From the NCBI GenBank assembly GCA_015709715.1, contig CP054184.1, forward strand, positions 2,651,001 to 2,715,000: a DNA stretch of 64,000 nt. The letters are read 5' to 3'. Every line of letters starts with the position of its first letter. The stretch's first letter is position 1. Source of the DNA: Nitrospira sp. Its GTDB lineage: Bacteria > Nitrospirota > Nitrospiria > Nitrospirales > Nitrospiraceae. Below the pieces are notes generated by a model. That model worked only from the letters and a program-made list of their open reading frames with translations, did not search any database and was not told where the DNA came from. Below, in pieces: positions 1 to 64,000 of this stretch. The translations under genes were made by a program, and so were the position numbers.

Positions 1-570
1 GAAGAGGTCAAAGAGTTTGGATTCCATGTCCTGCTGCCGTCCCTCCAGCGTTTCCCGATCGGACTGGAGCTTCGCTTTCAGTTCTGTGAGATCCGTCGAA
101 GGTTGGGTTGCCGCTGCTCGAAACTCTTCCAAATCATCCTGCAGGGAAAGGATCTCCTCGAAGAGGTCAGCTGGCGGTGAATTTCTGATCTCCTTGGCAG
201 CGCCAGCCTCCAGGCGGACCAAGTATTCGGCTCGTTGAATGGGGTCCTTCAACGTGCGATAGGCCGTGTTCAGCAGGGCGGAGTTCCCTAAGCTGATGGT
301 GCGCTCGGTGTCCGTCTTCGTCTGATAGAAGTCAGGGTGAAAGGAGCGGCTCATTTCATAGAACTTGTTTTCGAGGCTACTGGCATCGATCGTCAAGAAT
401 CGAGGCAGGCCCAGGCAGGTAAAATAGTCCAGTTCCTTGGAGAGAGGCTGGACTTTCACGCAGCGGTCACAGAAATATTCCCCTGTGACTTCCGATTGGC
501 AATGCCAGCACATGCTGCGCGCCATCTGGAGTTCGGTGCGAGAGCTTCCGACTTTCGAGGTCTGTTCCAT
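1..570 (-). CDS. hscB: Co-chaperone HscB (J-domain), 3' end cut by window edge
   Basis: 190 codons are visible; the C-terminus lies beyond position 1. HscB presents IscU with its nascent Fe-S cluster to the Hsp70 HscA. An N-terminal zinc-finger-like segment (CWHC, then CDRC) precedes a J domain in which the HPD tripeptide is clear (SFHPDFYQTK), followed by the start of the C-terminal helical domain. The ATG at 570 is preceded directly by an in-frame GTG. It lies 53 bp after iscA in an iscR-iscS-iscU-iscA-hscB order, so hscA is expected just outside the window. The zinc-finger N-terminus is found in some bacterial and mitochondrial HscB but not in the E. coli protein. Confidence 0.88.
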   Translation of the reverse strand, partial: MEQTSKVGSSRTELQMARSMCWHCQSEVTGEYFCDRCVKVQPLSKELDYFTCLGLPRFLTIDASSLENKFYEMSRSFHPDFYQTKTDTERTISLGNSALLNTAYRTLKDPIQRAEYLVRLEAGAAKEIRNSPPADLFEEILSLQDDLEEFRAAATQPSTDLTELKAKLQSDRETLEGRQQDMESKLFDLF

Positions 571-623
571 CACGGGTCCTTTGCCGAGGCGCCTTGTGCC
601 CACGTTCGAGCGGTCGCTGACGT

Positions 624-980
624 TTAGGCCGAGAACGATTCGCCGCAGCCACAGGTCTTGTTGGCGTTGGGATTCACGAACTTGAATTGCCCGCCCATCA
701 AATCCTTCTGGAAATCCAACTGAGTGCCCTGAAGATAGATGGCACTCTTCGCGTCGACGATGACCTTGATCCCTTCAATGTCATAGACGGCATCGTATTG
801 CCCGATCTTGTCGTCGAAATTGATGGTGTAGCTGAGACCGGAACATCCGCCGCCTTTGACGCCCAGCCTGAGTCCGCCCTCCGTCATACCCTGCACATTG
901 ATCAACCGCTTCACTTCCTTGACGGCCGATTCACTGAGCGTAACGACAGGGGCTGGTGTGGTCGTATCGGGAGTATTCAT
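624..980 (-). CDS. iscA: Iron-sulfur assembly A-type carrier IscA
   Basis: 118 aa, HesB/IscA/ErpA family. A-type carriers deliver or repair [4Fe-4S] clusters downstream of IscU. The three family cysteines are present: C46 in GGGCSGLS, and C110 and C112 in TCGCGESF. Length is normal once an N-terminal tail of about 12 residues is allowed for. It sits between iscU and hscB in the same orientation, with 29 bp to iscU, consistent with one transcript controlled by IscR. An ErpA assignment cannot be excluded from sequence alone; operon position favours IscA. Confidence 0.93.
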   Translation of the reverse strand: MNTPDTTTPAPVVTLSESAVKEVKRLINVQGMTEGGLRLGVKGGGCSGLSYTINFDDKIGQYDAVYDIEGIKVIVDAKSAIYLQGTQLDFQKDLMGGQFKFVNPNANKTCGCGESFSA

Positions 981-1009
981 CGTACTGGCTCCTTGTTGGA
1001 CAGGATGTG

Positions 1010-1420
1010 TTACTTCGTTTGTCCTTCGGCTGCGGGTACCTGAGTTTCGGCCTTCTTCCTGTAATCAGCCAACGCGGCCTTGATGGCGTCTTCCGCCAGG
1101 ACCGAGCAGTGGATCTTGACCGGCGGGAGATTGAGCTCCTGCACGATATCCGTGTTCTTGATTTGGGCGGCCTCTTCAACTGTCTTTCCCTTCAACCACT
1201 CCGTGGCGAGGCTGGAACTGGCGATAGCCGATCCGCAGCCGAATGTTTTGAATTTAGCGTCCACGATTGTGTCGTTCTGCACCTTGATCTGCAGTTTCAT
1301 GACGTCGCCGCATTCGGGCGCGCCTACCATGCCTGTCCCGACACCTTCCTCATCTTTCTTGAAGCTGCCCATGTTGCGGGGGTTGTTGAAATGATCGACG
1401 ACTTTATCGCTGTAGGCCAT
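1010..1420 (-). CDS. iscU: Fe-S cluster scaffold protein IscU
   Basis: 136 aa. Scaffold on which IscS-derived sulfur and iron form a [2Fe-2S] cluster. The conserved ligands are all visible: C37 with the following Asp in APECGD, C62 in FGCGSA, and C105 in the LPPVKIHC segment, which in this family is the HscA recognition motif. The C-terminal tail of about 15 residues is rich in Ala, Glu and Gln and is probably disordered. It lies 45 bp downstream of iscS. Confidence 0.96.
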   Translation of the reverse strand: MAYSDKVVDHFNNPRNMGSFKKDEEGVGTGMVGAPECGDVMKLQIKVQNDTIVDAKFKTFGCGSAIASSSLATEWLKGKTVEEAAQIKNTDIVQELNLPPVKIHCSVLAEDAIKAALADYRKKAETQVPAAEGQTK

Positions 1421-1465
1421 GGGGTCCTCCGAAATATTATGGGTGACGATTCGATTGAGTGTTGA

Positions 1466-2683
1466 TCAGTGTGCCGCCCACTGGACGGACTTCAAGTCGA
1501 TGCCTTCCTTCGCCATTTCATACAGGGGCGACATCTCTCGGAGCTTGGTCACGGTCTCAATAATGCGTGTGGCCGCGTAGTCAACTTCATCGTCCTTCGA
1601 AAACCGCCCTAGGCCGAACCGGATGGAGGAATGCGCCAGTTCGGTTCCGACGCCCAAGGCACGTAGCACGTACGAGGGCTCCAAGGTTGCAGATGTACAG
1701 GCGGAGCCAGAGGAAAGGGCAATCTCCTTGCATCCCATCAACAGCGATTCTCCTTCGACATACGCGAAGGACAGATTCAGGTTGTTTGGCAGCCGCTCAG
1801 TGGGATGGCCATTGAGATAGACATCCTCAAGCGCCGTGGTGATGGTCTTGTGGAGTCGGTCGCGCATGGTGGTCAAGCGGGCGGCTTCTTGCGCCATTTC
1901 TTGTTCACACAATTCGCAGGCTTTCCCGAAACCCACGATCAAGGGAACGGCGAGGGTGCCGGACCGCATGCCGCGCTCGTGACCGCCCCCATCCATTTGA
2001 GCCGCGATGCGGACGCGCGGATTCTTTTTTCGGACATACAAGGCGCCGATGCCTTTGGGGCCATAAATCTTGTGGCCGGTGAAGGACATGAGGTCGATTC
2101 CCATCTCTTGGACGTTGATAGGAACCTTGCCCACCCCTTGCGTGGCATCGCAATGGAAGAGCACGCCCTTCTCCTTGGCGATCTTTCCGATCTCTTTGAC
2201 CGGATTGATGGTGCCGATCTCATTGTTGGCGAACATGACGGAGATCAAAATGGTCTTGTCGGTAATGGCGTTCCGCACATCTTCCGGATTGACCATGCCG
2301 AACTTATCGACTGGCAGATAGGTGACCTTGATCCCTCGCTTGGCTTCCAAGGCCTTGGCGGTATCGAGCACCGCACGATGCTCCGTGGCTGAAGTGATGA
2401 TGTGGTCACCCTTCTCGTGGTACATCTCGACCACGCCCTTCAAGGCTAGGTTGTCGGATTCGGTTGCGCCGCTGGTAAAGACGATTTCCTTGGCATCCGC
2501 GTGAATCAGCTTGGCAATCTGCTTCCGGGCGTTCTCCACCGCCTCCTCAGCCTCCCAACCGAACGCATGGTTCCGACTGGCGGCGTTGCCGAATTTTTCT
2601 GTGAAATAGGGAAGCATAACTTCCAGCACGCGCGGATCCATCGGGGTGGTGGAATGATTGTCCAAATAAATCGGGAACTTCAT
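1466..2683 (-). CDS. iscS: Cysteine desulfurase IscS
   Basis: 405 aa, class V aminotransferase fold. Converts cysteine to alanine and passes persulfide sulfur to IscU and other acceptors. The PLP lysine sits in [12 protein letters not shown], the substrate-binding ATEH segment is present, and the persulfide cysteine is in SSGSACTS on the long mobile loop typical of group I enzymes. I start it at the ATG whose product begins [14 protein letters not shown]. That ATG overlaps the iscR stop as ATGA, so translation is probably coupled. A longer reading frame upstream is simply the iscR region. Confidence 0.96.
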
Positions 2684-3159
2684 CGCTCGACTCCTTCTTG
2701 TGTCGTCGTGACAGATTGGATGGTGATGAGCGGCGTGCCTCCCATCATGTCCTGCAGTGTCATACTGTTCAGCATCTGATAAATACTGCTTTGAATCTTG
2801 AGCAGCGGTGTTCGGATATTGCAGTGTTCCCGCTGCATGCAAACGTCACCGTCCCGTTCGTGCGAACAATCCATAATTCCAAGAGGGCCTTCGAGGCTTT
2901 CCAAGACCTGGGCGATGGTGATCTCTCGCGGGCTTTTGCCGAGAAGGTACCCGCCTTTGGGTCCGTTGTGGCTTTCGATCAAGCCGCTCTTCGAGAGGGT
3001 CTGGAGGACCTTGGCTAACAATTCGACTGGTATGTGGTATTCCTCGGCGATCTCTTTGGTGTTGACCACGCGTGCGCGCGCCACATCTCCATATTGGTTG
3101 GAAGCAATGTGTTGCAGTGCCATCAACCCGTAGTCCGCCTTTTTCGATAATTTCAGCAT
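2680..3159 (-). CDS. iscR: Rrf2-family Fe-S sensing regulator IscR
   Basis: 159 aa. An N-terminal winged helix (about residues 1-70, starting [12 protein letters not shown]) is followed by a dimerisation helix and a cluster-binding loop with three cysteines spaced C-x8-C-x5-C in [19 protein letters not shown]. coli IscR has C-x5-C-x5-C, so the loop here is three residues longer. It probably represses its own operon when carrying a [2Fe-2S] cluster. It is the first gene of the isc operon, and a palindrome lies just upstream between it and fdx. Confidence 0.92.
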
Positions 3160-3166
3160 GGGACTA

Positions 3167-3205
3167 TTGCCGATCCATAAAGTCGGAGACTATAATGATC
3201 TCCGA
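3167..3205. promoter_or_regulatory. Divergent iscR/fdx control region with palindromic operator candidate
   Basis: A 7-bp inverted repeat, TCGGAGA (3183-3189) and TCTCCGA (3199-3205), surrounds CTATAATGA. A TATAAT at 3191-3196 lies 18 bp after TTGCCG (3167-3172), a reasonable sigma-70-type promoter for fdx on the plus strand. Read on the minus strand, the same core gives TATAGT toward iscR. The repeat therefore overlies the -10 elements of both directions, where an IscR/Rrf2 dimer would be expected to act. IscR as the ligand is inference. Confidence 0.5.
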
Positions 3206-3292
3206 TCAAAAGAGTCGCCTAAAAGCTATCATGCGATCTTTTGGGCTGTCAAGAGAGCTGGGACCACGTTTACGAGAAAGGGGCGAAGCACC

Positions 3293-3709
3293 ATGGGCGG
3301 GACCAATCCCTATATCCAAAAAGCTGAGGTGGAGTTACCGACGAAGGCGTACCGTGTGACCTTCATCTTCCCCGACAAGAGCGAGCGAGAGGTGATCGTA
3401 CAGCCCGACAGGATTCCCTATGGTCACACGGGGCTGCCCGGCAGCATCCTCGATATCGCGATGGGAAATGGAGTCGAGTTGGAACATGTCTGCGGCGGCG
3501 TCTGTGCCTGCTCCACGTGCCATGTCATGGTGAAAAAGGGACTGGAGACCTGCAACGAAGGAACGGACGATGAGTTCGATCAGTTGGATGAAGCGCCCGT
3601 CACTACATTACAGTCTCGGCTGGGATGTCAGTGTGTCCCGAACGGCTCGGCTGATGTGGTGGTAGAAATTCCGGCGGTCAATAAGAACCTGGTGAAGGAG
3701 GGACATTGA
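3293..3709 (+). CDS. fdx: [2Fe-2S] ferredoxin (Isc type)
   Basis: 138 aa, plant/adrenodoxin-type fold. Supplies electrons for cluster assembly on IscU. Ligands C67, C73 and C76 form the C-x5-C-x2-C motif in HVCGGVCACSTC, with the fourth, C112, in RLGCQC; C71 is an extra cysteine in the loop. The start at ATG 3293 has a purine-rich Shine-Dalgarno (GAAAGGGG). The longer frame upstream overlaps the operator region and is not used. It is transcribed divergently from iscR rather than at the end of the operon as in E. coli. Confidence 0.9.
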   Translation: MGGTNPYIQKAEVELPTKAYRVTFIFPDKSEREVIVQPDRIPYGHTGLPGSILDIAMGNGVELEHVCGGVCACSTCHVMVKKGLETCNEGTDDEFDQLDEAPVTTLQSRLGCQCVPNGSADVVVEIPAVNKNLVKEGH

Positions 3710-3741
3710 TCCTCGCGTGCTGAAGCCTCGTCGTCCCACGG

Positions 3742-4437
3742 TTAGTCGTAGGTTTCGAGTTTTACTTCCTTTCGGTCGTACCCCAGCTCCATCAAGAGTG
3801 CCCGTAGGGGGCGGGCAAAGGCCTTGATCCCTGCAATCAAGGGGGTCACCCTGTGTCCGTTCCCCGCAGTCTGTTTGACTGCGTCCGCGGTCGCAGGTGC
3901 TGCTGGGTCCTCGGTCACAAAGCTGAGGTAGTGGAAGTCGGACTGTGCCGCCGCTAGGGCCAGAAACTCTTCATGATAGAGCTGCTCTGCGCCACTGGGG
4001 GCTTGCGCAATCAACGTGGTTGAAGGCAAGGTCCCTTGCGCCGCCATCGATCGGATCATGCAGCGAAGCGGCACCAACCCCGAGTAGCGTCCTACCAACA
4101 GCAGCGCAGTGGACGGGGAATCAGGAAGCAAGAAGTGCCCGTAGGGGCCGGAGAACGACAGTTGGTCGCCTGGCTTGAGTGAGCCCAGATACCCTGATCC
4201 CTTTCCTCCCGGGACATGGTCAAAGACCAGCGTCAGGTGACCGGTAGAGGAAGGCGGTTCCGCCAGCGAATAGGCGCGATTGAGTGGGGGATGGTCTCCA
4301 ACCGGCAACTGCAGGGAGATCCACTGACCGGGCTTGAACGACATCGGGCCCTCGACGGGGCGAAGCACGAGTTCCGTCGTGTGGGGCGTCAAGGGGATCA
4401 GAGAAATGATGTCGGCGACTCTGGTTGGTTCGGCCAT
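3742..4437 (-). CDS. Ferredoxin reductase-like FAD/NAD(P)-binding oxidoreductase
   Basis: 231 aa, FNR superfamily. Residues 1-100 form the FAD-binding barrel with the flavin motif RAYSLAEPP (RxYS type). The second half is a shortened nucleotide-binding domain. The usual glycine-rich GGTGIAP turn reads GRYSGLVP here, and the conserved C-terminal CGPxxM segment of FNR proteins is not obvious. It may be an electron-transfer partner for the convergent fdx, whose stop is 32 bp away, but that is inference from position. Start is ATG 4437. Confidence 0.75.
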   Translation of the reverse strand: MAEPTRVADIISLIPLTPHTTELVLRPVEGPMSFKPGQWISLQLPVGDHPPLNRAYSLAEPPSSTGHLTLVFDHVPGGKGSGYLGSLKPGDQLSFSGPYGHFLLPDSPSTALLLVGRYSGLVPLRCMIRSMAAQGTLPSTTLIAQAPSGAEQLYHEEFLALAAAQSDFHYLSFVTEDPAAPATADAVKQTAGNGHRVTPLIAGIKAFARPLRALLMELGYDRKEVKLETYD

Positions 4438-4563
4438 GCTCTGTACATAACAAAAACCGTTTCAGAATGAAACTGCCGCGTTCTGTACATCCCCTCGGTC
4501 CCATGTTATAGATGCCCCGCTGTTTTCCGTTCCTCCACGCTCCATCAACCGCACGGTGACGCG

Positions 4564-5979
4564 ATGAGTCAGGTCAGGGTCCGGTTTGCACCCAGTCCGA
4601 CGGGATATCTCCATATCGGTGGGGTGCGGACGGCATTATTCAATTGGCTGTTCGCACGGCAGCAGAACGGCGTGTTCGTGCTTCGGATCGAAGATACGGA
4701 CCAAAGTCGATCGACGGATGAATCCATTCAAGCCATTCTCGATGGGATGCGATGGGTCGCACTGGATTGGGATGAGGGCCCGTTCAGACAAACCGAGCGC
4801 ATGGACCTCTATCGCGCCCATGCCATGCGGCTCTTCGACGAAGGGCGAGCCTACTGGTGCGTGTGCACCGCGGAGGAACTCGAGGCGCGCCGGAAGGAGG
4901 CGGAGGCCGCGGGGCGATCGCCCAAGTACGACGGGCGCTGTCGAGGGCGCGGTCTGAGCAAACCTGCCGGAGAGGCGGCGTTGCGATTCAAGGCCCCACA
5001 AGAGGGCCAGACCGTCATCGACGACCTAATCAAGGGCCGGGTGGTGTTCGACAACCAGATTTTGGACGATGTCATCATCCTGCGCTCCAACGGCTATCCG
5101 ACCTATAACTTCTCGGTGGTAGTGGACGACGGCCTGATGGGGATTACCCATGTCGTGCGTGGGGACGATCACTTGACCAATACGCCGCGGCAGATACCTA
5201 TCTTTGAAGCACTGGGATTTCCGCTTCCGCGGTTTGGCCATCTGCCGATGATTTTGGGCTCGGATAAGGCGCGGTTGTCGAAGCGCCATGGCGCGACCTC
5301 GATCATGGCCTACAAAGAGATGGGCTATCTGCCGGATGCCATGGTGAACTACCTGGCGCGCTTGGGCTGGTCGCATGGGGACCAAGAGATCTTTTCGCGG
5401 GATGAATTGATCGAGAAGTTTTCCTGGAAGAACGTGCAGACTTCGGCGGCCGTGTTTAACCCGGATAAGTTGTTGTGGCTCAATGCCGAATACATCAAGG
5501 CGAGCCCCCCCAATCAGGTTGCGCAGGCGTTGGTGCCGATGCTGGAACAGGCGGGGCTGAAAGAAGCCGTCGAGGCCGTGTCGGAGGAGTGGTTGGCTCG
5601 GCTGGTCGTCTTAGTACGCGAGCGAACGAAGACTCTCGTCGAAATGGTGCAGTGGGTCTTGCCGTACTTCGGCGAGGCCGTCGCCTTCGACGCGGAGGCA
5701 GCCCAAAAGTTTTTGACTGCGGCCCAGGTGCCGGCTCTGACGAAACTGGTCGAGCGGTTCGAGGCGATGCCGATCTTCTCGAAGAAGGAATGGGAAGCGG
5801 CCTTTAAGCAGGTGGTCGAAGCAGAAGGCCTCAAAATGGGGCAGCTGGCGCAGCCGGTCCGTGTGGCCTTGACCGGTCGGACCGCCAGTCCCGGGCTCTT
5901 CGAGGTGATGGAGGTGTTGGGGCGCGAGCGAACTCTTCGCCGCCTCCGCGGGGCAATCCAACGGGCTTCGCGCGCCTGA
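4564..5979 (+). CDS. gltX: Glutamyl-tRNA synthetase
   Basis: 471 aa, class I synthetase that charges tRNA-Glu. The HIGH motif appears as YLHIGG in PSPTGYLHIGGVRTALFN, and the KMSKS loop as ARLSKRHG. Full length for the bacterial enzyme, with the C-terminal anticodon-binding domain starting around residue 320. A separate glnS lies 3.5 kb downstream, so this enzyme is expected to discriminate against tRNA-Gln rather than to feed the GatCAB route; that is inference. The two tRNA-Gln genes follow it directly. Confidence 0.96.
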   Translation: MSQVRVRFAPSPTGYLHIGGVRTALFNWLFARQQNGVFVLRIEDTDQSRSTDESIQAILDGMRWVALDWDEGPFRQTERMDLYRAHAMRLFDEGRAYWCVCTAEELEARRKEAEAAGRSPKYDGRCRGRGLSKPAGEAALRFKAPQEGQTVIDDLIKGRVVFDNQILDDVIILRSNGYPTYNFSVVVDDGLMGITHVVRGDDHLTNTPRQIPIFEALGFPLPRFGHLPMILGSDKARLSKRHGATSIMAYKEMGYLPDAMVNYLARLGWSHGDQEIFSRDELIEKFSWKNVQTSAAVFNPDKLLWLNAEYIKASPPNQVAQALVPMLEQAGLKEAVEAVSEEWLARLVVLVRERTKTLVEMVQWVLPYFGEAVAFDAEAAQKFLTAAQVPALTKLVERFEAMPIFSKKEWEAAFKQVVEAEGLKMGQLAQPVRVALTGRTASPGLFEVMEVLGRERTLRRLRGAIQRASRA

Positions 5980-6006
5980 ATCCGTGCACCGGAATCGGCC
6001 TCGATC

Positions 6007-6033
6007 TTGACGAGGCAGAGAGGCTTATATTAC
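6007..6033 (+). promoter_or_regulatory. Candidate promoter of the tRNA-Gln pair
   Basis: TTGACG (6007-6012) is followed after 15 bp by TATTAC (6028-6033), with overlapping AT-rich alternatives. A start near 6040 would give a short leader before the first tRNA-Gln at 6047. The spacing is on the short side, so this is a weak call. Confidence 0.35.
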
Positions 6034-6046
6034 TGTGTGGACCGGT

Positions 6047-6120
6047 TGGGGGATCGTCTAGCGGTAGGACGTCAGTCTCTGGATCTGACTACCTAGGTTC
6101 GATTCCTAGTCCCCCAGCCA
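6047..6120 (+). tRNA. tRNA-Gln (anticodon CTG)
   Basis: 74 nt including an encoded CCA. The 7-bp acceptor stem TGGGGGA/TCCCCCA, the D-arm GTCTAGCGGTAGGAC, the anticodon loop CTCTGGA (CTG, reading CAG) and the T-arm CTAGGTTCGATTCCTAG are all clear. The anticodon stem has a U-U apposition at its last pair (31-39), whereas the sister gene is fully paired there. It shares long identity with the second copy, which suggests local duplication. Confidence 0.95.
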
Positions 6121-6175
6121 AAATTTCCCACACCCTGCGATCCGAAACTGCGTCTGGATTGGTTCCGTACCGCGC

Positions 6176-6249
6176 TGGGGGATCGTCTAGCGGTAGGACG
6201 CCAGCCTTTGGAGCTGGCTACCTAGGTTCGATTCCTAGTCCCCCAGCCA
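6176..6249 (+). tRNA. tRNA-Gln (anticodon TTG)
   Basis: 74 nt including an encoded CCA. Acceptor, D-arm and T-arm are the same as in the upstream tRNA-Gln. The anticodon stem CCAGC/GCTGG is fully paired around loop CTTTGGA, giving TTG, which reads CAA and by wobble CAG. The two genes are separated by 55 bp and are probably cotranscribed. Confidence 0.96.
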
Positions 6250-6264
6250 ATAAGCCTGCCTCCA

Positions 6265-8106
6265 TCAATTCTCCTGGAGTTGCGCCCGCTTTTGATCCAG
6301 TTCAGCCCACCGGACATAGAGCCGATCCACTTCGGCCTGGGCAGCGGCCAGTGCCTGTCCACGGGCCTGCAATTCCCCCGCATCCGAAATAATCGCCGGA
6401 TCATGGAGGGCCGCTTCACAGGCTGCGACCTGCTTCTCCGCTTTCAGAATATTGTCCTCGATCGTGCCCCACTCTTTTTGCTCGCGATAACTCAGCTTCT
6501 TGGGTTTGCGCGCGGGAATCGCCGAGGTGGTCTCGTTCTGGACGGCACTACGCCCGTCACTTTTGGATTCCGGGGCGGATCCACCGGCTCGCTCCTGCGC
6601 GCTTTCCCACTGGGCATAATCGGCGAACCAGTCGGTCCGTCCGGTGCCGTCCAAGGCGAGGAGGATGGTGGAGACACGATCCAGCAACCAGCGGTCATGG
6701 GTGACCAAGACGAGTGCTCCGGGGAATTCGAGCAGGCTATCTTCCAGAACATCCAGGGTTGGGATATCCAGGTCGTTGGTGGGCTCGTCGAGAATGAGCA
6801 CGTCTGCCGGTTGCAGCATGAGGCGTGCGATCAGCAACCGGGCCTGTTCTCCGCCGGAGAGCCGGGAGACTGGTAGGTCCAGCTGCTCCGGACGAAAGAG
6901 AAAACGTTTGGCCCAGGAGGCGAGATGGATGGAGCGGCCTTGATAGATCACGGCGTCTCCGGATGGAGCCAGCGCTCGTCGCAACGTGGCGGCGGGATCG
7001 AGTGAATCGCGATGCTGCTCGAACGACACGATGCGGAGACCTTCGGCCCTCGTGATCGAGCCCTCATCCAGCTTTAAGGTGCCGGCCAGCAACTGGAGCA
7101 CCGTCGTCTTTCCGCTGCCGTTGGGCCCGAGAAGTCCCAGGCGTGTCCCTGGACCGAGGAGCAGATCGAGGTTGGTCACGATGGCGTGGGTGCCGAACCG
7201 TTTTGTGACCTGGTGCGCCACGATCAGCTGCTTGGACTTTCGTCCTGACGCGGAGAAGTCGATCTCGACAGTTGCTTGGGCTGCGCGAGCTTCTGCCTGG
7301 TCCAACTCGTCGATGAGCTTTCCGGCTGCGTCGATGCGACCCTTCGCCTTGGTCGTACGAGCCTTGGGGCCACGGCGCAGCCATTCGATCTCGCGTCGTA
7401 CACGGTTCGCCAACGATGATTGGTACTCGGCCTGCGCCTGCAGGAGCGCATCACGTTGTTCGAGAAAGTCGCTGTAGCGGCCGCGCGCTTCAAAGCAGCC
7501 GCTGGGATAACAGCGATTGAGTTCCACCATGCGCGTCGCGATCGATTCGAGAAACCGCCGGTCGTGGCTGATGACGAGAAAGGCCTTCGCACGTTGCGTC
7601 AAGAGCCTTTCCAACCAGAGAATGCCTTCGAGGTCCAAGTGATTGGTCGGTTCGTCCATCAACAGGACATCCGGCTCCAGCAGCAGGGCCTGGGCGATGG
7701 CGAGCCGTTTCCGCCAGCCTCCGGACAGAGTGTCGACCGTTTGATCGGGGGCGGCAAAGGTGCCGATGCTGAGCGCGCGCGCGATTCGACCGCCCTGTTC
7801 GTGGGGATCGAGTCCTTCCTCCACGAGCGTCTGTTGGAGGACCTGTTCAACGGTGGAGTCCGCGGAGAAGCTGGGTTCCTGCGGCACATAGCCGACGCGG
7901 GTGTGGCGGCGGAGCGTGCGGGTCCCGCGATCGGGGATCTCAAGCCCGGCCAGAATCTTCAACAGCGTGGACTTGCCTGAGCCATTCGGGCCGATCACGC
8001 CGACGTGGTCTCCCTCGAAGAGCGCGAGCGACAGATCCGCAAACAGGGTGCGGACGCCATAACCCTTGCTGATCGATTCGCAACTCAACAGGATGTTGCC
8101 GGCCAT
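6265..8106 (-). CDS. ABC-F family ATPase (Uup-like)
   Basis: 613 aa soluble protein with two ABC ATPase domains and no membrane segments. Domain 1 has Walker A GPNGSGKST near residue 40, signature LSGGWRKR and Walker B LLMDEPTNHLDL. An arm/linker follows around residues 230-290. Domain 2 has Walker A GPNGSGKTT, signature LSGGEQAR and Walker B LILDEPTNDLDI. The C-terminal 80 residues form a charged coiled coil typical of Uup. ABC-F proteins act on the ribosome or, for Uup, on branched DNA intermediates as well. It ends 15 bp from tRNA-Gln and lies 47 bp downstream of glnS on the same strand. Confidence 0.88.
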   Translation of the reverse strand: MAGNILLSCESISKGYGVRTLFADLSLALFEGDHVGVIGPNGSGKSTLLKILAGLEIPDRGTRTLRRHTRVGYVPQEPSFSADSTVEQVLQQTLVEEGLDPHEQGGRIARALSIGTFAAPDQTVDTLSGGWRKRLAIAQALLLEPDVLLMDEPTNHLDLEGILWLERLLTQRAKAFLVISHDRRFLESIATRMVELNRCYPSGCFEARGRYSDFLEQRDALLQAQAEYQSSLANRVRREIEWLRRGPKARTTKAKGRIDAAGKLIDELDQAEARAAQATVEIDFSASGRKSKQLIVAHQVTKRFGTHAIVTNLDLLLGPGTRLGLLGPNGSGKTTVLQLLAGTLKLDEGSITRAEGLRIVSFEQHRDSLDPAATLRRALAPSGDAVIYQGRSIHLASWAKRFLFRPEQLDLPVSRLSGGEQARLLIARLMLQPADVLILDEPTNDLDIPTLDVLEDSLLEFPGALVLVTHDRWLLDRVSTILLALDGTGRTDWFADYAQWESAQERAGGSAPESKSDGRSAVQNETTSAIPARKPKKLSYREQKEWGTIEDNILKAEKQVAACEAALHDPAIISDAGELQARGQALAAAQAEVDRLYVRWAELDQKRAQLQEN

Positions 8107-8153
8107 AAGCGGGGGTGCTCACTTCACGACGTGACGGCTGAGAGGGCGCTTGC

Positions 8154-9857
8154 TTAGCCTGTGGGCTGGCCCTTTTCGATTCGGGCCCAGGCGTCTTTGA
8201 GCGTCACGGTACGGTTGAAGACAGGTTTGCCTGGTGCGGAGTCCGGATCGGCACAAAAATATCCGACACGTTCAAATTGCAGCCTCGTCCCGGGGGAAAC
8301 CGTCGCCAGGCTGGGCTCTACTTTGCAAGCCGAGAGCCGTTCGAGGGAGTGGGGATTGAGGTGGGTGGTCCAGTCGTCTTCGACGGGAATCTTACCGGGA
8401 TCCGTGAGCATGAGACGATCATACAGTCGGACCTCTGCATCCACGGCATGTGGCGCAGATACCCAGTGGATCGTCGCCTTCACCTTGCGTTGCGCCTGAG
8501 GGCCGCCGCTCTTGGTGTCCGGATCGTACGTGCAGCGCAGCTCGGTGATCTCGCCGGTCGTCGGGTCCTTGATGACCCCCACGCATGTGATGATGTAGGC
8601 ATAACGGAGGCGGACTTCGCGCCCTGGCGCTAGGCGGAAGAACTGTTTCGGAGGATTTTCCCTGAAGTCTTCTTGGTCGATATAGAGCGTGCGCGAGAAG
8701 GGCACCGGCCTTCTCCCTGCCGACGGATCTTCCGGATTGTTCACGGCCTCCAATTGCTCGACCTGCCCTTCAGGATAGTTTTCGATGACCACGCGCAGGG
8801 GGCGGAGCACGGCCATGACTCGGGGCGCGCGCTTGTTGAGATCTTCCCGAACGAAATGTTCCAGGAGCTGCACCTCGACGACGGCATCCCGTTTCGCCAC
8901 GCCGATTGCCTCACAAAAGGCGCGGAGCGCCTCAGGCGTAAATCCGCGGCGGCGGAGGCCCTTGAGCGTGGGAAGGCGCGGATCGTCCCAGCCGTCAACC
9001 AGCTTGCGCTCCACCAGGTCCAGTAGCTTGCGTTTGCTCATGACGGTAAAACTGACGTTCAGCCGGGCGAACTCGATCTGCTGCGGGCGTTGCGACGTCT
9101 CACACTGCTCGACGACCCAGTCGTAGAGGGGGCGATGGTCTTCGAATTCCAACGTGCAGATCGAATGGGTGATGCCTTCGATCGCATCCGAGAGGGGATG
9201 CGCGAAATCATAGGACGGATAGATGCACCAGGATGCGCCGGTGCGGTAGTGAGCGACGTGGCGGATGCGATAGAGCACGGGGTCGCGCAGGTTGATGTTG
9301 GGTGAGGCCATGTCGATCTTGGCTCGGAGTACGTGCGCCCCGTCCGGGAATTCACCTGACCGCATGCGCTGAAAGAGGTCCAGGTTTTCCTCGACACTCC
9401 TGCTGCGATAGGGGCTCGGTGTGCCCGGCTCCGTCAACGTGCCGCGATGGCGGCGCATTTCTTCGGCGCTGAGGCTGTCCACGTAGGCGAGTTGTTTCTT
9501 GATGAGGAGCACCGCAAAGCCGTACAGCCGCTCGAAATAATCGGAGGCGAAGAACAGCTTGTCCTGCCAGTCGAACCCCAACCACCGCACGTCGTCCTGA
9601 ATGGCCTGCACATATTCAGGATCTTCCGTGGTGGGGTTGGTATCATCCATCCGCAGGTGGCAGACCCCGCCGGGATTCTCGGCGGCGATGCCGAAGTTCA
9701 AGCAAATGGATTTGGCATGGCCGATATGGAGATAGCCGTTGGGTTCGGGCGGAAACCGGGTGACGACGCGACCGGCATGTTTGCCGGCGGCGCGGTCTGC
9801 TGCCACGACCTCACGGATAAAGTCGGAGCGTGATGGGGATTCTGGGCTGTTGGACAT
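8154..9857 (-). CDS. glnS: Glutaminyl-tRNA synthetase
   Basis: 567 aa, class I synthetase charging tRNA-Gln directly. The HIGH motif is in [15 protein letters not shown] and the KMSKS loop is VMSKRKL. The catalytic-domain segments RMDDTNP and [11 protein letters not shown], and the C-terminal anticodon-binding beta-barrels, are present at normal length. I prefer ATG 9857 ([10 protein letters not shown]) to an in-frame GTG 27 bp upstream. Bacterial glnS is generally regarded as acquired from eukaryotes, so its closeness to the tRNA-Gln genes is worth noting. Confidence 0.96.
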
Positions 9858-9997
9858 GGTCGTGATCGCGCCTCGTTCTATCACAGAAGAGGCGGTCGAG
9901 TCGATTTTCTCTAGCGGGATCGCATAGACTGCCGTAGGATAACACCTCTGCGCGAAAAGAAGATCGTCCTGTCACAAGCCGACAAGGAGTATGGGTG

Positions 9998-11149
9998 ATG
10001 AACTGTCGCCGGTTCGGGTGGATGTGGCTGATTGTGTCCGGTGTATTGTGGGCCGGCGTACTGCATGCCGAAGAACCGGCACTGCCGGGGGCCTGCCGTC
10101 CCTTGTCGTTCGAGGTCAAGATGCGCTGTTACCAGGGGCACCTGGAAACGGTGCTGCAGCTTGAGGGAACGGAGCGGGCGCTCACGGAGTTGGAGCAGAT
10201 TACCGCGCAAGATCCTGAAGCGTTGCGGGAGGCCCATCCGCTGGTTCACCACATCGGGCAACGCTCGTTCGTGCGCTATGGCTCTGCGCCTCAGGCCATG
10301 GCCCATTGTCGCGATGTATTTTGGTCCGGCTGTTACCATGGCGTGTTGCAGGCCTATCTGAGCAGCCTCACCACTGTCGAACCGGAGCATATTCTTCCGG
10401 TGTGCCCCATCAGTGAGACGGTGTCGGCCTACTCGTTTCAGCGGTACAACTGTCTGCACGGGCTGGGACATGGCTTAACCATTCAATTTCGCTACGATGT
10501 CCTGAAAAGCCTCGCCTTCTGCGACGCGCTGCCCGGCAGCTGGGACCGCGAGTCCTGTTACGGCGGCGTGTTCATGGAAAATATCGTGACGTTCCAGCAG
10601 GCTCGGCAAACGCAGGTGTCCACTGCCCATCACCACCACGAGCATGCTCCGACCAGTTTCTTAAACCCCCAGGATCTGCTCTACCCCTGCTCCGTCCTGG
10701 CCGAAAAATACCTGCGCGCCTGTTACCTCATGCAAACCTCGACGATCCTCACCTTCCTGAATTATGATTTCGCCCAGGCCTTCGCCCAGTGCGCGCGGGT
10801 GGAGGGAGAACACCAGACGACCTGTTATCGGAGTCTGGGGCGGGATATCAGCGGGTATACGCTCCGCGATGCCGCTCGGGTCAACGAACTGTGCCGACTC
10901 GGCCAAGGCGATCAGATCCGCCAATGCTTCATCGGCGCGGTCAAGGATTTTATCCTGACGGACGCCAGCCCCGATCCAGGGTTGGCGCTCTGTCGGAGTC
11001 TGGACGGGCCTTTCAAGAAGGACTGTTACGCCACGGTGGGGGAAATGTCGGTGCCGCTCTTTGACGACAAGGACAAGCGCGCACAAGCCTGCCGCAAGGG
11101 CGAGGATGAATTCGTCGAAGCCTGCCTGACCAACGCCACGGCCTTCTGA
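9998..11149 (+). CDS. Secreted cysteine-pair repeat protein of unknown function
   Basis: 383 aa. The N-terminus has Arg then a hydrophobic stretch ending in VLHAEEPA, a Sec signal peptide. AAGGAG at 9984-9989 sits 8 bp before ATG 9998. The mature part carries at least seven cysteine pairs. Five have exactly ten residues between the cysteines, such as CARVEGEHQTTC and CRSLDGPFKKDC, and successive pairs are about 21-22 residues apart, giving a 33-35 residue repeat. Second cysteines are usually followed by Tyr or Phe (CYHG, CYGG, CYRS, CFIG, CYAT). Histidine-rich motifs HHIGQ and LHGLGHG lie in the N-terminal half, and HHHHEH at about residue 210. It resembles in principle the disulfide-bridged Sel1-like Hcp proteins, but spacing differs. 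I do not recognise the family. Confidence 0.85.
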   Translation: MNCRRFGWMWLIVSGVLWAGVLHAEEPALPGACRPLSFEVKMRCYQGHLETVLQLEGTERALTELEQITAQDPEALREAHPLVHHIGQRSFVRYGSAPQAMAHCRDVFWSGCYHGVLQAYLSSLTTVEPEHILPVCPISETVSAYSFQRYNCLHGLGHGLTIQFRYDVLKSLAFCDALPGSWDRESCYGGVFMENIVTFQQARQTQVSTAHHHHEHAPTSFLNPQDLLYPCSVLAEKYLRACYLMQTSTILTFLNYDFAQAFAQCARVEGEHQTTCYRSLGRDISGYTLRDAARVNELCRLGQGDQIRQCFIGAVKDFILTDASPDPGLALCRSLDGPFKKDCYATVGEMSVPLFDDKDKRAQACRKGEDEFVEACLTNATAF

Positions 11150-11191
11150 CCGCTCAACATCCCTCGCACGCTCCTCGCGCGGCTCATCCCC

Positions 11192-11626
11192 TCATGACGG
11201 GCGTGGTGAAGCCTGGTGGCCGGGCGGAGGGACAGTCTGCACTACGGAGAACTCGCTCCGCGCGATCACCTGCCCCTCCACGTGCAAGCGAAACTCATAG
11301 CGGCCTGGAGCAGGAAAGACCAAGACGGGGATATTGATCCCCACGTCCGACATTTGCCGCCGGTTGGGGATGGCGACGTGGGGGAGCGAGGCGCGGCACA
11401 CCAGTTCCTCCGTAGGAAGGTACACCAGGTCGATGTCGAAATGGTACGTGCCCTCCGCGTCGGTCATGCAGAAGTACAGGCCCAATTGTTGGTGCTGAAA
11501 GGGAAAACTCGCGGCTTGTAGGTGGGTGAAAATGCCGATCAGGGAGCGCTTCCTCGTAAGGCTGTCCTCAATGACGTAATCGCAGGCCAGGAAGGCGTGA
11601 ATGGTCGGTCGGGGAAGATCGGGCAT
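11192..11626 (-). CDS. Small conserved protein, DUF6941-like
   Basis: 144 aa starting MPDLPRPTIHAFLACDYV. The opening (CDYVIEDSLTRKRSLIGIF) and the beta-rich body resemble a family I know as DUF6941, whose role is not established. There is no signal peptide or membrane segment. It starts one base after the stop of the upstream gene at 11628-12152, so the two are almost certainly translated together. The family match is from memory of the N-terminal pattern only. Confidence 0.7.
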   Translation of the reverse strand: MPDLPRPTIHAFLACDYVIEDSLTRKRSLIGIFTHLQAASFPFQHQQLGLYFCMTDAEGTYHFDIDLVYLPTEELVCRASLPHVAIPNRRQMSDVGINIPVLVFPAPGRYEFRLHVEGQVIARSEFSVVQTVPPPGHQASPRPS

Positions 11627-11627
11627 G

Positions 11628-12152
11628 CTAGCCCAGTACCGCCGTTCCGCCGCGCGCCTCGAAGACATCCCCGAACAGGGTCTGCGTCGAGCCGATCCGG
11701 CAGTAATGCGACGTAATTTCGACGAGTTGGCCACGGTGTGAGTAAAACTTTCCCGTTGCGACCTGAATCTTTTCGCCCGGCGCCACGGCCGTTTCCAGAA
11801 CGGTCTCGCCGGTCTCCTGATCGGTCACTTTCAACCACGCTAGATTAGGAAACAGCGTGGGCGGCGAATCGCTGGTGCTCAGGGCGAAGCGGTTGCCGTC
11901 ATTGAAGGCCCAGCGGTTGCGACGCAAGTGGGCCACATGGTTGCCGCTGCCGTCGTACAAATCGATGGTCAGTAGGATGCGGCCATGTTCGGGGTTGAGT
12001 TCGAGCACCAGCTGTTCCTTCCCCTGGATTCGCAGCACGCCGTTCGTGTTGCGAAAGATGTTCGACCCCAGGCGAATTTCCAAACTGTGCTTCTGTCGAT
12101 CCGGTTCGAGCGACCGGAAAGGGTTCGGGGTTTCCGGGTTTCGTAATTCCAT
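11628..12152 (-). CDS. Conserved hypothetical protein
   Basis: 174 aa, soluble, rich in beta-strand propensity (SLEIRLGSNIF, GRILLTIDLYDGSG). No motif I recognise. It is the first gene of a two-gene unit with the DUF6941-like protein, with only one base between stop and start. Start ATG 12152 is the only good one. Confidence 0.65.
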   Translation of the reverse strand: MELRNPETPNPFRSLEPDRQKHSLEIRLGSNIFRNTNGVLRIQGKEQLVLELNPEHGRILLTIDLYDGSGNHVAHLRRNRWAFNDGNRFALSTSDSPPTLFPNLAWLKVTDQETGETVLETAVAPGEKIQVATGKFYSHRGQLVEITSHYCRIGSTQTLFGDVFEARGGTAVLG

Positions 12153-12248
12153 GCCTAACGACCGTAGTGGTCAGAGGCGCCGAGGGCCACGAGCTGCTGC
12201 AACGTAGGCTCTTAGGGGGGCGCTGTCAAGCCCGTAGTGGGCGCAAGC

Positions 12249-12683
12249 TTACGGGGAAGCGGGGCCTTCGCGCTCATCCGAGTCGGTCGCGGTGACACAG
12301 ACCGTCACCTCTTGGTCGGAGGAGCCTTGGACGGGGATCGTGATGGACTGGGAGACGGAGCCTCCACCGGTTTTCTGGGAAGCCGGAACGATCTTGGCGA
12401 TCACCGGCCCTTCCCCGGCGTTGTAGTAAACAGTGGTATAGGCGAGGTTGGTGAGCGGCTTGCCGTCCGTGCCGGTCGTCGGTTCGGAGTACGAAACGGT
12501 CACCGTCGATTGCGGCGGCTTCACGCGCACCTTCGTGGTGGCGCCGCATTTGGCCCAGGCACTGGAGTAAGGTGGAGCGACCGTTCCCTCTAGAAAGCTG
12601 GCCCCGCAACCGGCCACGCTGAGCAAGACGATGAACAATCCTGATACGGTCAGGCTGCGAGTATGGCGAGACCTCACAAGCAT
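12249..12683 (-). CDS. Putative lipoprotein of unknown function
   Basis: 144 aa. A basic N-terminus and hydrophobic segment end in lipobox LSVAGC (Cys about residue 26), so lipid anchoring is predicted. The mature part looks like a single Ig-like or fibronectin-like beta domain (VRVKPPQSTVTVSY, VTVCVTATDSDE) with two further cysteines. It is separated from the next minus-strand gene by about 96 bp. Confidence 0.7.
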   Translation of the reverse strand: MLVRSRHTRSLTVSGLFIVLLSVAGCGASFLEGTVAPPYSSAWAKCGATTKVRVKPPQSTVTVSYSEPTTGTDGKPLTNLAYTTVYYNAGEGPVIAKIVPASQKTGGGSVSQSITIPVQGSSDQEVTVCVTATDSDEREGPASP

Positions 12684-12746
12684 GGGCGTACTCTAGGCCA
12701 ATTTTGTGCTTCGTTCAAGTAATAGTCCGCGGTGCCCGCCCGCCGT

Positions 12747-12776
12747 TTGAAAAGCAAAAACCCGCTGTGGTACAGT
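12747..12776 (+). promoter_or_regulatory. Candidate promoter of tRNA-Glu
   Basis: TTGAAA (12747-12752) and TACAGT (12771-12776) are separated by 18 bp. Transcription starting near 12783 would leave about 29 nt of leader before the tRNA at 12812. Confidence 0.45.
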
Positions 12777-12811
12777 CCCAGCTCTTTGCACGTCAGTCCA
12801 TCGACCTGCCT

Positions 12812-12889
12812 GGTCCCATCGTCTAGCTTGGCCTAGGACGGAGCCCTCTCAAGGCTCAGACACGGGTTCAAATCCCGTTGGGACCACCA
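12812..12889 (+). tRNA. tRNA-Glu (anticodon CTC), reconstituted by element insertion
   Basis: 78 nt including an encoded CCA. Acceptor GGTCCCA/TGGGACC, D-arm, anticodon stem GAGCC/GGCTC around loop CTCTCAA (CTC, reading GAG) and T-arm ACGGGTTCAAATCCCGT are all present. From position 12846, inside the anticodon loop, to beyond the CCA, the sequence is repeated exactly at 18613. This is the usual sign that an integrative element used the 3' half of the tRNA as its attachment site and restored the gene on insertion. Confidence 0.95.
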
Positions 12890-12895
12890 ACCTTT
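12846..12895 (+). repeat. Left attachment repeat (attL core), 50 bp
   Basis: Identical to 18613-18662. It begins in the tRNA-Glu anticodon loop (CTCTCAAGG) and ends five bases after the CCA plus one A (ACCTTT). The base before differs (C here, A at 18612), as does the base after (T at 12896, C at 18663), so the repeat is exactly 50 bp. Confidence 0.95.
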
Positions 12896-13972
12896 TCAGG
12901 CAGTTAGCACAAGCCGGGTCGTACCCACCCCCGGCATTGTGCTAAATTTGTGATAGTCGTCCTTAAACACCTGCACCGCTTCCCGCAAATTCTCCGGCGC
13001 CAGATGCGCATACCGTTGCGTCATCCGTCCATCGCGATGGCCGAGCAGCCGTTGCACCCGATAGAGATCCACGCCCTTCTGTACGAGCGCGGAAGCGAAG
13101 GTATGCCGTAGGTCGTGAAAGCGGAAGTTCATCACGCCCACAGACTTGCAAGCTCGCCGAAAGGCCGTCGTGACCATATCCGGTGTCACCGGCTCCCTGT
13201 CCGCAGTGTGTTGCAGGAACACAGGGCCGCTTGCGAGTGGACGAGATGGTCTCACGGATTCTAGAGTCCTCATCGCAGGATCACACAGAGGAATACCTAA
13301 ACGATCCCCGTTCTTCGTGTGATCCAATAGGATCAGTCCCCGAGCCATATCGACTTGCTCCCACTGCAGGCACACCACGTTTTCCCGGCGTAGGCCGGTA
13401 TAGCGTGCCAGCATCACGATCGGTTGCAACCACGTCGGGCAGGCTTGGTAAATCCTCGCCAGCGTCTCGTCATCGCAGTACCGGACGCGAGCATTGTTCA
13501 CCTTGCCCATCGACACGCGACAGACCGGATTATCACGGCACCATTCCCACTCTCGAATGGCGATATTGAAGGCGGTCTTCATCAAGGCCAACTCCTTCAC
13601 GATCGTGGCTGGCGCGGCTCCCGCTTGTTGCCGTTTCCACTTGTACGCGGCAATTTCCTTCGATGTGACCTGAACCAAGGTCTTCTTTCCAAAGACCGGT
13701 AGAAGGTGAGCCAGGACGCCTCGCGCCCGTCGTTCGCCATGACGGCTCGCTCCCACGACTCGCTCAGCCACATAACGCTCGACCATCTCTTCAAAGGTCC
13801 GTTCTTGTTCTTCGAGCCGGTCGAAATAGCGACCTTCGACCAACTTGACCTTGATCTTTCCGAGCACCGCTTCGGCGAGTCGGCGATCGGTGCATTCGGT
13901 ACTTCGTCGAACCTGCCGCCCCTGATAGACAAACGTCATCCACCACACTTTGTTGCGCTTAAACAGCCCCAT
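12896..13972 (-). CDS. int: Tyrosine recombinase/integrase
   Basis: 358 aa from ATG 13972, which has AAGGAGG six bases upstream; a slightly longer frame has no such site. An N-terminal Arm-like domain (MGLFKRNKVWWMTFVYQGR) is followed by the SAM-like core-binding domain (about 60-150) and the catalytic domain. Catalytic residues are visible: Arg in TGLRRENV, Lys in HTKNGDRL, HDLRHTF for H-x-x-R, GHRDG for the second His, and the Tyr nucleophile in MTQRYAHL. It recombines the 50-bp tRNA-Glu repeat. Its 5' end overlaps the AlpA-like gene by 14 bp. Confidence 0.95.
   Translation of the reverse strand: MGLFKRNKVWWMTFVYQGRQVRRSTECTDRRLAEAVLGKIKVKLVEGRYFDRLEEQERTFEEMVERYVAERVVGASRHGERRARGVLAHLLPVFGKKTLVQVTSKEIAAYKWKRQQAGAAPATIVKELALMKTAFNIAIREWEWCRDNPVCRVSMGKVNNARVRYCDDETLARIYQACPTWLQPIVMLARYTGLRRENVVCLQWEQVDMARGLILLDHTKNGDRLGIPLCDPAMRTLESVRPSRPLASGPVFLQHTADREPVTPDMVTTAFRRACKSVGVMNFRFHDLRHTFASALVQKGVDLYRVQRLLGHRDGRMTQRYAHLAPENLREAVQVFKDDYHKFSTMPGVGTTRLVLTA
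12938..12952. repeat. Candidate integrase arm-type site, left
   Basis: The 15-mer TGTGCTAAATTTGTG occurs here and again, in the same orientation, at 18464-18478 near the right end. An inverted partial copy, TTAGCACAA, lies at 12904-12912. Repeats just inside both ends, near the core, are what arm sites for a two-site integrase look like. Here the repeat lies inside the integrase coding region. Confidence 0.4.
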
Positions 13973-14273
13973 CTGCATCCTCCTTCTGGATGAGGCCTGA
14001 TTTCGGTCTAGTTTCCCCGTGGCGGGGAGTATAGACCTCAGATTTCGCCGCTTCAATGAGGTGGTCTAGGTCTCGGGTATCGTCGCGTCTCAGGGCGGGT
14101 AAGCGGCTTGCTGTGGCCGATTGAAAAGCATCGAGCCACTTCCGAATGTCTTCTGGTTCAAATCTGACTAGGCCATGAATACGACGGCAGGGAATCTTGT
14201 TCTTTGAGACCCAGAGATAGAGCGTGGATTGTTTGATATTGAGCCACGCGGAGAGTTCTTTGACGGTGAGCAT
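13959..14273 (-). CDS. AlpA/excisionase-like helix-turn-helix protein
   Basis: 104 aa from ATG 14273. The N-terminal 50 residues are a MerR-like winged helix of the HTH_17/AlpA kind (LTVKELSAWLNIKQSTLYLWVSK, then FEPEDIRKWLDAF). The C-terminal half is charged and probably unstructured. Such proteins act as excision directionality factors or as activators of the integrase gene. The 3' end overlaps int by 14 bp, so expression is coupled. Confidence 0.85.
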   Translation of the reverse strand: MLTVKELSAWLNIKQSTLYLWVSKNKIPCRRIHGLVRFEPEDIRKWLDAFQSATASRLPALRRDDTRDLDHLIEAAKSEVYTPRHGETRPKSGLIQKEDADGAV

Positions 14274-14316
14274 GATGCAGATACACCGGGGGAGTCTTGC
14301 GACACCCCCAGTCCCC

Positions 14317-15321
14317 CTAACATGGGCTGCCCGCGTGACCGCCGGCAGACCGGTGAAACCGAGTAGGCTGTTTGAGCAAATTGCGGTGTCGGTCTTTCCA
14401 CCGAGCAATGCCCCTGACAATTTCGTTTAGTAGCCATTCTTCCCCTCCAGGGGTGGCGCAAATCACCGCCAACATCGGCGTCAGGGTGTCACTCACCCAT
14501 CGTTTCACGTTCTGCAGGGTCTGCACCTGCTTCTCCTGGGCCAATCGCCCCTTCTGAAATCCCTCCGTCAGGAGGGCGTACCACTCCAACACTGGAGCCC
14601 GGTACCGTTCTTCGTCTTCGGTGTCTTTAGTAATGTCTCGAAAATCCACATAGGACCGAAGTAAGCCAATGACTAACTCCTTCCAGTCGGTTTCGTCTAA
14701 CGTTGCCAGTGCTCTTGCACATTGTTCAGCGCGATCCTTCTTGAGTTCCAATTCCCATCGAGTCCCATACTCCTGCCAGTTCTCTTGACCTTTGCTCTGC
14801 AATTCGAGCCGTTTGTCATAGATCCGCAACAGGGTCTGACTCTGCGGACTCCCGAAGTACATGGTTTCACCGGTCGTCGCCCCGGTCCCATGCGTCAGGT
14901 TGGAGACGATGTGCCGGACCTGAGCCGCCCTTGTGACACATTGACCTGCCGAAACGGCTTCTCGGATTGTTGCCACCGGTACGGTTCCCGCCCGATCATC
15001 CAGCGCGCAATCAATGCGCGTGACGTGCCCTTGTTGCGCATGGACCCATTGCAAGAGGGTGCGGATTTCACGCAGTGTCAGGGCGGACGCGAGGCCGCCA
15101 GAGAGATCCACATGGATTTCGTTCGGGCGCCGAGGGGCATTGGTGCCCAGTTTGCCGACCCCGCGCAGGCCATCTACCCGCATCCAGGACAAGGGATAGC
15201 CTCGGAAGCCGCCTTTGGCCTTACTCCAGTCTCCACCCAGGACCTTCATCGTCTCTTGCGGATTACTGGCCAGGACCGTGAAGGCCAGCCAATCAATCGA
15301 GAGGGTGAAGCCAGAATCCAT
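14317..15321 (-). CDS. Rep_trans-type replication initiation factor
   Basis: 334 aa. The pattern is that of the Rep_trans/replication-initiation-factor family: SIDWLAFTV near the N-terminus, HVDLSGG, a metal-site-like RIDCALDD, then TMYFGSPQSQ, LRIYDKRLE and TRWELELK. Members nick DNA and start rolling-circle replication; some act as relaxases of integrative elements (MobT, NicK). The nucleophile would be the Tyr in LRIYDKRLE by analogy with the family. It lies upstream of the AlpA gene, with 43 bp between them, and a GC-rich hairpin lies just before its start. Confidence 0.82.
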   Translation of the reverse strand: MDSGFTLSIDWLAFTVLASNPQETMKVLGGDWSKAKGGFRGYPLSWMRVDGLRGVGKLGTNAPRRPNEIHVDLSGGLASALTLREIRTLLQWVHAQQGHVTRIDCALDDRAGTVPVATIREAVSAGQCVTRAAQVRHIVSNLTHGTGATTGETMYFGSPQSQTLLRIYDKRLELQSKGQENWQEYGTRWELELKKDRAEQCARALATLDETDWKELVIGLLRSYVDFRDITKDTEDEERYRAPVLEWYALLTEGFQKGRLAQEKQVQTLQNVKRWVSDTLTPMLAVICATPGGEEWLLNEIVRGIARWKDRHRNLLKQPTRFHRSAGGHAGSPC

Positions 15322-15360
15322 GGAATCTATCGAACTCCTGTACGGAGCGCTGTGGGTAGC

Positions 15361-15385
15361 GCCCCCGTGTTACCAAGACGGGGGC
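15361..15385. other. GC-rich hairpin upstream of rep, possible nick/origin structure
   Basis: A perfect 8-bp inverted repeat, GCCCCCGT (15361-15368) and ACGGGGGC (15378-15385), with loop GTTACCAAG. It lies 40 bp upstream of the rep start in the 145-bp gap after the small putative DNA-binding gene. No T-run follows on either strand, so it is not a normal terminator. A double-strand origin or oriT cruciform for the neighbouring initiator is a reasonable guess but untested. Confidence 0.4.
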
Positions 15386-15466
15386 CATTCCGCTCCGCCC
15401 CGCAGCCTGCCGGCATGCGGCGCGGACCGGCTTTGCCTCCTCGTGGTGTGACGGATAGCACTGTTT

Positions 15467-15715
15467 TCAGCGTCCTTCCTGTGCCGGTCGAACAAGCTTC
15501 TGTCGGACCACGCCAAAGGCCTTCTCACCGACCTCTTTAGCGACGATCTTAATCGCCTCGGCTTTGCCGTCCATCACCATGCTCATCAGGACCGCCCCGC
15601 GCACATACTTGGAGACGGTCGTGCCTTCCTCTTCTGCGCATTTCTCAATGAGCTTGCGTTCCTGCGCCGTGACTTTGAATTGCAGTGTTTCAGTTTTAGT
15701 GTCCTCCATTTTCAT
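15467..15715 (-). CDS. Small MobC/ribbon-helix-helix-like accessory protein
   Basis: 82 aa from ATG 15715, which has GGAGG five bases upstream; the ATG four codons earlier lacks a site. A short beta-strand (TETLQFKVTAQERKLIEKCA) and two helices (TTVSKYVRGAVLM) fit a ribbon-helix-helix DNA-binding fold of the MobC or plasmid-antitoxin kind. It could be a relaxosome accessory factor or the element's transcriptional repressor. It is the first gene of the presumed rep-AlpA-int operon, behind a consensus promoter. Confidence 0.75.
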   Translation of the reverse strand: MKMEDTKTETLQFKVTAQERKLIEKCAEEEGTTVSKYVRGAVLMSMVMDGKAEAIKIVAKEVGEKAFGVVRQKLVRPAQEGR

Positions 15716-15742
15716 CCCGTCCTCCATGTGCGAATATAATAC

Positions 15743-15771
15743 ATAATAGAATATGAACAGAAATATGTCAA
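15743..15771 (-). promoter_or_regulatory. Consensus sigma-70 promoter of the element's rep-int operon
   Basis: Read on the minus strand, TTGACA (complement of 15766-15771) is followed after exactly 17 bp by TATTAT (complement of 15743-15748), only one mismatch from full consensus. It points into the small putative DNA-binding gene that starts at 15715. The -10 area contains repeated GAATAT and TATTAT words that could serve as an operator. The remaining 15772-16017 is AT-rich and I see no gene in it. Confidence 0.75.
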
Positions 15772-16017
15772 TCTGGTTAGGCCAGTAATAGGGATGGAGA
15801 GATGAGCTAAAAGTACAGCTGAGGAAGCACCCACTGCCGCCTCGGATTGTTCATTTAGGCAGGATCTGAAAGGATGCTTTTACCGTCGAACGTAGATTAA
15901 ATCGATTCAGTGGACAGATTCTCTAGCTGTGAACTGCGCCGATTGCCTATCATGGATGGGATTAATCTGGCCTTAAAGTGAGACTTTTCTGGAAGCGGAA
16001 GCGGGGTTGTTGGAACT

Positions 16018-16647
16018 TTATAAGCGTCTGTAATCGGTTGGATCAAAGCAAGAATCGTAAACGTTCTTATCTATGAAGGACCAAATAGTGCCAGGAACTC
16101 CGCGAGGCCTAGGGATATTCCTGTAGTTAGTGAGATTGCATGGGAAGGCAGATTCGAAGCGCAACTGCCGTCCTTGATCTTGGGCTATTTGTTTGGCTAA
16201 TTTAACGGCTGGTCCAAAATCGTGATCCTGGCTTACAAGAATGGCAACATCATATTGTTTCTCATATGTTAGATTAATCAGATCAATGGCAAGGCTAACG
16301 TCAACACCTTTCTCTTGGCCTCCAGGATTAACTCTACCTCTATAAACATAAATTCCTCGACTGCCTAAAAAACGCAGTTTATTGGACCAGAATCCATTCC
16401 AGAATGGATCATGCTGTACGTTTGGTACACCCGTGTAGAATCGAGTTTGAGTCAGCGCGCGCCTTGGTTGGAGGTTGACCAAATATGTGGCCAGTTTCGA
16501 AACATCATAGCTAGGGTAACAGTAGGGAGAATTTGCAACAGCGGGTACAGGAGCCCACGCACTCTTGGCCAAGTGATAGATATTCTGGCCATCAAAAAAG
16601 ACAATGACTTTCAGGAGTCCTTCTTCTAAGTTATTGTTTAGAGGCAT
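16018..16647 (-). CDS. NYN-domain (PIN-like) putative ribonuclease
   Basis: 209 aa, LabA/DUF88 type. The acidic residues expected around the PIN-like active site are visible: FFDGQNIYH near residue 18, KGVDVSLAIDLI near residue 115, and VSQDHDFGPAV near residue 140. NYN proteins bind one metal and cleave RNA; several are linked to phage defence or RNA processing. It is a lone AT-rich gene in the element with over 300 bp of noncoding DNA upstream and 300 bp downstream. No Shine-Dalgarno is evident at ATG 16647. Confidence 0.85.
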   Translation of the reverse strand: MPLNNNLEEGLLKVIVFFDGQNIYHLAKSAWAPVPAVANSPYCYPSYDVSKLATYLVNLQPRRALTQTRFYTGVPNVQHDPFWNGFWSNKLRFLGSRGIYVYRGRVNPGGQEKGVDVSLAIDLINLTYEKQYDVAILVSQDHDFGPAVKLAKQIAQDQGRQLRFESAFPCNLTNYRNIPRPRGVPGTIWSFIDKNVYDSCFDPTDYRRL

Positions 16648-16703
16648 AAAATGCTAGCTTGACTTTTGGTCGGAAGGACTCCATATTTATTGTATACTTT
16701 CCC

Positions 16704-16752
16704 CCCGCCCACTGGTCGTGGCACAGGCTGCACCCTGGGCGGGTGTTTTTTT
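16704..16752 (+). terminator. Terminator-like hairpin with T-run, isolated
   Basis: CCCGCCCA (16704-16711) pairs exactly with TGGGCGGG (16736-16743), followed by a T-rich run to about 16752. This is a strong intrinsic terminator on the plus strand, yet no plus-strand gene precedes it. A TATACT at 16693-16698 just before the stem raises the possibility of a very short transcript. The rest of 16648-16890 shows no gene. Confidence 0.55.
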
Positions 16753-16890
16753 ATCTGCCGTCGATCAGCATCCCTAGATTTCTTGCCAACAGTTAAAGCC
16801 GAATGAATTCTTGCTTACGTAGGTGGGCATATGAAATTTCTAACTTAGCTGTTGCCGTTAAGCACTTTATGTCTGTAGAATTGCCACATC

Positions 16891-17133
16891 ATGCCACGAA
16901 TAGTCACCAAGCGAAAACTTGTGGAAGAGACCGCTCAAAAAATGACGGCAATTATCCAGCATGCATTGGATCAGCTGCCGTCATCGGAGCGGGCTGGAAA
17001 GCTAAAGACTTATCTCTCTAAGGATTCGCTTGAGTCTTCTTCCTCTTCTTCTGCAGCGTCCGGTGAAAGTCGTTCCACAGCATCCGCATCTGTGCGGACA
17101 CCGGCGTTCCGGGTAAGTGCCCAATCGCGCTAA
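16891..17133 (+). CDS. Small hypothetical protein, doubtful
   Basis: 80 aa. The first 45 residues (MPRIVTKRKLVEETAQK, then IIQHALDQLPSSERAG) look like a natural amphipathic helical protein. The C-terminal part is a serine run that is the antisense of the lysine-rich end of the opposing gene, overlapped by 116 bp. There is no clear Shine-Dalgarno. It could be a small regulator whose 3' end has been overwritten, or chance. Confidence 0.35.
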   Translation: MPRIVTKRKLVEETAQKMTAIIQHALDQLPSSERAGKLKTYLSKDSLESSSSSSAASGESRSTASASVRTPAFRVSAQSR

Positions 17134-17293
17134 GCCTCTCCTGTACCTCCGTCCAAGTTGCATTCATGAGCCATTCCATGTGCGCGCGGTCCAGGGCTTG
17201 TGCCTCCTTGACCTTATTTTCATCGACGGGAGTTTTTCTCCTTGCTTCATCCCGGACATGCTGTTGGATTTCCTTCGGTGTGAATTTGCTCAT
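17018..17293 (-). CDS. Small hypothetical protein of the element
   Basis: 91 aa, highly charged and mostly helical, ending in KKRKKTQANP. No recognised domain. Its ATG overlaps the stop of the upstream 244-aa gene as ATGA, so the two are co-translated and may act together. Being a cargo pair, they could be a toxin-antitoxin or defence module, but nothing in the sequence proves it. Confidence 0.6.
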   Translation of the reverse strand: MSKFTPKEIQQHVRDEARRKTPVDENKVKEAQALDRAHMEWLMNATWTEVQERLSAIGHLPGTPVSAQMRMLWNDFHRTLQKKRKKTQANP

Positions 17294-18021
17294 GGTTTTG
17301 GATCTGTCTGATTCTCCGGCTCAATAGCCTCCAGCAGCTTCTTCATTTTTTCCCATGCCGATCTTGGGAGGTTCCTTGGGACAACAATGCGCGCCACTCC
17401 ACTAGGCACTGGGACTGGATAGACGAGCCATCCTTCCGCCTCTTCCTTATTTGATAGAAGGGGTTCCATGCTTTCGGTCGACACGTTGGCTGGTTTCCGA
17501 GAAGAAGATGGAGGGAGAGAAGCAGGCTCAGCCCCGGTAGCCGGCCGTCCTGCCTGATGTGAGTCAAAGAGGTCAACAAATCTTGCAGCTTTTAGAAAGC
17601 AGGAGGCCCATGCTTTGGCCTTATCCTGTTTTACCTTTGCCTCCGATATGAGGACGTTTTCCACATATTGCTGAGCCGGCTCGCTTTTACCTTGATACCT
17701 ATTTACCAATGCGTGGAATACAGGAAAGTGCCGCATCGCTAGAATGCGGGACTCTGAACGTTCATTTTCATCCTTCGGCCGAATTATCATTTCCCCTAAT
17801 TCTGTGAGCCGCACGCGATCTTTTTCGAGGTGAAGAAATCCATAGGCACGCAAACTATTGAGCTTCAACGTGAACCATGAACTGGTAGGTTTGTTGCCGA
17901 GAATGGATCCAAGATCAGCCTCCGAGCATTCTCCGCCGTAGTTTTGGTACAGCTGTTGGATGTAGTTGAGGCAGGTTTCGAGATCGCTAAAATCTGGCTT
18001 CAGGTATGTAGGTGCTGGCAT
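17290..18021 (-). CDS. Winged-helix-like protein of unknown function (DUF5343-like?)
   Basis: 243 aa from ATG 18021 (MPAPTYLKPDF). Residues 1-100 read like a DNA-binding winged helix: DLGSILGNKPTSSWFTLKL, then LRAYGFLHLEKDRVRLTELG. A central helical part (RILAMRHFPVFHALVNRY) and a Pro/Ser-rich linker follow. The C-terminal domain contains a beta-hairpin (VARIVVPRNLPRSAW). Overall order recalls DUF5343 proteins, but I am not certain. It begins the two-gene unit nearest the right end. Confidence 0.6.
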   Translation of the reverse strand: MPAPTYLKPDFSDLETCLNYIQQLYQNYGGECSEADLGSILGNKPTSSWFTLKLNSLRAYGFLHLEKDRVRLTELGEMIIRPKDENERSESRILAMRHFPVFHALVNRYQGKSEPAQQYVENVLISEAKVKQDKAKAWASCFLKAARFVDLFDSHQAGRPATGAEPASLPPSSSRKPANVSTESMEPLLSNKEEAEGWLVYPVPVPSGVARIVVPRNLPRSAWEKMKKLLEAIEPENQTDPKP

Positions 18022-18612
18022 GGCTAGAGTGTACTGTGAATCTCTGCTAAATTCAATACAAAAGTGGGTCAACAAAATCAATTACTTGCGATTTTATATG
18101 AGTTCATTTCACATTAATCGGCATAAATAGTGCCGACTCTGGAGCCGCCCTTACCATTTCTTGTCCTCCCAAATTTCCACGTTCAGCGTTCTTTCCCGAT
18201 TAAAGTTGAAGAAGCGGCATCGGGACTGGCTCTTCTCCGACAAAGCCTATTTGTGCAGCGTGCCAGTCCCGCCAGGTAAGACTTTGAACGACGTCGAATT
18301 GTTTTTCCGGACAATGGGGAATATAGGAAAGATCAGGGCACATCAACGTGAGAGAGTTGGCTGGCGGCACCATTTTCCACCGGCGGAGCCGTGAGCCCAA
18401 AAGGTAGGGTAGTGAACGGTCGCTCAAACGAGTAACTGAAACGCGTAGGACTCGTACATTTGCTGTGCTAAATTTGTGCTGAAAAGTTTGAAATCCCACC
18501 ATACTGGTTCAAATTAATGGAAGCCATGGAATGCTCTTAACTGCTCAATTTAGAAGAAAAAATGGGGAAACCTTCGCAAAATCAAGCCACTATGAAAACT
18601 ACTTAGTATCGA
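18022..18612. other. Noncoding right end of the integrative element
   Basis: AT-rich leader of the gene ending at 17290, then about 450 bp with no convincing gene. Two opposed short frames here (18161-18394 plus, 18200-18502 minus) lack ribosome sites and family features. The stretch contains the second arm-like 15-mer at 18464-18478 and reaches the right attachment repeat. Confidence 0.5.
18464..18478. repeat. Candidate integrase arm-type site, right
   Basis: TGTGCTAAATTTGTG, identical to 12938-12952. It lies 134 bp inside the right attachment repeat, in otherwise noncoding DNA. Confidence 0.4.
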
Positions 18613-18662
18613 CTCTCAAGGCTCAGACACGGGTTCAAATCCCGTTGGGACCACCAACCTTT
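18613..18662 (+). repeat. Right attachment repeat (attR core), displaced tRNA-Glu 3' half
   Basis: Exact 50-bp copy of 12846-12895. It carries the anticodon loop, T-arm, acceptor 3' strand and CCA of tRNA-Glu without any 5' half, so it is not a functional tRNA. It marks the chromosomal side of the insertion. Confidence 0.95.
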
Positions 18663-18934
18663 CCCCTGACCTTCCAAAGTGTTCGCGACTTTCCTGAGAA
18701 CCGGCCTGGCGAGGGCTGACCCTTCATTAGGACAATCTATAGGACAAACCAGGCGTGGTGTACGTAGTTTCTAGCTGTGTCAGGCGTCGCGGAGCTTTAG
18801 GGGATTTTCCAGTTGATGACATTGGTGAGGGCAACTATGATGAAAATGATTTGACTTGCCGCGAGAGTGAAAGCGATTAGTGGGGGGGAAGGTATTTGTC
18901 CGAACAAGGAACGTCAAACGTGTATAATTATGGA
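18663..18934. other. Intergenic region after the element
   Basis: 272 bp between the right attachment site and the next gene. No frame of note. TATAAT at 18923-18928 lies directly before the next start. Confidence 0.4.
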
Positions 18935-19336
18935 ATGAAAGGCGTGAATCGTCGGGGGCACTGGTGGGCTCAGATTGTAATAGTGGCGCTGTTTGTTCTA
19001 CTGAGCCCGGATGTTGAGGCAGGTGGACGGCTCCGTGACTTTAGTGGCGATGCGATGCAGCGCTATAACAGTCGGATGATGTCTTCCCCGGTAGTGCATT
19101 TCCCTGGTTTGTTCGGGAGTTCCCCATGGCCATACATCATCTATCCCCCGGCCCCGATGCTGACAATTGTGAACATTCAAATCCAAATTCCCGAGTTGGA
19201 TCGACAGCCAGCGCCAGCGCCCACACCCCTGCATGGGCCCAAATTTTGGACCGCCCGGTGTGGGACCTTTGTCGAGCTTGAAGGGAGTTCGATGCTGAAT
19301 TTGATGGAAGAGGAACGGAAACCCTGCTCTCCTTGA
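18935..19336 (+). CDS. Hypothetical secreted protein
   Basis: 133 aa from ATG 18935. A basic N-terminus (MKGVNRRGHWW) and hydrophobic core end in LLSPDVEAGG, a likely signal peptide. The mature part is Pro-rich (YPPAPM, PAPAPTP) with two cysteines and no recognised domain. An alternative in-frame TTG at 18896 has a GGGGGGAAGG stretch upstream, so the start is uncertain. Confidence 0.55.
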   Translation: MKGVNRRGHWWAQIVIVALFVLLSPDVEAGGRLRDFSGDAMQRYNSRMMSSPVVHFPGLFGSSPWPYIIYPPAPMLTIVNIQIQIPELDRQPAPAPTPLHGPKFWTARCGTFVELEGSSMLNLMEEERKPCSP

Positions 19337-19518
19337 GGAGCGAACAGGCCGACTGATGGACAAGACGATTGAACCTCACTTATCCCACCCTTTGTCGCTA
19401 TTCCATTTCTTTCAAATCTATTCCTGGCGCTGCACATTGGTTTGAGTGCCGGCGCGCGTCGCTGCCGTTCCACGAGGTTGAAGCGACCCGCGCGAAGGGA
19501 GGATAATCGTGCAGCCTC

Positions 19519-20685
19519 ATGATCCTGCCTGCCCACAGACTGCTCCTGCTCAGTATCGTCGTCCTCGGCATCGGCCTCTACACGCTTGACCTTTACCTTC
19601 CCTTGGGAATCGGCAACGGGGTGCTGTACGGCGGCCTCGTGGTGCTGTCGCTTGCGATCCCGGACCGAAAAATTCCACTGCTGGTCGCGGGGACCTGTTC
19701 GGTGCTGGCGCTCTCGGATGTCTTTCTCGGCGTGACGTTTCCCAATGTGCCGCTCTGGATGGGATTTAGCAATCGGCTGTTCAGCTTGACGGCCATTTGG
19801 TTCCCACTTATGTATGCATTCCAGCGTCGAAAGACCGAAGAAGCGCTCCGCCACGCGCATGATGCGTTGGAAGAGCGGGTACAGGAGCGTACGCGCGAGC
19901 TGGCGACCGTCAATCGGACGCTGGTCCAGGAGATTGCCGAGCGGATGGAAACGGAGCAATCGCTTCGCCGGAGCGAAGCTTCGCTGAAGGCGAGCCAGGA
20001 AGAGTTGCAGCGGAGCCGGGAGGAACTGCGGGCCTTGGCCGGTCAACTCTTGACCGCCCAGGAGGAAGAGCGCCGCCGGATTGCGCGGGATTTGCATGAC
20101 GATGTGAACCAGCGGTTGGCAATGTTGGCGATGGACCTGCGCCGGATCGAGAAGGGAGAGGCGGGGGATCCCGACGCCGTCCTAGGCATGGTGCGGTCGA
20201 TCACGGGTCGCCTGACGGGAGTGTCCGATGATCTGCGCCAGATGGCCTACCGGTTTCATCCCTCCATTCTGGATGATCTGGGGCTGACCAAGGCGGTCCG
20301 TCGTCTGGTGGACGACTTCTCGGCCAGTACCGGACTGGAGGTGGTGTATGTGCATCACGATCCCGTGAGGGCGGTTCCCACGGATCAGGCCACGTGTGTT
20401 TATCGAATCGCCCAGGAGGGGTTGAACAATGTGGCTCGGCATGCCCGGGCGACGGAGGTAGAAGTGGAACTGATCTGTGATGATGGGACGATCAGCCTGT
20501 CGATCCGGGACAATGGCGTCGGGTTTGATCCGTTGCAAGCCTCACAAAAGCAGGGACGATTGGGACTCCTCAGCATGAAGGAGCGGGTGCGGCAGGTCGG
20601 GGGGACGTTGGAGGTTGCGGCTGCGCAGGGGGGCGGGACGCTGATCGAGGTGCGGGTGCCGCTTGGGAGAGGGACGGATGTCTAA
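19519..20685 (+). CDS. Sensor histidine kinase, NarL/LiaS type
   Basis: 388 aa. The N-terminal 105 residues hold four or so membrane helices with no large sensor domain. A long coiled coil (about 110-185) leads to a HisKA_3 dimerisation domain whose phosphoacceptor is the His in ARDLHDDVNQRL. The HATPase_c domain shows the N box EGLNNVARHA, DNGVGFD and GRLGLLSMKERV. It overlaps the response regulator by 8 bp, so the two form one operon and a cognate pair. The signal sensed is unknown and is probably within the membrane. Confidence 0.92.
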   Translation: MILPAHRLLLLSIVVLGIGLYTLDLYLPLGIGNGVLYGGLVVLSLAIPDRKIPLLVAGTCSVLALSDVFLGVTFPNVPLWMGFSNRLFSLTAIWFPLMYAFQRRKTEEALRHAHDALEERVQERTRELATVNRTLVQEIAERMETEQSLRRSEASLKASQEELQRSREELRALAGQLLTAQEEERRRIARDLHDDVNQRLAMLAMDLRRIEKGEAGDPDAVLGMVRSITGRLTGVSDDLRQMAYRFHPSILDDLGLTKAVRRLVDDFSASTGLEVVYVHHDPVRAVPTDQATCVYRIAQEGLNNVARHARATEVEVELICDDGTISLSIRDNGVGFDPLQASQKQGRLGLLSMKERVRQVGGTLEVAAAQGGGTLIEVRVPLGRGTDV

Positions 20686-21322
20686 ACCGCGGGTTCTGTT
20701 GGCCGATGACCATTCGCTGGTGTTGGAAGGGTTTCGCAGAATCCTCAATGAGCAGTGTGAACTCGTGGGGATGGTCGAGGATGGACGGGCCCTGCTCGAG
20801 GCTGCGCAGCGCCTGACGCCGGACATCGTGATCCTTGATGTCTCCATGCCGCTCCTCAACGGCATCGACGCGGCGACCCAACTCAAGAAGCTCCAACCGA
20901 CGGTGAAGGTCATCTTCGTCACCATGCATGCCGATGCGGACTACGTTCGCTCGGCCTTCGAGGCGGGAGCTTCGGGGTATGTACTCAAGCGATCGGCGGT
21001 GGATGAATTGGAGCAGGCCATCCGAACGGTATGGGCGGGGCATACCTACATTACGCCGTTGATCGCCAAGGATCTGCTCGATGTCCTGTTGTCGGCCAGG
21101 TCAGAGCAGCGTCCTCGGCGGAAGGCCCTCACCTTTCGCCAGCGTGAGGTGCTACAGTTGTTGGCCGAAGGCCGCACGGTGAAGGATATCGCCCAGCGGC
21201 TCAAGATTTCGACCCGCACCGTCGAATTCCACAAGGCACAGGTGATGGAACAACTCAACCTGCGCACCACGGCGGATTTGATCAAATATGCATTGACTCA
21301 TGGGCTTCTCGCCCCTTCCTAA
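20678..21322 (+). CDS. NarL/FixJ-family response regulator
   Basis: 214 aa from ATG 20678 (MSKPRVLLADDHS). The receiver domain has the acidic pair in LADDHS, the phospho-Asp in VILDVSMP and Lys in YVLKRSA. The C-terminal LuxR-type helix-turn-helix reads LTFRQREVLQLLAEG, then VKDIAQRLKISTRTVEFHK. It is the partner of the overlapping kinase and should act as a sigma-70-dependent transcription regulator; targets are unknown. Confidence 0.94.
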   Translation: MSKPRVLLADDHSLVLEGFRRILNEQCELVGMVEDGRALLEAAQRLTPDIVILDVSMPLLNGIDAATQLKKLQPTVKVIFVTMHADADYVRSAFEAGASGYVLKRSAVDELEQAIRTVWAGHTYITPLIAKDLLDVLLSARSEQRPRRKALTFRQREVLQLLAEGRTVKDIAQRLKISTRTVEFHKAQVMEQLNLRTTADLIKYALTHGLLAPS

Positions 21323-21460
21323 TCTCTGCCTTCCCTGACCCCTCGTAATCTTCCTGTCCAAACTATCGGGGTTTACGAGTTCCGCCACCTCGGCCCGTGG
21401 CTTATAGAGGTTCAGCGGCGCGGGAACACTCTTGTTTCCCTGCATCCGCCAGGAGCCTCG

Positions 21461-22729
21461 ATGAGCCACACGGTGCTCGGTTTGTCCACGGAGATACCGT
21501 ACGGAGCCCGCAGGGTCGAAGCCGGCGGTAAGGTCTCTGCGCGCGCAGGCCGCGCACTTCGACAGTTTCGGCTCGCGCTTCAGCGACGTACTTCAGGTCC
21601 TCTTGCCTCACGGCTTGCCGGGTTCGCCGATCAAGTGGCGCAAGCGGCGGCCACATCGCCGTCCTCAGACCTCTGGGACATGGTTCGCGCGGATTGTCGA
21701 CGAGAGTTTTCGACAGCGGCCCTACGTCATGGGTCGTTGGCCGACGCGATCGAGTGGGAAACGATCAAACTCCAGTCACGACTGGGAGGTGGAATGGAGA
21801 GCGCGCCACCTCCGGCCGTCGCGATGTTTCGCGAACGGCGCGTTCATATCGGGCGCCTGATCCATCTCTGGCGTGGTCTGGCGGCGGAGACTGAAGAGTG
21901 GCTGGCGGGCCAGGGGGGCACCACGTTCTTGGATGTCGGGCCGTGGGGCGGTTTCAATTTTGTGATCGAGTCCGACGGGTATACCCGCATGCCCTTCGCT
22001 CGGCTGACCTTGGCGATGGGGGCATTGCCGGAGACACCCTTGACCGAAGCGGGCGGACCCCTGTTCGATCACTTCCTGCCGCGTTATTGCGAGGCCTTGG
22101 CGGAGGCTGGGGTAACCATCCCCGATCACTGGCAATACCAATTTCCCAAGTGGGACTATGCGGGGCGATTGATCGAGCTTTCCGGCACCTATTACTTGCC
22201 GAGCCATACCTATGATCGGCGCACCTTCATCAAGGTCCGGTTGTCGCGTGCCTGTGAAACGGTCGAGGAGATCACGCTGCAGGGTTTTCTCGTGCTGCTC
22301 GAACGGCTGCACTTCACCACCGATTGGGCGTTGTATCGAGAACAGACCAAGGACGTGGATGCCCGATTCGACCTACAGGATTTCATTTCGCTGAATCATG
22401 TGGTGGAGGGGGTTTACCAGCGCTCGGCCGATGAAGAGCGGCTCTTGGTTGAAATCAAAGACGCGTTCCGTGGGACCATCAAGACGCCGGCCGTCCTCTA
22501 CGGTTATTGGAGGCAGGTGATCATATCGCGATGGGTCGAGAATCTCTATTGGGTGCTGGCTGACGTAGCGCTTGGCGTGAAACGATACCAGCGGATGGTG
22601 TCGTTCGCCAGAGAAGTAGTTGATCAGATGCCTCCTCGGCTCCTCATCCCGGTGCGTCGGCAACTCCAGGAGTACCACAGCCGCCTCGGCGCCTTCGGTG
22701 TGATCGGCGGCGACGCCGTTTCCTCATAA
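21461..22729 (+). CDS. Conserved hypothetical protein
   Basis: 422 aa, soluble, with no signal peptide. I do not recognise a family. The first 60 residues are basic; the centre (TTFLDVGPWGGFNFV, then YCEALAEAGVTIPDHWQYQF) and the aromatic-rich C-terminal half look like a compact alpha/beta protein. It follows the two-component operon by 138 bp, so it is a candidate target of that regulator. Confidence 0.7.
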   Translation: MSHTVLGLSTEIPYGARRVEAGGKVSARAGRALRQFRLALQRRTSGPLASRLAGFADQVAQAAATSPSSDLWDMVRADCRREFSTAALRHGSLADAIEWETIKLQSRLGGGMESAPPPAVAMFRERRVHIGRLIHLWRGLAAETEEWLAGQGGTTFLDVGPWGGFNFVIESDGYTRMPFARLTLAMGALPETPLTEAGGPLFDHFLPRYCEALAEAGVTIPDHWQYQFPKWDYAGRLIELSGTYYLPSHTYDRRTFIKVRLSRACETVEEITLQGFLVLLERLHFTTDWALYREQTKDVDARFDLQDFISLNHVVEGVYQRSADEERLLVEIKDAFRGTIKTPAVLYGYWRQVIISRWVENLYWVLADVALGVKRYQRMVSFAREVVDQMPPRLLIPVRRQLQEYHSRLGAFGVIGGDAVSS

Positions 22730-22822
22730 CCTGACAGCGTCCAACGTGCCGATACTGCCCATGATGGGCCGCCGTCGCAGGCGGCCGAACCCTTCCTCGT
22801 GTAGCCACCTCTCGATTTCCTT

Positions 22823-23374
22823 TCACGCATAACAACGGCCTGTCGCGGTGAACGCATACATCAAGAGCGAGAAGACGGCGGCGTCGGCCGGCTGGGTCTT
22901 GGCGTCGTTGAGAAAAAACTCCACGATGAACAGTTTGCCGCCCGGGCGTAGCGCCTGGTGGAGTCGTCTCAGCAAACGACGATTTTCTGTCTCGTCGAAA
23001 TCGTGGAACAGGTTGGAGGCGATGGCGGCATCGATCTGGGATGGAAGGGGAGCGGTGAAGACGTTGCCCCGGATCACGTGAATACGGTCGGTGAGTCGAT
23101 TGCGTCGGATCAGTCGTCGGGCGACCGTCACGGATTGATCGATCACCATGCCGCTCAGGTACGGGTAACGCTGCGCGAGCGCGAGGCTATAGGAGCCGGC
23201 TCCGCCGCCGAGATCGAGAAATCGCCTGGCCCGGGGAGGCAACCGGAAGGTGCCGATCGTGCGAGGGGCGAGCATATGACTTCGCTCATGCATGGCGAGC
23301 GCAAACCGACGTCGAAAGGTTGCCGTAGCGGTAACCGGCGCCCAGCCCCGGCGGCCGCGGCGGATGCTGGTCAC
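22823..23374 (-). CDS. O-methyltransferase catalytic domain, split from its N-terminal part
   Basis: Reads as 183 aa from the GTG at 23374, which overlaps the stop of the upstream fragment as GTGA. It holds the SAM-binding Rossmann fold: motif I FLDLGGGAGSYSLAL, then GMVIDQSVTV, and SNLFHDFDETENRRLL with the catalytic-region His, then RPGGKLFIVEF. This is the C-terminal domain of the family that includes plant O-methyltransferases and hydroxyneurosporene methyltransferase. Its dimerisation domain is encoded just upstream in another frame. Either a single-base frameshift broke the gene or two chains are made by coupled translation. Confidence 0.7.
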   Translation of the reverse strand: MTSIRRGRRGWAPVTATATFRRRFALAMHERSHMLAPRTIGTFRLPPRARRFLDLGGGAGSYSLALAQRYPYLSGMVIDQSVTVARRLIRRNRLTDRIHVIRGNVFTAPLPSQIDAAIASNLFHDFDETENRRLLRRLHQALRPGGKLFIVEFFLNDAKTQPADAAVFSLLMYAFTATGRCYA

Positions 23375-23721
23375 CTGTCGGTCCAATCGGACCAATGATG
23401 GTTGAGAAGCCATAACAGGTTCGTCAGCGCCGTGGGGCTGTGGCCGTCGAGAAACTTCAAACCGAGCGGGGTGTTGCGGTAATAGGAGCCGCGTTGACGG
23501 AGCAATCCTAATCCCGCGAGGGCCTGCAGCAAGAGCGTCATCCCTTCGACGAGGGTGCCGCACCGTTTTGCCAGAAGCTCGGCTCGTCGTTCGCTCCGTC
23601 CGATTGCGGTGAAGAGGTCGAGTTCGTTCGCCAACAGCAATACTTTGGAGTCGGCATAGCCGTTCGCCAGACGCAGCAGGTCCCGATAGGTCACGACTCC
23701 TCCTAATCCCACAGCCCGCAT
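23371..23721 (-). CDS. O-methyltransferase dimerisation domain, split gene 5' part
   Basis: 116 aa from ATG 23721; an in-frame GTG lies 33 bp upstream. The sequence (LLRLANGYADSKVLLLANELDLF, then LAGLGLLRQRGSYYRNT) is the winged-helix dimerisation domain of O-methyltransferases. The frame ends at TGA 23371 right where the catalytic domain would continue in the -1 frame. No slippery heptamer is visible at the junction, so programmed frameshifting is unlikely. Confidence 0.65.
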   Translation of the reverse strand: MRAVGLGGVVTYRDLLRLANGYADSKVLLLANELDLFTAIGRSERRAELLAKRCGTLVEGMTLLLQALAGLGLLRQRGSYYRNTPLGLKFLDGHSPTALTNLLWLLNHHWSDWTDR

Positions 23722-23794
23722 GTATTCCGGCTGGGGCCCCGCCAGTGATACCACAGCGGCGCGGCAATGTCCGGCACTTCACAAGGCGGGGGGG

Positions 23795-24256
23795 CTAGGA
23801 GCCGACGGGGGTCATGAGCCAGTTGGTGATGTAAACGTTTTTGACCCGGCCTCTGGGAAGGAGTTCGTTGATGGCCTGCTTGATGTCCTGCCGGAGGGTG
23901 GGGGATTGTCCCGCCGTCTGCAGGTCGGTCGGGGAATAGGCGTGGAAGATCTCCAAGATTTTCCGGTCGATGACATCATGGCGAGCTTGGATCAATCCTG
24001 CGGTGCCTAAGCGGTCAATCTCTACCGCGACACTCACTTGAACATAGTAGTAGCGGCGACCATCGTCGACCGGTGCGACGACCGCAGGGAGATTGATCAT
24101 CACGCCAGGTGGCGTCTGGGCCTGGCCTTTCGCGTTCGTTTGCAGGGAGAAGGTACGCGGCATGATGTCTTTATAGGACAGGCCGATCATGTATCCTGAG
24201 AAGATCAGGATGCCGACGATTCCCGCAAGGATCAGGATGGTGAAGCGGACGGTCAT
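23795..24256 (-). CDS. FliL-like membrane protein
   Basis: 153 aa. One N-terminal transmembrane helix (ILILAGIVGILIFSGYMIGL) is followed by a periplasmic domain with the FliL pattern (YYYVQVSVAVEID, IDRKILEIF, LRQDIKQAINELL, VKNVYITNWLM). FliL sits around flagellar stators and resembles stomatin-type ring proteins. No flagellar genes are nearby, so this may be a stand-alone paralogue. Confidence 0.72.
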   Translation of the reverse strand: MTVRFTILILAGIVGILIFSGYMIGLSYKDIMPRTFSLQTNAKGQAQTPPGVMINLPAVVAPVDDGRRYYYVQVSVAVEIDRLGTAGLIQARHDVIDRKILEIFHAYSPTDLQTAGQSPTLRQDIKQAINELLPRGRVKNVYITNWLMTPVGS

Positions 24257-24537
24257 GAAAGAATCGATGAAGGGACCCGTCTCGGTGTCTTCGTCAACAG
24301 TAGCAGCTCTTTCGGAAATGTCTGTACGTAGTCTTGAGAGGCGAGGGTGGGGGGCGTACGAGGACTAACAGTCAGAGTTTACGAGGGTTCTACCGGCGTC
24401 GCACGTCAGATGTCTCCTGCGTAGCAGCGCGTCGCTCATCGAAGTTTCATCTGTCCTTCAGAAAATCTTCATCTTCGCGCCGTACCATGCGCCCCTTTGA
24501 AGCAGATCCTCAACGAGGACAGGAAGGAAGGGATGTC

Positions 24538-25176
24538 ATGCGTATTGCCCAAGTCAGTCCGTTTTGGGAGGAAGTGACGGTCGAGAGTGAGGGGGCCGAG
24601 GGACAGACTGTGGCTCAGTTGGCCAGGAGTCTTGTGCGGGTCGGTCATGACGTGACGGTCTTTGCGAGTGCCGACAGTTGCGTCACCGGGACGCTGGTGG
24701 GCGTGGCCCCGCGCGCGCTCCGGCACTATGCGGCGCCCAAGCGGCACTTGGCCGAAGGCCTCACCTTGTTGGCCCTGGAGAAGGCGCTCTCGTCCCCGGT
24801 CCCCTTCGATGTGATTCACGTGCACGCCGGGTTTACCGCGTTTCCCTTGATGCGGCGAAGCACCGTTCCCGTCGTGGCGACGGTGTATGGGGCATTGGAT
24901 ATGCCCGAGGTGGCGGCGTTGTATCGAGAGTTTAAGGAGTTGCCTCTTGTGGCGACGAGTTCCGAGCAGCTGCGTCTTTGTCCCGACTTGAATTGGCAGG
25001 CACTGATCCCGCTCGATTCCTCCCAGGATGGAGGCACAACCCATCCTGAGCCGTCGATCGAGACCGCGGTCGCCTACACGGCGGTGTATGAAAAGGTGTT
25101 CGCCGTAGCGGCCTCGTTCAGGCGCCCGTCCGTGCCCCGTCACGTGCCCTCCCGCTTTGCCGAAACGCACGCGTGA
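24538..25176 (+). CDS. Glycosyltransferase family 4-like protein lacking the donor-binding domain
   Basis: 212 aa from ATG 24538, with an AGGAAGGAAGG ribosome site. Residues 1-165 match the N-terminal Rossmann domain of GT-B glycosyltransferases (MRIAQVSPFWEEV, GHDVTVFASADS, FDVIHVHAGFT, VATVYGALD). Full-length members are around 350-400 aa; here the C-terminal nucleotide-sugar domain is missing. The tail (AVAYTAVYEKVF) resembles the extreme C-terminus of the family, suggesting an internal deletion. It may be inactive. Confidence 0.7.
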   Translation: MRIAQVSPFWEEVTVESEGAEGQTVAQLARSLVRVGHDVTVFASADSCVTGTLVGVAPRALRHYAAPKRHLAEGLTLLALEKALSSPVPFDVIHVHAGFTAFPLMRRSTVPVVATVYGALDMPEVAALYREFKELPLVATSSEQLRLCPDLNWQALIPLDSSQDGGTTHPEPSIETAVAYTAVYEKVFAVAASFRRPSVPRHVPSRFAETHA

Positions 25177-25224
25177 CCGGTTGCGTCTCGAATCGTGCGT
25201 CCGATCAGGATGCGTCCTCCGATG

Positions 25225-25267
25225 GGACCGTGAGCGATGAGGCTTGAACGGCTTGCGTTCACGGTCC
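25225..25267 (+). other. Inverted repeat between two genes
   Basis: GGACCGTGA (25225-25233) pairs perfectly with TCACGGTCC (25259-25267) across a 25-nt loop. It follows the truncated glycosyltransferase gene. No T-run follows, so it may be a factor-dependent terminator, an operator or an mRNA-stability hairpin. Confidence 0.4.
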
Positions 25268-25272
25268 TTGAA

Positions 25273-25302
25273 TTGACCCCGCGACAGTCGGTTGTGTATA
25301 AA
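25273..25302 (+). promoter_or_regulatory. Promoter of the DHS-like/polyamine run
   Basis: TTGACC (25273-25278) and TATAAA (25297-25302) are 18 bp apart. Transcription would begin about 40 bp upstream of ATG 25350, leaving room for the GGGAGG ribosome site. Confidence 0.6.
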
Positions 25303-25349
25303 ATGACCTGCTCGTTCGGAACGTCGATCGTTGTCGGGAGGTATTTGTC

Positions 25350-26453
25350 ATGTCGGTGCGCGAGTTTCACGATGGTGCGACGGATGGCCTAGAGGCGTTG
25401 GAGCCTCTCGATCCCGAAAAAATCCATTCCTTTTCCGAACTGCTGCAGGCGATGCGGAAGACGGCCTTTGGCGGCCGTCGGCTGGGCGAAGCCTTCGAGA
25501 CGCTTGCCGCGATGATCGACGATCCCGATTGCAAGGTTGTCCTGACACTTTCGGGCGCCATGACGATTGCCAAGATGGGCAAGATCATCAGCACGATGAT
25601 CGAACGGGGCATGGTGCATGTCGTCATCTCTACCGGCGCGCTGGTGGCGCACGGGTTGAGTGAATCGATCGGCAAGCTCCATTACCGCCATCCCGAGTCT
25701 GCCAGCGACGAAGAACTCTTCCGCAAGGGGTATAATCGCGTGTACGACACGCTTGAGATGGAGTCCAATCTCAACTATGTCGAGCATGTGGTGTCATTGA
25801 CGCTCAAGCGGCTCAACACCGACCAGCCGTTGGCATCCCACATCCTCACCCGAGAACTCGGCAAGACGTTGGCCGAGGAGTTCGAAGGCGACGGCATTCT
25901 CAAGAGCGCTTACCTGAAGAACGTGCCGGTGTATATCCCGGCGTTCACCGACTCCGAAATGGGGCTAGATGTGGGGACCTGGGCGATGGGGAAAAATATC
26001 GACCGCGTCCGCAGTCAGGTCAAAGAGGGCGGCGACATGGCCGTGCTACGTGGGTTGCACCAATGTTACCCGAACTTTAATCCCTATCTTGATCTCAACC
26101 ATTATGCCGATGAAGTGCTGGGCGCCAAGCGGCTCGGTATCTTCACGATCGGAGGGGGAGTGCCTCGTAATTGGGCGCAACAGGTGGCCCCCTATATCGA
26201 AATCGGAAACACGCGCTTGGGCCTGGATGTGAAGCCGCCTCGGTTTCACTACGGCGTGCGGATCTGTCCGGAGCCCGACTATTGGGGTGGGTTAAGCGGT
26301 TGCACTTATCAGGAGGGCATTTCGTGGGGCAAGTTCGTTTCTCCGGCCGAGGGCGGACGCTTCGCCGAAGTGCTCAGCGATGCCACCTTGGTCTGGCCTC
26401 TCCTCATGCTGGGATTGTTGGAACACAGCCGCACCAAGAGCGCGTCCACATGA
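25350..26453 (+). CDS. Deoxyhypusine synthase-like enzyme, probably a polyamine synthase
   Basis: 367 aa, full length for the DHS family. DHS moves the aminobutyl group of spermidine to a lysine using NAD. The catalytic lysine segment is conserved (GISWGKFVSP, matching the VSWGK of eukaryotic DHS), as are the NAD-site stretches LTLSGAMT, STGALVAHG and DLNHYADE. Bacteria lack eIF5A, so bacterial members are thought to use free polyamines as acceptors, for example making homospermidine. Arginine decarboxylase and agmatinase genes 3 kb downstream, which would make putrescine, support that. ATG 25350 has GGGAGG upstream. It overlaps dsbA by ATGA. Confidence 0.85.
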   Translation: MSVREFHDGATDGLEALEPLDPEKIHSFSELLQAMRKTAFGGRRLGEAFETLAAMIDDPDCKVVLTLSGAMTIAKMGKIISTMIERGMVHVVISTGALVAHGLSESIGKLHYRHPESASDEELFRKGYNRVYDTLEMESNLNYVEHVVSLTLKRLNTDQPLASHILTRELGKTLAEEFEGDGILKSAYLKNVPVYIPAFTDSEMGLDVGTWAMGKNIDRVRSQVKEGGDMAVLRGLHQCYPNFNPYLDLNHYADEVLGAKRLGIFTIGGGVPRNWAQQVAPYIEIGNTRLGLDVKPPRFHYGVRICPEPDYWGGLSGCTYQEGISWGKFVSPAEGGRFAEVLSDATLVWPLLMLGLLEHSRTKSAST

Positions 26454-27103
26454 GCCGGATGAGCAAGTGGGTGTCGAGGGCCACGGTCGCGGCCGGTCTG
26501 CTTGTAGCGGTCGCCGGCGTTGCCCTCGCGGCGGGGATGCCTACAGTCGATAATCGGGTGCGGGGTAAGGCCGATGCCCCCTTGACCATGATTGAATACT
26601 CGGACTTCACCTGCGGGTACTGTCTCAAGTTCTTCAAGGAAACGTGGCCGAAAATACAGGCACGTTATGTCGATACGGGGAAGGTGCGATTCCTCTATAA
26701 GGACTATCCCCGTGCCGATCAAGGGCCGGGCGTGACGGCGGCTCTGGCGGCACGCTGCGCCGGTGACCAGGGCGCCTACTGGCCGATGCATGATCGGTTG
26801 TTTGCCGCAGACGGCCGGCTCGACGTGGACAGCTACGAAAAACATGCCAAGACAATCGGTCTGGATGAGGGGAAGTTCCGGCAATGTTTGCGCGACGCCC
26901 CCTACGTCCAAGCCATTTTCCAAGATCGCGACGAAGCGAACTCCTGGGGATTCCGCGGGACACCCGGGTTTGTCTTGCTGCGAACGTCGCAACAGCCGAC
27001 GACGAAGAATCCGGCCATCGCGATTCCCGGAGCATTCCCTTTTGAGGCCTTTGAGGAAGAGATCGAAAAGTTGCTCTCGTCGTCTGGAGGGAAGCAGAAG
27101 TAG
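26450..27103 (+). CDS. Periplasmic DsbA-type thiol oxidoreductase
   Basis: 217 aa. A signal peptide (AAGLLVAVAGVALAAGMP) is followed by a thioredoxin fold with an inserted helical domain. The active site is CGYC in YSDFTCGYCLKFF, and the cis-Pro loop is FRGTPGFVL. This is the DsbA/DsbG/BdbD class that makes or isomerises disulfides outside the cytoplasm. The start overlaps the DHS-like stop by 4 bp. Secreted cysteine-rich proteins such as the product of 9998-11149 are possible clients. Confidence 0.88.
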   Translation: MSRMSKWVSRATVAAGLLVAVAGVALAAGMPTVDNRVRGKADAPLTMIEYSDFTCGYCLKFFKETWPKIQARYVDTGKVRFLYKDYPRADQGPGVTAALAARCAGDQGAYWPMHDRLFAADGRLDVDSYEKHAKTIGLDEGKFRQCLRDAPYVQAIFQDRDEANSWGFRGTPGFVLLRTSQQPTTKNPAIAIPGAFPFEAFEEEIEKLLSSSGGKQK

Positions 27104-27148
27104 GGTGCGCAGTCGATCATCGTCTAGCCAGGAAAGAGGAAGCGCATT

Positions 27149-27427
27149 ATGGGGTCGCAACAAGCGTTTTGGGCTGTGCCTGCGAACGATGGGGAACCGG
27201 ATGTCTGGGTGTGCATGTCTTGTTTGAGCGAGGCGTTCTGTCGCAAGGTGCCGATGCCTGACTGTCCGACATGCCATGGGGTCTCGACCTATGAGGCCTT
27301 CACGTTGGCTGAGGTGCAGGATTGGGGTACCGAGGAACTGATCGCCAAGGCGACGGCGGCTTGCCGAGCCGAGGAGGCGCTACGCGCGGCTGCACCGGCA
27401 CCGACCTCACTCGAATCGGTGCAGTAG
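27149..27427 (+). CDS. Small zinc-ribbon-like protein
   Basis: 92 aa. Five cysteines: WVCMSCLSEAFC and PDCPTC, making two CxxC knuckles about 16 residues apart, a likely zinc ribbon. The C-terminal third is Ala/Glu-rich. Function unknown. It follows dsbA by 45 bp and precedes the aldehyde dehydrogenase by 27 bp, so it is probably in the same operon. Confidence 0.7.
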   Translation: MGSQQAFWAVPANDGEPDVWVCMSCLSEAFCRKVPMPDCPTCHGVSTYEAFTLAEVQDWGTEELIAKATAACRAEEALRAAAPAPTSLESVQ

Positions 27428-27454
27428 CATTTCCCCCCTTGCGGAGCGGGTCCA

Positions 27455-28885
27455 TTGGTAGAAGGACGTCCATTTCTTATCGGCGGCCGGTGGCATCACA
27501 CCGAGTCCGTCGCCCCTATATGCAATCCCTATAATGGTGAGACGGTCGCCCATGTGTGCCAGGGCGGGGCGGCCGAAGCCGCGCAAGCCGTCGAGTCCTC
27601 GGTCGAGGGGGCGGCGGCCATGCGCCGGTTGTCGAGCCATGCGCGTGCCACCATCCTGTTGAAGACGGCCCAGGCGTTGACCGCCCGACAAGATGAGGTG
27701 GCGCGTCTGATGATGAACGAGTCCGGGAAACCTCTGAGCGACGCGCGTCGCGAAGTGGGGCGTTCGGTTCAGACCTTCACCGTTGCGGCGGAAGAGGCCA
27801 AACGAATCGGCGGTGAGGTGGTCCCCTTGGATTGGTCGCCCGGCATGGAAACCTACTGGGGAGTGACGCGACGCTTTCCCATCGGCCCGATTCTCGGGAT
27901 CACGCCGTTCAATTTTCCGCTGAACCTCGTGGTGCACAAGGTGGCTCCGGCGCTCGCCGCGGGCAACTCGATCCTCATCAAGCCGGCTCCCCAGACTCCG
28001 TTGACGGCCCTCTGGCTCGGCGCACTGTTGCTGGAGGCCGGGGCCCCTCCGGGGGCCCTGAACGTCCTGCCCTGCGGCAATGCGGTGGCCGAGCAGTTGG
28101 TCGTCGACCCGCGATTCAAATTGCTCAGCTTCACGGGCAGCGCACCCGTCGGTTGGATGTTGAAGGCCAAGTGCGGCAAGAAAAAGGTGGTGTTGGAACT
28201 GGGCGGCAATGCCGCGGTCGTCGTCGAGCCGGATGCCGATCTGGAGTATGCGGCGCAGCGATGCGTGACCGGAGGCTTCAGTTATGCCGGCCAGACCTGC
28301 ATTTCTGTGCAGCGGATCTTGGTGCACGAATCGGTCGTATCCGCGTTCACGGAGCGGTTGATCACGCTGGTGCAACAGTTGGAGTTCGGCGATCCGGCGG
28401 ACGAACGCACCATGGTGGGCCCATTGATCGACCGAGGGGCGGCCGACCGGGTGGAGCAATGGATCGGGGAAGCTATCGCCCAGGGCGCGGAGTTGTTGTC
28501 CGGCGGAACTCGTTCCGGATCCGTCGTGCGGCCGACGGTGTTGGCGCACGTGACACCGGCCATGAAGGTGTCGTGCCAGGAAGTCTTCGGGCCGCTGGTG
28601 ACCGTGACCCCCTATCGAGACTTCGAGACGGCGCTCGAGTCGGTGAACGCATCGGCGTACGGCCTGCAGGCCGGTATCTTTACGCAACACGTCGGGCGCA
28701 TCTTTCAGGCCTTCGACCGGCTGGAAGTCGGCGGCGTGCTGGCGAATGAGATTCCCACCTTCCGAGCGGACCATATGCCTTACGGCGGCGTCAAGGAGTC
28801 CGGGATCGGCCGTGAAGGGGTTCGTTATGCGATCGAGGACATGACGGAACCCAAACTGCTCGTCATGAACCTGCGCCGCGTCTGA
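27455..28885 (+). CDS. NAD(P)-dependent aldehyde dehydrogenase
   Basis: 476 aa, ALDH superfamily. Oxidises an aldehyde to the acid. The catalytic Cys is in YAGQTCISVQR, the general-base Glu in VLELGGNAA, and the cofactor loop is FTGSAPVGWML. Substrate cannot be read from sequence; aminobutyraldehyde or a similar polyamine-derived aldehyde would suit the neighbours, but lactaldehyde or succinate semialdehyde are equally possible. I start it at TTG 27455, with GGAG upstream. Confidence 0.88.
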   Translation: MVEGRPFLIGGRWHHTESVAPICNPYNGETVAHVCQGGAAEAAQAVESSVEGAAAMRRLSSHARATILLKTAQALTARQDEVARLMMNESGKPLSDARREVGRSVQTFTVAAEEAKRIGGEVVPLDWSPGMETYWGVTRRFPIGPILGITPFNFPLNLVVHKVAPALAAGNSILIKPAPQTPLTALWLGALLLEAGAPPGALNVLPCGNAVAEQLVVDPRFKLLSFTGSAPVGWMLKAKCGKKKVVLELGGNAAVVVEPDADLEYAAQRCVTGGFSYAGQTCISVQRILVHESVVSAFTERLITLVQQLEFGDPADERTMVGPLIDRGAADRVEQWIGEAIAQGAELLSGGTRSGSVVRPTVLAHVTPAMKVSCQEVFGPLVTVTPYRDFETALESVNASAYGLQAGIFTQHVGRIFQAFDRLEVGGVLANEIPTFRADHMPYGGVKESGIGREGVRYAIEDMTEPKLLVMNLRRV

Positions 28886-29056
28886 GACGATCGCACGCGA
28901 CTCAAAAAAAGCCCGCCGCCATATTGCGGATGGCCCGCAAACTTGATACAACTTCCGCCCGTAGAGCCGCACCCCGCGCAGGCGGGATTGGTCTGTGACA
29001 ATCATCGAACACTCGGCGAAGAGTGATTTCGACGAGGGATGAAGAGGGACGCGCAC

Positions 29057-29632
29057 ATGGTACCAACTCACATGTTCTTGACGAGAGGCGTCGGGGTGCA
29101 CAAAGAAAAGCTGGCTGCGTTCGAGCAGGCTTTGCGAAGCGCCGGCGTGGCCTACTGCAACCTCGTCAGCGTGTCGTCGATTCTCCCGCCCAACTGTAAA
29201 ATTCTTCCCCGCAAGCGCGGCGAGAAATTGCTGAATCCGGGCGAGATCACGTTCTGCGTCATGGCCCGTTCAGAAACCAATGAGCGCAACCGCCTGATCT
29301 CCGCCTCCATCGGTTTGGCCGTCCCAACCGATCGGAAAACGTACGGCTATCTCTCCGAGCACCATGCCTATGGTGAAACGGACGAGGAATCGGGAGAGTA
29401 TACGGAAGATCTGGCCGCCCAGATGCTGGCCACGACACAAGGCATCGAATTCGATCCCGATGTCGCGTGGAAAGAACGCGAACAGGTCTTCAAGATGGGC
29501 GGCAAAATCGTCCGCACGCTGAACATTACGCAATCTGCGGTTGGGCGTCCCAACCGGTGGACCTGCGTGATCGCCTTGGCTGTCTTCATCCCCACGGAAA
29601 ACGTGCCGAAAAGTCTCCGGAACCAGGCGTGA
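29057..29632 (+). CDS. pdaD: Pyruvoyl-dependent arginine decarboxylase
   Basis: 191 aa. Converts arginine to agmatine. The proenzyme cleaves itself at the serine pair in [11 protein letters not shown] to form the pyruvoyl group; the family segment [15 protein letters not shown] and the later [12 protein letters not shown] are conserved. I choose ATG 29057 ([15 protein letters not shown]) because GAAGAGGG lies eight bases upstream; the ATG at 29039 has its purine run too close. It is followed 12 bp later by agmatinase. Confidence 0.92.
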
Positions 29633-29644
29633 CGGCGAGCGAGT

Positions 29645-30577
29645 ATGACGCTCCCATCGGGCTGGCTCGGGCAGAGCGACAATTTCCTCGGCATCGACGA
29701 GCCTTGGTGTCATCCGGACCAGGCCGGGGTCTACGTGCTGCCGGCCCCCTACGAACATACCTCCAGTTACATCCTCGGGTCTGATCAAGGCCCCTCCGCA
29801 ATCATCGAAGCGTCCCAGCAGGTCGAGTTGTACGACGAGACCGTGAAGAGCGAGCCCTACCGCGACTGGGGTGGCGTTGCGACGCATGCCAGTGTACAAC
29901 TCGAGGGTCGGGTAGATGGCGCGGCCGTCGAGGCGATTCAGTCGTTTGTGCAGCCGCACGTCGGACAGGGAAAGTTCCTGGTGACCCTCACTGGTGAACA
30001 TACAGGGGCGCTTGGGGCGATTCGCGCGCATGCCCGGGCCTATCCCGGCATGTGTGTCCTGCAGATCGATGCCCATGGAGATCTCCGCCAGGCCTATCAG
30101 GGGAATCCCTATAGTCACGCCAGCGTCATGGCCCGCGTTGTCCAGGATGGACTGCCGTTGGTGCAGGTCGGGGTGCGCTCGATCAGTTCGGAGGAGATCG
30201 ACCTGATCGAGAGAACACCCCGGATCAAGACGTTTCTGGCGGCGTCGATCCTTGATCCGTCCGGTCCCTATGAAGGGCGAGCGGCACGCTGGATTCCAGA
30301 AGTCGTGGCGGCCTGCAGCGGTCCGGTGTACCTGACCTTCGATTGTGACGGCCTCGATGCGTCGCTCGTGCCGGCACTGGGCACGCCTGAGCCGGGCGGC
30401 TTGGGGTGGTACGACACGCTGGCGTTGATCACGGCCCTGGCCAATGGCCCCGGCATCGTGGGTATGGATATCAGCGAAATCGCACCGATCGAAGGATTCG
30501 TGGCTCCTCAGTTCTGCATAGCCCGGCTGATCTATCGCATGCTGGGTCGCATTCGAGCCGGTCGGCGCGTGCACTGA
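29645..30577 (+). CDS. speB: Agmatinase-like ureohydrolase
   Basis: 310 aa, arginase/agmatinase fold. Hydrolyses agmatine to putrescine and urea. The manganese-site motifs are present: GEHTGA, QIDAHGDLR, and TFDCDGLDAS followed by GTPEPGG. The first motif has Glu-His in place of the more usual Asp-His. Position right after arginine decarboxylase supports agmatinase over formiminoglutamase or guanidinobutyrase. Confidence 0.9.
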   Translation: MTLPSGWLGQSDNFLGIDEPWCHPDQAGVYVLPAPYEHTSSYILGSDQGPSAIIEASQQVELYDETVKSEPYRDWGGVATHASVQLEGRVDGAAVEAIQSFVQPHVGQGKFLVTLTGEHTGALGAIRAHARAYPGMCVLQIDAHGDLRQAYQGNPYSHASVMARVVQDGLPLVQVGVRSISSEEIDLIERTPRIKTFLAASILDPSGPYEGRAARWIPEVVAACSGPVYLTFDCDGLDASLVPALGTPEPGGLGWYDTLALITALANGPGIVGMDISEIAPIEGFVAPQFCIARLIYRMLGRIRAGRRVH

Positions 30578-30596
30578 GTCCGACCGAGACCGACCT

Positions 30597-31307
30597 TTGC
30601 GTATCAATAAGTTCTTCACCGAGCAGGGACTCTGTTCCAGGAGAGAAGCCGATCGGTTGATCGCCGAGGGGCGGGTGACCATCAACGGCCGCACGGCCAA
30701 GCTGGGCGACCAAGTGACACCTTCGGACGTCGTCGCGCGAGACGGGACGATCGTCCAGCGCGGAAACCCATTCGTCTACCTCAAGTATCACAAACCGGTC
30801 GGGGTGACGACGACGACCGAGCCCCAGGTCCGCCGGAACATCATTGCGGAAATCGGCCATGCCCTCCGGATTTTTCCCATCGGGCGGCTCGACAAGGACT
30901 CGTCGGGCCTCATTCTGCTGACGAACGACGGCGACATCGTCAATGAGATCCTGCGGGTCGAGCACGGGCATGAACGGGAATACCGGGTTGAGGTGGATCG
31001 CCCGTTCGACGAGGCCTTTCTCTCGGGGATGGCACGGGGCGTGGTGATTCTCGGAGCGCGGACGAGACCCTGTACCGTGACGCGACTGAGTCCGCGGCGG
31101 TTTCGCATCATCCTTACGGAGGGACGTAATCGGCAGATCAGACGGATGTGTCAAGCCTTTGGGTATCGCGTCGTCTCGCTGCACCGTGTGCGGATCATGC
31201 ACATCACGATCGACGGTTTGCAGCCCGGTCAATGGAAGGACCTGACGGAGACGGAGCGGAGAGACCTGTTCGCGGCTTTGGGGCGATCGGTGGAGTCGAC
31301 GAGATGA
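30597..31307 (+). CDS. rluF: 23S rRNA pseudouridine synthase, RluF type
   Basis: 236 aa. An N-terminal S4 RNA-binding domain (MRINKFFTEQGLCSRREAD) precedes the RsuA-type catalytic domain with the active-site Asp in GRLDKDSSGLILLTNDGD, then EGRNRQIRRMCQAFGY. The GRLDKDS form and the RVRIMHI stretch match RluF better than RluB. I use the TTG at 30597 as start because the S4 domain begins there; it is 19 bp after speB. Confidence 0.85.
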   Translation: MRINKFFTEQGLCSRREADRLIAEGRVTINGRTAKLGDQVTPSDVVARDGTIVQRGNPFVYLKYHKPVGVTTTTEPQVRRNIIAEIGHALRIFPIGRLDKDSSGLILLTNDGDIVNEILRVEHGHEREYRVEVDRPFDEAFLSGMARGVVILGARTRPCTVTRLSPRRFRIILTEGRNRQIRRMCQAFGYRVVSLHRVRIMHITIDGLQPGQWKDLTETERRDLFAALGRSVESTR

Positions 31308-31343
31308 GGCGCGCCGCCGGCTCGGTCCGTTCGGCGTGCGGGA

Positions 31344-32102
31344 TCATGCCTCGTGAGGAAGGTTCACGGAAGAACCGGCGCGCGGATGTCCTTCAGATCG
31401 TGGCATCGGCGTTTCCTGCGGCCGGCCCGCACGGCTCAGGAAGAGATTCAGGAAGGCAATAAAAAAACTGCCGCCGACGACCCAGTAGCTGGTCGTGCGA
31501 ATGGTTTTGGTGCCTTCATCGCGCATGTCCTTCGCGACCTCGGCGACCGTTTCAAGCAGCCGATCCAGCGCCAGGCTCACTTGCATCACCTTCGGTCCGC
31601 CGTTATCGGCAGCATGGATTTCGGCTTTGCGCCGCAACTCGGCTGCCTCTTGTGAAGTTCCGGCATTCCATTCCTGCGCCAGAAGATCGACGGTGTTGCT
31701 CGCGACGTGAAAGTATTGATCGAGGCTCTCGCGCACGGCCAGAATATCTTTCTCTTCACTGCGCCCGCTGCGCGACACACGAAGACCGGCGGCGGCATAC
31801 CGATCCACCGCATGCTGAATGCGCGCCCGTTGAGAGGGCAAGGATTCGGTGATGCGCTCAAAGGTCTTCCGGTCCGCTGCCTCCAACGACCGGATGATCG
31901 TATTCCGATACCGGATGACGTCGGCGGAGATATGCGCGAGGTCGGCGGCTCCCAACGTGTACTCCGTGTACATGATGCGCAGGTCCTGGTCGATTCGGCT
32001 GAGGGCCTGGCCGCTGATCCAGCCCAATCCGGCGATGAGAATGCTGATGATCAACTGATTCGTGCTGGGGAAGGACAGCTTCAGTCGCGAGGCCAGTGAC
32101 AC
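31344..32102 (-). CDS. Membrane protein with MCP-like four-helix-bundle sensor, no signalling domain
   Basis: 252 aa. A first transmembrane helix (LIISILIAGLGWISGQAL) is followed by a helical periplasmic domain of about 165 residues (DLAHISADVIRYRNTIIRSLE) of the 4HB_MCP type, then a second transmembrane helix (SYWVVGGSFFIAFLNLFLS) and about 30 basic cytoplasmic residues. No HAMP, kinase, cyclase or methyl-accepting domain follows. It lies at the 3' end of the ABC-like cluster, 115 bp after the last ABC-like gene. Start is GTG 32102. It may be a sensory or regulatory subunit for that cluster. Confidence 0.7.
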   Translation of the reverse strand: MSLASRLKLSFPSTNQLIISILIAGLGWISGQALSRIDQDLRIMYTEYTLGAADLAHISADVIRYRNTIIRSLEAADRKTFERITESLPSQRARIQHAVDRYAAAGLRVSRSGRSEEKDILAVRESLDQYFHVASNTVDLLAQEWNAGTSQEAAELRRKAEIHAADNGGPKVMQVSLALDRLLETVAEVAKDMRDEGTKTIRTTSYWVVGGSFFIAFLNLFLSRAGRPQETPMPRSEGHPRAGSSVNLPHEA

Positions 32103-32217
32103 GGGCGTCCCTTTCGTCGAGCCGGACAGGCGCCAGGCCGGGAGGCCTAGTGCGGCTCAGTCTAACAGATCGGGCTGAAAGAAAGAAATCGAAGGCCGTG
32201 TGTCCTTACGGGCTCCG

Positions 32218-33894
32218 TCAGTCGAGCACAACCCGCCGCTCGACCAGCTGGGCGATCTCGGGGTCATTGGAAACGAAGACCAGAGCCCAGGGTTCTTCCC
32301 GGGAACAGAGCCGGCGTAAGAGCGTCAGTCGAAGGGCCGGTTCGATGTTGTGCAGGCTTCCGTTGAAGATCAGCAGTTTGGGCCGAGTCACGATCGTGCG
32401 GGCGAGCAGGATCCGTAAGATCTGACTGCGGGTGAACGTCGCGCCGTTGGCGGACACCGGGGTTTCCAGTCCCAAGGGTAAGGCGTCGATGTCCTCTTCC
32501 AGTTCGACGAAGCGGATCGCCCAGGTTAGGTCTTCGAACCGGATAGACGGTCGCTGTAGCGAAATATTCTCCTCGATCGTGCCGTCGAACAGAGTCGGAT
32601 GGGTATCCAGCATCAGCCCGCGGCATTGATTGATGTAGTTCAACGGCACGTCGCGGAGGTCAACGTCGTTATAGCGCACGGCCCCGCCAGTCGGACGGGA
32701 CAGGCCTGATAAGATCAACGCGAGCGACATTTTGCTCATGCTGGTCGCCGACAACACGCTGATTTTCTCGCCCGGCAAGACCTCCAGATTGAACGCCCCG
32801 ACGAGCAGCGTCCCGCTGGGGCTCACAAATGAGACCTCCTTGCACGTGAGCCGTACACCGTGGAGTGACGGGTCCGGGAGAGCAGCCGAAATGGGGCCGG
32901 AAAGCTCTTCCTTTGGCAGGTCGAACAGGCGCGACAGTTCGTCGAGCGAGGTGGCGACATAGATGGCCGCATACATCCGGCGGGCCACCGTATCGAGGTT
33001 GAGGAGCAGGGTGCCGACGATGACCTCCGCGGCGACGAATTGCCCGAGGGTGATATCACCGACCGAGAGCAGCCATCCCCCGAGGCCAATCATTCCGCTG
33101 TGGGCAAAGGCTTGGAAGACGACGGCGCTCTTATATTGGGCGCCGCTCAGGATATCCGACCGGATTTTGCGCGCCGCCACGTAGGCTTGGGTGAGGGCGT
33201 CGGTCTTGTTGAGCAGGAGCGGGAGGCTTTCGGTCGATTTGAAGTGCAAGCGGTTGATGCCGATGTCTTGCATCCAACGAAAAGTGCGGTAGTGCAGCCG
33301 GGAGACCTGCTGGGTAATGGCGAGGGCCCCGCGCCCGAAAAAGGTCAACAGAAAGGTGAAGCCTGAGATGACGAGGGCGTTATAGCCGAGGAAGTAGGGA
33401 TGGTACATGATCAGGATCGTCATGCCGATCGTCCCGGACACGCCGACGTTGATGACATCGACCAGCATGGCGACCAAGGCGCGCGGGAGTAACTCCGCCT
33501 CGATGAAGGTGTTGGTCAAGTGCGGGAGAAAGACATCTTCCCGAAAACGCGGCAACGCTTCGGTAAAGGCGACGGTCAGGCGCGCATAGATGCGCTGAAC
33601 GAGAATTTCCACCGCGCGGGATTGGAGCACGCGGAACGCGCCCATGAGCAGCAGCGCCCCCAGCATCACCACCACGAGGGTCACGATCATGATCGGTTGA
33701 ATGGCGAAGGCGAACGTGTTGACCAACTCCTGCACGGTCAGGGGAACGATGAGGGCGAAGAGGCCGATCGCGACGGCGTAGGAGGCGATGATGGCCAGGA
33801 TACGGGACTCGAGCCCGATCAGGAGGTGAAATCGAGCCAGAATGGTCCAGACCGACGGTGTGGGTCGGGATGGTTCGCTGTTTGCGGGCTTCAC
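32218..33894 (-). CDS. ABC exporter-like protein with degenerate ATPase domain (second of pair)
   Basis: 558 aa. About six membrane helices lie in residues 25-300, as in an exporter half-transporter, followed by an ABC-like domain. Each ATPase motif is altered. The Walker A position (382-390) reads SATSMSKMS with no glycine. The Q-loop Gln is missing (LMLDTHPTLFDGT). The signature reads FTRSQ, Walker B reads LLIFNGS without Asp or Glu, and the H-loop has Asn (FVSNDP). The surrounding fold markers (PGEKISVL, LFDGTIEENI, RILLARTIV) are kept. ATP hydrolysis is therefore very unlikely. It is only 3 bp downstream of a similar gene. Confidence 0.85.
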   Translation of the reverse strand: MKPANSEPSRPTPSVWTILARFHLLIGLESRILAIIASYAVAIGLFALIVPLTVQELVNTFAFAIQPIMIVTLVVVMLGALLLMGAFRVLQSRAVEILVQRIYARLTVAFTEALPRFREDVFLPHLTNTFIEAELLPRALVAMLVDVINVGVSGTIGMTILIMYHPYFLGYNALVISGFTFLLTFFGRGALAITQQVSRLHYRTFRWMQDIGINRLHFKSTESLPLLLNKTDALTQAYVAARKIRSDILSGAQYKSAVVFQAFAHSGMIGLGGWLLSVGDITLGQFVAAEVIVGTLLLNLDTVARRMYAAIYVATSLDELSRLFDLPKEELSGPISAALPDPSLHGVRLTCKEVSFVSPSGTLLVGAFNLEVLPGEKISVLSATSMSKMSLALILSGLSRPTGGAVRYNDVDLRDVPLNYINQCRGLMLDTHPTLFDGTIEENISLQRPSIRFEDLTWAIRFVELEEDIDALPLGLETPVSANGATFTRSQILRILLARTIVTRPKLLIFNGSLHNIEPALRLTLLRRLCSREEPWALVFVSNDPEIAQLVERRVVLD

Positions 33895-33897
33895 CGG

Positions 33898-35565
33898 TCA
33901 GCTCAAGAGGATGCGGCGGTCCACGTGGGGGGTCAGGTTGGGATCGTTGGAAACGATGATCAGGGACCAAGGCTCTTCCTTGCTGCAGAGGCGACGGAGG
34001 ATGGTCTCGCGGATGGCGGGGTGCATGTTGTGGAAGGTGCCGTCGAAGATCAAGAGTTGCGGACGGCCCAGAATGGCGCGGGCGATCAGGATGCGCACGA
34101 TGTGGGTGGGCGCGAAGTGGGTGCCCGGCATGTGGACGTGGGTTTTTAACCCGTGCGGCAAGGCATCGACCTCTTCTTCCAGCTCAGTGAAGCGTAGCGC
34201 CCATCGCACATCACTATAGGGGATGTATTCCCTGCCCAAGACGATGTTGTCTTCGAGCGTACCTTCGAACAGGGAAAGTTTGGAGTCCAACACGAACCCG
34301 CGAAACCGGTTCACCGAATCCAGATCCAGATGCCGCAGGTCGACTCCGTTATAACGGATCACTCCGGAGGTAGGAGACTCCAGGCCTGCCAGAATCCGCG
34401 CCAGCGTAGTCTTGGCGGCGGTAGTTTCTGCGTAGATCCCGATCTTTTCGCCGGGCGTGACTTCCAGGTTGAAATCGGCGAACAGGGGCGGACCGCCGGT
34501 CGGGGCGAACGTCAGATCCTTGCACGTCACGCGGATGCCGTGCACGGTTGGGTCGGGGAGTGGGATAGAGAGGGTGGCGGTGTCCTGGTCCTTGGGCAAC
34601 GAGAACAGATGATTCAGTTCGGTCAACGCGGTGAGGAAATAGAAGATATGGCCCATACGTTTGACGACACCGTCGACACTCGACAGGATGCCGTTGACCA
34701 CCACCTCCGCCGCGACGAATTGTCCCAGCGTCAATTGGCCGATCGCCAGGAGCCAGCCGGCGGTGGCGATCAGGCCGCTGTGGGCGATCGCCTGCCAGCC
34801 CAACGAGCTGAGGTATTGTCGAATGAGGATGCTGAATCGGGTTCGGCGCGCTCCCATGTAGGTGTTGAGGAGCTGGTCTGTTTTCTTGATGAGCAAAGCC
34901 TGGCTGTCCGTCGCCTTGAAATGGAGCAGGTTGTAGGCGATCTCCTGGAACCAGTGCAGCGTGTCGTACTTCGCATGGGAGAGATTCAGGTCGGCCTTCA
35001 GGCCACCGTGACTCATCAAAAAGAACACTGCGTTGACGCCCATCAGCAGGATGGCGTTATAGAGTAGGAAGTAGGGGTGGTAAAAGACCAAGATGGTCAT
35101 ACCGACCGCGCCGCCGACGATCACGTTGATCAAATCGACCAGTAACACCGAGATCGCCCGCTGCATCAGGATCGTCTCGACGAAGAGGTTCGCAAAGCGA
35201 GGTTGGAATCCATGGTACTGCACGTGCGGGAGCTGCTGAGCCATCGCAATGGCCACTCGCGCGAAAATGCGCCGTTCCAACACCTCCACCGCGTAATATT
35301 GCAAGGCTCTGAAAGCGCCGACGAACAACAAAGCCGCCACCATGACCGCCGCCAGGGTCACGATGGTGATCGGCTGTAGCGCAAAGGCGAAGGTATTAAC
35401 GAGTTCCTGAACGGTGAGGGGAACGATGAGGGCGAAGAGCCCGATGACGATCGAATAGGAAAAGATCAGCGCCAGGATACGGCGCTCGAGGTGGAAGAGG
35501 AGGCCGAGGTGCCCGACGATTGTGTTGAACAGGCTACCTTGATTAGCGGAATGGTCTTGGGCCAT
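33898..35565 (-). CDS. ABC exporter-like protein with degenerate ATPase domain (first of pair)
   Basis: 555 aa from ATG 35565 (MAQDHSANQG), with AGGAG eight bases upstream. Same architecture as its downstream neighbour and clearly homologous (shared IGLFALIVPLTVQELVNTFAFA near residue 45), so the two are a duplicated pair. The Walker A position (379-387) is AETTAAKTT: Lys-Thr remains but all three glycines are lost. Walker B is LLIFDGTF with no catalytic Glu, the signature is FAPTH, and the H-loop is IVSNDP. No C39 peptidase domain precedes the membrane part. It may form an inactive heterodimer with its neighbour that serves as receptor, scaffold or channel rather than pump. Confidence 0.87.
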   Translation of the reverse strand: MAQDHSANQGSLFNTIVGHLGLLFHLERRILALIFSYSIVIGLFALIVPLTVQELVNTFAFALQPITIVTLAAVMVAALLFVGAFRALQYYAVEVLERRIFARVAIAMAQQLPHVQYHGFQPRFANLFVETILMQRAISVLLVDLINVIVGGAVGMTILVFYHPYFLLYNAILLMGVNAVFFLMSHGGLKADLNLSHAKYDTLHWFQEIAYNLLHFKATDSQALLIKKTDQLLNTYMGARRTRFSILIRQYLSSLGWQAIAHSGLIATAGWLLAIGQLTLGQFVAAEVVVNGILSSVDGVVKRMGHIFYFLTALTELNHLFSLPKDQDTATLSIPLPDPTVHGIRVTCKDLTFAPTGGPPLFADFNLEVTPGEKIGIYAETTAAKTTLARILAGLESPTSGVIRYNGVDLRHLDLDSVNRFRGFVLDSKLSLFEGTLEDNIVLGREYIPYSDVRWALRFTELEEEVDALPHGLKTHVHMPGTHFAPTHIVRILIARAILGRPQLLIFDGTFHNMHPAIRETILRRLCSKEEPWSLIIVSNDPNLTPHVDRRILLS

Positions 35566-35703
35566 GCGCACGACTCCTGCCAAGACCTGATGCAGGGCCC
35601 TCCCTGATGCTCGGCGAGAGCCGTCTCAAGTCAGGAAGGGAGGCGGCGCATGCCGGCTCCCTTCGCATCGGTAAACCCTATCAGAGCACATTCGAAAATG
35701 CCA

Positions 35704-37194
35704 CTACTTGGAAAGGCCGGCGCCGATCCGGTAGTTGACCGGAACGGCGGACGGCTGGCTGCGCGCCCAGGTGCCGGTCGCCCATTGATAGAGGGCCAAG
35801 GCCTTCTGGTAGTCGGCCTTCGCTCGGACTAATTGCATCTCCGAATCGACCGAATTGCGCTCCCGCAGGTTGACGAAGAGGACGCTCGTGGCTCCCATGC
35901 TGAAGCGGAACCGTTCACCCTCCTCCAACGTCTTGGCCATGCGTAGGGATTCGGTCGCTGCGGCCACCCGTTCCTTCGCTCGCTCAATAGCGGAGAGGGC
36001 ATTGTCCACGTCGACCACCACCTGCTGCTCCCGGTATTTCTGTACCAAGACCAAACGATCAGCCTGGGCTTGCGCTTCCAGCACTTCACCGCGGCTTCTC
36101 CGCTGCAGGATCGGCATCCGGAGTTCCACGCCGAAGCGATACCCCAGGCCGAGGACGAACTTTTCCGGCGCTCGCGCCGGAGCGGCTTCCAGGTCGAGGC
36201 TCGGAAGGAGGTTGTTTTTGGCCAACTCCAGGTCGATGTTGTTGATCTTGGCCTCGATGTCGACCTCGCGAATCTCCGGACGGTCGGCCTTCGCCTGTAA
36301 CTTGTCGGTCCGCACGCTCTCCGCCGTGGGGGAGGCAGCGGTCGGCGGGAAGTCCGGAGCCCGTTCGAGCTGAGGGGCGGTTGGGGTCTGCTGTTCCCAG
36401 AGAAACATCGACATCTTGTATTGCTCTTGCTCCAGGACCCGTTGCGCCGCAATGGCGACCTCTCGGCGGCGCTGCACTTCCTGGCCGGCTTCCACCACGT
36501 CCAGCGGGGCGACGGCTCCCGCCTTCGCTCGACCTTCCACCTGTCTCAACCGCTCTTCCGCGACGCCCAGAGCCCGTCGTTGTACGTCGATGAATTTTGC
36601 CGCCGAGACCCAATCCCAGAATTGTGTGGCTGCGGCGAGAAAGAGATCCTGCCGGGTCTGGGAAATCTTGACCTCGGCGCGAGGGTCGGCCAATTCCGAA
36701 CGTTGCAGTTCCGCGTTTTCGGGGTTGATCATGAGCCCTTTGAGAAGCGGCATGAATCCGCCGAGAATGACCTGTTGGTTACCGTTTCCGAACGAGAGGT
36801 CGGGAATCTTGGCATCACCGATCGCCTGTCGAATGCCCGCGCTTCCACGAAAGCCCCATGGATGGCGGGCTTCCACGAGAGTGTCGTTGAAACCGACGCT
36901 TTGTGTCTTAGTCGTGCCCTTTTCAATAAATCGTTCGATCTCCGTGTCGTTGACCACCACCGGCTCGAAGGCCCCCAAGGCCTTGAGCATTTTCCCGCGT
37001 GCCGAGACCTTTTCGGTGCCGGCTCCCTTTAAGAGCGGATGGGAGCGATCGATCCAAGCCAGGACTTCATTGAGGGAGAGCGGAATGGGCGGAAGTGGCT
37101 TCGATTTGGCCGCCTCTTCGGCGGCCATAGTGTCGTGGGGCAGCCACGTCAGCGCACAGGCAGCCATGACACCGATCCATACATGCATTTTCAT
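35704..37194 (-). CDS. TolC-family outer-membrane factor
   Basis: 496 aa from ATG 37194 with GAAAGGAG upstream. A signal peptide (VWIGVMAACALTWLPHDTMAAEE) precedes two long helical outer-membrane-efflux repeats (LSLNEVLAWIDRSHPLL near the N-terminus, ELAKNNLLPSLDLEA in the second). TolC-type trimers form an outer-membrane exit duct together with HlyD-type adaptors. It lies between the HlyD gene and the ABC-like pair, which gives the gene set of a type I secretion machine without an active ATPase. Confidence 0.88.
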   Translation of the reverse strand: MKMHVWIGVMAACALTWLPHDTMAAEEAAKSKPLPPIPLSLNEVLAWIDRSHPLLKGAGTEKVSARGKMLKALGAFEPVVVNDTEIERFIEKGTTKTQSVGFNDTLVEARHPWGFRGSAGIRQAIGDAKIPDLSFGNGNQQVILGGFMPLLKGLMINPENAELQRSELADPRAEVKISQTRQDLFLAAATQFWDWVSAAKFIDVQRRALGVAEERLRQVEGRAKAGAVAPLDVVEAGQEVQRRREVAIAAQRVLEQEQYKMSMFLWEQQTPTAPQLERAPDFPPTAASPTAESVRTDKLQAKADRPEIREVDIEAKINNIDLELAKNNLLPSLDLEAAPARAPEKFVLGLGYRFGVELRMPILQRRSRGEVLEAQAQADRLVLVQKYREQQVVVDVDNALSAIERAKERVAAATESLRMAKTLEEGERFRFSMGATSVLFVNLRERNSVDSEMQLVRAKADYQKALALYQWATGTWARSQPSAVPVNYRIGAGLSK

Positions 37195-37282
37195 GAAAGG
37201 CACTCCTTTCTCTATGTGCAAGGCGAAGAGTGAGCGTTCGGGGCGTCGGGAGTCCCGGCATGATTGCCGATGAGGAGGCGTG

Positions 37283-38719
37283 CTACTTGGCGCCTCGCCC
37301 GGCTTTTGGCAAGAGCGTATCGATCAGGCTCGGAGGGCGTTCCTGGTAGTCGGGCGGAAACAGGTTGAACCGGCGCCACAGTTCGTACCAGAGGGGGACG
37401 CGGTTGAGGATGACCCAGCCCATGGCTTTGGTGCCTTGACGAACGTGCTCTTGCGGGGGCCATGGACGTTCTTCCAGGTCGGGGACGACCCAGAAGCGAA
37501 AGTTCCCTTTGCCGTCGTCCACCTGGTCGATGACCTTGATGACCCCGTTATAGGTGCCCGCCATGATTTCCGGCCAAGCCGGAAGCGGAATCGCGGGGAT
37601 CCCATAGAACAGAATTTTGACTTTGCGTCCCACGTTCAGCAGGGGGGCGTCGATGCCGTCGGCAACCATTTCGATGGCCCTGTCCGTGCTGTTGGGCGAG
37701 ATCCGGACCAATTTTTCCCCGGGGCGCACCGTTTCGCCGGCTCCGGCCTGAGCCATCTTCACTACGGTTCCGTCGATCGGTGCCAGGATACGGCTGGCGA
37801 TGCGCCGTTGATTGGCATTGGACAAGCGCAACGACACATCCGCCAATTGATCGGCTGCTCGGGCCGCTTCCGCGATCGAGGCATCACGCGCCGCCTCGGC
37901 ATCCAATAGCCGCTGGAGTACTTCGGCGCTGACTTGCTCCCGTCCGAAGCTCAGGGCCCGCATCCCCTGTTCGGCTGCGCTGAGGTTGGCTTGCGCACCC
38001 TGGAGGTCGGCCTTGCTGGCGATGGCGGCTTGGATCGTCAATTCCAATTCGCGCTGCGACACCAGTCCTTGAACGGCGAGCTGCTGATGGCGTTCGACGT
38101 TGAGCTCGGCGGTGGCCACAGCGATCTTGGCCGCCTCGACTTTCTGTCGCGCCTCCCGGACCTTGCTTTCGGCTTCCAACACCCGTGCCCCGGCGGACGG
38201 AACCGCGGCCTTGACGAGGTTCTGCATTTCCTTGATGCGCTTATCCAACTGATCCGCGCGGCTCAAGGCGGCCTTCCGGGTGTCTTCCAGTGCGTGTTTG
38301 CGTTGTTCCAACAAGGTGAGCAGATCGGGCGCCATGAAGTTTGGATCGTAGTCGTCCAGTTCCAGGATGACGTCGCCGGCCTTGACCCGCACACCTTCAA
38401 AGACGTGCCATTTCTTGATACGCCCGGTGATCTGCGACTCCACGTCCTGAGGCCGCTCAAACGGCGTATAGGCGGAGAGCTGACCGGTTACCGTAATGGT
38501 CTGGGTCCAGGGCACGAAGGCGACGATGAGGGCGAACAATGCGACGAGAAGGAGGGCGAGGCGAGAGGAAAACCGCAGTCGTTCGGGAATCTGAACTGCT
38601 TCCCAGGACTGGAGCTTGGTCGATGTCGCCAGGTCATCGACCGCCATTTCGTCCAGTCCGGTGCGCTGGGTGACGAGCGAGCGAAGTCGAATCTTGAGTC
38701 CTTCGCGAATGCGCTGCAC
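37283..38719 (-). CDS. HlyD-family periplasmic adaptor
   Basis: 478 aa from GTG 38719, which has GGAGGG six bases upstream. An ATG pair at 38767/38764 would add 16 residues but coincides with a promoter -10. One transmembrane helix (LALLLVALFALIVAFV) is followed by a biotinyl-lipoyl-like half (VFEGVRVKAGDVILELDD), a long coiled-coil hairpin of about 200 residues, and the returning half (RILAPIDGTVVKM). The last 130 residues contain an extra segment with WPPQEHVRQGTKAMG. It begins the HlyD-TolC-ABC-ABC cluster. Confidence 0.87.
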   Translation of the reverse strand: MQRIREGLKIRLRSLVTQRTGLDEMAVDDLATSTKLQSWEAVQIPERLRFSSRLALLLVALFALIVAFVPWTQTITVTGQLSAYTPFERPQDVESQITGRIKKWHVFEGVRVKAGDVILELDDYDPNFMAPDLLTLLEQRKHALEDTRKAALSRADQLDKRIKEMQNLVKAAVPSAGARVLEAESKVREARQKVEAAKIAVATAELNVERHQQLAVQGLVSQRELELTIQAAIASKADLQGAQANLSAAEQGMRALSFGREQVSAEVLQRLLDAEAARDASIAEAARAADQLADVSLRLSNANQRRIASRILAPIDGTVVKMAQAGAGETVRPGEKLVRISPNSTDRAIEMVADGIDAPLLNVGRKVKILFYGIPAIPLPAWPEIMAGTYNGVIKVIDQVDDGKGNFRFWVVPDLEERPWPPQEHVRQGTKAMGWVILNRVPLWYELWRRFNLFPPDYQERPPSLIDTLLPKAGRGAK

Positions 38720-38762
38720 GAATCCCTCCGCGCACCAGTCATGACCGATGATGCCACTGGCC

Positions 38763-38792
38763 ATCATAGAGGATTGTCGAGAGCTTGGTCAA
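38763..38792 (-). promoter_or_regulatory. Promoter of the HlyD-TolC-ABC-like cluster
   Basis: On the minus strand TTGACC (complement of 38787-38792) and TATGAT (complement of 38763-38768) are 18 bp apart. The -10 overlaps the most upstream ATG of the adaptor gene, which is why the GTG at 38719 is preferred as its start. Confidence 0.55.
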
Positions 38793-38891
38793 TTCGATCG
38801 CCGGTTTCGTAGCGGCGCGGCTTGACCCTGCGCCCCGAGAACGGATAAGGTTTGCGCCGCCTCTGGGATGGGAGTACGGGTGGTGGCTGAT

Positions 38892-39446
38892 ATGTCGAGA
38901 CAGGCTGCGGTCGGGCGAGTGTCCGTGGGAATAGTCGGCGGAAGTACGTCCGATTTTCCGATCTTGGAAAAAGCTGTTGCGCTCTTGAACGAGCTCGGCA
39001 TCGCCAACGAATTGTTGGTGGTCTCGGCGCATCGTACGCCGGATCGCCTCTTTGCCTATGCCGAACAAGCACGGACGCGCGGTCTGCAAGTGATCATCGC
39101 CGGGGCCGGAGGGGCGGCGCACCTGCCGGGCATGTTGGCGGCTAAGACCTCGCTTCCCATCATCGGCGTTCCCATTCCCACCGAAAACCTTCGCGGACTG
39201 GACTCCTTGCTGTCGATCGTCCAGATGCCTAGAGGCATCCCCGTGGCAACGGTGGCGATCGGTGGTGCGGAGAATGCCGCGCTTCTGGCTGCAGAAATCC
39301 TTGCCTTGCGCTCCACGAAGATTCGGCAGCGCATCGATCGGTTTCGGGCCGCTCAGGCGCAGCGGGTGCTCGATTCTCAGGACGATGCGCGGTTGGCTCC
39401 CCCGTTTGTCTCCCCAGGCATGCCGAGGGCGGGATCACGCCCGTGA
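38892..39446 (+). CDS. purE: N5-carboxyaminoimidazole ribonucleotide mutase PurE
   Basis: 184 aa. Moves the carboxyl group of N5-CAIR to give CAIR in purine synthesis, acting after PurK. The family core is clear: [14 protein letters not shown], then SAHRTPDRL with the catalytic His, and [17 protein letters not shown] 38892 is chosen for closeness to the core; an in-frame ATG 24 bp upstream is possible. The purK GTG overlaps the purE stop as GTGA. Confidence 0.95.
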
Positions 39447-40621
39447 CTGTGCCGCCCATCGAGCCCGGAGCGATGCTGGGGGTCTTGGGAGGGGGACAGC
39501 TGGGAGCGATGTTCGCAACGGCCGCCCACCGCATGGGGTATGGGGTCGCCGTGTGGGATCCGGATGCCCATGCGCCGGCCCATCGCCTGGCCGACTATTC
39601 CCTCACCAAGCCGTTTGCGGACTCCGCGGCGCGAAACGAATTCCTGCAACAGGTCCGTGCCGTCACCTACGAATGGGAAAATGTGCCGAGTGACCTGTGC
39701 GCTCACCTGGAGCGCAGCGTGCCGGTTCGGCCTTCGAGTGCCGTCCTTCGCGTGATTCAGGACCGGATCGAGCAGAAGACCTTTCTGCAGACTCATGGAT
39801 TAGCGGTCCCGGCGTTTCGCGTGATCACGACGCCTGAGGAAATCGGCCGCCACGCGGTGCTCGGCTATCCCCAGGTGTGCAAGACCGCCACTTCCGGTTA
39901 CGACGGCAGGGGACAGTGGAGAATTAATCAGGCTGGCGATTGTGACGCCGTGCAGCGGGAGTTGGCGCAGACCCAACGGCCTGGGGCGCGTTGGGTCGTG
40001 GAAGAATTTCTGGCCTTCGAGCGAGAGCTTTCGGTCTTGGTGGTGCGAGGAGCCGATGCCATGATGCGAACGTACCCACCGGTGGAGAATATTCACGAAG
40101 AAGGCATCTTACGCGAGACCATCGTTCCGGCCGCTCTCACGCTTGCGGTCTCGGAACAGGCGACCATGATGGCGCGTGGTGCCGTGCAGGCCTTGGACGG
40201 GGTGGGTGTGTTCTGTGTCGAGCTGTTTCTGATGGAGGACGGACGGCTTCTGATCAACGAGGTGGCCCCCAGACCCCACAATTCCGGTCATTACTCCCTG
40301 GATGCCTGCACCGTCTCGCAGTTCGAGCAACAAGTCCGAGCCCTCTGTGGGTTGCCCTTGGGAGAGGCACGGTTGCTCAGCCCTGCGGTCATGTTGAACT
40401 TGATCGGGGATGAGGTGCGGATGGTGACGAACGCCATGTCACTGGGAGAAGTATTGGCCGAGCCCGGCGCCGTGCTGCACCTCTACGGCAAACGGGAAAC
40501 TCGGCCTCGACGCAAGATGGGCCACATGACGTTCCTCGCTCCAACGGTGCCCGGCGCCGTCGAGGCCGCCTCGCGATTCCGTTCCCGTCTTTCCGGGTCC
40601 GCCTCACCTTCCAAGACATGA
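39443..40621 (+). CDS. purK: N5-carboxyaminoimidazole ribonucleotide synthase PurK
   Basis: 392 aa ATP-grasp enzyme making N5-CAIR from AIR, bicarbonate and ATP. Rossmann start [17 protein letters not shown]-grasp core with [27 protein letters not shown], and the metal site [18 protein letters not shown]. The GTG start at 39443 overlaps purE. About 220 bp of noncoding DNA follow before the next gene; I see only GC-rich runs there. Confidence 0.95.
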
Positions 40622-40841
40622 ACGAAGGCGGGGGGCGGTCCCCGTCCACGCTCCCCTTTCTTCGGCTTTCGGCCTGGTGTTCAGTTTTGTGATAGGTGAG
40701 GAGGATGCTGGCCGTTCTTGGACGGTGTGGGACCCCCTCCATGGCCCAAACTCCGCTGCGCCCCCATTTCCCGAAGGGTATGAGACTTGCTGATCCCCCA
40801 AACCCCGTCGGATCTTTTTCCCAACCAAGGCAGGTCGAGCG

Positions 40842-42665
40842 ATGAAGGCATCCGCATGGACGGGCATCGGGATGTTGCTTGGTCGGACGCGAACTCGAAC
40901 GGTGTTCTTGCAAAGTTTGGTAGCGGGGATCCTGGCCTATGAGTTGCTGGTCGGCAATGAGACGGTGTTCGGTCACCATGGCAGCCGTCTCGTCGCGGCG
41001 GGTCTGGTGGTCATCAGCGCTGCGATCATGCTGTTGCCACGAGGCTTGCTGGAGCGCCCCTGGTTCCCAGGAGCGTTGATCAGTCTCAATACCGTGCTGG
41101 TGACGGGCACGATCTACCTGTCTGGAAATGCGAGCTCCGAGTTATACCTGACCTATTTCTTGTTGGTGCTGATTGCCTCATCGGCCACATCGCTCCGGCA
41201 GCTCATCGGCCCGTCATTGGTGATCTGTGCCGGCTACGGTGTTTTGGTCGGTGAACATGCGGCGCAGGCCGGTGCGCTGGACGTGGGGCACCTCCTGGGC
41301 ATTCCCATTCTACTGATCATGGCCGTGTTTTACGGCCTGATGCTGGAAACGGTCGCAACGGAGCGCCGGCGCAGCCGATCGCTGGAAGCCAATGTACAAG
41401 GGTTGAAACAGTCCGAACAGGCGTTGGAGCAGCGCCGTGCACAGCTGGAGACGCGAGTGCGTGGACTGAAAGAGGGATTATCCCGCGCGAACCAAGAAAT
41501 TCGCCAGGGCATGGTGACGCGTACCGGACTGGAACGGCAATTGCGGGAGGCGCAGAAGTTCGAGGTGGTGGGGCGGCTGACGTCCAAGATGGCACATGAA
41601 TTCGGAGAAACGCTCGCAGTCATCGGCAGTCAGACCGGCATCATTCTGTCGAAGACGAGGTCCGGTGATCCCGTGCATGCGGCGGCGCAAGAAATCCTCA
41701 GGGCTGGCGAGCGGGCGACGGTATTGACCGCGCAACTATTGGCCGTGCGTGTCCACGACACCGGGGTTCGGGATACCCTCGCGCTGGGGCCGGCCGTCGA
41801 GGGGTTGCGCGGGACGCTGCAAAGTATGCTGCCCGATCGCATCGATCTGCAGGTGATACCGGCGCAGATGGAAGTCTTGGTCGAACTCAGTCAGGAACGC
41901 CTCGAACAGGTCCTGTTGCATTTGGTCGCCAATGCGCGTGACGCGATGTCCGAGGGCGGGCGCCTTGCCATCGCGTGGAAGATTGTGACGGGCGAGGAAT
42001 TGCCGGCGGAGCAGCTTGAAAAGGATCCACGACGTCGCATGGTGCGGATTGCCGTTCAGGATAGTGGGCGAGGCATGACCGTGGACGTGCAATCCCAGAT
42101 GTTCGAGCCCTTCTTCTCTACCAAGGAAGCGAACGCCGGCCTCGGGTTGACGCTGGTGTATGGCATCGTCCGGCAATACGGAGGGACAATCGAAGTCGAG
42201 AGCCGACCAGGAAGAGGCACGACGGTCTTCGTGTATACGCCCTTGGTGGAACGGAGAAGTCTCATGAGAGAGGCGGGCGTCGTGGCTGGGGCCCTGTCGA
42301 AGGGCCATGAGACAGTCCTGCTGGTCGAAGAGGATGAGATCGTCAGGCGATTGACCTCAGCGACATTACATCGTCACCACTACCAGGTGTTGGAAGCGGG
42401 ATCGGCTGTCGAGGCGTTGCTCCTGGCACAACAACACCAGGGGCCGATTCACCTCACGGTCAGTCACCTATCGATGGCGGAGATCAACGGAGGTGAATTG
42501 GCGCAACGTTTGGCGTTGCAGCATCCCACCATGAAAGCTCTCTTCCTGTCCGGTTTCCCTGACGCCACGGTCGCGAGCCATCACGGGGCCAGGAGGCACT
42601 TCTTGCAGCGGCCCTATGGGCAGCGGGAATTGGCCGGGAAGGTACGAGAAGTGCTCGACGCCTGA
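40842..42665 (+). CDS. Hybrid sensor histidine kinase with a degenerate receiver
   Basis: 607 aa. Five or six transmembrane helices (residues 20-170) lead to a coiled coil, then HisKA with His in SKMAHEFGETLAV, and HATPase_c with LLHLVANARDAM, DSGRGM and GLGLTLVYGIV. The C-terminal receiver (about 485-607) keeps the acidic start (LLVEEDEIV), but the phospho-acceptor position reads VSHLSMAE, His in place of Asp. The receiver probably cannot be phosphorylated in the normal way and may be regulatory. No response regulator is adjacent. Confidence 0.87.
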   Translation: MKASAWTGIGMLLGRTRTRTVFLQSLVAGILAYELLVGNETVFGHHGSRLVAAGLVVISAAIMLLPRGLLERPWFPGALISLNTVLVTGTIYLSGNASSELYLTYFLLVLIASSATSLRQLIGPSLVICAGYGVLVGEHAAQAGALDVGHLLGIPILLIMAVFYGLMLETVATERRRSRSLEANVQGLKQSEQALEQRRAQLETRVRGLKEGLSRANQEIRQGMVTRTGLERQLREAQKFEVVGRLTSKMAHEFGETLAVIGSQTGIILSKTRSGDPVHAAAQEILRAGERATVLTAQLLAVRVHDTGVRDTLALGPAVEGLRGTLQSMLPDRIDLQVIPAQMEVLVELSQERLEQVLLHLVANARDAMSEGGRLAIAWKIVTGEELPAEQLEKDPRRRMVRIAVQDSGRGMTVDVQSQMFEPFFSTKEANAGLGLTLVYGIVRQYGGTIEVESRPGRGTTVFVYTPLVERRSLMREAGVVAGALSKGHETVLLVEEDEIVRRLTSATLHRHHYQVLEAGSAVEALLLAQQHQGPIHLTVSHLSMAEINGGELAQRLALQHPTMKALFLSGFPDATVASHHGARRHFLQRPYGQRELAGKVREVLDA

Positions 42666-42678
42666 ACGGTCGTGAGTA

Positions 42679-43383
42679 TCAGTCGTACCAATTGCGCCGA
42701 TAGGGCGGTGCGAAAAACCTCACCTCCGGTCGCTTGAACAGCCCCACCAAGGCCATGCCTGCAACGAACCCACCGATATGGGCGAAGAATGCAACCCCTC
42801 CGCCTTGTGAGCCCAGGTTGGCACTCCCGCTGAGCAGCTGCATGACGAACCAAAAGCCCAGCGCCAGGCCGGCAGGGACGGTTGTCGTGCCGACGACCGG
42901 CGCGAGCAACAGGACCCGAGCGCGAGGAAATAGGAGGAGATAGGCTCCCAGCACGCCTGAGATGGCGCCGCTGGCGCCGACCATCGGAACGGTAGAGGTT
43001 GGTTCGGTCAAGGCATGGCTGAGGGCTGCGAGGATCCCACAGGATCCGTAAAAGAAGATAAACCGAACATGTCCCATCGCATCTTCGATGTTGTTGCCGA
43101 AGACCCAGAGGTACAGCATATTGCCGATCAAGTGCATCCAGCTGCCGTGGAGGAACATGCTGGTGACCACGGTCGAGTAGGCAGGAATCGTCATGATCTC
43201 CGGCGGAAGGGCCGCATGACCAAGGACCACTGCGGGAATCGCGCCATATTGATAGACGAAAGCTTCTCCGACTGTCGCCGGCAGCGAGCTTTGGTAGAAG
43301 AAAATGAGGCCGCAGGCAAGAATCAGCGTGACGGTGACGAGCGGTGTGCTGGTCGTTGGATTATCGTCGTGCAGCGGCAGCAT
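42679..43383 (-). CDS. Rhomboid-family intramembrane serine protease
   Basis: 234 aa with six predicted membrane helices. The catalytic Ser is in GASGAISGVLGAY and the His in FFAHIGGFVAGM; the HGSWMHLIGNMLYLWVFG segment carries the usual L1/TM2 motif. It cleaves transmembrane segments of partner proteins; substrate unknown. The C-terminus (RRNWYD) is short and cytoplasmic. It converges with the hybrid kinase gene, only 13 bp apart. Confidence 0.92.
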   Translation of the reverse strand: MLPLHDDNPTTSTPLVTVTLILACGLIFFYQSSLPATVGEAFVYQYGAIPAVVLGHAALPPEIMTIPAYSTVVTSMFLHGSWMHLIGNMLYLWVFGNNIEDAMGHVRFIFFYGSCGILAALSHALTEPTSTVPMVGASGAISGVLGAYLLLFPRARVLLLAPVVGTTTVPAGLALGFWFVMQLLSGSANLGSQGGGVAFFAHIGGFVAGMALVGLFKRPEVRFFAPPYRRNWYD

Positions 43384-43407
43384 GGAAGCGCCTGTGGGCC
43401 GGGATCG

Positions 43408-44262
43408 TCATCGACAGGGGCGGGGAAGCCGCGAATCGGGAGAAACTGAGCCGTCAGGTTGCAGGGGAACAGAAAATCCTGCAGCATGCGTATGACCCCC
43501 GCCGCCGAAGGACGCCGCAATGGCCCCGACGTCCGTCCCCGTCTCGCGGGAGCGCATGCTGTAGTACCGTCGCCCGTTACGGTCATGCCAGATCAGGCAG
43601 AAGGGGTGAGCGGCTGAGAGCCGTTCCCCGATCTGGCTGGTCAAGACCGCGCTCTGCACGGCCGGGATCGTCTCCCCTTCGAAGTGCATCATAACGGCAT
43701 GGGCGGCGAGTTTGGTGACGAGTTCATTTTCATACCGGAGAATCGCGCGCCCCTCCTGCTCCAGCTCACGCTGCTCGAATCGATTCCACAGTTCAAAGTT
43801 GAAGGGGTGGGAGGCGATCGCCGCGCTGATTTCCCGGCTGTTCGGCAAGACCCAATGCCAGAGATCCTTGTCTTGGATGTACCGTAGGAGCCACGGCACC
43901 GCCCCCTCGTGAGCCCATTCCCAGCCCAGCACCGCCCCTGACTTCTGTTGATTGAAGTGGGCATAGGGGAGGTCGGCCAACGCCTGCTCCGCTGTGATGT
44001 GGTGGTCCAGCACCACCAGGCTCCCCGCTGTTTTGGCAATCGTTTCCAGAACCGGTCGAGGATAACTGAAATCGACGATGACGATGTGTTGGCCGGCAAG
44101 GTCCGGGGGGGGAGGCTCCCCATGTTTGACGGGACGGTAGTCGGCCTGAGGGTACCGGTGCCAGATCGCCCAAGCGCCGCCGAACCCATCCGCACATTCC
44201 GCATGGTACAGAATTACTGTCGGGGGATCGGAGGAAAGGTGACGAAAGGCGGTGTCGCTCAT
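43408..44262 (-). CDS. DHH-family phosphoesterase
   Basis: 284 aa from ATG 44262. The N-terminal DHH domain has YHAECADGFG, VIVDFSYP and the DHH motif itself in VVLDHHIT. The C-terminal DHHA1 domain has the substrate loop GGGGHTHAAGF. These are manganese enzymes acting on nucleic-acid ends or small nucleotides such as pAp or cyclic dinucleotides. There is no RecJ-style OB domain. The exact substrate cannot be told. It is upstream of the rhomboid gene on the same strand. Confidence 0.85.
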   Translation of the reverse strand: MSDTAFRHLSSDPPTVILYHAECADGFGGAWAIWHRYPQADYRPVKHGEPPPPDLAGQHIVIVDFSYPRPVLETIAKTAGSLVVLDHHITAEQALADLPYAHFNQQKSGAVLGWEWAHEGAVPWLLRYIQDKDLWHWVLPNSREISAAIASHPFNFELWNRFEQRELEQEGRAILRYENELVTKLAAHAVMMHFEGETIPAVQSAVLTSQIGERLSAAHPFCLIWHDRNGRRYYSMRSRETGTDVGAIAASFGGGGHTHAAGFSVPLQPDGSVSPDSRLPRPCR

Positions 44263-44305
44263 GGGCAACCCACCTTACCATGTTCGCCCAGGAGACTAAA
44301 GGGGG

Positions 44306-45367
44306 TTACTCCGACGGGCTTGCCGGAAGTTGGTTGAGATGGTTGATGAGCTGTCGGAGGCGGCCCGCGCTCCGACGATTGAAGGAAAAGGTCAATCGCG
44401 CCAGATCCTTCAAGCTCGGCTCGTCGATTTCTTCGGGCAGCGACGGCCGCTGTTCGAAGACTCCGTCCGCCAGGATGTCCTTGAACTGTGCCTGTATATC
44501 GGCCACCTGCGGATCAGTCAAGGGAGTCTTCAGTCTGATTGCCAATTGACGCCCCACGAACCGAAGCGAGTGATAGCGTCGATAAAAGGTGCGAATCTCG
44601 TTGACCGCATCCTCCACATTATTCACGATCGTGAACAGCGAGAGGTCCTCCGCGTTGATGAGCCGACGTTTCAGGAGTTGCTCGGTGACGAAGGAATTCC
44701 AGTGGTCCCAATAGTCGCAGTCGGGAGCCTGCAGGCAGACGATCGGCTTGGGGTCGCTCTTGCCGGTTTGGACCAGCGTCAGGATCTCAAACCCCTCGTC
44801 ATGGGTGCCGAACCCGCCGGGAAAGAGCGCGATGGCGTGCGACTCCTTCTGAAACATGAGTTTGCGGGTGAAAAAATACTTGAAGGTGACTAGTTTAGGA
44901 TCGTCGGCGATCACGGCATTCGCGCCCTGCTCGAAGGGCAGCATGATGTTGACGCCGAAGCTGTGTTCTCGCCCGGCGCCCTCTTGCGAGGCTCGCATGA
45001 TGCCGTCAGCCCCACCCGTGATGGTCATGTAGCCCTCTTCCACCATCCGCCGGGCGAACTGGAAGGCCAATTGATAGTTGGGGTCGTCCGCCGGTGTGCG
45101 AGCCGATCCGAATACGCTGATTTTAGGCCGCTGGCGGTATCCCTGGAACACGCGAAACGCGTGGCGAAGCTCCTTGAGCGCGCGATTGACGATTTTCAGG
45201 TCAAGGACATCGAGGTGCGATTCCGACAGCCGGATCACACCCGTCAGGATCTCCTTCATGAGCGCCGCCTGGATGTCGTCGTCGGGGCGATCGAGCAGAA
45301 CGGTGAGTTGTGCGAGGATCTCGTCCTTGGTCAGAACGGGCTTGGAACGGGCCGCCGGGCTTTTCAT
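44306..45367 (-). CDS. LOG-family Rossmann protein (lysine-decarboxylase-like fold)
   Basis: 353 aa from ATG 45367 with AGAGGTG upstream. The signature PGGFGTHDEGFE and the earlier SVFGSARTP and TGGADGIMRA identify the TIGR00730/LOG family. Relatives are nucleotide 5'-monophosphate phosphoribohydrolases, some making cytokinins, and PpnN, which is larger. N-terminal helices of about 85 residues and a C-terminal extension of about 90 residues make it longer than a minimal LOG protein of about 190 residues. I expect nucleosidase activity on NMPs, not amino-acid decarboxylation. Confidence 0.85.
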   Translation of the reverse strand: MKSPAARSKPVLTKDEILAQLTVLLDRPDDDIQAALMKEILTGVIRLSESHLDVLDLKIVNRALKELRHAFRVFQGYRQRPKISVFGSARTPADDPNYQLAFQFARRMVEEGYMTITGGADGIMRASQEGAGREHSFGVNIMLPFEQGANAVIADDPKLVTFKYFFTRKLMFQKESHAIALFPGGFGTHDEGFEILTLVQTGKSDPKPIVCLQAPDCDYWDHWNSFVTEQLLKRRLINAEDLSLFTIVNNVEDAVNEIRTFYRRYHSLRFVGRQLAIRLKTPLTDPQVADIQAQFKDILADGVFEQRPSLPEEIDEPSLKDLARLTFSFNRRSAGRLRQLINHLNQLPASPSE

Positions 45368-45461
45368 AACAGTCACCTCTAAAGGGAAGCGCTTCGCACA
45401 TCGCCGGAGCAACGAATCATAACAATCCGATTCGGGCGAAGCAAAGATTCATCGGACGAGA

Positions 45462-46238
45462 TTAGGAGAGGTCGGAAGGTCGTGGCAGATTCTGAAGGAC
45501 CCACGCACGAATTTTCGATTCATCGGACGCCGCCATGGGTGCGAACTGAATGTCGACTTCCGGGGGCTCGCCCATGACCGTGTAGGTAGCCGCACAGTCG
45601 GGCTCATATCCGCTGTTGAGAATCGTGCCGCGGATGGAGAAGCTCAGATCCGCCCCTGGAAGGATGAACGAGAGGACGACCGTGGTGCCGGGCAAGAGCA
45701 GTGTGCGGCTTTCGATCAAGGCCCCCACATGGCTGAGTTGTCGGATGGTCGCGAGGTGTTTCGCCCCCTCCTGGTCGCCATCCGTCACGCGTACGGTGGC
45801 GGGAAGGCAGGTGTCACAACGCTTAGGGGCCAACGCGAGGTCTCGGGCTGTGAGGATGCCCACGGGTTGGCTCTGTTTGGTGACGATCAGGAGCGAAGCT
45901 CCCGTGGAGGCCATCAAGCTGGTGGCATCACTCAGGAGTTGATCGTATTCCACGGAATGCACCGGCTGCGACATGATCGCACGCACTTCCACATCATGGG
46001 GCTCCAACCCCTGCGCGATGACCTTTTTCACGATGTCTCCGGAGGTCATGATGCCGAAGGTCGTCTCGGTGTCCTTGACGAGCAGGCAAGGAATTTGTTC
46101 CCGATCGAGCAACAGGGCGGCTTCGCTTACCGAGACATCCCCGGGGATCTGGACCACGCCCGGTGTCATCATGTGCGCCACCATGGGAGTTGAATAGTGA
46201 GAGGATCGGTCACGGGACATGTAGTCGGCCTTTGTCAT
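45462..46238 (-). CDS. Tandem CBS domain protein with PilZ-like domain
   Basis: 258 aa. Two CBS motifs (about residues 20-75 and 85-140: VAHMMTPGVVQI, TFGIMTSGDIVKKVI, VRAIMSQPVHSV, PVGILTARDLAL) are followed by a PilZ-like beta-barrel with QLSHVGALIES. The first Arg-rich PilZ motif (RxxxR) is not evident, so c-di-GMP binding is doubtful. The CBS pair would bind an adenine nucleotide. It lies 94 bp upstream of the LOG-family gene on the same strand. Confidence 0.82.
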   Translation of the reverse strand: MTKADYMSRDRSSHYSTPMVAHMMTPGVVQIPGDVSVSEAALLLDREQIPCLLVKDTETTFGIMTSGDIVKKVIAQGLEPHDVEVRAIMSQPVHSVEYDQLLSDATSLMASTGASLLIVTKQSQPVGILTARDLALAPKRCDTCLPATVRVTDGDQEGAKHLATIRQLSHVGALIESRTLLLPGTTVVLSFILPGADLSFSIRGTILNSGYEPDCAATYTVMGEPPEVDIQFAPMAASDESKIRAWVLQNLPRPSDLS

Positions 46239-46433
46239 CGCTCAAACCTGTTTCTCGCCGCGATCGGAACTGACGGTTTGGCTTGGCAACGACCATGACG
46301 GAAGGAAGTATACCAGAATGGTGCCGTCACTCAGATCGCTCCTTCCCTTGTCAAGGACGCGGGGCGGCGCTTAGACTGCTGTCATTAGTGATTACGTGCC
46401 GGTTCGGTCGTTTCAAAATATGACAAACGCGAC

Positions 46434-47915
46434 ATGATGCAAAGGGAATTCTTACAACGGGCGCAAGGCATCGCCACGCATGGTTTGGGGCTGTCCGTCG
46501 ATGTGTATTCCCCCGATGTCATGGAAGTCATTTCAGCCTTACGGGACGTGGGGCTGGTGCCCCACTATCTGGAAATGTTCAAAGCCACCACGGTGGCCCT
46601 GCGCTGGGTGCGCCGGCAGTTGCCTGACATGAAATTGACCTACCATGGGGAAGGGTTGTGGGTGACACAGCCGGATTTTCAGGATAGTTGTTCAGGGCAG
46701 CGGGGGGTGGTCGAGGCCTGCGCCCAACTCACCGCTTTGGAAAGCGCCTGGTTGAATCACGAATGTGCCACAAAATATATGGCGGGATATGCCTTCGGGA
46801 CGTACTTGCCGCCATTGTATTCGGACCTGTCGGCGCGCGTCACCGCCGACAACCTCTGCTTTTTGCAGGATCAACTGGATCGACAGGTCCGGTTGCAAGG
46901 GGGCCACACTCCCCTGGTCCTGCTCGAAATGCCGCCGTTGACCTATTTCGCTTGCGGGTCGCTGCCTATTGCCGACTTTTTCCGCATGGTGATCCAGAGG
47001 ACCCCCTGTGGCTTGGTGCTGGATATCGGACACCTGTGGACGGTTTACCGATATACAGGAGCATGGCGACAACAATCGCTCCAGGCCTTTGCCGCAGAGT
47101 TTCTGGAGGCCTTCCCCCTTGACCGGGTCGTGGAGATCCATGTCGCGGGCCTTGCCGCAGCGGAGGCCTGGCCGCGATCCGGACAGGAGCGTGAGCCTGC
47201 ACCGCCACTCTGGATCGATGCGCATGGGGCTCCGATTCCTGATGTATTGTTCGACCTGTTGGAGCAGGTGCTGGCCCATCCTGGGTTGGGTTTTCTTAAG
47301 GGAGTGGCATTGGAAGTGGATACCAAATCGGTCGGCACGATCGTGACTGAGTTCGGGCGATTCGTGAGCCGATTTGAGGCGCAGGTTCGTCACCGTGAGG
47401 TGAGCGGGGTTGCCGGCTTCGCGGTCCCCGAAGACACTCAGGCCGGCGGGCCACAGCCGGCCGAGGCCGGGCTGACGGCCGATGAGCGTGCGGCAGTGTC
47501 ACGCCAGTATGAGAGATATGTTCGCATGGTCACGACTCCGTATGTCGAACCGATGGGCAAGGATTGCGCCTTGCTCGGCGGAACAACCGAAGATCTCGAC
47601 CGTTATCGCGAGTCCTATCTGCCCAACGAACTCCTGCATTGGGGAGGCGAATTGGTGGACATGTTTCCCAAAACCTGTCGTTTACTTGGGGCAGCGAGCA
47701 AGTCCTTGGAGGGATTCATCCCCTTTTGGTTCGAGCGGCCCAGGCCGGCGGTCGAGGACTATGACTTCTTCCTGCTGAAGATCGATCGCTTCGCCGAGTT
47801 CGCTGCTTCGATCTATCCCCCCGTCGCCGAAACGGTCATGACCGAAGCCGAGGAGCTGCGATCGGCCTATCGTCTGGCGAATGAGCCCATCGATTCGACC
47901 GAGGTACGCGCATGA
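46434..47915 (+). CDS. DUF692/MNIO-type iron oxidase with fused C-terminal partner-like domain
   Basis: 493 aa. Residues 14-320 form the TIM barrel of the DUF692 (multinuclear non-heme iron oxidase) family. Likely metal ligands are H71 (TYHGEGLW), E165 (LLEMPP), D197 and H200 (LVLDIGHLW), H236 (VEIHVAG), D262 and H264 (IDAHGAPIPD) and E294 (ALEVDT). Known members modify cysteines in RiPP precursors such as methanobactin and bufferins. Residues 355-493 are extra and helical (ELVDMFPKTCRLLG, then DFFLLKIDRFAEFAA), recalling the DUF2063-type partner protein usually encoded separately. No obvious precursor peptide adjoins it. Its stop overlaps the dus start. Confidence 0.75.
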   Translation: MMQREFLQRAQGIATHGLGLSVDVYSPDVMEVISALRDVGLVPHYLEMFKATTVALRWVRRQLPDMKLTYHGEGLWVTQPDFQDSCSGQRGVVEACAQLTALESAWLNHECATKYMAGYAFGTYLPPLYSDLSARVTADNLCFLQDQLDRQVRLQGGHTPLVLLEMPPLTYFACGSLPIADFFRMVIQRTPCGLVLDIGHLWTVYRYTGAWRQQSLQAFAAEFLEAFPLDRVVEIHVAGLAAAEAWPRSGQEREPAPPLWIDAHGAPIPDVLFDLLEQVLAHPGLGFLKGVALEVDTKSVGTIVTEFGRFVSRFEAQVRHREVSGVAGFAVPEDTQAGGPQPAEAGLTADERAAVSRQYERYVRMVTTPYVEPMGKDCALLGGTTEDLDRYRESYLPNELLHWGGELVDMFPKTCRLLGAASKSLEGFIPFWFERPRPAVEDYDFFLLKIDRFAEFAASIYPPVAETVMTEAEELRSAYRLANEPIDSTEVRA

Positions 47916-49036
47916 GTGTGTGGGATGCGCTGCCGCACCCGATTTTCGGACTGGCCCCGATGGACGGGGTGACCGATGCCGCGTTTCGACGAATGGTCGC
48001 CGCACAGGGACGGCCCGATGTGACGTTCACCGAGTTCACGAATGTCAGTGACATTTGTCGAGGCCCCGAACGGCTCATGTCGACCTTGATCTACAGCGAA
48101 GCCGAGCGGCCGATCGTGGCGCAGCTCTACGGCAAGGACCCGGCGCTGTTCTATCGGGCGGCCCAGGTGGTCTGCGAATTGGGCTTCGACGGTCTCGATG
48201 TCAACATGGGCTGCCCGTCCAAGAACGTGGCTGCTTCAGGATCGGGGGCGGCCCTGATCAAGACGCCGGATCTCGCCCATGCGATCCTTCGCGCGACCAA
48301 ACAGGGGCTCGATGATTGGGCTGAGGGTCAGTCCATCGACGGACTGGGATTCAAGCCGTCGCGCTTGGACTGCATTCGGACGATGAATACCGCACGCACC
48401 GGATCGCCGGTGGTTCCGCGAAGACGTCTGCCGTTGTCGATCAAAACGCGATTGGGATTTGACTGTGTCGTGGTGGAGCGGTGGGTGGAGCATTTATTAG
48501 CCGTGGGACCGGCCGCCATCACGGTGCACGGTCGGACGCTTGAGCAAATGTACCGCGGCACCGCCGATTGGTCGGCCATTGCGGCTGCGGCCAAGGTGGC
48601 GCGCGGCACGGGCACGCTGATCCTGGGAAACGGGGATGTCCATACTCTGGTGGACGCTCTCCGGCGCGTGGCCGATAGCCAGGTTCAGGGTGTCTTGATC
48701 GGGCGTGGGACGTTGGGCGCGCCGTGGTTTTTCCGCGAGAAGGAGCGGGCTCGCGAAGCCTGGCGGACGCAGGGGGACGTGACCGCCCTGCCTGGTTGGG
48801 CGTGGGAGCCTCGCGTGTCGATCGCGCAACGAATGCACATCATGGTCGATCATGCGCGACAGTATGAAGCGATCGCCGGGCTTGAGCGGTTCTCCTCCAT
48901 GCGCAAACACTTGGGCTGGTACTGTAAAGGTTTCCCTCGTGCTGCGGCCATGAGGGCCAAGATGTTCCAAGTGTGCTCGGTACGGGATGTCGAAGCGGTC
49001 GTCGCAGAATTTTGCGGAGAGCCTTGTGCCACCTAG
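47912..49036 (+). CDS. dus: tRNA-dihydrouridine synthase
   Basis: 374 aa FMN TIM-barrel enzyme reducing uridines in tRNA D-loops. LAPMDGVTDAAFR at the N-terminus, the catalytic Cys in DVNMGCPSKNV, then SIKTRLGF, ITVHGRT and GRGTLGAPWFF. An insertion of about 30 residues (around 138-168) precedes the KTRLGF strand. Which Dus subgroup it belongs to is unclear. It overlaps the preceding MNIO gene as ATGA. Confidence 0.93.
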   Translation: MSVWDALPHPIFGLAPMDGVTDAAFRRMVAAQGRPDVTFTEFTNVSDICRGPERLMSTLIYSEAERPIVAQLYGKDPALFYRAAQVVCELGFDGLDVNMGCPSKNVAASGSGAALIKTPDLAHAILRATKQGLDDWAEGQSIDGLGFKPSRLDCIRTMNTARTGSPVVPRRRLPLSIKTRLGFDCVVVERWVEHLLAVGPAAITVHGRTLEQMYRGTADWSAIAAAAKVARGTGTLILGNGDVHTLVDALRRVADSQVQGVLIGRGTLGAPWFFREKERAREAWRTQGDVTALPGWAWEPRVSIAQRMHIMVDHARQYEAIAGLERFSSMRKHLGWYCKGFPRAAAMRAKMFQVCSVRDVEAVVAEFCGEPCAT

Positions 49037-49040
49037 CCCC

Positions 49041-49688
49041 ATGCGGGTGATCCTCGCCTCCACCTCACCCAGACGGAAAGAACTGCTGGCCCTCTTGGGG
49101 GTGCCGTTTGACATCGTCGAGCCCTCCTTTGTGGAACGGGTTGTGCCGAACCTACCGGCTGAGCGGCAGGCCATGGAGTTTGCGGCAGGCAAGGCTCGCT
49201 CGTGCGCTGCTGAGCACCCCGAAGCCCTCATCATCGGAAGCGATACACTCATCAGCCTGGGCCATGAGGTGTTGGGCAAGCCGCGAGACTTGGCGGAGGC
49301 CGAAGCCATGCTCACCAAGCTGGCCGGCCGGACCCATCGCATCTATACGGCGGTGGCGTTGGTGGGGCCGGTTTCGGAGCCGCTCGAGGTTCGAGTAGCA
49401 ACCGTTCGGGTCACGATGAAACCGTTCGAACAAGAAGCCTTGGCGGGATACCTGCGTACGGGAGAAAGTCTTGGGAAAGCGGGCGCCTATTCCATTCAAG
49501 GTGAGGCGAGGGCGCTGATCGAGCGGATCGACGGCGATTACACGGCGGCCGTGGGCCTCCCGCTGCGGTTGACTGCAGAGATGTTGGTTCGCCGGGGCCT
49601 GTCTTGTTCGGTCGATATCGACCGACTCTATGCTCGCCAACCCTATCCCAACTGGAGTCATTTCGCTGCCTCACCGATTCGGTCTTGA
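49041..49688 (+). CDS. maf: Maf-like nucleotide pyrophosphatase
   Basis: 215 aa. Hydrolyses non-canonical or UTP/dTTP-type nucleoside triphosphates. Motifs ILASTSPRRKELL, SDTLISLGHEVLGKP and GYLRTGE, then GKAGAYSIQG are typical. ATG 49041 is five bases after the dus stop; a GTG at 49026 inside dus has a better spaced GCGGAGAG, so five more N-terminal residues are possible. Confidence 0.92.
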   Translation: MRVILASTSPRRKELLALLGVPFDIVEPSFVERVVPNLPAERQAMEFAAGKARSCAAEHPEALIIGSDTLISLGHEVLGKPRDLAEAEAMLTKLAGRTHRIYTAVALVGPVSEPLEVRVATVRVTMKPFEQEALAGYLRTGESLGKAGAYSIQGEARALIERIDGDYTAAVGLPLRLTAEMLVRRGLSCSVDIDRLYARQPYPNWSHFAASPIRS

Positions 49689-49757
49689 GATTGAAAAGGT
49701 CTTCCGCATCCCATTACAATGCGGCCCATTGTTCGGCATTGCGCCAGGGAGGTCCTC

Positions 49758-50408
49758 ATGCGAGCTTTGAGTATCCGTGGGATGGCGGGGGTGGTCGTCG
49801 GGTCGGTGATGTGGAGCATCGGTGGGTTGGCGTCGGCCATCGACGTGAAGCTCTCCGCTGAAGAGGCGAAACAAGCCTTGGAAGTCGGTCGGATTCCCAT
49901 GGAAAAGGCGAATTCGCCGGAAGACGTCAAGAAGGTCCTGCAGCAGGCCTCGCTCACTACCAGAGTCGGAGCGGACCCGGAAAAGGACAGCTGTGGAGCG
50001 AGCGCCATTCTGCGCACCAAGCGCTATCGCCTCGAAGCGTTCGGGCGCCAAGAAGCCGCTGAGTCGAAGAAGCAGAAGAAGGAAGTGCGCATGCCCGATG
50101 AATTCATTCAGAAGGTCATCGACATGCCGAACATGGAAGTCGAAGTGCAGCTGTGCGGGGACGACGAATATTTTGCCGAGAAGGCCGACATCGTCTTCCA
50201 GCAAAAAGGGAAAAATATTCGTCCTATCGACATCAGTCCTGCCGATCGAGGCAGAAAGAACGAAGGCTCAGGACCGGCCTATCGGTCGCGCTTTACGGCC
50301 CGGTTTGGGTATGACACGTTTGATCCCAACGCGAAGACCACGGTGGTGGTGACGTTGCAGGACGGGCAACAGATCCAGTTCGACGCCGATTTTTCCAAGG
50401 TGAAGTAA
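49758..50408 (+). CDS. Hypothetical secreted protein
   Basis: 216 aa from ATG 49758 with AGGGAGG upstream. A signal peptide ends near GGLASAIDVKLS. The mature part has two cysteines and a helical N-terminal half (AEEAKQALEVGRIPMEKA), then a beta-rich half ending VVVTLQDGQQIQFDADF. I know no family for it. About 140 bp of noncoding DNA follow. Confidence 0.7.
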   Translation: MRALSIRGMAGVVVGSVMWSIGGLASAIDVKLSAEEAKQALEVGRIPMEKANSPEDVKKVLQQASLTTRVGADPEKDSCGASAILRTKRYRLEAFGRQEAAESKKQKKEVRMPDEFIQKVIDMPNMEVEVQLCGDDEYFAEKADIVFQQKGKNIRPIDISPADRGRKNEGSGPAYRSRFTARFGYDTFDPNAKTTVVVTLQDGQQIQFDADFSKVK

Positions 50409-50551
50409 CCTTCTCTCGCCCGGGCGCCGCGGTATCTCGCTCGCGTCCGGGCCGCCTTCGTCCGTTCGTTTTCCTTCCGCTCTCTGCCCGTTTTCCTGCC
50501 ATCTCGGACTCGGTACGGTGGGGTTGAGTCGCCTCGCTATGCCCATGCATA

Positions 50552-51535
50552 ATGGGCGGCATGGATCGCGTCGATCTCCTGTCGCTGTATCGCCAGATGT
50601 TATTGATCCGTCGATTCGAGGAGAAGTCGGCGGAGATGTACGCCCTGGCGAAGATCGCCGGATTTCTTCATCTCTACATCGGGGAAGAAGCCATCGCCGT
50701 CGGAGCCGTGGCTGCGCTTCGCCCCGACGACTATGTCATCAGCGCCTATCGCGACCACGGGCATTGCTTGGCACGGGGCTCTGATCCGGGCAAGGTCATG
50801 GCCGAACTCTTTGGGAAGGCGACGGGACTGTGTCAAGGCAAGGGCGGGTCCATGCATCTGGTCGACGCACCCAATCGCTTCATGGGCGGATATGCCATCG
50901 TGGGCGGCCACATTCCGCTGGCGACCGGCCTGGCCTTCGCTGCGAAATATCAAAAGCAGGATCTGGTGACGGTCTGCTTTTTCGGCGAGGGTGCGGTACC
51001 CAGCGGCCAGGCCCACGAGGCGTTCAACCTGGCGGCCCTCTGGAAATTGCCCGTCATCTTTATTTGCGAAAATAACCGATACGGGATGGGGACGCCGGTG
51101 GAGCGGGCCATCGCGCTCTATGCCGATGTGGTGGAGACCGCCCGGTCTTACGGCATCATGGCCGAACGGGTGGACGGCATGGATGTCTTGGCCGTCCGAT
51201 CGCTGATGCGCACAGTGGTGGATCAGGTGCGGGCGGGCCACGGCCCCTTCTTTATCGAAGCCATGACCTATCGGTTCATGGGCCACTCCATGGCCGATCC
51301 CGCACATGGTCACTATCGCACCAAGGAAGAAGTGGAGGAGCATCGGCGACGCGATCCGCTTCGGTTGCTTAAGGACACGATTCTGCGGGGGCAGCTCGGT
51401 ACCGAAGCGGACTTCAAACAGCTGGAGCAGGAGGTGGGGGATAGGGTCGCGGCGGCCGTCAAGTTTGCCGACGAGAGCCCCTTTCCGTCCCCGGCCGCAC
51501 TGCATACGGACATTCTGGTCGAGGGCGAGGTCTGA
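50552..51535 (+). CDS. pdhA: Pyruvate dehydrogenase E1 component, alpha subunit
   Basis: 327 aa, heterotetrameric-type E1 alpha. Decarboxylates pyruvate on thiamine diphosphate. The ThDP motif is GEGAVPSGQAHEAFNLAALWKLPVIFICENN (cited here in parts as GEGAVPSGQ and FICENN), with YRDHGHCLARG and YRFMGHSMADP also conserved. It heads a four-gene operon; the next start is 2 bp after the stop. Branched-chain or acetoin dehydrogenase subunits look similar, but lipA linkage favours PDH. Confidence 0.9.
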   Translation: MGGMDRVDLLSLYRQMLLIRRFEEKSAEMYALAKIAGFLHLYIGEEAIAVGAVAALRPDDYVISAYRDHGHCLARGSDPGKVMAELFGKATGLCQGKGGSMHLVDAPNRFMGGYAIVGGHIPLATGLAFAAKYQKQDLVTVCFFGEGAVPSGQAHEAFNLAALWKLPVIFICENNRYGMGTPVERAIALYADVVETARSYGIMAERVDGMDVLAVRSLMRTVVDQVRAGHGPFFIEAMTYRFMGHSMADPAHGHYRTKEEVEEHRRRDPLRLLKDTILRGQLGTEADFKQLEQEVGDRVAAAVKFADESPFPSPAALHTDILVEGEV

Positions 51536-51537
51536 CC

Positions 51538-52527
51538 ATGGTGCTCTCCTATCGTGAAGCGCTCAACCAGGCGATGCGCGAAGAGATGCGTCGGGATTCA
51601 CGCATCTTTCTGATCGGCGAAGAAGTCGGCTATTACCAAGGCGCGTTCAAGGTGAGTAAAGGGTTTGTGGAGGAGTTCGGCCCACAGCGGGTCATCGATA
51701 CCCCGATCACGGAAGCGGGCTTCACTGGGCTGGCCATCGGAGCTGCCATGGCCGGGCTGCGTCCGATCGTCGAACTCATGACTATGAATTTCGGCATCGT
51801 CGCGCTCGACCAGATCGTCAACAATGCCGCGAAGATTCGGTATATGTCCGGCGGCCAACTCTCGGTTCCCCTCGTGATTCGCGGCCCTGGGAGCGCGGCC
51901 CATCAACTGGGGGCTCAACATTCGCAAAGTCTGGAGGCGTGGTTCTGCCATGTGCCGGGTTTGAAGGTAGTGGCGCCGGCCTTGCCGCACGATGCCAAAG
52001 GGCTGCTCAAGAGCGCGATTCGCGACCCCAATCCGGTCGTGTTTATCGAGGCGCAGTTACTCTATGGCACGAAGGGCGAGGTTCAGGACGGCGACTACAC
52101 CATTCCGCTCGGTGTGGCCGACGTGAAACGTGCCGGAAGCGACGTGACGATCGTCGCCTACTCGAAGATGTTGCTGGTGGCACTGGAGGCTGCCGAGCGG
52201 TTGAGCCTCGAGGGGATCGAGACGGAAGTCATCGACCCGCGTACCCTCAAGCCGCTGGATGTGCCGACCATCGTCGCGTCGATCAAGAAGACCGGGCGTC
52301 TGGTCATCGTCGAGGAGGGGTGGCGCTTTTGCGGGTTGGGAGCACAGATCGCCGACAGCCTCTATGGAGCGGCATTCGATTATTTTGATGCGCCGATCGT
52401 CCGGGTGACCGGCGAAGACGTTCCCATGCCCTACAGCCGGCCGTTGGAAGACCTTGCGATTCCCGACGCCTCACGGGTGGTGGAGGCGGTCACGGCACTG
52501 TGTACGGGAAGGGGGCACCATGGCTAG
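51538..52527 (+). CDS. pdhB: Pyruvate dehydrogenase E1 component, beta subunit
   Basis: 329 aa. Partner of PdhA. Begins MVLSYREALNQAMREEM and carries the transketolase pyrimidine-domain segment LIGEEVGYYQGAFKV, then DTPITEAGFTGLAIGAAM. The C-terminal domain includes EVIDPRTLKPLD and IVEEGWRFCGLG. The 3' end overlaps pdhC by 8 bp. Confidence 0.93.
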   Translation: MVLSYREALNQAMREEMRRDSRIFLIGEEVGYYQGAFKVSKGFVEEFGPQRVIDTPITEAGFTGLAIGAAMAGLRPIVELMTMNFGIVALDQIVNNAAKIRYMSGGQLSVPLVIRGPGSAAHQLGAQHSQSLEAWFCHVPGLKVVAPALPHDAKGLLKSAIRDPNPVVFIEAQLLYGTKGEVQDGDYTIPLGVADVKRAGSDVTIVAYSKMLLVALEAAERLSLEGIETEVIDPRTLKPLDVPTIVASIKKTGRLVIVEEGWRFCGLGAQIADSLYGAAFDYFDAPIVRVTGEDVPMPYSRPLEDLAIPDASRVVEAVTALCTGRGHHG

Positions 52528-53722
52528 TCGCGTCGTTATGCCGAAACTGACCGATACCATGGAAGAGGGCGTGCTCCTGGCTTGGAAGAAACAGGAAGGC
52601 GAGCCCGTGCAGGCCGGCGAGGTGATCGCCGAGATTGAAACGGACAAGGCGGTCATGGACTTGGAAGCCTTTGCGCCCGGCATCCTGCGGAAGGTGCTGG
52701 TGCGGGAGGGGGAGACCGTGCCGTCAGGCGCGCTCATCGCCGTGATCGGCGAGGCGGACGAGGACCTGACCGCCGCCCTGAACGACGGCGTGACCGCAGC
52801 GCCTTTGATCCAGGCGAAGACGAGCCCCGTCGCGGCGTCCTCAACGAAACCGGTCGCTGTACCGTCCACTTCTGCGGCAGGCGCCCGCCCCATCGCGTCT
52901 CCACGCGCTAAGGCCTTGGCGGCTGAACGGGGACTCGACCTCGCTGGGATTAGCGGCACCGGGCCCGGCGGGCGAATCCTGGAGGAGGATGTGCTGAAGG
53001 CCCAAGCCGACGGGGCGTCGCTGTTGCCGCCCGGCGTCGATCAACCGTTGAGCCAGATGCGCAAAGCCATCGCCCGGACCACGGTGCAGAGCAAGGCGCC
53101 GGTACCGCATTTTTATCTCTCGACCGACATCGACATGGAGCCCGCTGAACGTTTTCGTGACCGATTCAAGGCGCAACGTCATGGCCATCCCTCCGTCACC
53201 GATCTGCTCATCAAGGCGTCGGCGCTGGCGCTCCAACGGCATCCGGAGGTCAACGTCTCCTTTACGGGCGAGGCCATCAGGCGCCACGGCCAGATTGATA
53301 TCGGTGTGGCTGTCGGGATGGAGGACGGTTTGATCACGCCCGTGATCCGGGATTGTGGGACGAAGCCGCTCAGCACCATCTCGGCCGAATCGCGTGCGCT
53401 GATCGAACGGGCCAGGCAGAAACGACTGCAACCGCAGGAGTATGCGGGGGCCACGTTTTCGATCTCCAACCTCGGTATGTACGACGTGGACAACTTCATT
53501 GCCGTGCTGATGCCGCCACAGGCCGCGTCGCTGGCGGTGGGGGCGATTCGCGATGTGCCGGTTGTCACGAAGGGGGTGGTGACGGCGGGACGGCGGATGA
53601 CGGTGACGCTCTCCTGCGACCATCGCGCGATCGATGGCGTGCAGGGTGCGCAGTTTTTGAAAGAGGTCAAGCGGGTGTTGGAACATCCACAGGAACTCGC
53701 CGGGTCGGAGGAGATCTCATGA
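52520..53722 (+). CDS. pdhC: Dihydrolipoamide acetyltransferase (E2)
   Basis: 400 aa from ATG 52520. Domains in order: a lipoyl domain with the modified Lys in ETDKAVMDLE (about residue 42), an Ala/Ser/Pro linker, a peripheral subunit-binding domain (SPRAKALAAERGLDLAGI, then GPGGRILEEDV), and the catalytic acetyltransferase domain ending in CDHRAIDGVQGAQFL with the catalytic His. It transfers acetyl to CoA. No E3 gene is in the window, so lipoamide dehydrogenase must be supplied elsewhere. Confidence 0.94.
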   Translation: MASRVVMPKLTDTMEEGVLLAWKKQEGEPVQAGEVIAEIETDKAVMDLEAFAPGILRKVLVREGETVPSGALIAVIGEADEDLTAALNDGVTAAPLIQAKTSPVAASSTKPVAVPSTSAAGARPIASPRAKALAAERGLDLAGISGTGPGGRILEEDVLKAQADGASLLPPGVDQPLSQMRKAIARTTVQSKAPVPHFYLSTDIDMEPAERFRDRFKAQRHGHPSVTDLLIKASALALQRHPEVNVSFTGEAIRRHGQIDIGVAVGMEDGLITPVIRDCGTKPLSTISAESRALIERARQKRLQPQEYAGATFSISNLGMYDVDNFIAVLMPPQAASLAVGAIRDVPVVTKGVVTAGRRMTVTLSCDHRAIDGVQGAQFLKEVKRVLEHPQELAGSEEIS

Positions 53723-54636
53723 GCTTCATCCCCCTCTCGACCCTGCGCCCTGCCGACGAGGCGGCCGGTGCTACGAACGCACGGCGTCTGCCTCCCTGGT
53801 TCAAGGTTCGGCTGCAGACCGGTCCGGACTATCACGACATTCGCAAGACGATGGATCGGCTGAACCTCCACACGATTTGCGAGGAGGCGCGTTGTCCCAA
53901 TGTGTGGGAATGTTGGAATGCCCGCACCGCAACCTTTCTGATCCTCGGCGACATCTGCACGAGACGCTGCCACTACTGCTCGGTGGCCACCGGCCGGCCG
54001 CATGCGGTCGATCACGACGAGCCGTTACGCGTGGCGGAAGCGGTCCAGGCCCTCAACCTGAGACATGCCGTCATTACGTCGGTGAATCGGGATGAGTTGG
54101 CGGACGGCGGCGCGTCGGTGTTTGCTGAAACCCTCCGCCAGATCCGACGGTTGATTCCCAGTTGCACGATCGAGGTGTTGATCCCGGACTTCGAAGGCAA
54201 CGAAGCCGCCCTGGCGACGGTGGCCGCGGAGAAGCCCGACATTCTGAACCACAATATCGAAACCGTCCGGCGGTTGTTTCCCTCGATCCGCCCGCAAGGG
54301 AAATATCAGCGGTCGATTGAGCTGCTGGGCCGCGCCAAGCAGATGGGGATGACGACCAAGTCTGGCTTGATCGTCGGCATGGGCGAATCGACGGATGAAG
54401 CCCGCGAGGTCATGCGGGATCTCCGCGCAGTCGATTGCGACATCATGACCATCGGGCAATATCTCCAACCGACGAAGGAGCACCTGCCGGTCGCACGGTT
54501 TTATCACCCTGATGAATTTGCGTTGTTGAAAGAAGAAGGCCTCGCCATGGGTTTTCGCCATGTCGAATCGGGCCCGCTGGTGCGCAGCTCCTACCACGCG
54601 GAACAGCAGGTGGCAGGTGGAAGTGCGGGCGCTTGA
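53719..54636 (+). CDS. lipA: Lipoyl synthase
   Basis: 305 aa radical-SAM enzyme inserting two sulfurs into octanoyl-E2. The auxiliary cluster motif is C-x4-C-x5-C in CEEARCPNVWEC and the radical-SAM motif C-x3-C-x2-C in CTRRCHYCS; the C-terminal R-S-S-Y motif is VRSSYHA. The start overlaps pdhC by ATGA, so it is built to modify the adjacent E2. Its 3' end overlaps the convergent MscS gene by 46 bp. It consumes an Fe-S cluster each turnover, tying it to the isc operon. Confidence 0.95.
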   Translation: MSFIPLSTLRPADEAAGATNARRLPPWFKVRLQTGPDYHDIRKTMDRLNLHTICEEARCPNVWECWNARTATFLILGDICTRRCHYCSVATGRPHAVDHDEPLRVAEAVQALNLRHAVITSVNRDELADGGASVFAETLRQIRRLIPSCTIEVLIPDFEGNEAALATVAAEKPDILNHNIETVRRLFPSIRPQGKYQRSIELLGRAKQMGMTTKSGLIVGMGESTDEAREVMRDLRAVDCDIMTIGQYLQPTKEHLPVARFYHPDEFALLKEEGLAMGFRHVESGPLVRSSYHAEQQVAGGSAGA

Positions 54637-56255
54637 TAGGTTGCAGGCAAATAGTCTTCCGGGATCGTGGTTTTGTTGCCGTCGCGCACCTGCGCGTAGT
54701 GCGGAGACATGATCTCCACCCCGGCTTCATTAAAGGTGTCCTGAATGTTCTGGTGGAGGTCCGAGTAGGTGACGGCCATCTGGTTTGGGGCGCCGGTATA
54801 GGCATTCAACTCGTACGTCACATAAAAGTCATTGAGCGCGGTTTGCAACACAAACGGCTCCGGGTCTGAGAGAATATTTCTGGTTGCCAGTGCGGCGTTC
54901 TTGAGTAGGTTATGGACCGTCCGCCACGAGGTGTCATGCCCGATGGTCACCGACGTGTTGAGGATGAGAGGAGGGGCAGACAGGGATGTGGAACTGTAGT
55001 TGATGATATGTGCGCCGAGAATCAGTGAATTGGGAACGGTGATGTCGACGTTCTTGATGGTTCGAATGCGGGTGACGAGCAATGTTTTCTCCGTCACGTC
55101 GCCGACGGTGTCGGCTATTTTGACGCGATCTCCGAGTTGGAAGGGACGCATGTAGGTGAGGATAATGCCGGCGATTGCATTGCTGACGGCGCCTGCCGAG
55201 CCCAGGGAGAACAAGACTCCGAGGAAGACCGAGACGCCGCGGAAGGCTTCCGATTGGGATCCGGGGATGTATGGAAATATGGCGATGGCTGCAAACGCGA
55301 TGACGAGGAAGCGGATGATCTTGAACGTCGGGTCGGCCCAATCGCGATGGAAGCCGGCAAAAGTGATCGCTCCCCGCTGGATACCGTTGAACACCATCTG
55401 AATCAACTTGATGACGTACCGCGTCACCATGATGATGACGATGATTGCCGCAAAGTCGGGCAGGGCGCTGAGGAAGGCCTGGGCGATGGTCGTGAGCGTT
55501 GCGACCACGGCCTGCACCAGCTTGGTGGCGAGTTGTCGTGTCCAGGGGAAGAGGCCCAGCACGGTCGTGAGATAGACATAGACGATCACGATAGTTAGCG
55601 CGAATCGCACACCGTTGGCGACTGCGATGACCTGCCGCGTGAGTGTCTCAGCAGAAAAGACTTCAACCCGCTGGATCTTGACCGCCTTGATGTAACTACC
55701 CTCCCAGCGCTTGATGCGGTGGTGAATCTTGGGAAATACCTTGTGGAACGTCAACAGGATCGCTGCTAACACCGCGGTCGCCGCCACCGCCAGGGCACCT
55801 TCCATGAGCAATGTTTCCAGGCTCAGCTCTTTGTGTGCCTTGTGCAGCACCGTGCGCAGTTTGCCGGCATACTCCCGGGCCAGGTCCTGTCGGTGCCGGC
55901 CGTAAGGTCTGGCATCGCCATCGGTCACCGTGAGCAGCACCATGCTGTCGAGTGCGATGTCGGTCCCGTGTTCGGTTTCGGCGATGGTAATCGCGTCGAA
56001 GTTCGTGAACGGCGCGTTAGCAATCTGTGTCAGGCGATCTCGAATTGCGTTGGCGCGATCCTGTGGCGTGAAGGATCCGACTTTCTGATGGAGCGTGAAT
56101 AAAGATTCACCTTGATAGATCACCGGCGCTTCGCGGGTCTGCCCTCCCGGAACTTCTGCGGTAAGTGAGGTCGTCGGCGGATGCACCTGGGCGGGGGAAA
56201 TGCCGGGGAAGCCGAGGACGCACACCAGCAACACGCAGTGAATCCCTCGCCTCAT
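54591..56255 (-). CDS. MscS-family mechanosensitive channel
   Basis: 554 aa. A signal peptide (VLLVCVLGFPGISPAQ) and a periplasmic domain of about 130 residues precede five or so membrane helices. The pore-lining helix is GVLFSLGSAGAVSNAIAGIILT, followed by the beta domain (PFQLGDRVKIADTVGDVTE, then VPNSLILGAHIINYS). Larger than E. coli MscS (286 aa) but within the family range. It would release solutes on hypo-osmotic shock. The C-terminus overlaps lipA antisense. Confidence 0.9.
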   Translation of the reverse strand: MRRGIHCVLLVCVLGFPGISPAQVHPPTTSLTAEVPGGQTREAPVIYQGESLFTLHQKVGSFTPQDRANAIRDRLTQIANAPFTNFDAITIAETEHGTDIALDSMVLLTVTDGDARPYGRHRQDLAREYAGKLRTVLHKAHKELSLETLLMEGALAVAATAVLAAILLTFHKVFPKIHHRIKRWEGSYIKAVKIQRVEVFSAETLTRQVIAVANGVRFALTIVIVYVYLTTVLGLFPWTRQLATKLVQAVVATLTTIAQAFLSALPDFAAIIVIIMVTRYVIKLIQMVFNGIQRGAITFAGFHRDWADPTFKIIRFLVIAFAAIAIFPYIPGSQSEAFRGVSVFLGVLFSLGSAGAVSNAIAGIILTYMRPFQLGDRVKIADTVGDVTEKTLLVTRIRTIKNVDITVPNSLILGAHIINYSSTSLSAPPLILNTSVTIGHDTSWRTVHNLLKNAALATRNILSDPEPFVLQTALNDFYVTYELNAYTGAPNQMAVTYSDLHQNIQDTFNEAGVEIMSPHYAQVRDGNKTTIPEDYLPATYQAPALPPATCCSAW

Positions 56256-56425
56256 GGCGAAACTCCCTCAATGGTCGCCTGAAACATCGAACACGGAGCC
56301 CTGGGCTTATTCCTCGTATCTGGTGGGGCCTGCGCGATTGCGCGGTACTGTAGCGAAGATACTTGCCTCACGCAATCCTACCAGCCGTCACCGACGACGA
56401 GTGCTTGGGAATTCCACGCAAACGC

Positions 56426-57658
56426 CTACTCATAATGCAGCGCTTCGATCGGATTCATGCGCGAGGCCTTGTTGGCCGGGTAGAGGCCGAAGAACACGCC
56501 GACGACCAGCGAGAAAAGAAAGGCGACCGCCACGGCTTGAGAGGAAATAATGGTCGGCCAGCCGATCATGCGGGTCAGGAGCCGTGCCCCGGCAATGCCG
56601 AAGATCACGCCGGCCACTCCGCCGATGGCCGTGAGGATCACCGCCTCCACGAGAAACTGCAACAGGATGTGGCCACGTTTCGCCCCGACCGCCATGCGGA
56701 TGCCGATCTCCCTGGTCCGTTCCGTGACCGATACCAGGAGAATGTTCATGATCCCGATACCGCCGACGACGAGCGAAATGGAGGCGATGCTCAACAGCAT
56801 CACCATCATGGTGCGGCTGGCCCCCGCGACGGTCTTGGCCACGTCTTCCATGGTGCGGATCGTAAAATCGTTCTCCTCGGCCGGGTGAATGCGGTGGCGG
56901 GCGCGAAGGAGTTCCGAGATCTCTTCCACGGCGGTCGGAATGCTGTAGCGGTGGTGGGTGGCGACCATGATGATGCCGACGGTTCCGAGGAACTTGGTTC
57001 CCAGTACCTTCCGTTCGGCGGTCGTGAAGGGCAGGATGACGACATCGTCCTGGTCCTGGCCGGACAGAGACTGTCCCTTGGAGGCGAGGACGCCGATCAC
57101 GCGTAGCGGCACGTTCTTGATGCGAATCTGTGAACCGATGATGTCTTCGCCCCGCTCGAAGAGGTTGTCGGCGACCGTTTTCCCGAGCACCACGACCTTG
57201 GTGGCTGCGTCTTCGTCCGCTTGCGTGAAAAAGTTCCCGTCGGCAATCGGCCAGTTGCGCAGGTCAGGGAAGTTCGCGGTTGTGCCGAGCGCCACCGTGT
57301 TCCAATTTTTGTGCTCATGCACGACCTGCAGCACCGACCTGGTGGCATAGGTCACCAGGCTCACGTCGCCCACTCGTTTTTCAATGTCACGGGCGTCTTC
57401 CACGGTCAAAGTCGAGACGGTGCCGAGGCCGCCGCGGACGCCGGTGACGGTCGTGGCGCCGGGAATGACGATGAGCACGTTGGTGCCGAGACTGGCGATT
57501 TCCCGCTGAACGGAGGCGGTGGCGCCCTGGCCGAGACTCACCATGCCCACCACCGCACCGACCCCGATGACGATGCCGAGCATGGTCAGCCCGGCGCGCA
57601 GAGGATTGCGCCGTAGCACGCGTAAGGCAGACTGGATGGTGAGCCAGAGAAAGCCCAT
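56426..57658 (-). CDS. MacB-type ABC transporter permease (FtsX fold)
   Basis: 410 aa from ATG 57658 with AAGGTG upstream. An N-terminal helix (GLTMLGIVIGVGAVVGMVSL), a MacB-type periplasmic domain (SVQREIASLGTNVLIVIPG), and three C-terminal helices (ISLVVGGIGIMNILLVSVTERTREIGI, in parts). It lacks the ATPase domain that E. coli MacB carries, and no ATPase gene is adjacent. It lies 28 bp downstream of the MacA-like adaptor. Confidence 0.88.
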   Translation of the reverse strand: MGFLWLTIQSALRVLRRNPLRAGLTMLGIVIGVGAVVGMVSLGQGATASVQREIASLGTNVLIVIPGATTVTGVRGGLGTVSTLTVEDARDIEKRVGDVSLVTYATRSVLQVVHEHKNWNTVALGTTANFPDLRNWPIADGNFFTQADEDAATKVVVLGKTVADNLFERGEDIIGSQIRIKNVPLRVIGVLASKGQSLSGQDQDDVVILPFTTAERKVLGTKFLGTVGIIMVATHHRYSIPTAVEEISELLRARHRIHPAEENDFTIRTMEDVAKTVAGASRTMMVMLLSIASISLVVGGIGIMNILLVSVTERTREIGIRMAVGAKRGHILLQFLVEAVILTAIGGVAGVIFGIAGARLLTRMIGWPTIISSQAVAVAFLFSLVVGVFFGLYPANKASRMNPIEALHYE

Positions 57659-57686
57659 CGATCGCACCTTCTGAAGCCCGAAGGCC

Positions 57687-59000
57687 TTAACGCATCTTCG
57701 GCCCGATTTCGAAACCCGGCGGAAGTTTTTCCTGTGTATTGTTGTCCGGTGTGGCCAGGCCTACGACCACCTCATCGCCCTCGTGTACCCCTCCGGACTG
57801 GATCTCCGTATACAACGAATCCGCGATCCCGACGGTGATGGGCTCGGGTCGGACGCGCCCATTCATGGTGTGGATCCACACCTGGGGCGTCTTACGGTCC
57901 GTCGTTGCCCCGGGCATACGGAACCGCAAGGCCGCGTTCGGCGTTCGCAGGGCGTTTTCGTTGCGCGCGGTGACGATCGTAATGTTGGCGGTCATGCCGG
58001 GTTTGAGCTTCAGGTCCGGATTTTCCACGGAGATGACCACGTCATAGGTCACTACGTTCTGGATGCTGATGGGAGCGTTTCTCACCTGCGTCACGGTGCC
58101 GTGGAACGACTCCCGCGGGTAGGCATCGACGCGGAAGTCCGCCGACTTTCCTTCCGTGACGCCTCCGATGTCGGACTCGCTGACGTTGGCGATGACCTGC
58201 ATGCGGGTCAGATCCTGGGCGATGACGAACAGCGTGGGTGTTTGGAAACTCGCCACGACGGTCTGCCCCTCCTCCACATTGCGTGACACGACCGTGCCGT
58301 TTACCGGCGAAATGATGGTCGTGTACCCGAGATCCAGCTCCGCCGAGGCCAGCGTGGCCTTCGCCTGGTCGACCTGAGCCTGCGTGAGATCCACCTGCGC
58401 TTCCGCGTCGCGATGGCTGGTCCGAGCCAGGTCCAGGTCGGATTGCGCGACAAACTGCTGGGCGCGCAGGGTGGCGATGCGGTCCAGCTCGAGTTTGCGT
58501 TGCGCGACCATGTTGCGGGCCTTGGCCAAGTTGGCCAGGGCGCTTTTCAGCGCGGCCTTGGCCTGACTGACCTTCGCCTGGTAGGGCTTCTGATCGATCG
58601 ACGCCAGGACCTGGCCTTCCCGGACCACGGAGTTGAAGTCGGCATAAATGCGAGCAATCTTGCCGGATACTTGGCTGCCCACTTGAACCGAGATGACCGG
58701 ATTCACTGCGCCGGTGGCCGTAATCAGCGATGTGATGGGCCCGCGATCGACCGGCAGTGTTTTGTAGAGATGGGTGACGGTCCCGTTGGACCAGTACCAC
58801 AGCCCCACTCCCAGCACGAGCAGGATACCGAGACCGCCCAACATGAGGAGGCGCCGCCGCTTGCGGCCGGTCGCAGACTGGGGGGTCAGGACGACGACCT
58901 GTTTCTGGCCCTGGCCTTGCACTATCGGAACGGGAGTCAACACGACCGGGGCAGCGGGCGAGGTCTGCCGCTGGTCCAGTTCCGACGGTTGGTCATCCAT
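57687..59000 (-). CDS. MacA-like membrane fusion protein
   Basis: 437 aa from ATG 59000 (MDDQPSELDQ). A cytoplasmic N-terminus of about 55 residues, one transmembrane helix (LLMLGGLGILLVLGVGLWYW), then lipoyl-like, coiled-coil hairpin (AALKSALANLAKARNMV) and beta-barrel domains (TTIISPVNGTVVSRNVEEG). It links the MacB-type permease to an outer-membrane duct. The gene is divergent from the NtrC-type regulator, with 232 bp between that hold no gene. Confidence 0.88.
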   Translation of the reverse strand: MDDQPSELDQRQTSPAAPVVLTPVPIVQGQGQKQVVVLTPQSATGRKRRRLLMLGGLGILLVLGVGLWYWSNGTVTHLYKTLPVDRGPITSLITATGAVNPVISVQVGSQVSGKIARIYADFNSVVREGQVLASIDQKPYQAKVSQAKAALKSALANLAKARNMVAQRKLELDRIATLRAQQFVAQSDLDLARTSHRDAEAQVDLTQAQVDQAKATLASAELDLGYTTIISPVNGTVVSRNVEEGQTVVASFQTPTLFVIAQDLTRMQVIANVSESDIGGVTEGKSADFRVDAYPRESFHGTVTQVRNAPISIQNVVTYDVVISVENPDLKLKPGMTANITIVTARNENALRTPNAALRFRMPGATTDRKTPQVWIHTMNGRVRPEPITVGIADSLYTEIQSGGVHEGDEVVVGLATPDNNTQEKLPPGFEIGPKMR

Positions 59001-59232
59001 GACATACCTCCACGCTTCATCGCAGAAGACGCAAGAGCAGTGCCGTTTATCGACCTCAGAGACCGGCGCGCCGGAGGTTCCTCTGTCCCGCATCCTCCAT
59101 TCCTAACGGTCCTCGCCAGGGACCGCAATTGGGGCATTTGGCGACAGAGGAGAGGGGACTGCTGCGGCATGCTGCCCCTTGACCGCCGGGAAACAACCCG
59201 ATTAGGCTGAGGCCAGCAACAAAGGGATTTCT

Positions 59233-60612
59233 ATGACTGAAGATTGGGGCGCAGTCCTGGTGGTCGATGACGACGCCGATATGCGGAGTCTGGTTTGCGA
59301 CGTCCTCCAGGCGCGGGGACATCAATGCACAGGAGTCGGGAGCGGACAAGACGCGCTCCAGCGCCTGATGGAAGAAGATTATGCCGTGGTTCTCACCGAC
59401 CTCCGCATGAAGGGGATGTTGGGCACCGAATTGTTGGCGGAAATCAAACGGACCTATCCGGATATCGGCGTGATCCTGATGACGGCGTTCGGATCCGTCG
59501 AGACGGCCGTGGAAGCGATGCGGCATGGCGCCAGCGACTACATGACCAAGCCGGTCAAGACCGAAGAGTTGGTGCGGGTCGTGGAACGGGCGATCCGAGA
59601 AGCGGCCCTTCGGCGCGAGGTCAGCCGCCTGCGCAAGGAAGTGCACCGCGAATACAGCTTTCACCAGATCTTGGGTAAGAGCAAGCCCATGCAGGCGATC
59701 TTCGACTTGATTCGACGGGTGGCCGACAGTCCTACCAATGTGTTGATTACCGGGGAAAGCGGCACGGGCAAGGAGTTGGTCGCCAAGGCGATTCATTACA
59801 ATAGCGACCGGCGCGACGCGCCCTTTGTGCCGGTCAATTGCGCCGCCATTCCCGAACAACTGTTGGAAAGCGAGCTCTTCGGCCACATGCGCGGCGCTTT
59901 CACGGATGCCAAGATGGATAAGCGCGGCCTGTTCGAAGAGGCCCAGAAGGGGACCTTGTTCTTGGATGAAATCAGCGAACTCCCGCTCATGCTCCAGGCC
60001 AAGCTGCTGCGCGCGATTCAGGAAAAGGAGATCCGTCGTGTGGGTGCGACCAAGTCGATTCCCGTCGACGTGCGCATCATTGCGGCCACCAACCTCAATC
60101 TCGGCGACGAAGTGAAGAATCGGCGCTTCCGGGAGGATTTTTACTACCGACTGAACGTCATCGAGGTGCGCTTGCCGCCGTTGCGCGAGCGTCGGGAGGA
60201 TATCCCCATTCTTGTGGATGCATTCTTGAAGAAATGCGCGCAGACGCGGGGAAAGCAGGTCAAGGGTGTCAGCGAAGCGGCGCTGGCCATGTTGGTCGAT
60301 TATGTCTGGCCGGGCAATGTGCGCGAGTTGGAAAACGTGATCGAGCGCGCCGTGACCTTGAGCCATGGCGAAAAGATCATGCCGGACGATCTGCCTCCGT
60401 CGGTGCAGGGTGCGCGCGGAGACCGGCGGATCTTGGATGAAGCCGCCGAGCGGACATTGCCGCTGCACGAAGTGGAGAAGGAATACATCGTCAAGATCCT
60501 GGAGAAGACGGGCGGCAACAAGTACCAAGCCGCGCATGTGTTGGGGATCGACCGCAAGACGTTGTACCGTAAACTGGCCGAAATCGAAGGCAAGCCCCAC
60601 TCGGACGAGTAG
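59233..60612 (+). CDS. NtrC-family sigma-54-dependent response regulator
   Basis: 459 aa. Receiver domain with VVDDDADM and phospho-Asp in VLTDLRMKG; AAA+ domain with Walker A GESGTGKE, Walker B GTLFLDEI and sensor segments; C-terminal Fis-type helix-turn-helix (KYQAAHVLGIDRKTLYRKL). The sigma-54 contact loop reads GAFTDA rather than GAFTGA. It is followed 32 bp later by a multi-PAS kinase, its presumed partner, and a sigma-54-type promoter lies downstream of that kinase. Confidence 0.93.
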   Translation: MTEDWGAVLVVDDDADMRSLVCDVLQARGHQCTGVGSGQDALQRLMEEDYAVVLTDLRMKGMLGTELLAEIKRTYPDIGVILMTAFGSVETAVEAMRHGASDYMTKPVKTEELVRVVERAIREAALRREVSRLRKEVHREYSFHQILGKSKPMQAIFDLIRRVADSPTNVLITGESGTGKELVAKAIHYNSDRRDAPFVPVNCAAIPEQLLESELFGHMRGAFTDAKMDKRGLFEEAQKGTLFLDEISELPLMLQAKLLRAIQEKEIRRVGATKSIPVDVRIIAATNLNLGDEVKNRRFREDFYYRLNVIEVRLPPLRERREDIPILVDAFLKKCAQTRGKQVKGVSEAALAMLVDYVWPGNVRELENVIERAVTLSHGEKIMPDDLPPSVQGARGDRRILDEAAERTLPLHEVEKEYIVKILEKTGGNKYQAAHVLGIDRKTLYRKLAEIEGKPHSDE

Positions 60613-60644
60613 GGGCTCCCGCGCCACCGCTCGGAGTCATCGGC

Positions 60645-63353
60645 GTGCAGTTTCCCCACCAGAAGTCTTTTCTGACCGAGTACGGCCTTTCCATCATCCT
60701 CACCCTGGCGATTTTCATCCTCGACCTGCTGACCCCGTCCGGGGTGGTCGAATGGCTGCTCTATGCGGTGCCGTTGGCCTTGACCCTGTCTGCCTCGCGA
60801 ATCCATGCCCCCCTCTATTGGGCCGGCGTGATCACCCTCTTGATCATCGTGGGATATGCGGTCTCGCCTCCCGGTGTCCTGCCCCTGTATTCCGCCATCA
60901 ATCGATTGCTGGGCATCGGTCTCATGTGGGCCTTTGCGGTCGCGCTCGTCAGCCGTCGACTGACTCAGGTCCAGGCCGCAGCGACCCGCGAGCAGATGGC
61001 ACACGAGTTGACTGTGGTGCAGGCGGAGCGGACCCAAGCCGAGTCGGCCAAGGAAGCGGCCGTACAGGCGAGGGCCCATGCCGAGGCGGCGGTGCTGGGG
61101 GCGGTGGCCGGCCAGCGGCGGGCTGAAGAGGAAACGCTTGAGGAGCGGCTTCGGCTCGAAGGGGTCGTCCAATCGGCCATGGATGCCATCATCACCATCG
61201 ACGAAGCGGAACGCATCATCCTCTTTAATCAGGCGGCCGAACAGATGTTCAAGTGGCAAGCCGATGAGGTGCTGGGACAACCGCTGAATCAGCTCATCCC
61301 CGAGCGGTTTCGTGCGGCCCATACGGAACACATCAGACAGTTCGGCCGCTCCTGCATCACGAATCGTCAGATGGGTGCGTTGGGCATGGTGGTGGGCCTG
61401 CGGGCCGATGGAATCGAATTTCCCATCGAGGCGGCGATCTCGCAAGTCGCGGTGAGCGGACATCGGTACTATACGGTCATTCTTCGCGACATCACCGGAC
61501 GGCGGCGATTGGAGCAGGAACTCGCGGAACGTGAGGCGCTCTTGCGCGCCATCGTCGAGGCGGAACCGGAGTGCGTGAAGGTGCTGGATCTCAATGGGGT
61601 CGTTCGGACCATCAATGCGGCGGGATTGGCCATGGTTGGGGCGAGCGGGACGCAGGAGATAGTGGGCACGGACGCGTGCGACCTGGTGGCCGACGAGTTT
61701 CGGCCTGCGTTTCGATCGCTGATCCGGCAGGCCGGGCTGGGAACCGCCGGACGACTTCAATTTGAGATGGTGGGACTGAAAGGCCGGCGGCGGTGGCTGG
61801 AAACGCACGCCGTTCCGCTGTCGGGCGTGGACGGCGCCATCCACGCGGTGCTGGGGGTGACACGCGACGTGACGGAGCAGAAAAAGGCCGAGACACTCTT
61901 GCGCCAGAGCGAGGAGCGGTACCGGCGGCTGCTGGCGGTGCTGCCGGATGCGATCCTAGTCATCCGCGGCGACCGCATCATTTATCTGAATGAGCAGGGC
62001 CAGCGGTTGTTCGGGCGGACTCTGCCGGCGGATCTGATGGGCAAGTCACCCTACGATCTGTTGCATCAATCCTGCCATGACTCCGTGCGAGCACGGCTCC
62101 GGCACCTGCTTGAAACGGGCAGCACGTTTCCCGAGGAGGAGGCGCAGATCGTCCGTTGCGATGGGACCGTCGTGGACGTCGGGCTCAGCGCGTCGTACTT
62201 CAGGGATGAGGAGGGCGGCGGGATTTTGCTGCTGTTGCGCGACATTACCGAGCGCAAACTGGCCGAGCAGCGGGTGCGGGAAAGCGAAGAGCGCCTGCAA
62301 AGCCTACTCGATGCGATGGAGGATGTCGTCTGGTCCTCAGCGTTGGACCTTTCCGCCATCTATTACATCAGTCCGTCGGCGGCGCAAATCTATGGCCGCC
62401 CGGCGGAAGATTTCATCCGGCAGCCTGGTCTATGGACGGAGCTGATTCACGCGGAGGACCGCCCGTCGATCGAGCGGGCTCTGCAGGACCTCCGGACGAC
62501 CGGAGAATTCGATGTGGAATATCGGGTTGGCTTGCTCAACGGAGAAACCCGCTGGGTGCATGATCGGCGGCGCATTATCAAGGACGAGGCGGGGCGGCCG
62601 CTGCGGATCGACGGGATCGCCACCGACATCACGGAACGGAAGCATTTGCAGGCGCAGTTGCGGCGCACCGAGCGTGTGGCGGAATTGGGAACGGTGGCGT
62701 CCGGCATGGCCCATGAGATCGGGACGCCGATGAATGTGATCCTGGGGCGAGCCGAATATCTCATGGAGCGCACGAAAGAAGAATCGGTCAAGAAGGGTCT
62801 GCAGACCATCGTGAGTCAGGTGGAACGGATTACGAGAGTGATGAGTCAGCTCCTGGCCTTTGCCCGGCGCCGCCCGGTCGAACATCGGGCTCTGGATCTG
62901 CGCCAGACGATCGAAGACAACTTGGAGATTTTTCAAGAGCGGCTGGCGCATAACGACATCACCGCGGAAACCGAGTTCGCGGACGACTGCCCGTTGGTGC
63001 ATGCGGACGGCGATCAGATGAGCCAGGTCTTGATCAATCTCGTGATGAACGCCATCCATGCCATGCCTACCGGCGGCCGATTACGTGTGGCCCTGGCTCC
63101 GGATCGTGGGGTGGTGAAGTTGACCGTGGCTGATACCGGACATGGCATGCCGAGGGACATCATCGCCAAGATCTTCGACCCGTTCTTTACCACCAAGGAG
63201 TTCGGCAAGGGGACCGGGCTTGGGTTGACGGTGGTCAAGGGCATCATTGAGGAGCATGGTGGAACCATTCAGGTTGAGAGCGAGCCGGACCAGGGGACCA
63301 GGTTCACGATCTGCCTCCCTCTCCATGCGGACAAGGGGGCCGTCACCTCGTAA
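60645..63353 (+). CDS. Multi-PAS membrane sensor histidine kinase
   Basis: 902 aa from GTG 60645. Two or three N-terminal membrane helices (residues 10-105), a coiled coil, then four PAS domains at about 165-285, 295-410, 420-530 and 540-665. HisKA carries His in [14 protein letters not shown], and HATPase_c shows [18 protein letters not shown] and [12 protein letters not shown]. It is an NtrB-like partner for the preceding activator. No haem or flavin site can be named from the PAS sequences. Confidence 0.92.
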
Positions 63354-63513
63354 AGTGCTGCTGTGCGGTTGTGGCGCTTCGGGGCAGACATCCTTGCTCC
63401 ACTGGGGTCTTTCTCGCCAGCCATTCTGTTGCGTACCACTCGCCTGATACCCCATTCGATCGAAAATCGATTGTGAAATAACCGGTTTCCGCGCGCATTC
63501 ACGTGTCGGGAAG

Positions 63514-63529
63514 TGGCACATGCCTTGCG
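63514..63529 (+). promoter_or_regulatory. Sigma-54 (-24/-12) promoter
   Basis: TGGCACATGCCTTGCG fits the consensus TGGCAC-N5-TTGC with correct spacing and both the GG and GC elements. It ends 41 bp before ATG 63571. It is directly downstream of a sigma-54 activator/kinase operon, which is the likely controller. Intergenic DNA at 63354-63513 has space for enhancer sites. Confidence 0.7.
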
Positions 63530-63570
63530 AATGCAGCCTGTCGATGAACTGCCGTCATGAGAGGCTCAGT

Positions 63571-63975
63571 ATGGAGCAGGGGAGGCCAGCCGTCCTACTG
63601 GTCGTGGAAGATGACAAGGATATGCGTAGCCTGCTCTGCGACGAGTTGTGGGGGGAGGGATACCAACTCAGGGAGGCTGCCACCGGGGATGAAGGGTTGG
63701 CGGCAGTCATGCGAGCCGCGCCGGATCTGATCGTCACCGACCTCAAGATGCCTGCCGGCGGCTTTGACTACGTGCATCGGCTGAGGGTGTGCGCCCCGAA
63801 TTGCCCCATTATTGTCATGTCGGCCTTTGGGGATGCGCGGACCAGGCAGGAGGCGTTGAGCCATGGCGCGACCGCCTATTTCGACAAGCCGCTCCGGCTT
63901 TCCGAACTGAAGGTGACGGTGAAACAATTGCTCAAAAACATGGAGGGATCGCAGGGGAGCCGCCTCCCCCATTGA
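63571..63975 (+). CDS. Single-domain response regulator (receiver only)
   Basis: 134 aa from ATG 63571; an in-frame ATG at 63520 lies inside the sigma-54 promoter and cannot be the start of a transcript made from it. Acidic pocket VVEDDKDM, phospho-Asp in IVTDLKMP, Thr/Ser in VMSAFGD and Lys in YFDKPLR are all present, so it should be phosphorylatable. No output domain follows. It may be a phosphate sink or relay for the upstream kinase. Confidence 0.9.
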   Translation: MEQGRPAVLLVVEDDKDMRSLLCDELWGEGYQLREAATGDEGLAAVMRAAPDLIVTDLKMPAGGFDYVHRLRVCAPNCPIIVMSAFGDARTRQEALSHGATAYFDKPLRLSELKVTVKQLLKNMEGSQGSRLPH

Positions 63976-64000
63976 CCTTGTCGGGGGCGCGATCGTCCCG

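What the first reader, a model, noticed from the sequence alone, without database searches (positions are those of the whole stretch)
32218..38719. Type I secretion-like cluster whose two ABC subunits have lost every ATPase motif
An HlyD-type adaptor, a TolC-type factor and two tandem exporter-type ABC proteins are encoded head to tail, followed by a four-helix-bundle membrane sensor at 31344-32102. In both ABC proteins the Walker A glycines, Q-loop Gln, signature motif, Walker B acids and H-loop His are replaced, yet the fold around them and the frames (558 and 555 aa) are intact and the two copies are still similar. Intact frames with coordinated loss suggest selection for a non-hydrolysing role, such as a signal receptor or an ion-driven or passive envelope conduit. 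All five genes could form one transcript.
Basis: partly seen in the sequence, partly recalled or inferred. Interest (0 to 1): 0.78.

Follow-up and report, generated by a model that had tools for sequence, protein, structure and literature searches.

The report
Type I exporter with a dead motor
Nitrospira bacteria keep a type I secretion-like envelope complex (HlyD adaptor, TolC channel, ABC-exporter-fold inner-membrane proteins) whose ABC subunits have lost the residues for burning ATP in every relative examined, and in one lineage the whole ATPase domain, so it must work without its own ATP hydrolysis, perhaps on an ion gradient.

Summary
The minus strand encodes HlyD-like, TolC-like, ABC-A, ABC-B and a four-helix-bundle membrane protein. 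Both ABC proteins lack the Walker A glycines, Q-loop Gln, LSGGQ, catalytic Glu and H-loop His; they keep the Walker A Lys, and A keeps the Walker B Asp. This is not a decayed singleton. The family occurs in 141 of 197 order-level genomes (two Nitrospirales families). None of 159 complete NBDs has the catalytic Glu, H-loop His, Q-loop Gln, a GG signature, or the first two Walker A Gly. Within the genus dN/dS is about 0.05 (A) and 0.09 (B), with NBD and TMD equally constrained. The fold is that of type I secretion exporters (best match HlyB, TM 0.88). HlyD keeps the TolC-docking RLS motif in 108 of 109 orthologues. Three genomes in one clade lost the NBD entirely; their TMD changes cluster at the intracellular loops where coupling helices lie, while membrane helices stay conserved. 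That parallels SbmA/BacA, proton-driven transporters derived from ABC TMDs. Best reading: a tripartite conduit whose ABC-fold part no longer hydrolyses ATP, with the TMD as working gate. Ion coupling is plausible but untested; substrate and direction are unknown.

The parts
37283..38719 (-). HlyD-type periplasmic adaptor (478 aa), first gene; RLS TolC-docking motif RHQQLAVQGLVS at residues 210-221
   Evidence: TIGR01843 E 1.6e-21, PF13437; RLS motif R and L in 109/109, S in 108/109 orthologues; dN/dS 0.045
38057..38092 (-). codons of the HlyD RLS motif (RxxxLxxxxxxS)
   Evidence: motif defined in PMC3391258
35704..37194 (-). TolC/OEP-type outer-membrane factor (496 aa)
   Evidence: PF02321 E 1.5e-32; dN/dS 0.049; TolC-like gene in 78 of 80 related loci
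33898..35565 (-). ABC-A: type IV ABC-exporter-fold protein (TMD + NBD, 555 aa) with degenerate NBD
   Evidence: motifs; AF2 model pLDDT 84; best PDB match HlyB 8dck TM 0.88; dN/dS 0.047, NBD 0.044
32218..33894 (-). ABC-B: tandem paralogue of A (558 aa, 52% identical), degenerate NBD; present in 23 of 25 genus members, absent in G011 and G015
   Evidence: dN/dS 0.087
31344..32102 (-). two-TM four-helix-bundle membrane protein (4HB_MCP_1), last gene; accessory, no signalling domain found
   Evidence: PF12729 E 7e-9; AF2 all-helical model; in 40 of 80 loci
34408..34431 (-). ABC-A Walker A position (residues 379-386): glycines replaced, Lys385 kept
34285..34287 (-). ABC-A Q-loop position (residue 427): Gln replaced by Asp
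34102..34116 (-). ABC-A signature position (residues 484-488): LSGGQ replaced by FAPTH
34039..34044 (-). ABC-A Walker B D508 (kept) and catalytic Glu position 509 (Gly)
33943..33948 (-). ABC-A H-loop position (residues 540-541): His-Arg replaced by Asn-Asp; D541 invariant in the family
35404..35406 (-). ABC-A Glu54 in TM1: 190 of 191 family proteins (the other a gap), not acidic in any of 14 canonical ABC exporters, kept in the NBD-less variants
34705..34707 (-). ABC-A Glu287 in TM6: 169 Glu and 22 Gln of 191 family proteins; Asn in most canonical ABCs

Best explanation
The locus encodes a tripartite trans-envelope complex of type I secretion architecture (TolC-like outer-membrane channel, HlyD-like adaptor, ABC-exporter-fold inner-membrane dimer) in which the ABC half no longer hydrolyses ATP. 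The transmembrane domain is the working part: an inner-membrane gate or translocator docked to HlyD. The dead NBD persists in most lineages as a structural, possibly ligand-binding, domain that grips the coupling helices, and it can be lost altogether. The most likely energy source is an ion gradient acting through family-specific acidic residues in the helices (Glu54 in TM1, Glu287 in TM6), as in SbmA/BacA and NBD-less MsbA; the alternative is passive, gradient-driven flow. Shown here: motif loss across the family, purifying selection, intact exporter fold, conserved HlyD/TolC partners and docking motif, natural NBD loss with change at the coupling-helix loops. Inferred: assembly into one complex, dimer make-up (A/A or A/B), ion coupling. 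Substrate and direction are unknown. My separate estimates: no ATP hydrolysis by these subunits 0.93, tripartite assembly 0.8, ion-coupled transport 0.35.
For: None of 159 complete NBDs has the catalytic Glu (Gly in 158 and Ser in 2 of the 160 residues read there), H-loop His, Q-loop Gln, a GG signature or Walker A G1/G2. Because all composite-site elements are lost, even pairing with a canonical ABC could not make a complete site. dN/dS is 0.047 for A and 0.087 for B, NBD as constrained as TMD. AF2 model pLDDT 84; best PDB match is HlyB in the HlyB/D complex. HlyD and TolC genes lie in 75 and 78 of 80 related loci; the HlyD RLS motif is complete in 108 of 109, the one exception being a locus that lost ABC and TolC. 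Three f3 genomes carry a 337-346 aa TMD-only protein with no NBD remnant; its states not seen elsewhere in the family concentrate at residues 211-225 (56%) and less so at 106-120 (22%), against 0-20% in the other windows. E54, H163, R136, R240 and R243 are family-specific and kept in the TMD-only proteins. The same genome has a separate canonical T1SS ABC beside an RTX protein. A NhaR-type regulator gene is divergent from the operon in f3. Precedents: SbmA (PMC13316013), NBD-less MsbA (PMC4979069).
Against: No biochemical data; substrate, direction and energy source are unknown. The Walker A Lys is kept in 161 of 188 proteins with a residue there, so some nucleotide or phosphate binding is possible. 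NBDs are under strong selection in the Nitrospira family, so they do something there. Selection on the TMD-only proteins is relaxed (dN/dS 0.24-0.30), and they come from one clade, so NBD loss is a single event. E54 and E287 were placed on helices only from predicted secondary structure; no coordinates were available to show that they line a cavity. A separate ATPase acting in trans cannot be excluded. The ICL1 enrichment (22%) is only slightly above one other window (20% at 61-75).
Confidence: 0.5

Rival explanations
1. The pseudo-ABCs are a scaffold or regulator: they anchor HlyD/TolC, or sense a cytoplasmic ligand through the dead NBD, and transport nothing themselves.
For: NBD residues new to the family are invariant (H512, D541, R519, W533), as in a repurposed binding site. 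Orphan copies without HlyD/TolC exist (C and D), D near histidine kinase and NtrC-type regulator genes.
Against: The NBD is dispensable in one clade. TMD stretches in and around the membrane helices and periplasmic loops are highly conserved, with family-specific charges there. No signalling domain is found in the operon.
Confidence: 0.22
2. Energised in trans: another ATPase, or a canonical ABC half-transporter encoded elsewhere, partners with the pseudo-ABC.
For: The genome encodes several canonical exporter-type ABCs. T1SS-related HlyD/OEP loci with a SecA-like ATPase in place of an ABC have been proposed (PMC4452313).
Against: The signature of the pseudo-ABC is lost too, so neither composite site would be complete with a canonical partner. 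No ATPase gene was seen conserved beside the locus, including the NBD-less loci. Most genera have a single copy, implying a homodimer.
Confidence: 0.13
3. The NBDs bind or hydrolyse nucleotide by altered chemistry, so the complex is still ATP-driven or ATP-gated.
For: The Walker A Lys is kept in most of the Nitrospira family, the Walker B Asp in A of the window, and the altered motifs are themselves conserved.
Against: In family f3 the Lys is replaced as well (STGHRLS, SQRLTVS); the catalytic Glu and H-loop His are absent everywhere; the NBD can be deleted.
Confidence: 0.1
4. Decaying pseudogenes or an assembly artefact.
For: A few lineages do show loss: G170 has an NBD remnant with two stops, and some family f1 genomes have no copy.
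Against: dN/dS 0.05-0.09 with open frames in 24 of 25 genus members; 191 distinct family proteins from many independent assemblies.
Confidence: 0.02

Closest known systems
Type I secretion system (HlyB-HlyD-TolC, LssB, PrtD)
   Same: HlyD-type adaptor with RLS motif, TolC-type factor, ABC-exporter fold closest to HlyB (TM 0.88), genes side by side
   Different: No complete ATPase site in any ABC subunit, no N-terminal C39-like domain, no RTX substrate gene found at the locus, NBD absent in one clade
SbmA/BacA (SLiPT) secondary peptide transporters
   Same: ABC-exporter TMD that works without NBD; NBD loss accompanied by loss or change of coupling helices; conserved membrane glutamates
   Different: No SbmA_BacA Pfam match, sits in an HlyD/TolC operon, most members keep a dead NBD; proton coupling untested
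Heterodimeric ABC exporters with one degenerate site (TM287/288, TmrAB, MsRv1273c/72c)
   Same: Exporter fold with altered NBD motifs; A/B pair possible in this genus
   Different: Here both composite sites lack catalytic Glu, His and signature; most genera have a single copy
SecA_DEAD-associated T1SS-like loci (PMC4452313)
   Same: HlyD/OEP genes in a system without a usable ABC ATPase
   Different: No ABC protein was found there and a SecA-like ATPase is present; here ABC-fold proteins remain and no ATPase is found beside them

Membership tests
Type I secretion system | ATP-hydrolysing ABC exporter | tested here: not met
   by sequence: 0 of 159 NBDs have catalytic Glu, H-loop His, Q-loop Gln or a GG signature; no enzyme assay
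Type I secretion system | HlyD-type adaptor and TolC-type factor encoded with it | tested here: met
   RLS motif
Type I secretion system | ABC-exporter fold of the HlyB type | tested here: met
   model and Foldseek
Type I secretion system | dedicated substrate (RTX type or other) | tested here: inconclusive
   the only RTX protein found in the genome lies beside the separate canonical ABC at 3.21 Mb; a non-RTX substrate cannot be excluded
SbmA/BacA (SLiPT) | Pfam SbmA_BacA or related membrane family match | tested here: not met
SbmA/BacA (SLiPT) | no NBD and lost coupling helices | tested here: inconclusive
   approached only in three f3 genomes; most members keep an NBD
SbmA/BacA (SLiPT) | proton-coupled transport | not testable with these tools
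   conserved acidic residues only
Degenerate-site heterodimeric ABC exporter | one intact composite ATP site | tested here: not met
   motif elements altered in both A and B
Curated T1SS ABC families (TIGR03375, TIGR01842, TIGR01846) | score over the curated cut-off | tested here: not met
   125 bits or less for A and B against cut-offs of 510-726

The most novel reading that the evidence does not exclude
An independent, ongoing conversion of an ABC exporter into a secondary (ion-coupled) transporter inside a tripartite HlyD-TolC complex, with intermediate stages alive today: dead NBD with partial Walker A, dead NBD without the Lys, and no NBD at all. It would be a type I secretion-like complex driven by an ion gradient.
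Probability: 0.3. Interest if true: 0.86.

Novelty: new variant of a known kind. Interest (0 to 1): 0.72.

Why it matters
ABC exporters are defined by ATP hydrolysis. A whole conserved family in an ecologically important group (nitrite-oxidising and comammox Nitrospira) that keeps the exporter fold and its HlyD/TolC partners without any catalytic site makes the question of what the TMD can do alone directly testable. The natural NBD-less variants give ready-made constructs, and the series of stages shows how a primary transporter may become a secondary one, a step so far argued mainly from SbmA. It also warns that annotating such genes as ATP-driven type I secretion is probably wrong.

Tried and rejected
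Decay or singleton: rejected by dN/dS and orthologues. Canonical orthologue of the same family: none among 159 NBDs in two families; the class-level profile search listed no hit outside those two families. Active ABC partner restoring a site: rejected on motif grounds; other ATPases not excluded. Asp144 as a family-specific acid: dropped, because a second alignment shows Asp in canonical ABCs too. Read-through A-B fusion to model the heterodimer: the B rows aligned to the A half, so it was not folded. The careful ML tree did not finish; the quick tree was used only for one-clade statements. Literature searches for this Nitrospira system found no description, within an open-access library only.

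Full report
What is there. The window lies in a 4.16 Mb genome (G000:C1:2651001-2715000) of the genus that holds Candidatus Nitrospira defluvii. On the minus strand, between the divergent purE/purK genes and the convergent pseudouridine synthase gene, lie five genes in order: HlyD-like (37283-38719), TolC-like (35704-37194), ABC-A (33898-35565), ABC-B (32218-33894) and a two-TM four-helix-bundle protein (31344-32102). A and B are 52% identical.

Motif state. Aligned with canonical exporters of the same genome, A and B lack the Walker A glycines, the Q-loop Gln, LSGGQ, the catalytic Glu and the H-loop His; the Walker A Lys is kept in both and the Walker B Asp in A. Over 191 distinct family proteins, 159 with a complete NBD, none has the catalytic Glu, H-loop His, Q-loop Gln, a GG signature, or the first two Walker A glycines. 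The replaced positions are themselves conserved: Gly509, His512 and Asp541 are invariant or nearly so, where canonical proteins have Glu, Ser and Arg. The Walker A Lys is kept in most of the Nitrospira family but lost in family f3.

Not decay. Within the genus, dN/dS (Nei-Gojobori, pairwise medians) is 0.047 for A (TMD 0.045, NBD 0.044), 0.087 for B (TMD 0.086, NBD 0.078), 0.045 for HlyD, 0.049 for TolC and 0.073 for the 4HB protein. The dead NBD is thus as constrained as the TMD. Of 25 genus members 24 have an intact A; G009 has one in-frame stop in a fragmented assembly. B is missing in two members (G011, G015), which keep A and the rest.

Distribution. A-like proteins occur in 141 of 197 genomes sampled in the order, in families f1 (Nitrospira and relatives) and f3; the class-level profile search lists hits in these two families only, and the HlyD protein likewise in 111 of 396 phylum genomes. 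In 80 loci from named genomes, HlyD is nearby in 75, TolC in 78 and 4HB in 40. The core is HlyD-TolC-ABC; the second ABC and the 4HB gene are lineage-specific, and one clade (g10) has three tandem TolC genes. In the quick tree the family is one clade against canonical type I ABCs. N. moscoviensis and N. defluvii carry it.

Natural loss of the NBD. Three f3 genomes (L139 10352-11365, L140 4704-5744, L148 4444-5457) encode only 337-346 aa, ending just after the TMD, with no NBD remnant by tblastn and an unrelated gene starting soon after. HlyD and TolC remain beside them. Comparison with NBD-bearing members shows that states not seen elsewhere concentrate at residues 211-225 (56%), with a lesser rise at 106-120 (22%); most other windows are below 12%, one (61-75) reaches 20%. 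These two stretches are the tips of the two intracellular loops, where coupling helices meet NBDs in exporters of this fold (general knowledge of the fold). The membrane helices stay conserved, although overall selection is weaker (dN/dS 0.24-0.30). So the NBD is dispensable and the TMD is the retained functional part.

Structure and partners. The AF2 model of A (43 sequences, pLDDT 84, pTM 0.70) is a type IV exporter with NBD; the best PDB match is HlyB of the HlyB/HlyD complex, 8dck (TM 0.88), followed by PCAT1, IrtAB and TmrAB chains. The HlyD RLS motif that docks TolC (PMC3391258) is complete in 108 of 109 orthologues; the exception is G068, where ABC and TolC genes are gone from the locus and HlyD stands alone. 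This supports a real HlyD-TolC conduit.

Membrane residues. Against canonical type I ABCs, the family has invariant Glu54 (TM1), His163 (TM3-TM4 periplasmic loop), Arg136, Arg240 and Arg243, and Glu287 in TM6 (169 Glu, 22 Gln of 191), all kept in the TMD-only proteins. An Asp144 signal in one alignment was not reproduced in the second and is dropped. Positions come from the predicted secondary structure only.

Mechanism. ATP sites are composite (PMC7756269), and Walker A, Walker B Glu, signature and H-loop are all altered, so no pairing of A, B or a canonical half-transporter would give a complete site. Two published precedents show that exporter-type TMDs can work without ATP: SbmA, proposed to descend from ABC transporters that lost NBDs and coupling helices, uses protons through a glutamate ladder (PMC13316013); NBD-less MsbA carries out delta-pH-driven efflux (PMC4979069). 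I therefore favour an ion-coupled or passive TMD gate under an HlyD-TolC conduit. Weak context fits ion physiology: a NhaR-type regulator gene is divergent from the operon in several f3 loci and lies near it in two g10 loci, and DabA/DabB-type inorganic carbon pump genes follow the NBD-less loci. The genome has a separate canonical T1SS ABC beside a 1692-aa RTX protein, so this complex is an addition, not a substitute.

Membership and novelty. It is not a type I secretion system in the strict sense (ATPase motifs tested and not met) and not a SbmA/BacA member (no family match); it looks like a tripartite exporter that has met SbmA's energy problem. No description was found in the searched open-access papers.

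Limits. No biochemistry; energy source, substrate and direction remain inferred or unknown. dN/dS is a simple counting estimate. Taxon labels f1 and f3 are the tool's anonymous families.

Noticed in passing
L009:6488-8191 (G000:C1 2607493-2609121) and L070-L080: Third paralogue C of the dead ABC, without HlyD/TolC beside it, in a conserved neighbourhood with a glycosyltransferase, ArnT-like, TauE/SafE-like and TatA-like genes.
   Followed up: partly
L066-L069: Fourth paralogue D, orphan, in two of four loci directly beside a histidine kinase gene and in all four near an NtrC-type response regulator gene.
   Followed up: partly
L149:7316-8605 (G068): HlyD alone between the pseudouridine synthase and purE genes; ABC and TolC genes gone, and the only HlyD with an altered RLS motif (S to L).
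   Followed up: partly
L130, L131, L136, L138, L219-L235: In one Nitrospira clade the single TolC gene is replaced by three tandem TolC-like genes next to ABC and HlyD.
   Followed up: no
L139-L148, L128, L131: NhaR-type LysR regulator gene next to the operon; DabA/DabB-type genes follow the NBD-less loci.
   Followed up: partly
window 31344-32102 and alignment A4: The 4HB protein has strikingly conserved segments (DLRIMYTEYTLGAADLAHIS; RYAAAGLRVSRSGRSE) with no known partner.
   Followed up: partly
L195, L237: Contigs labelled Armatimonadetes and Acidimicrobiia carry the family; probably mis-binned Nitrospira contigs.
   Followed up: no
G170:C220:10135-10854 (L270): NBD remnant with two in-frame stops: real decay of the family in one lineage.
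   Followed up: no
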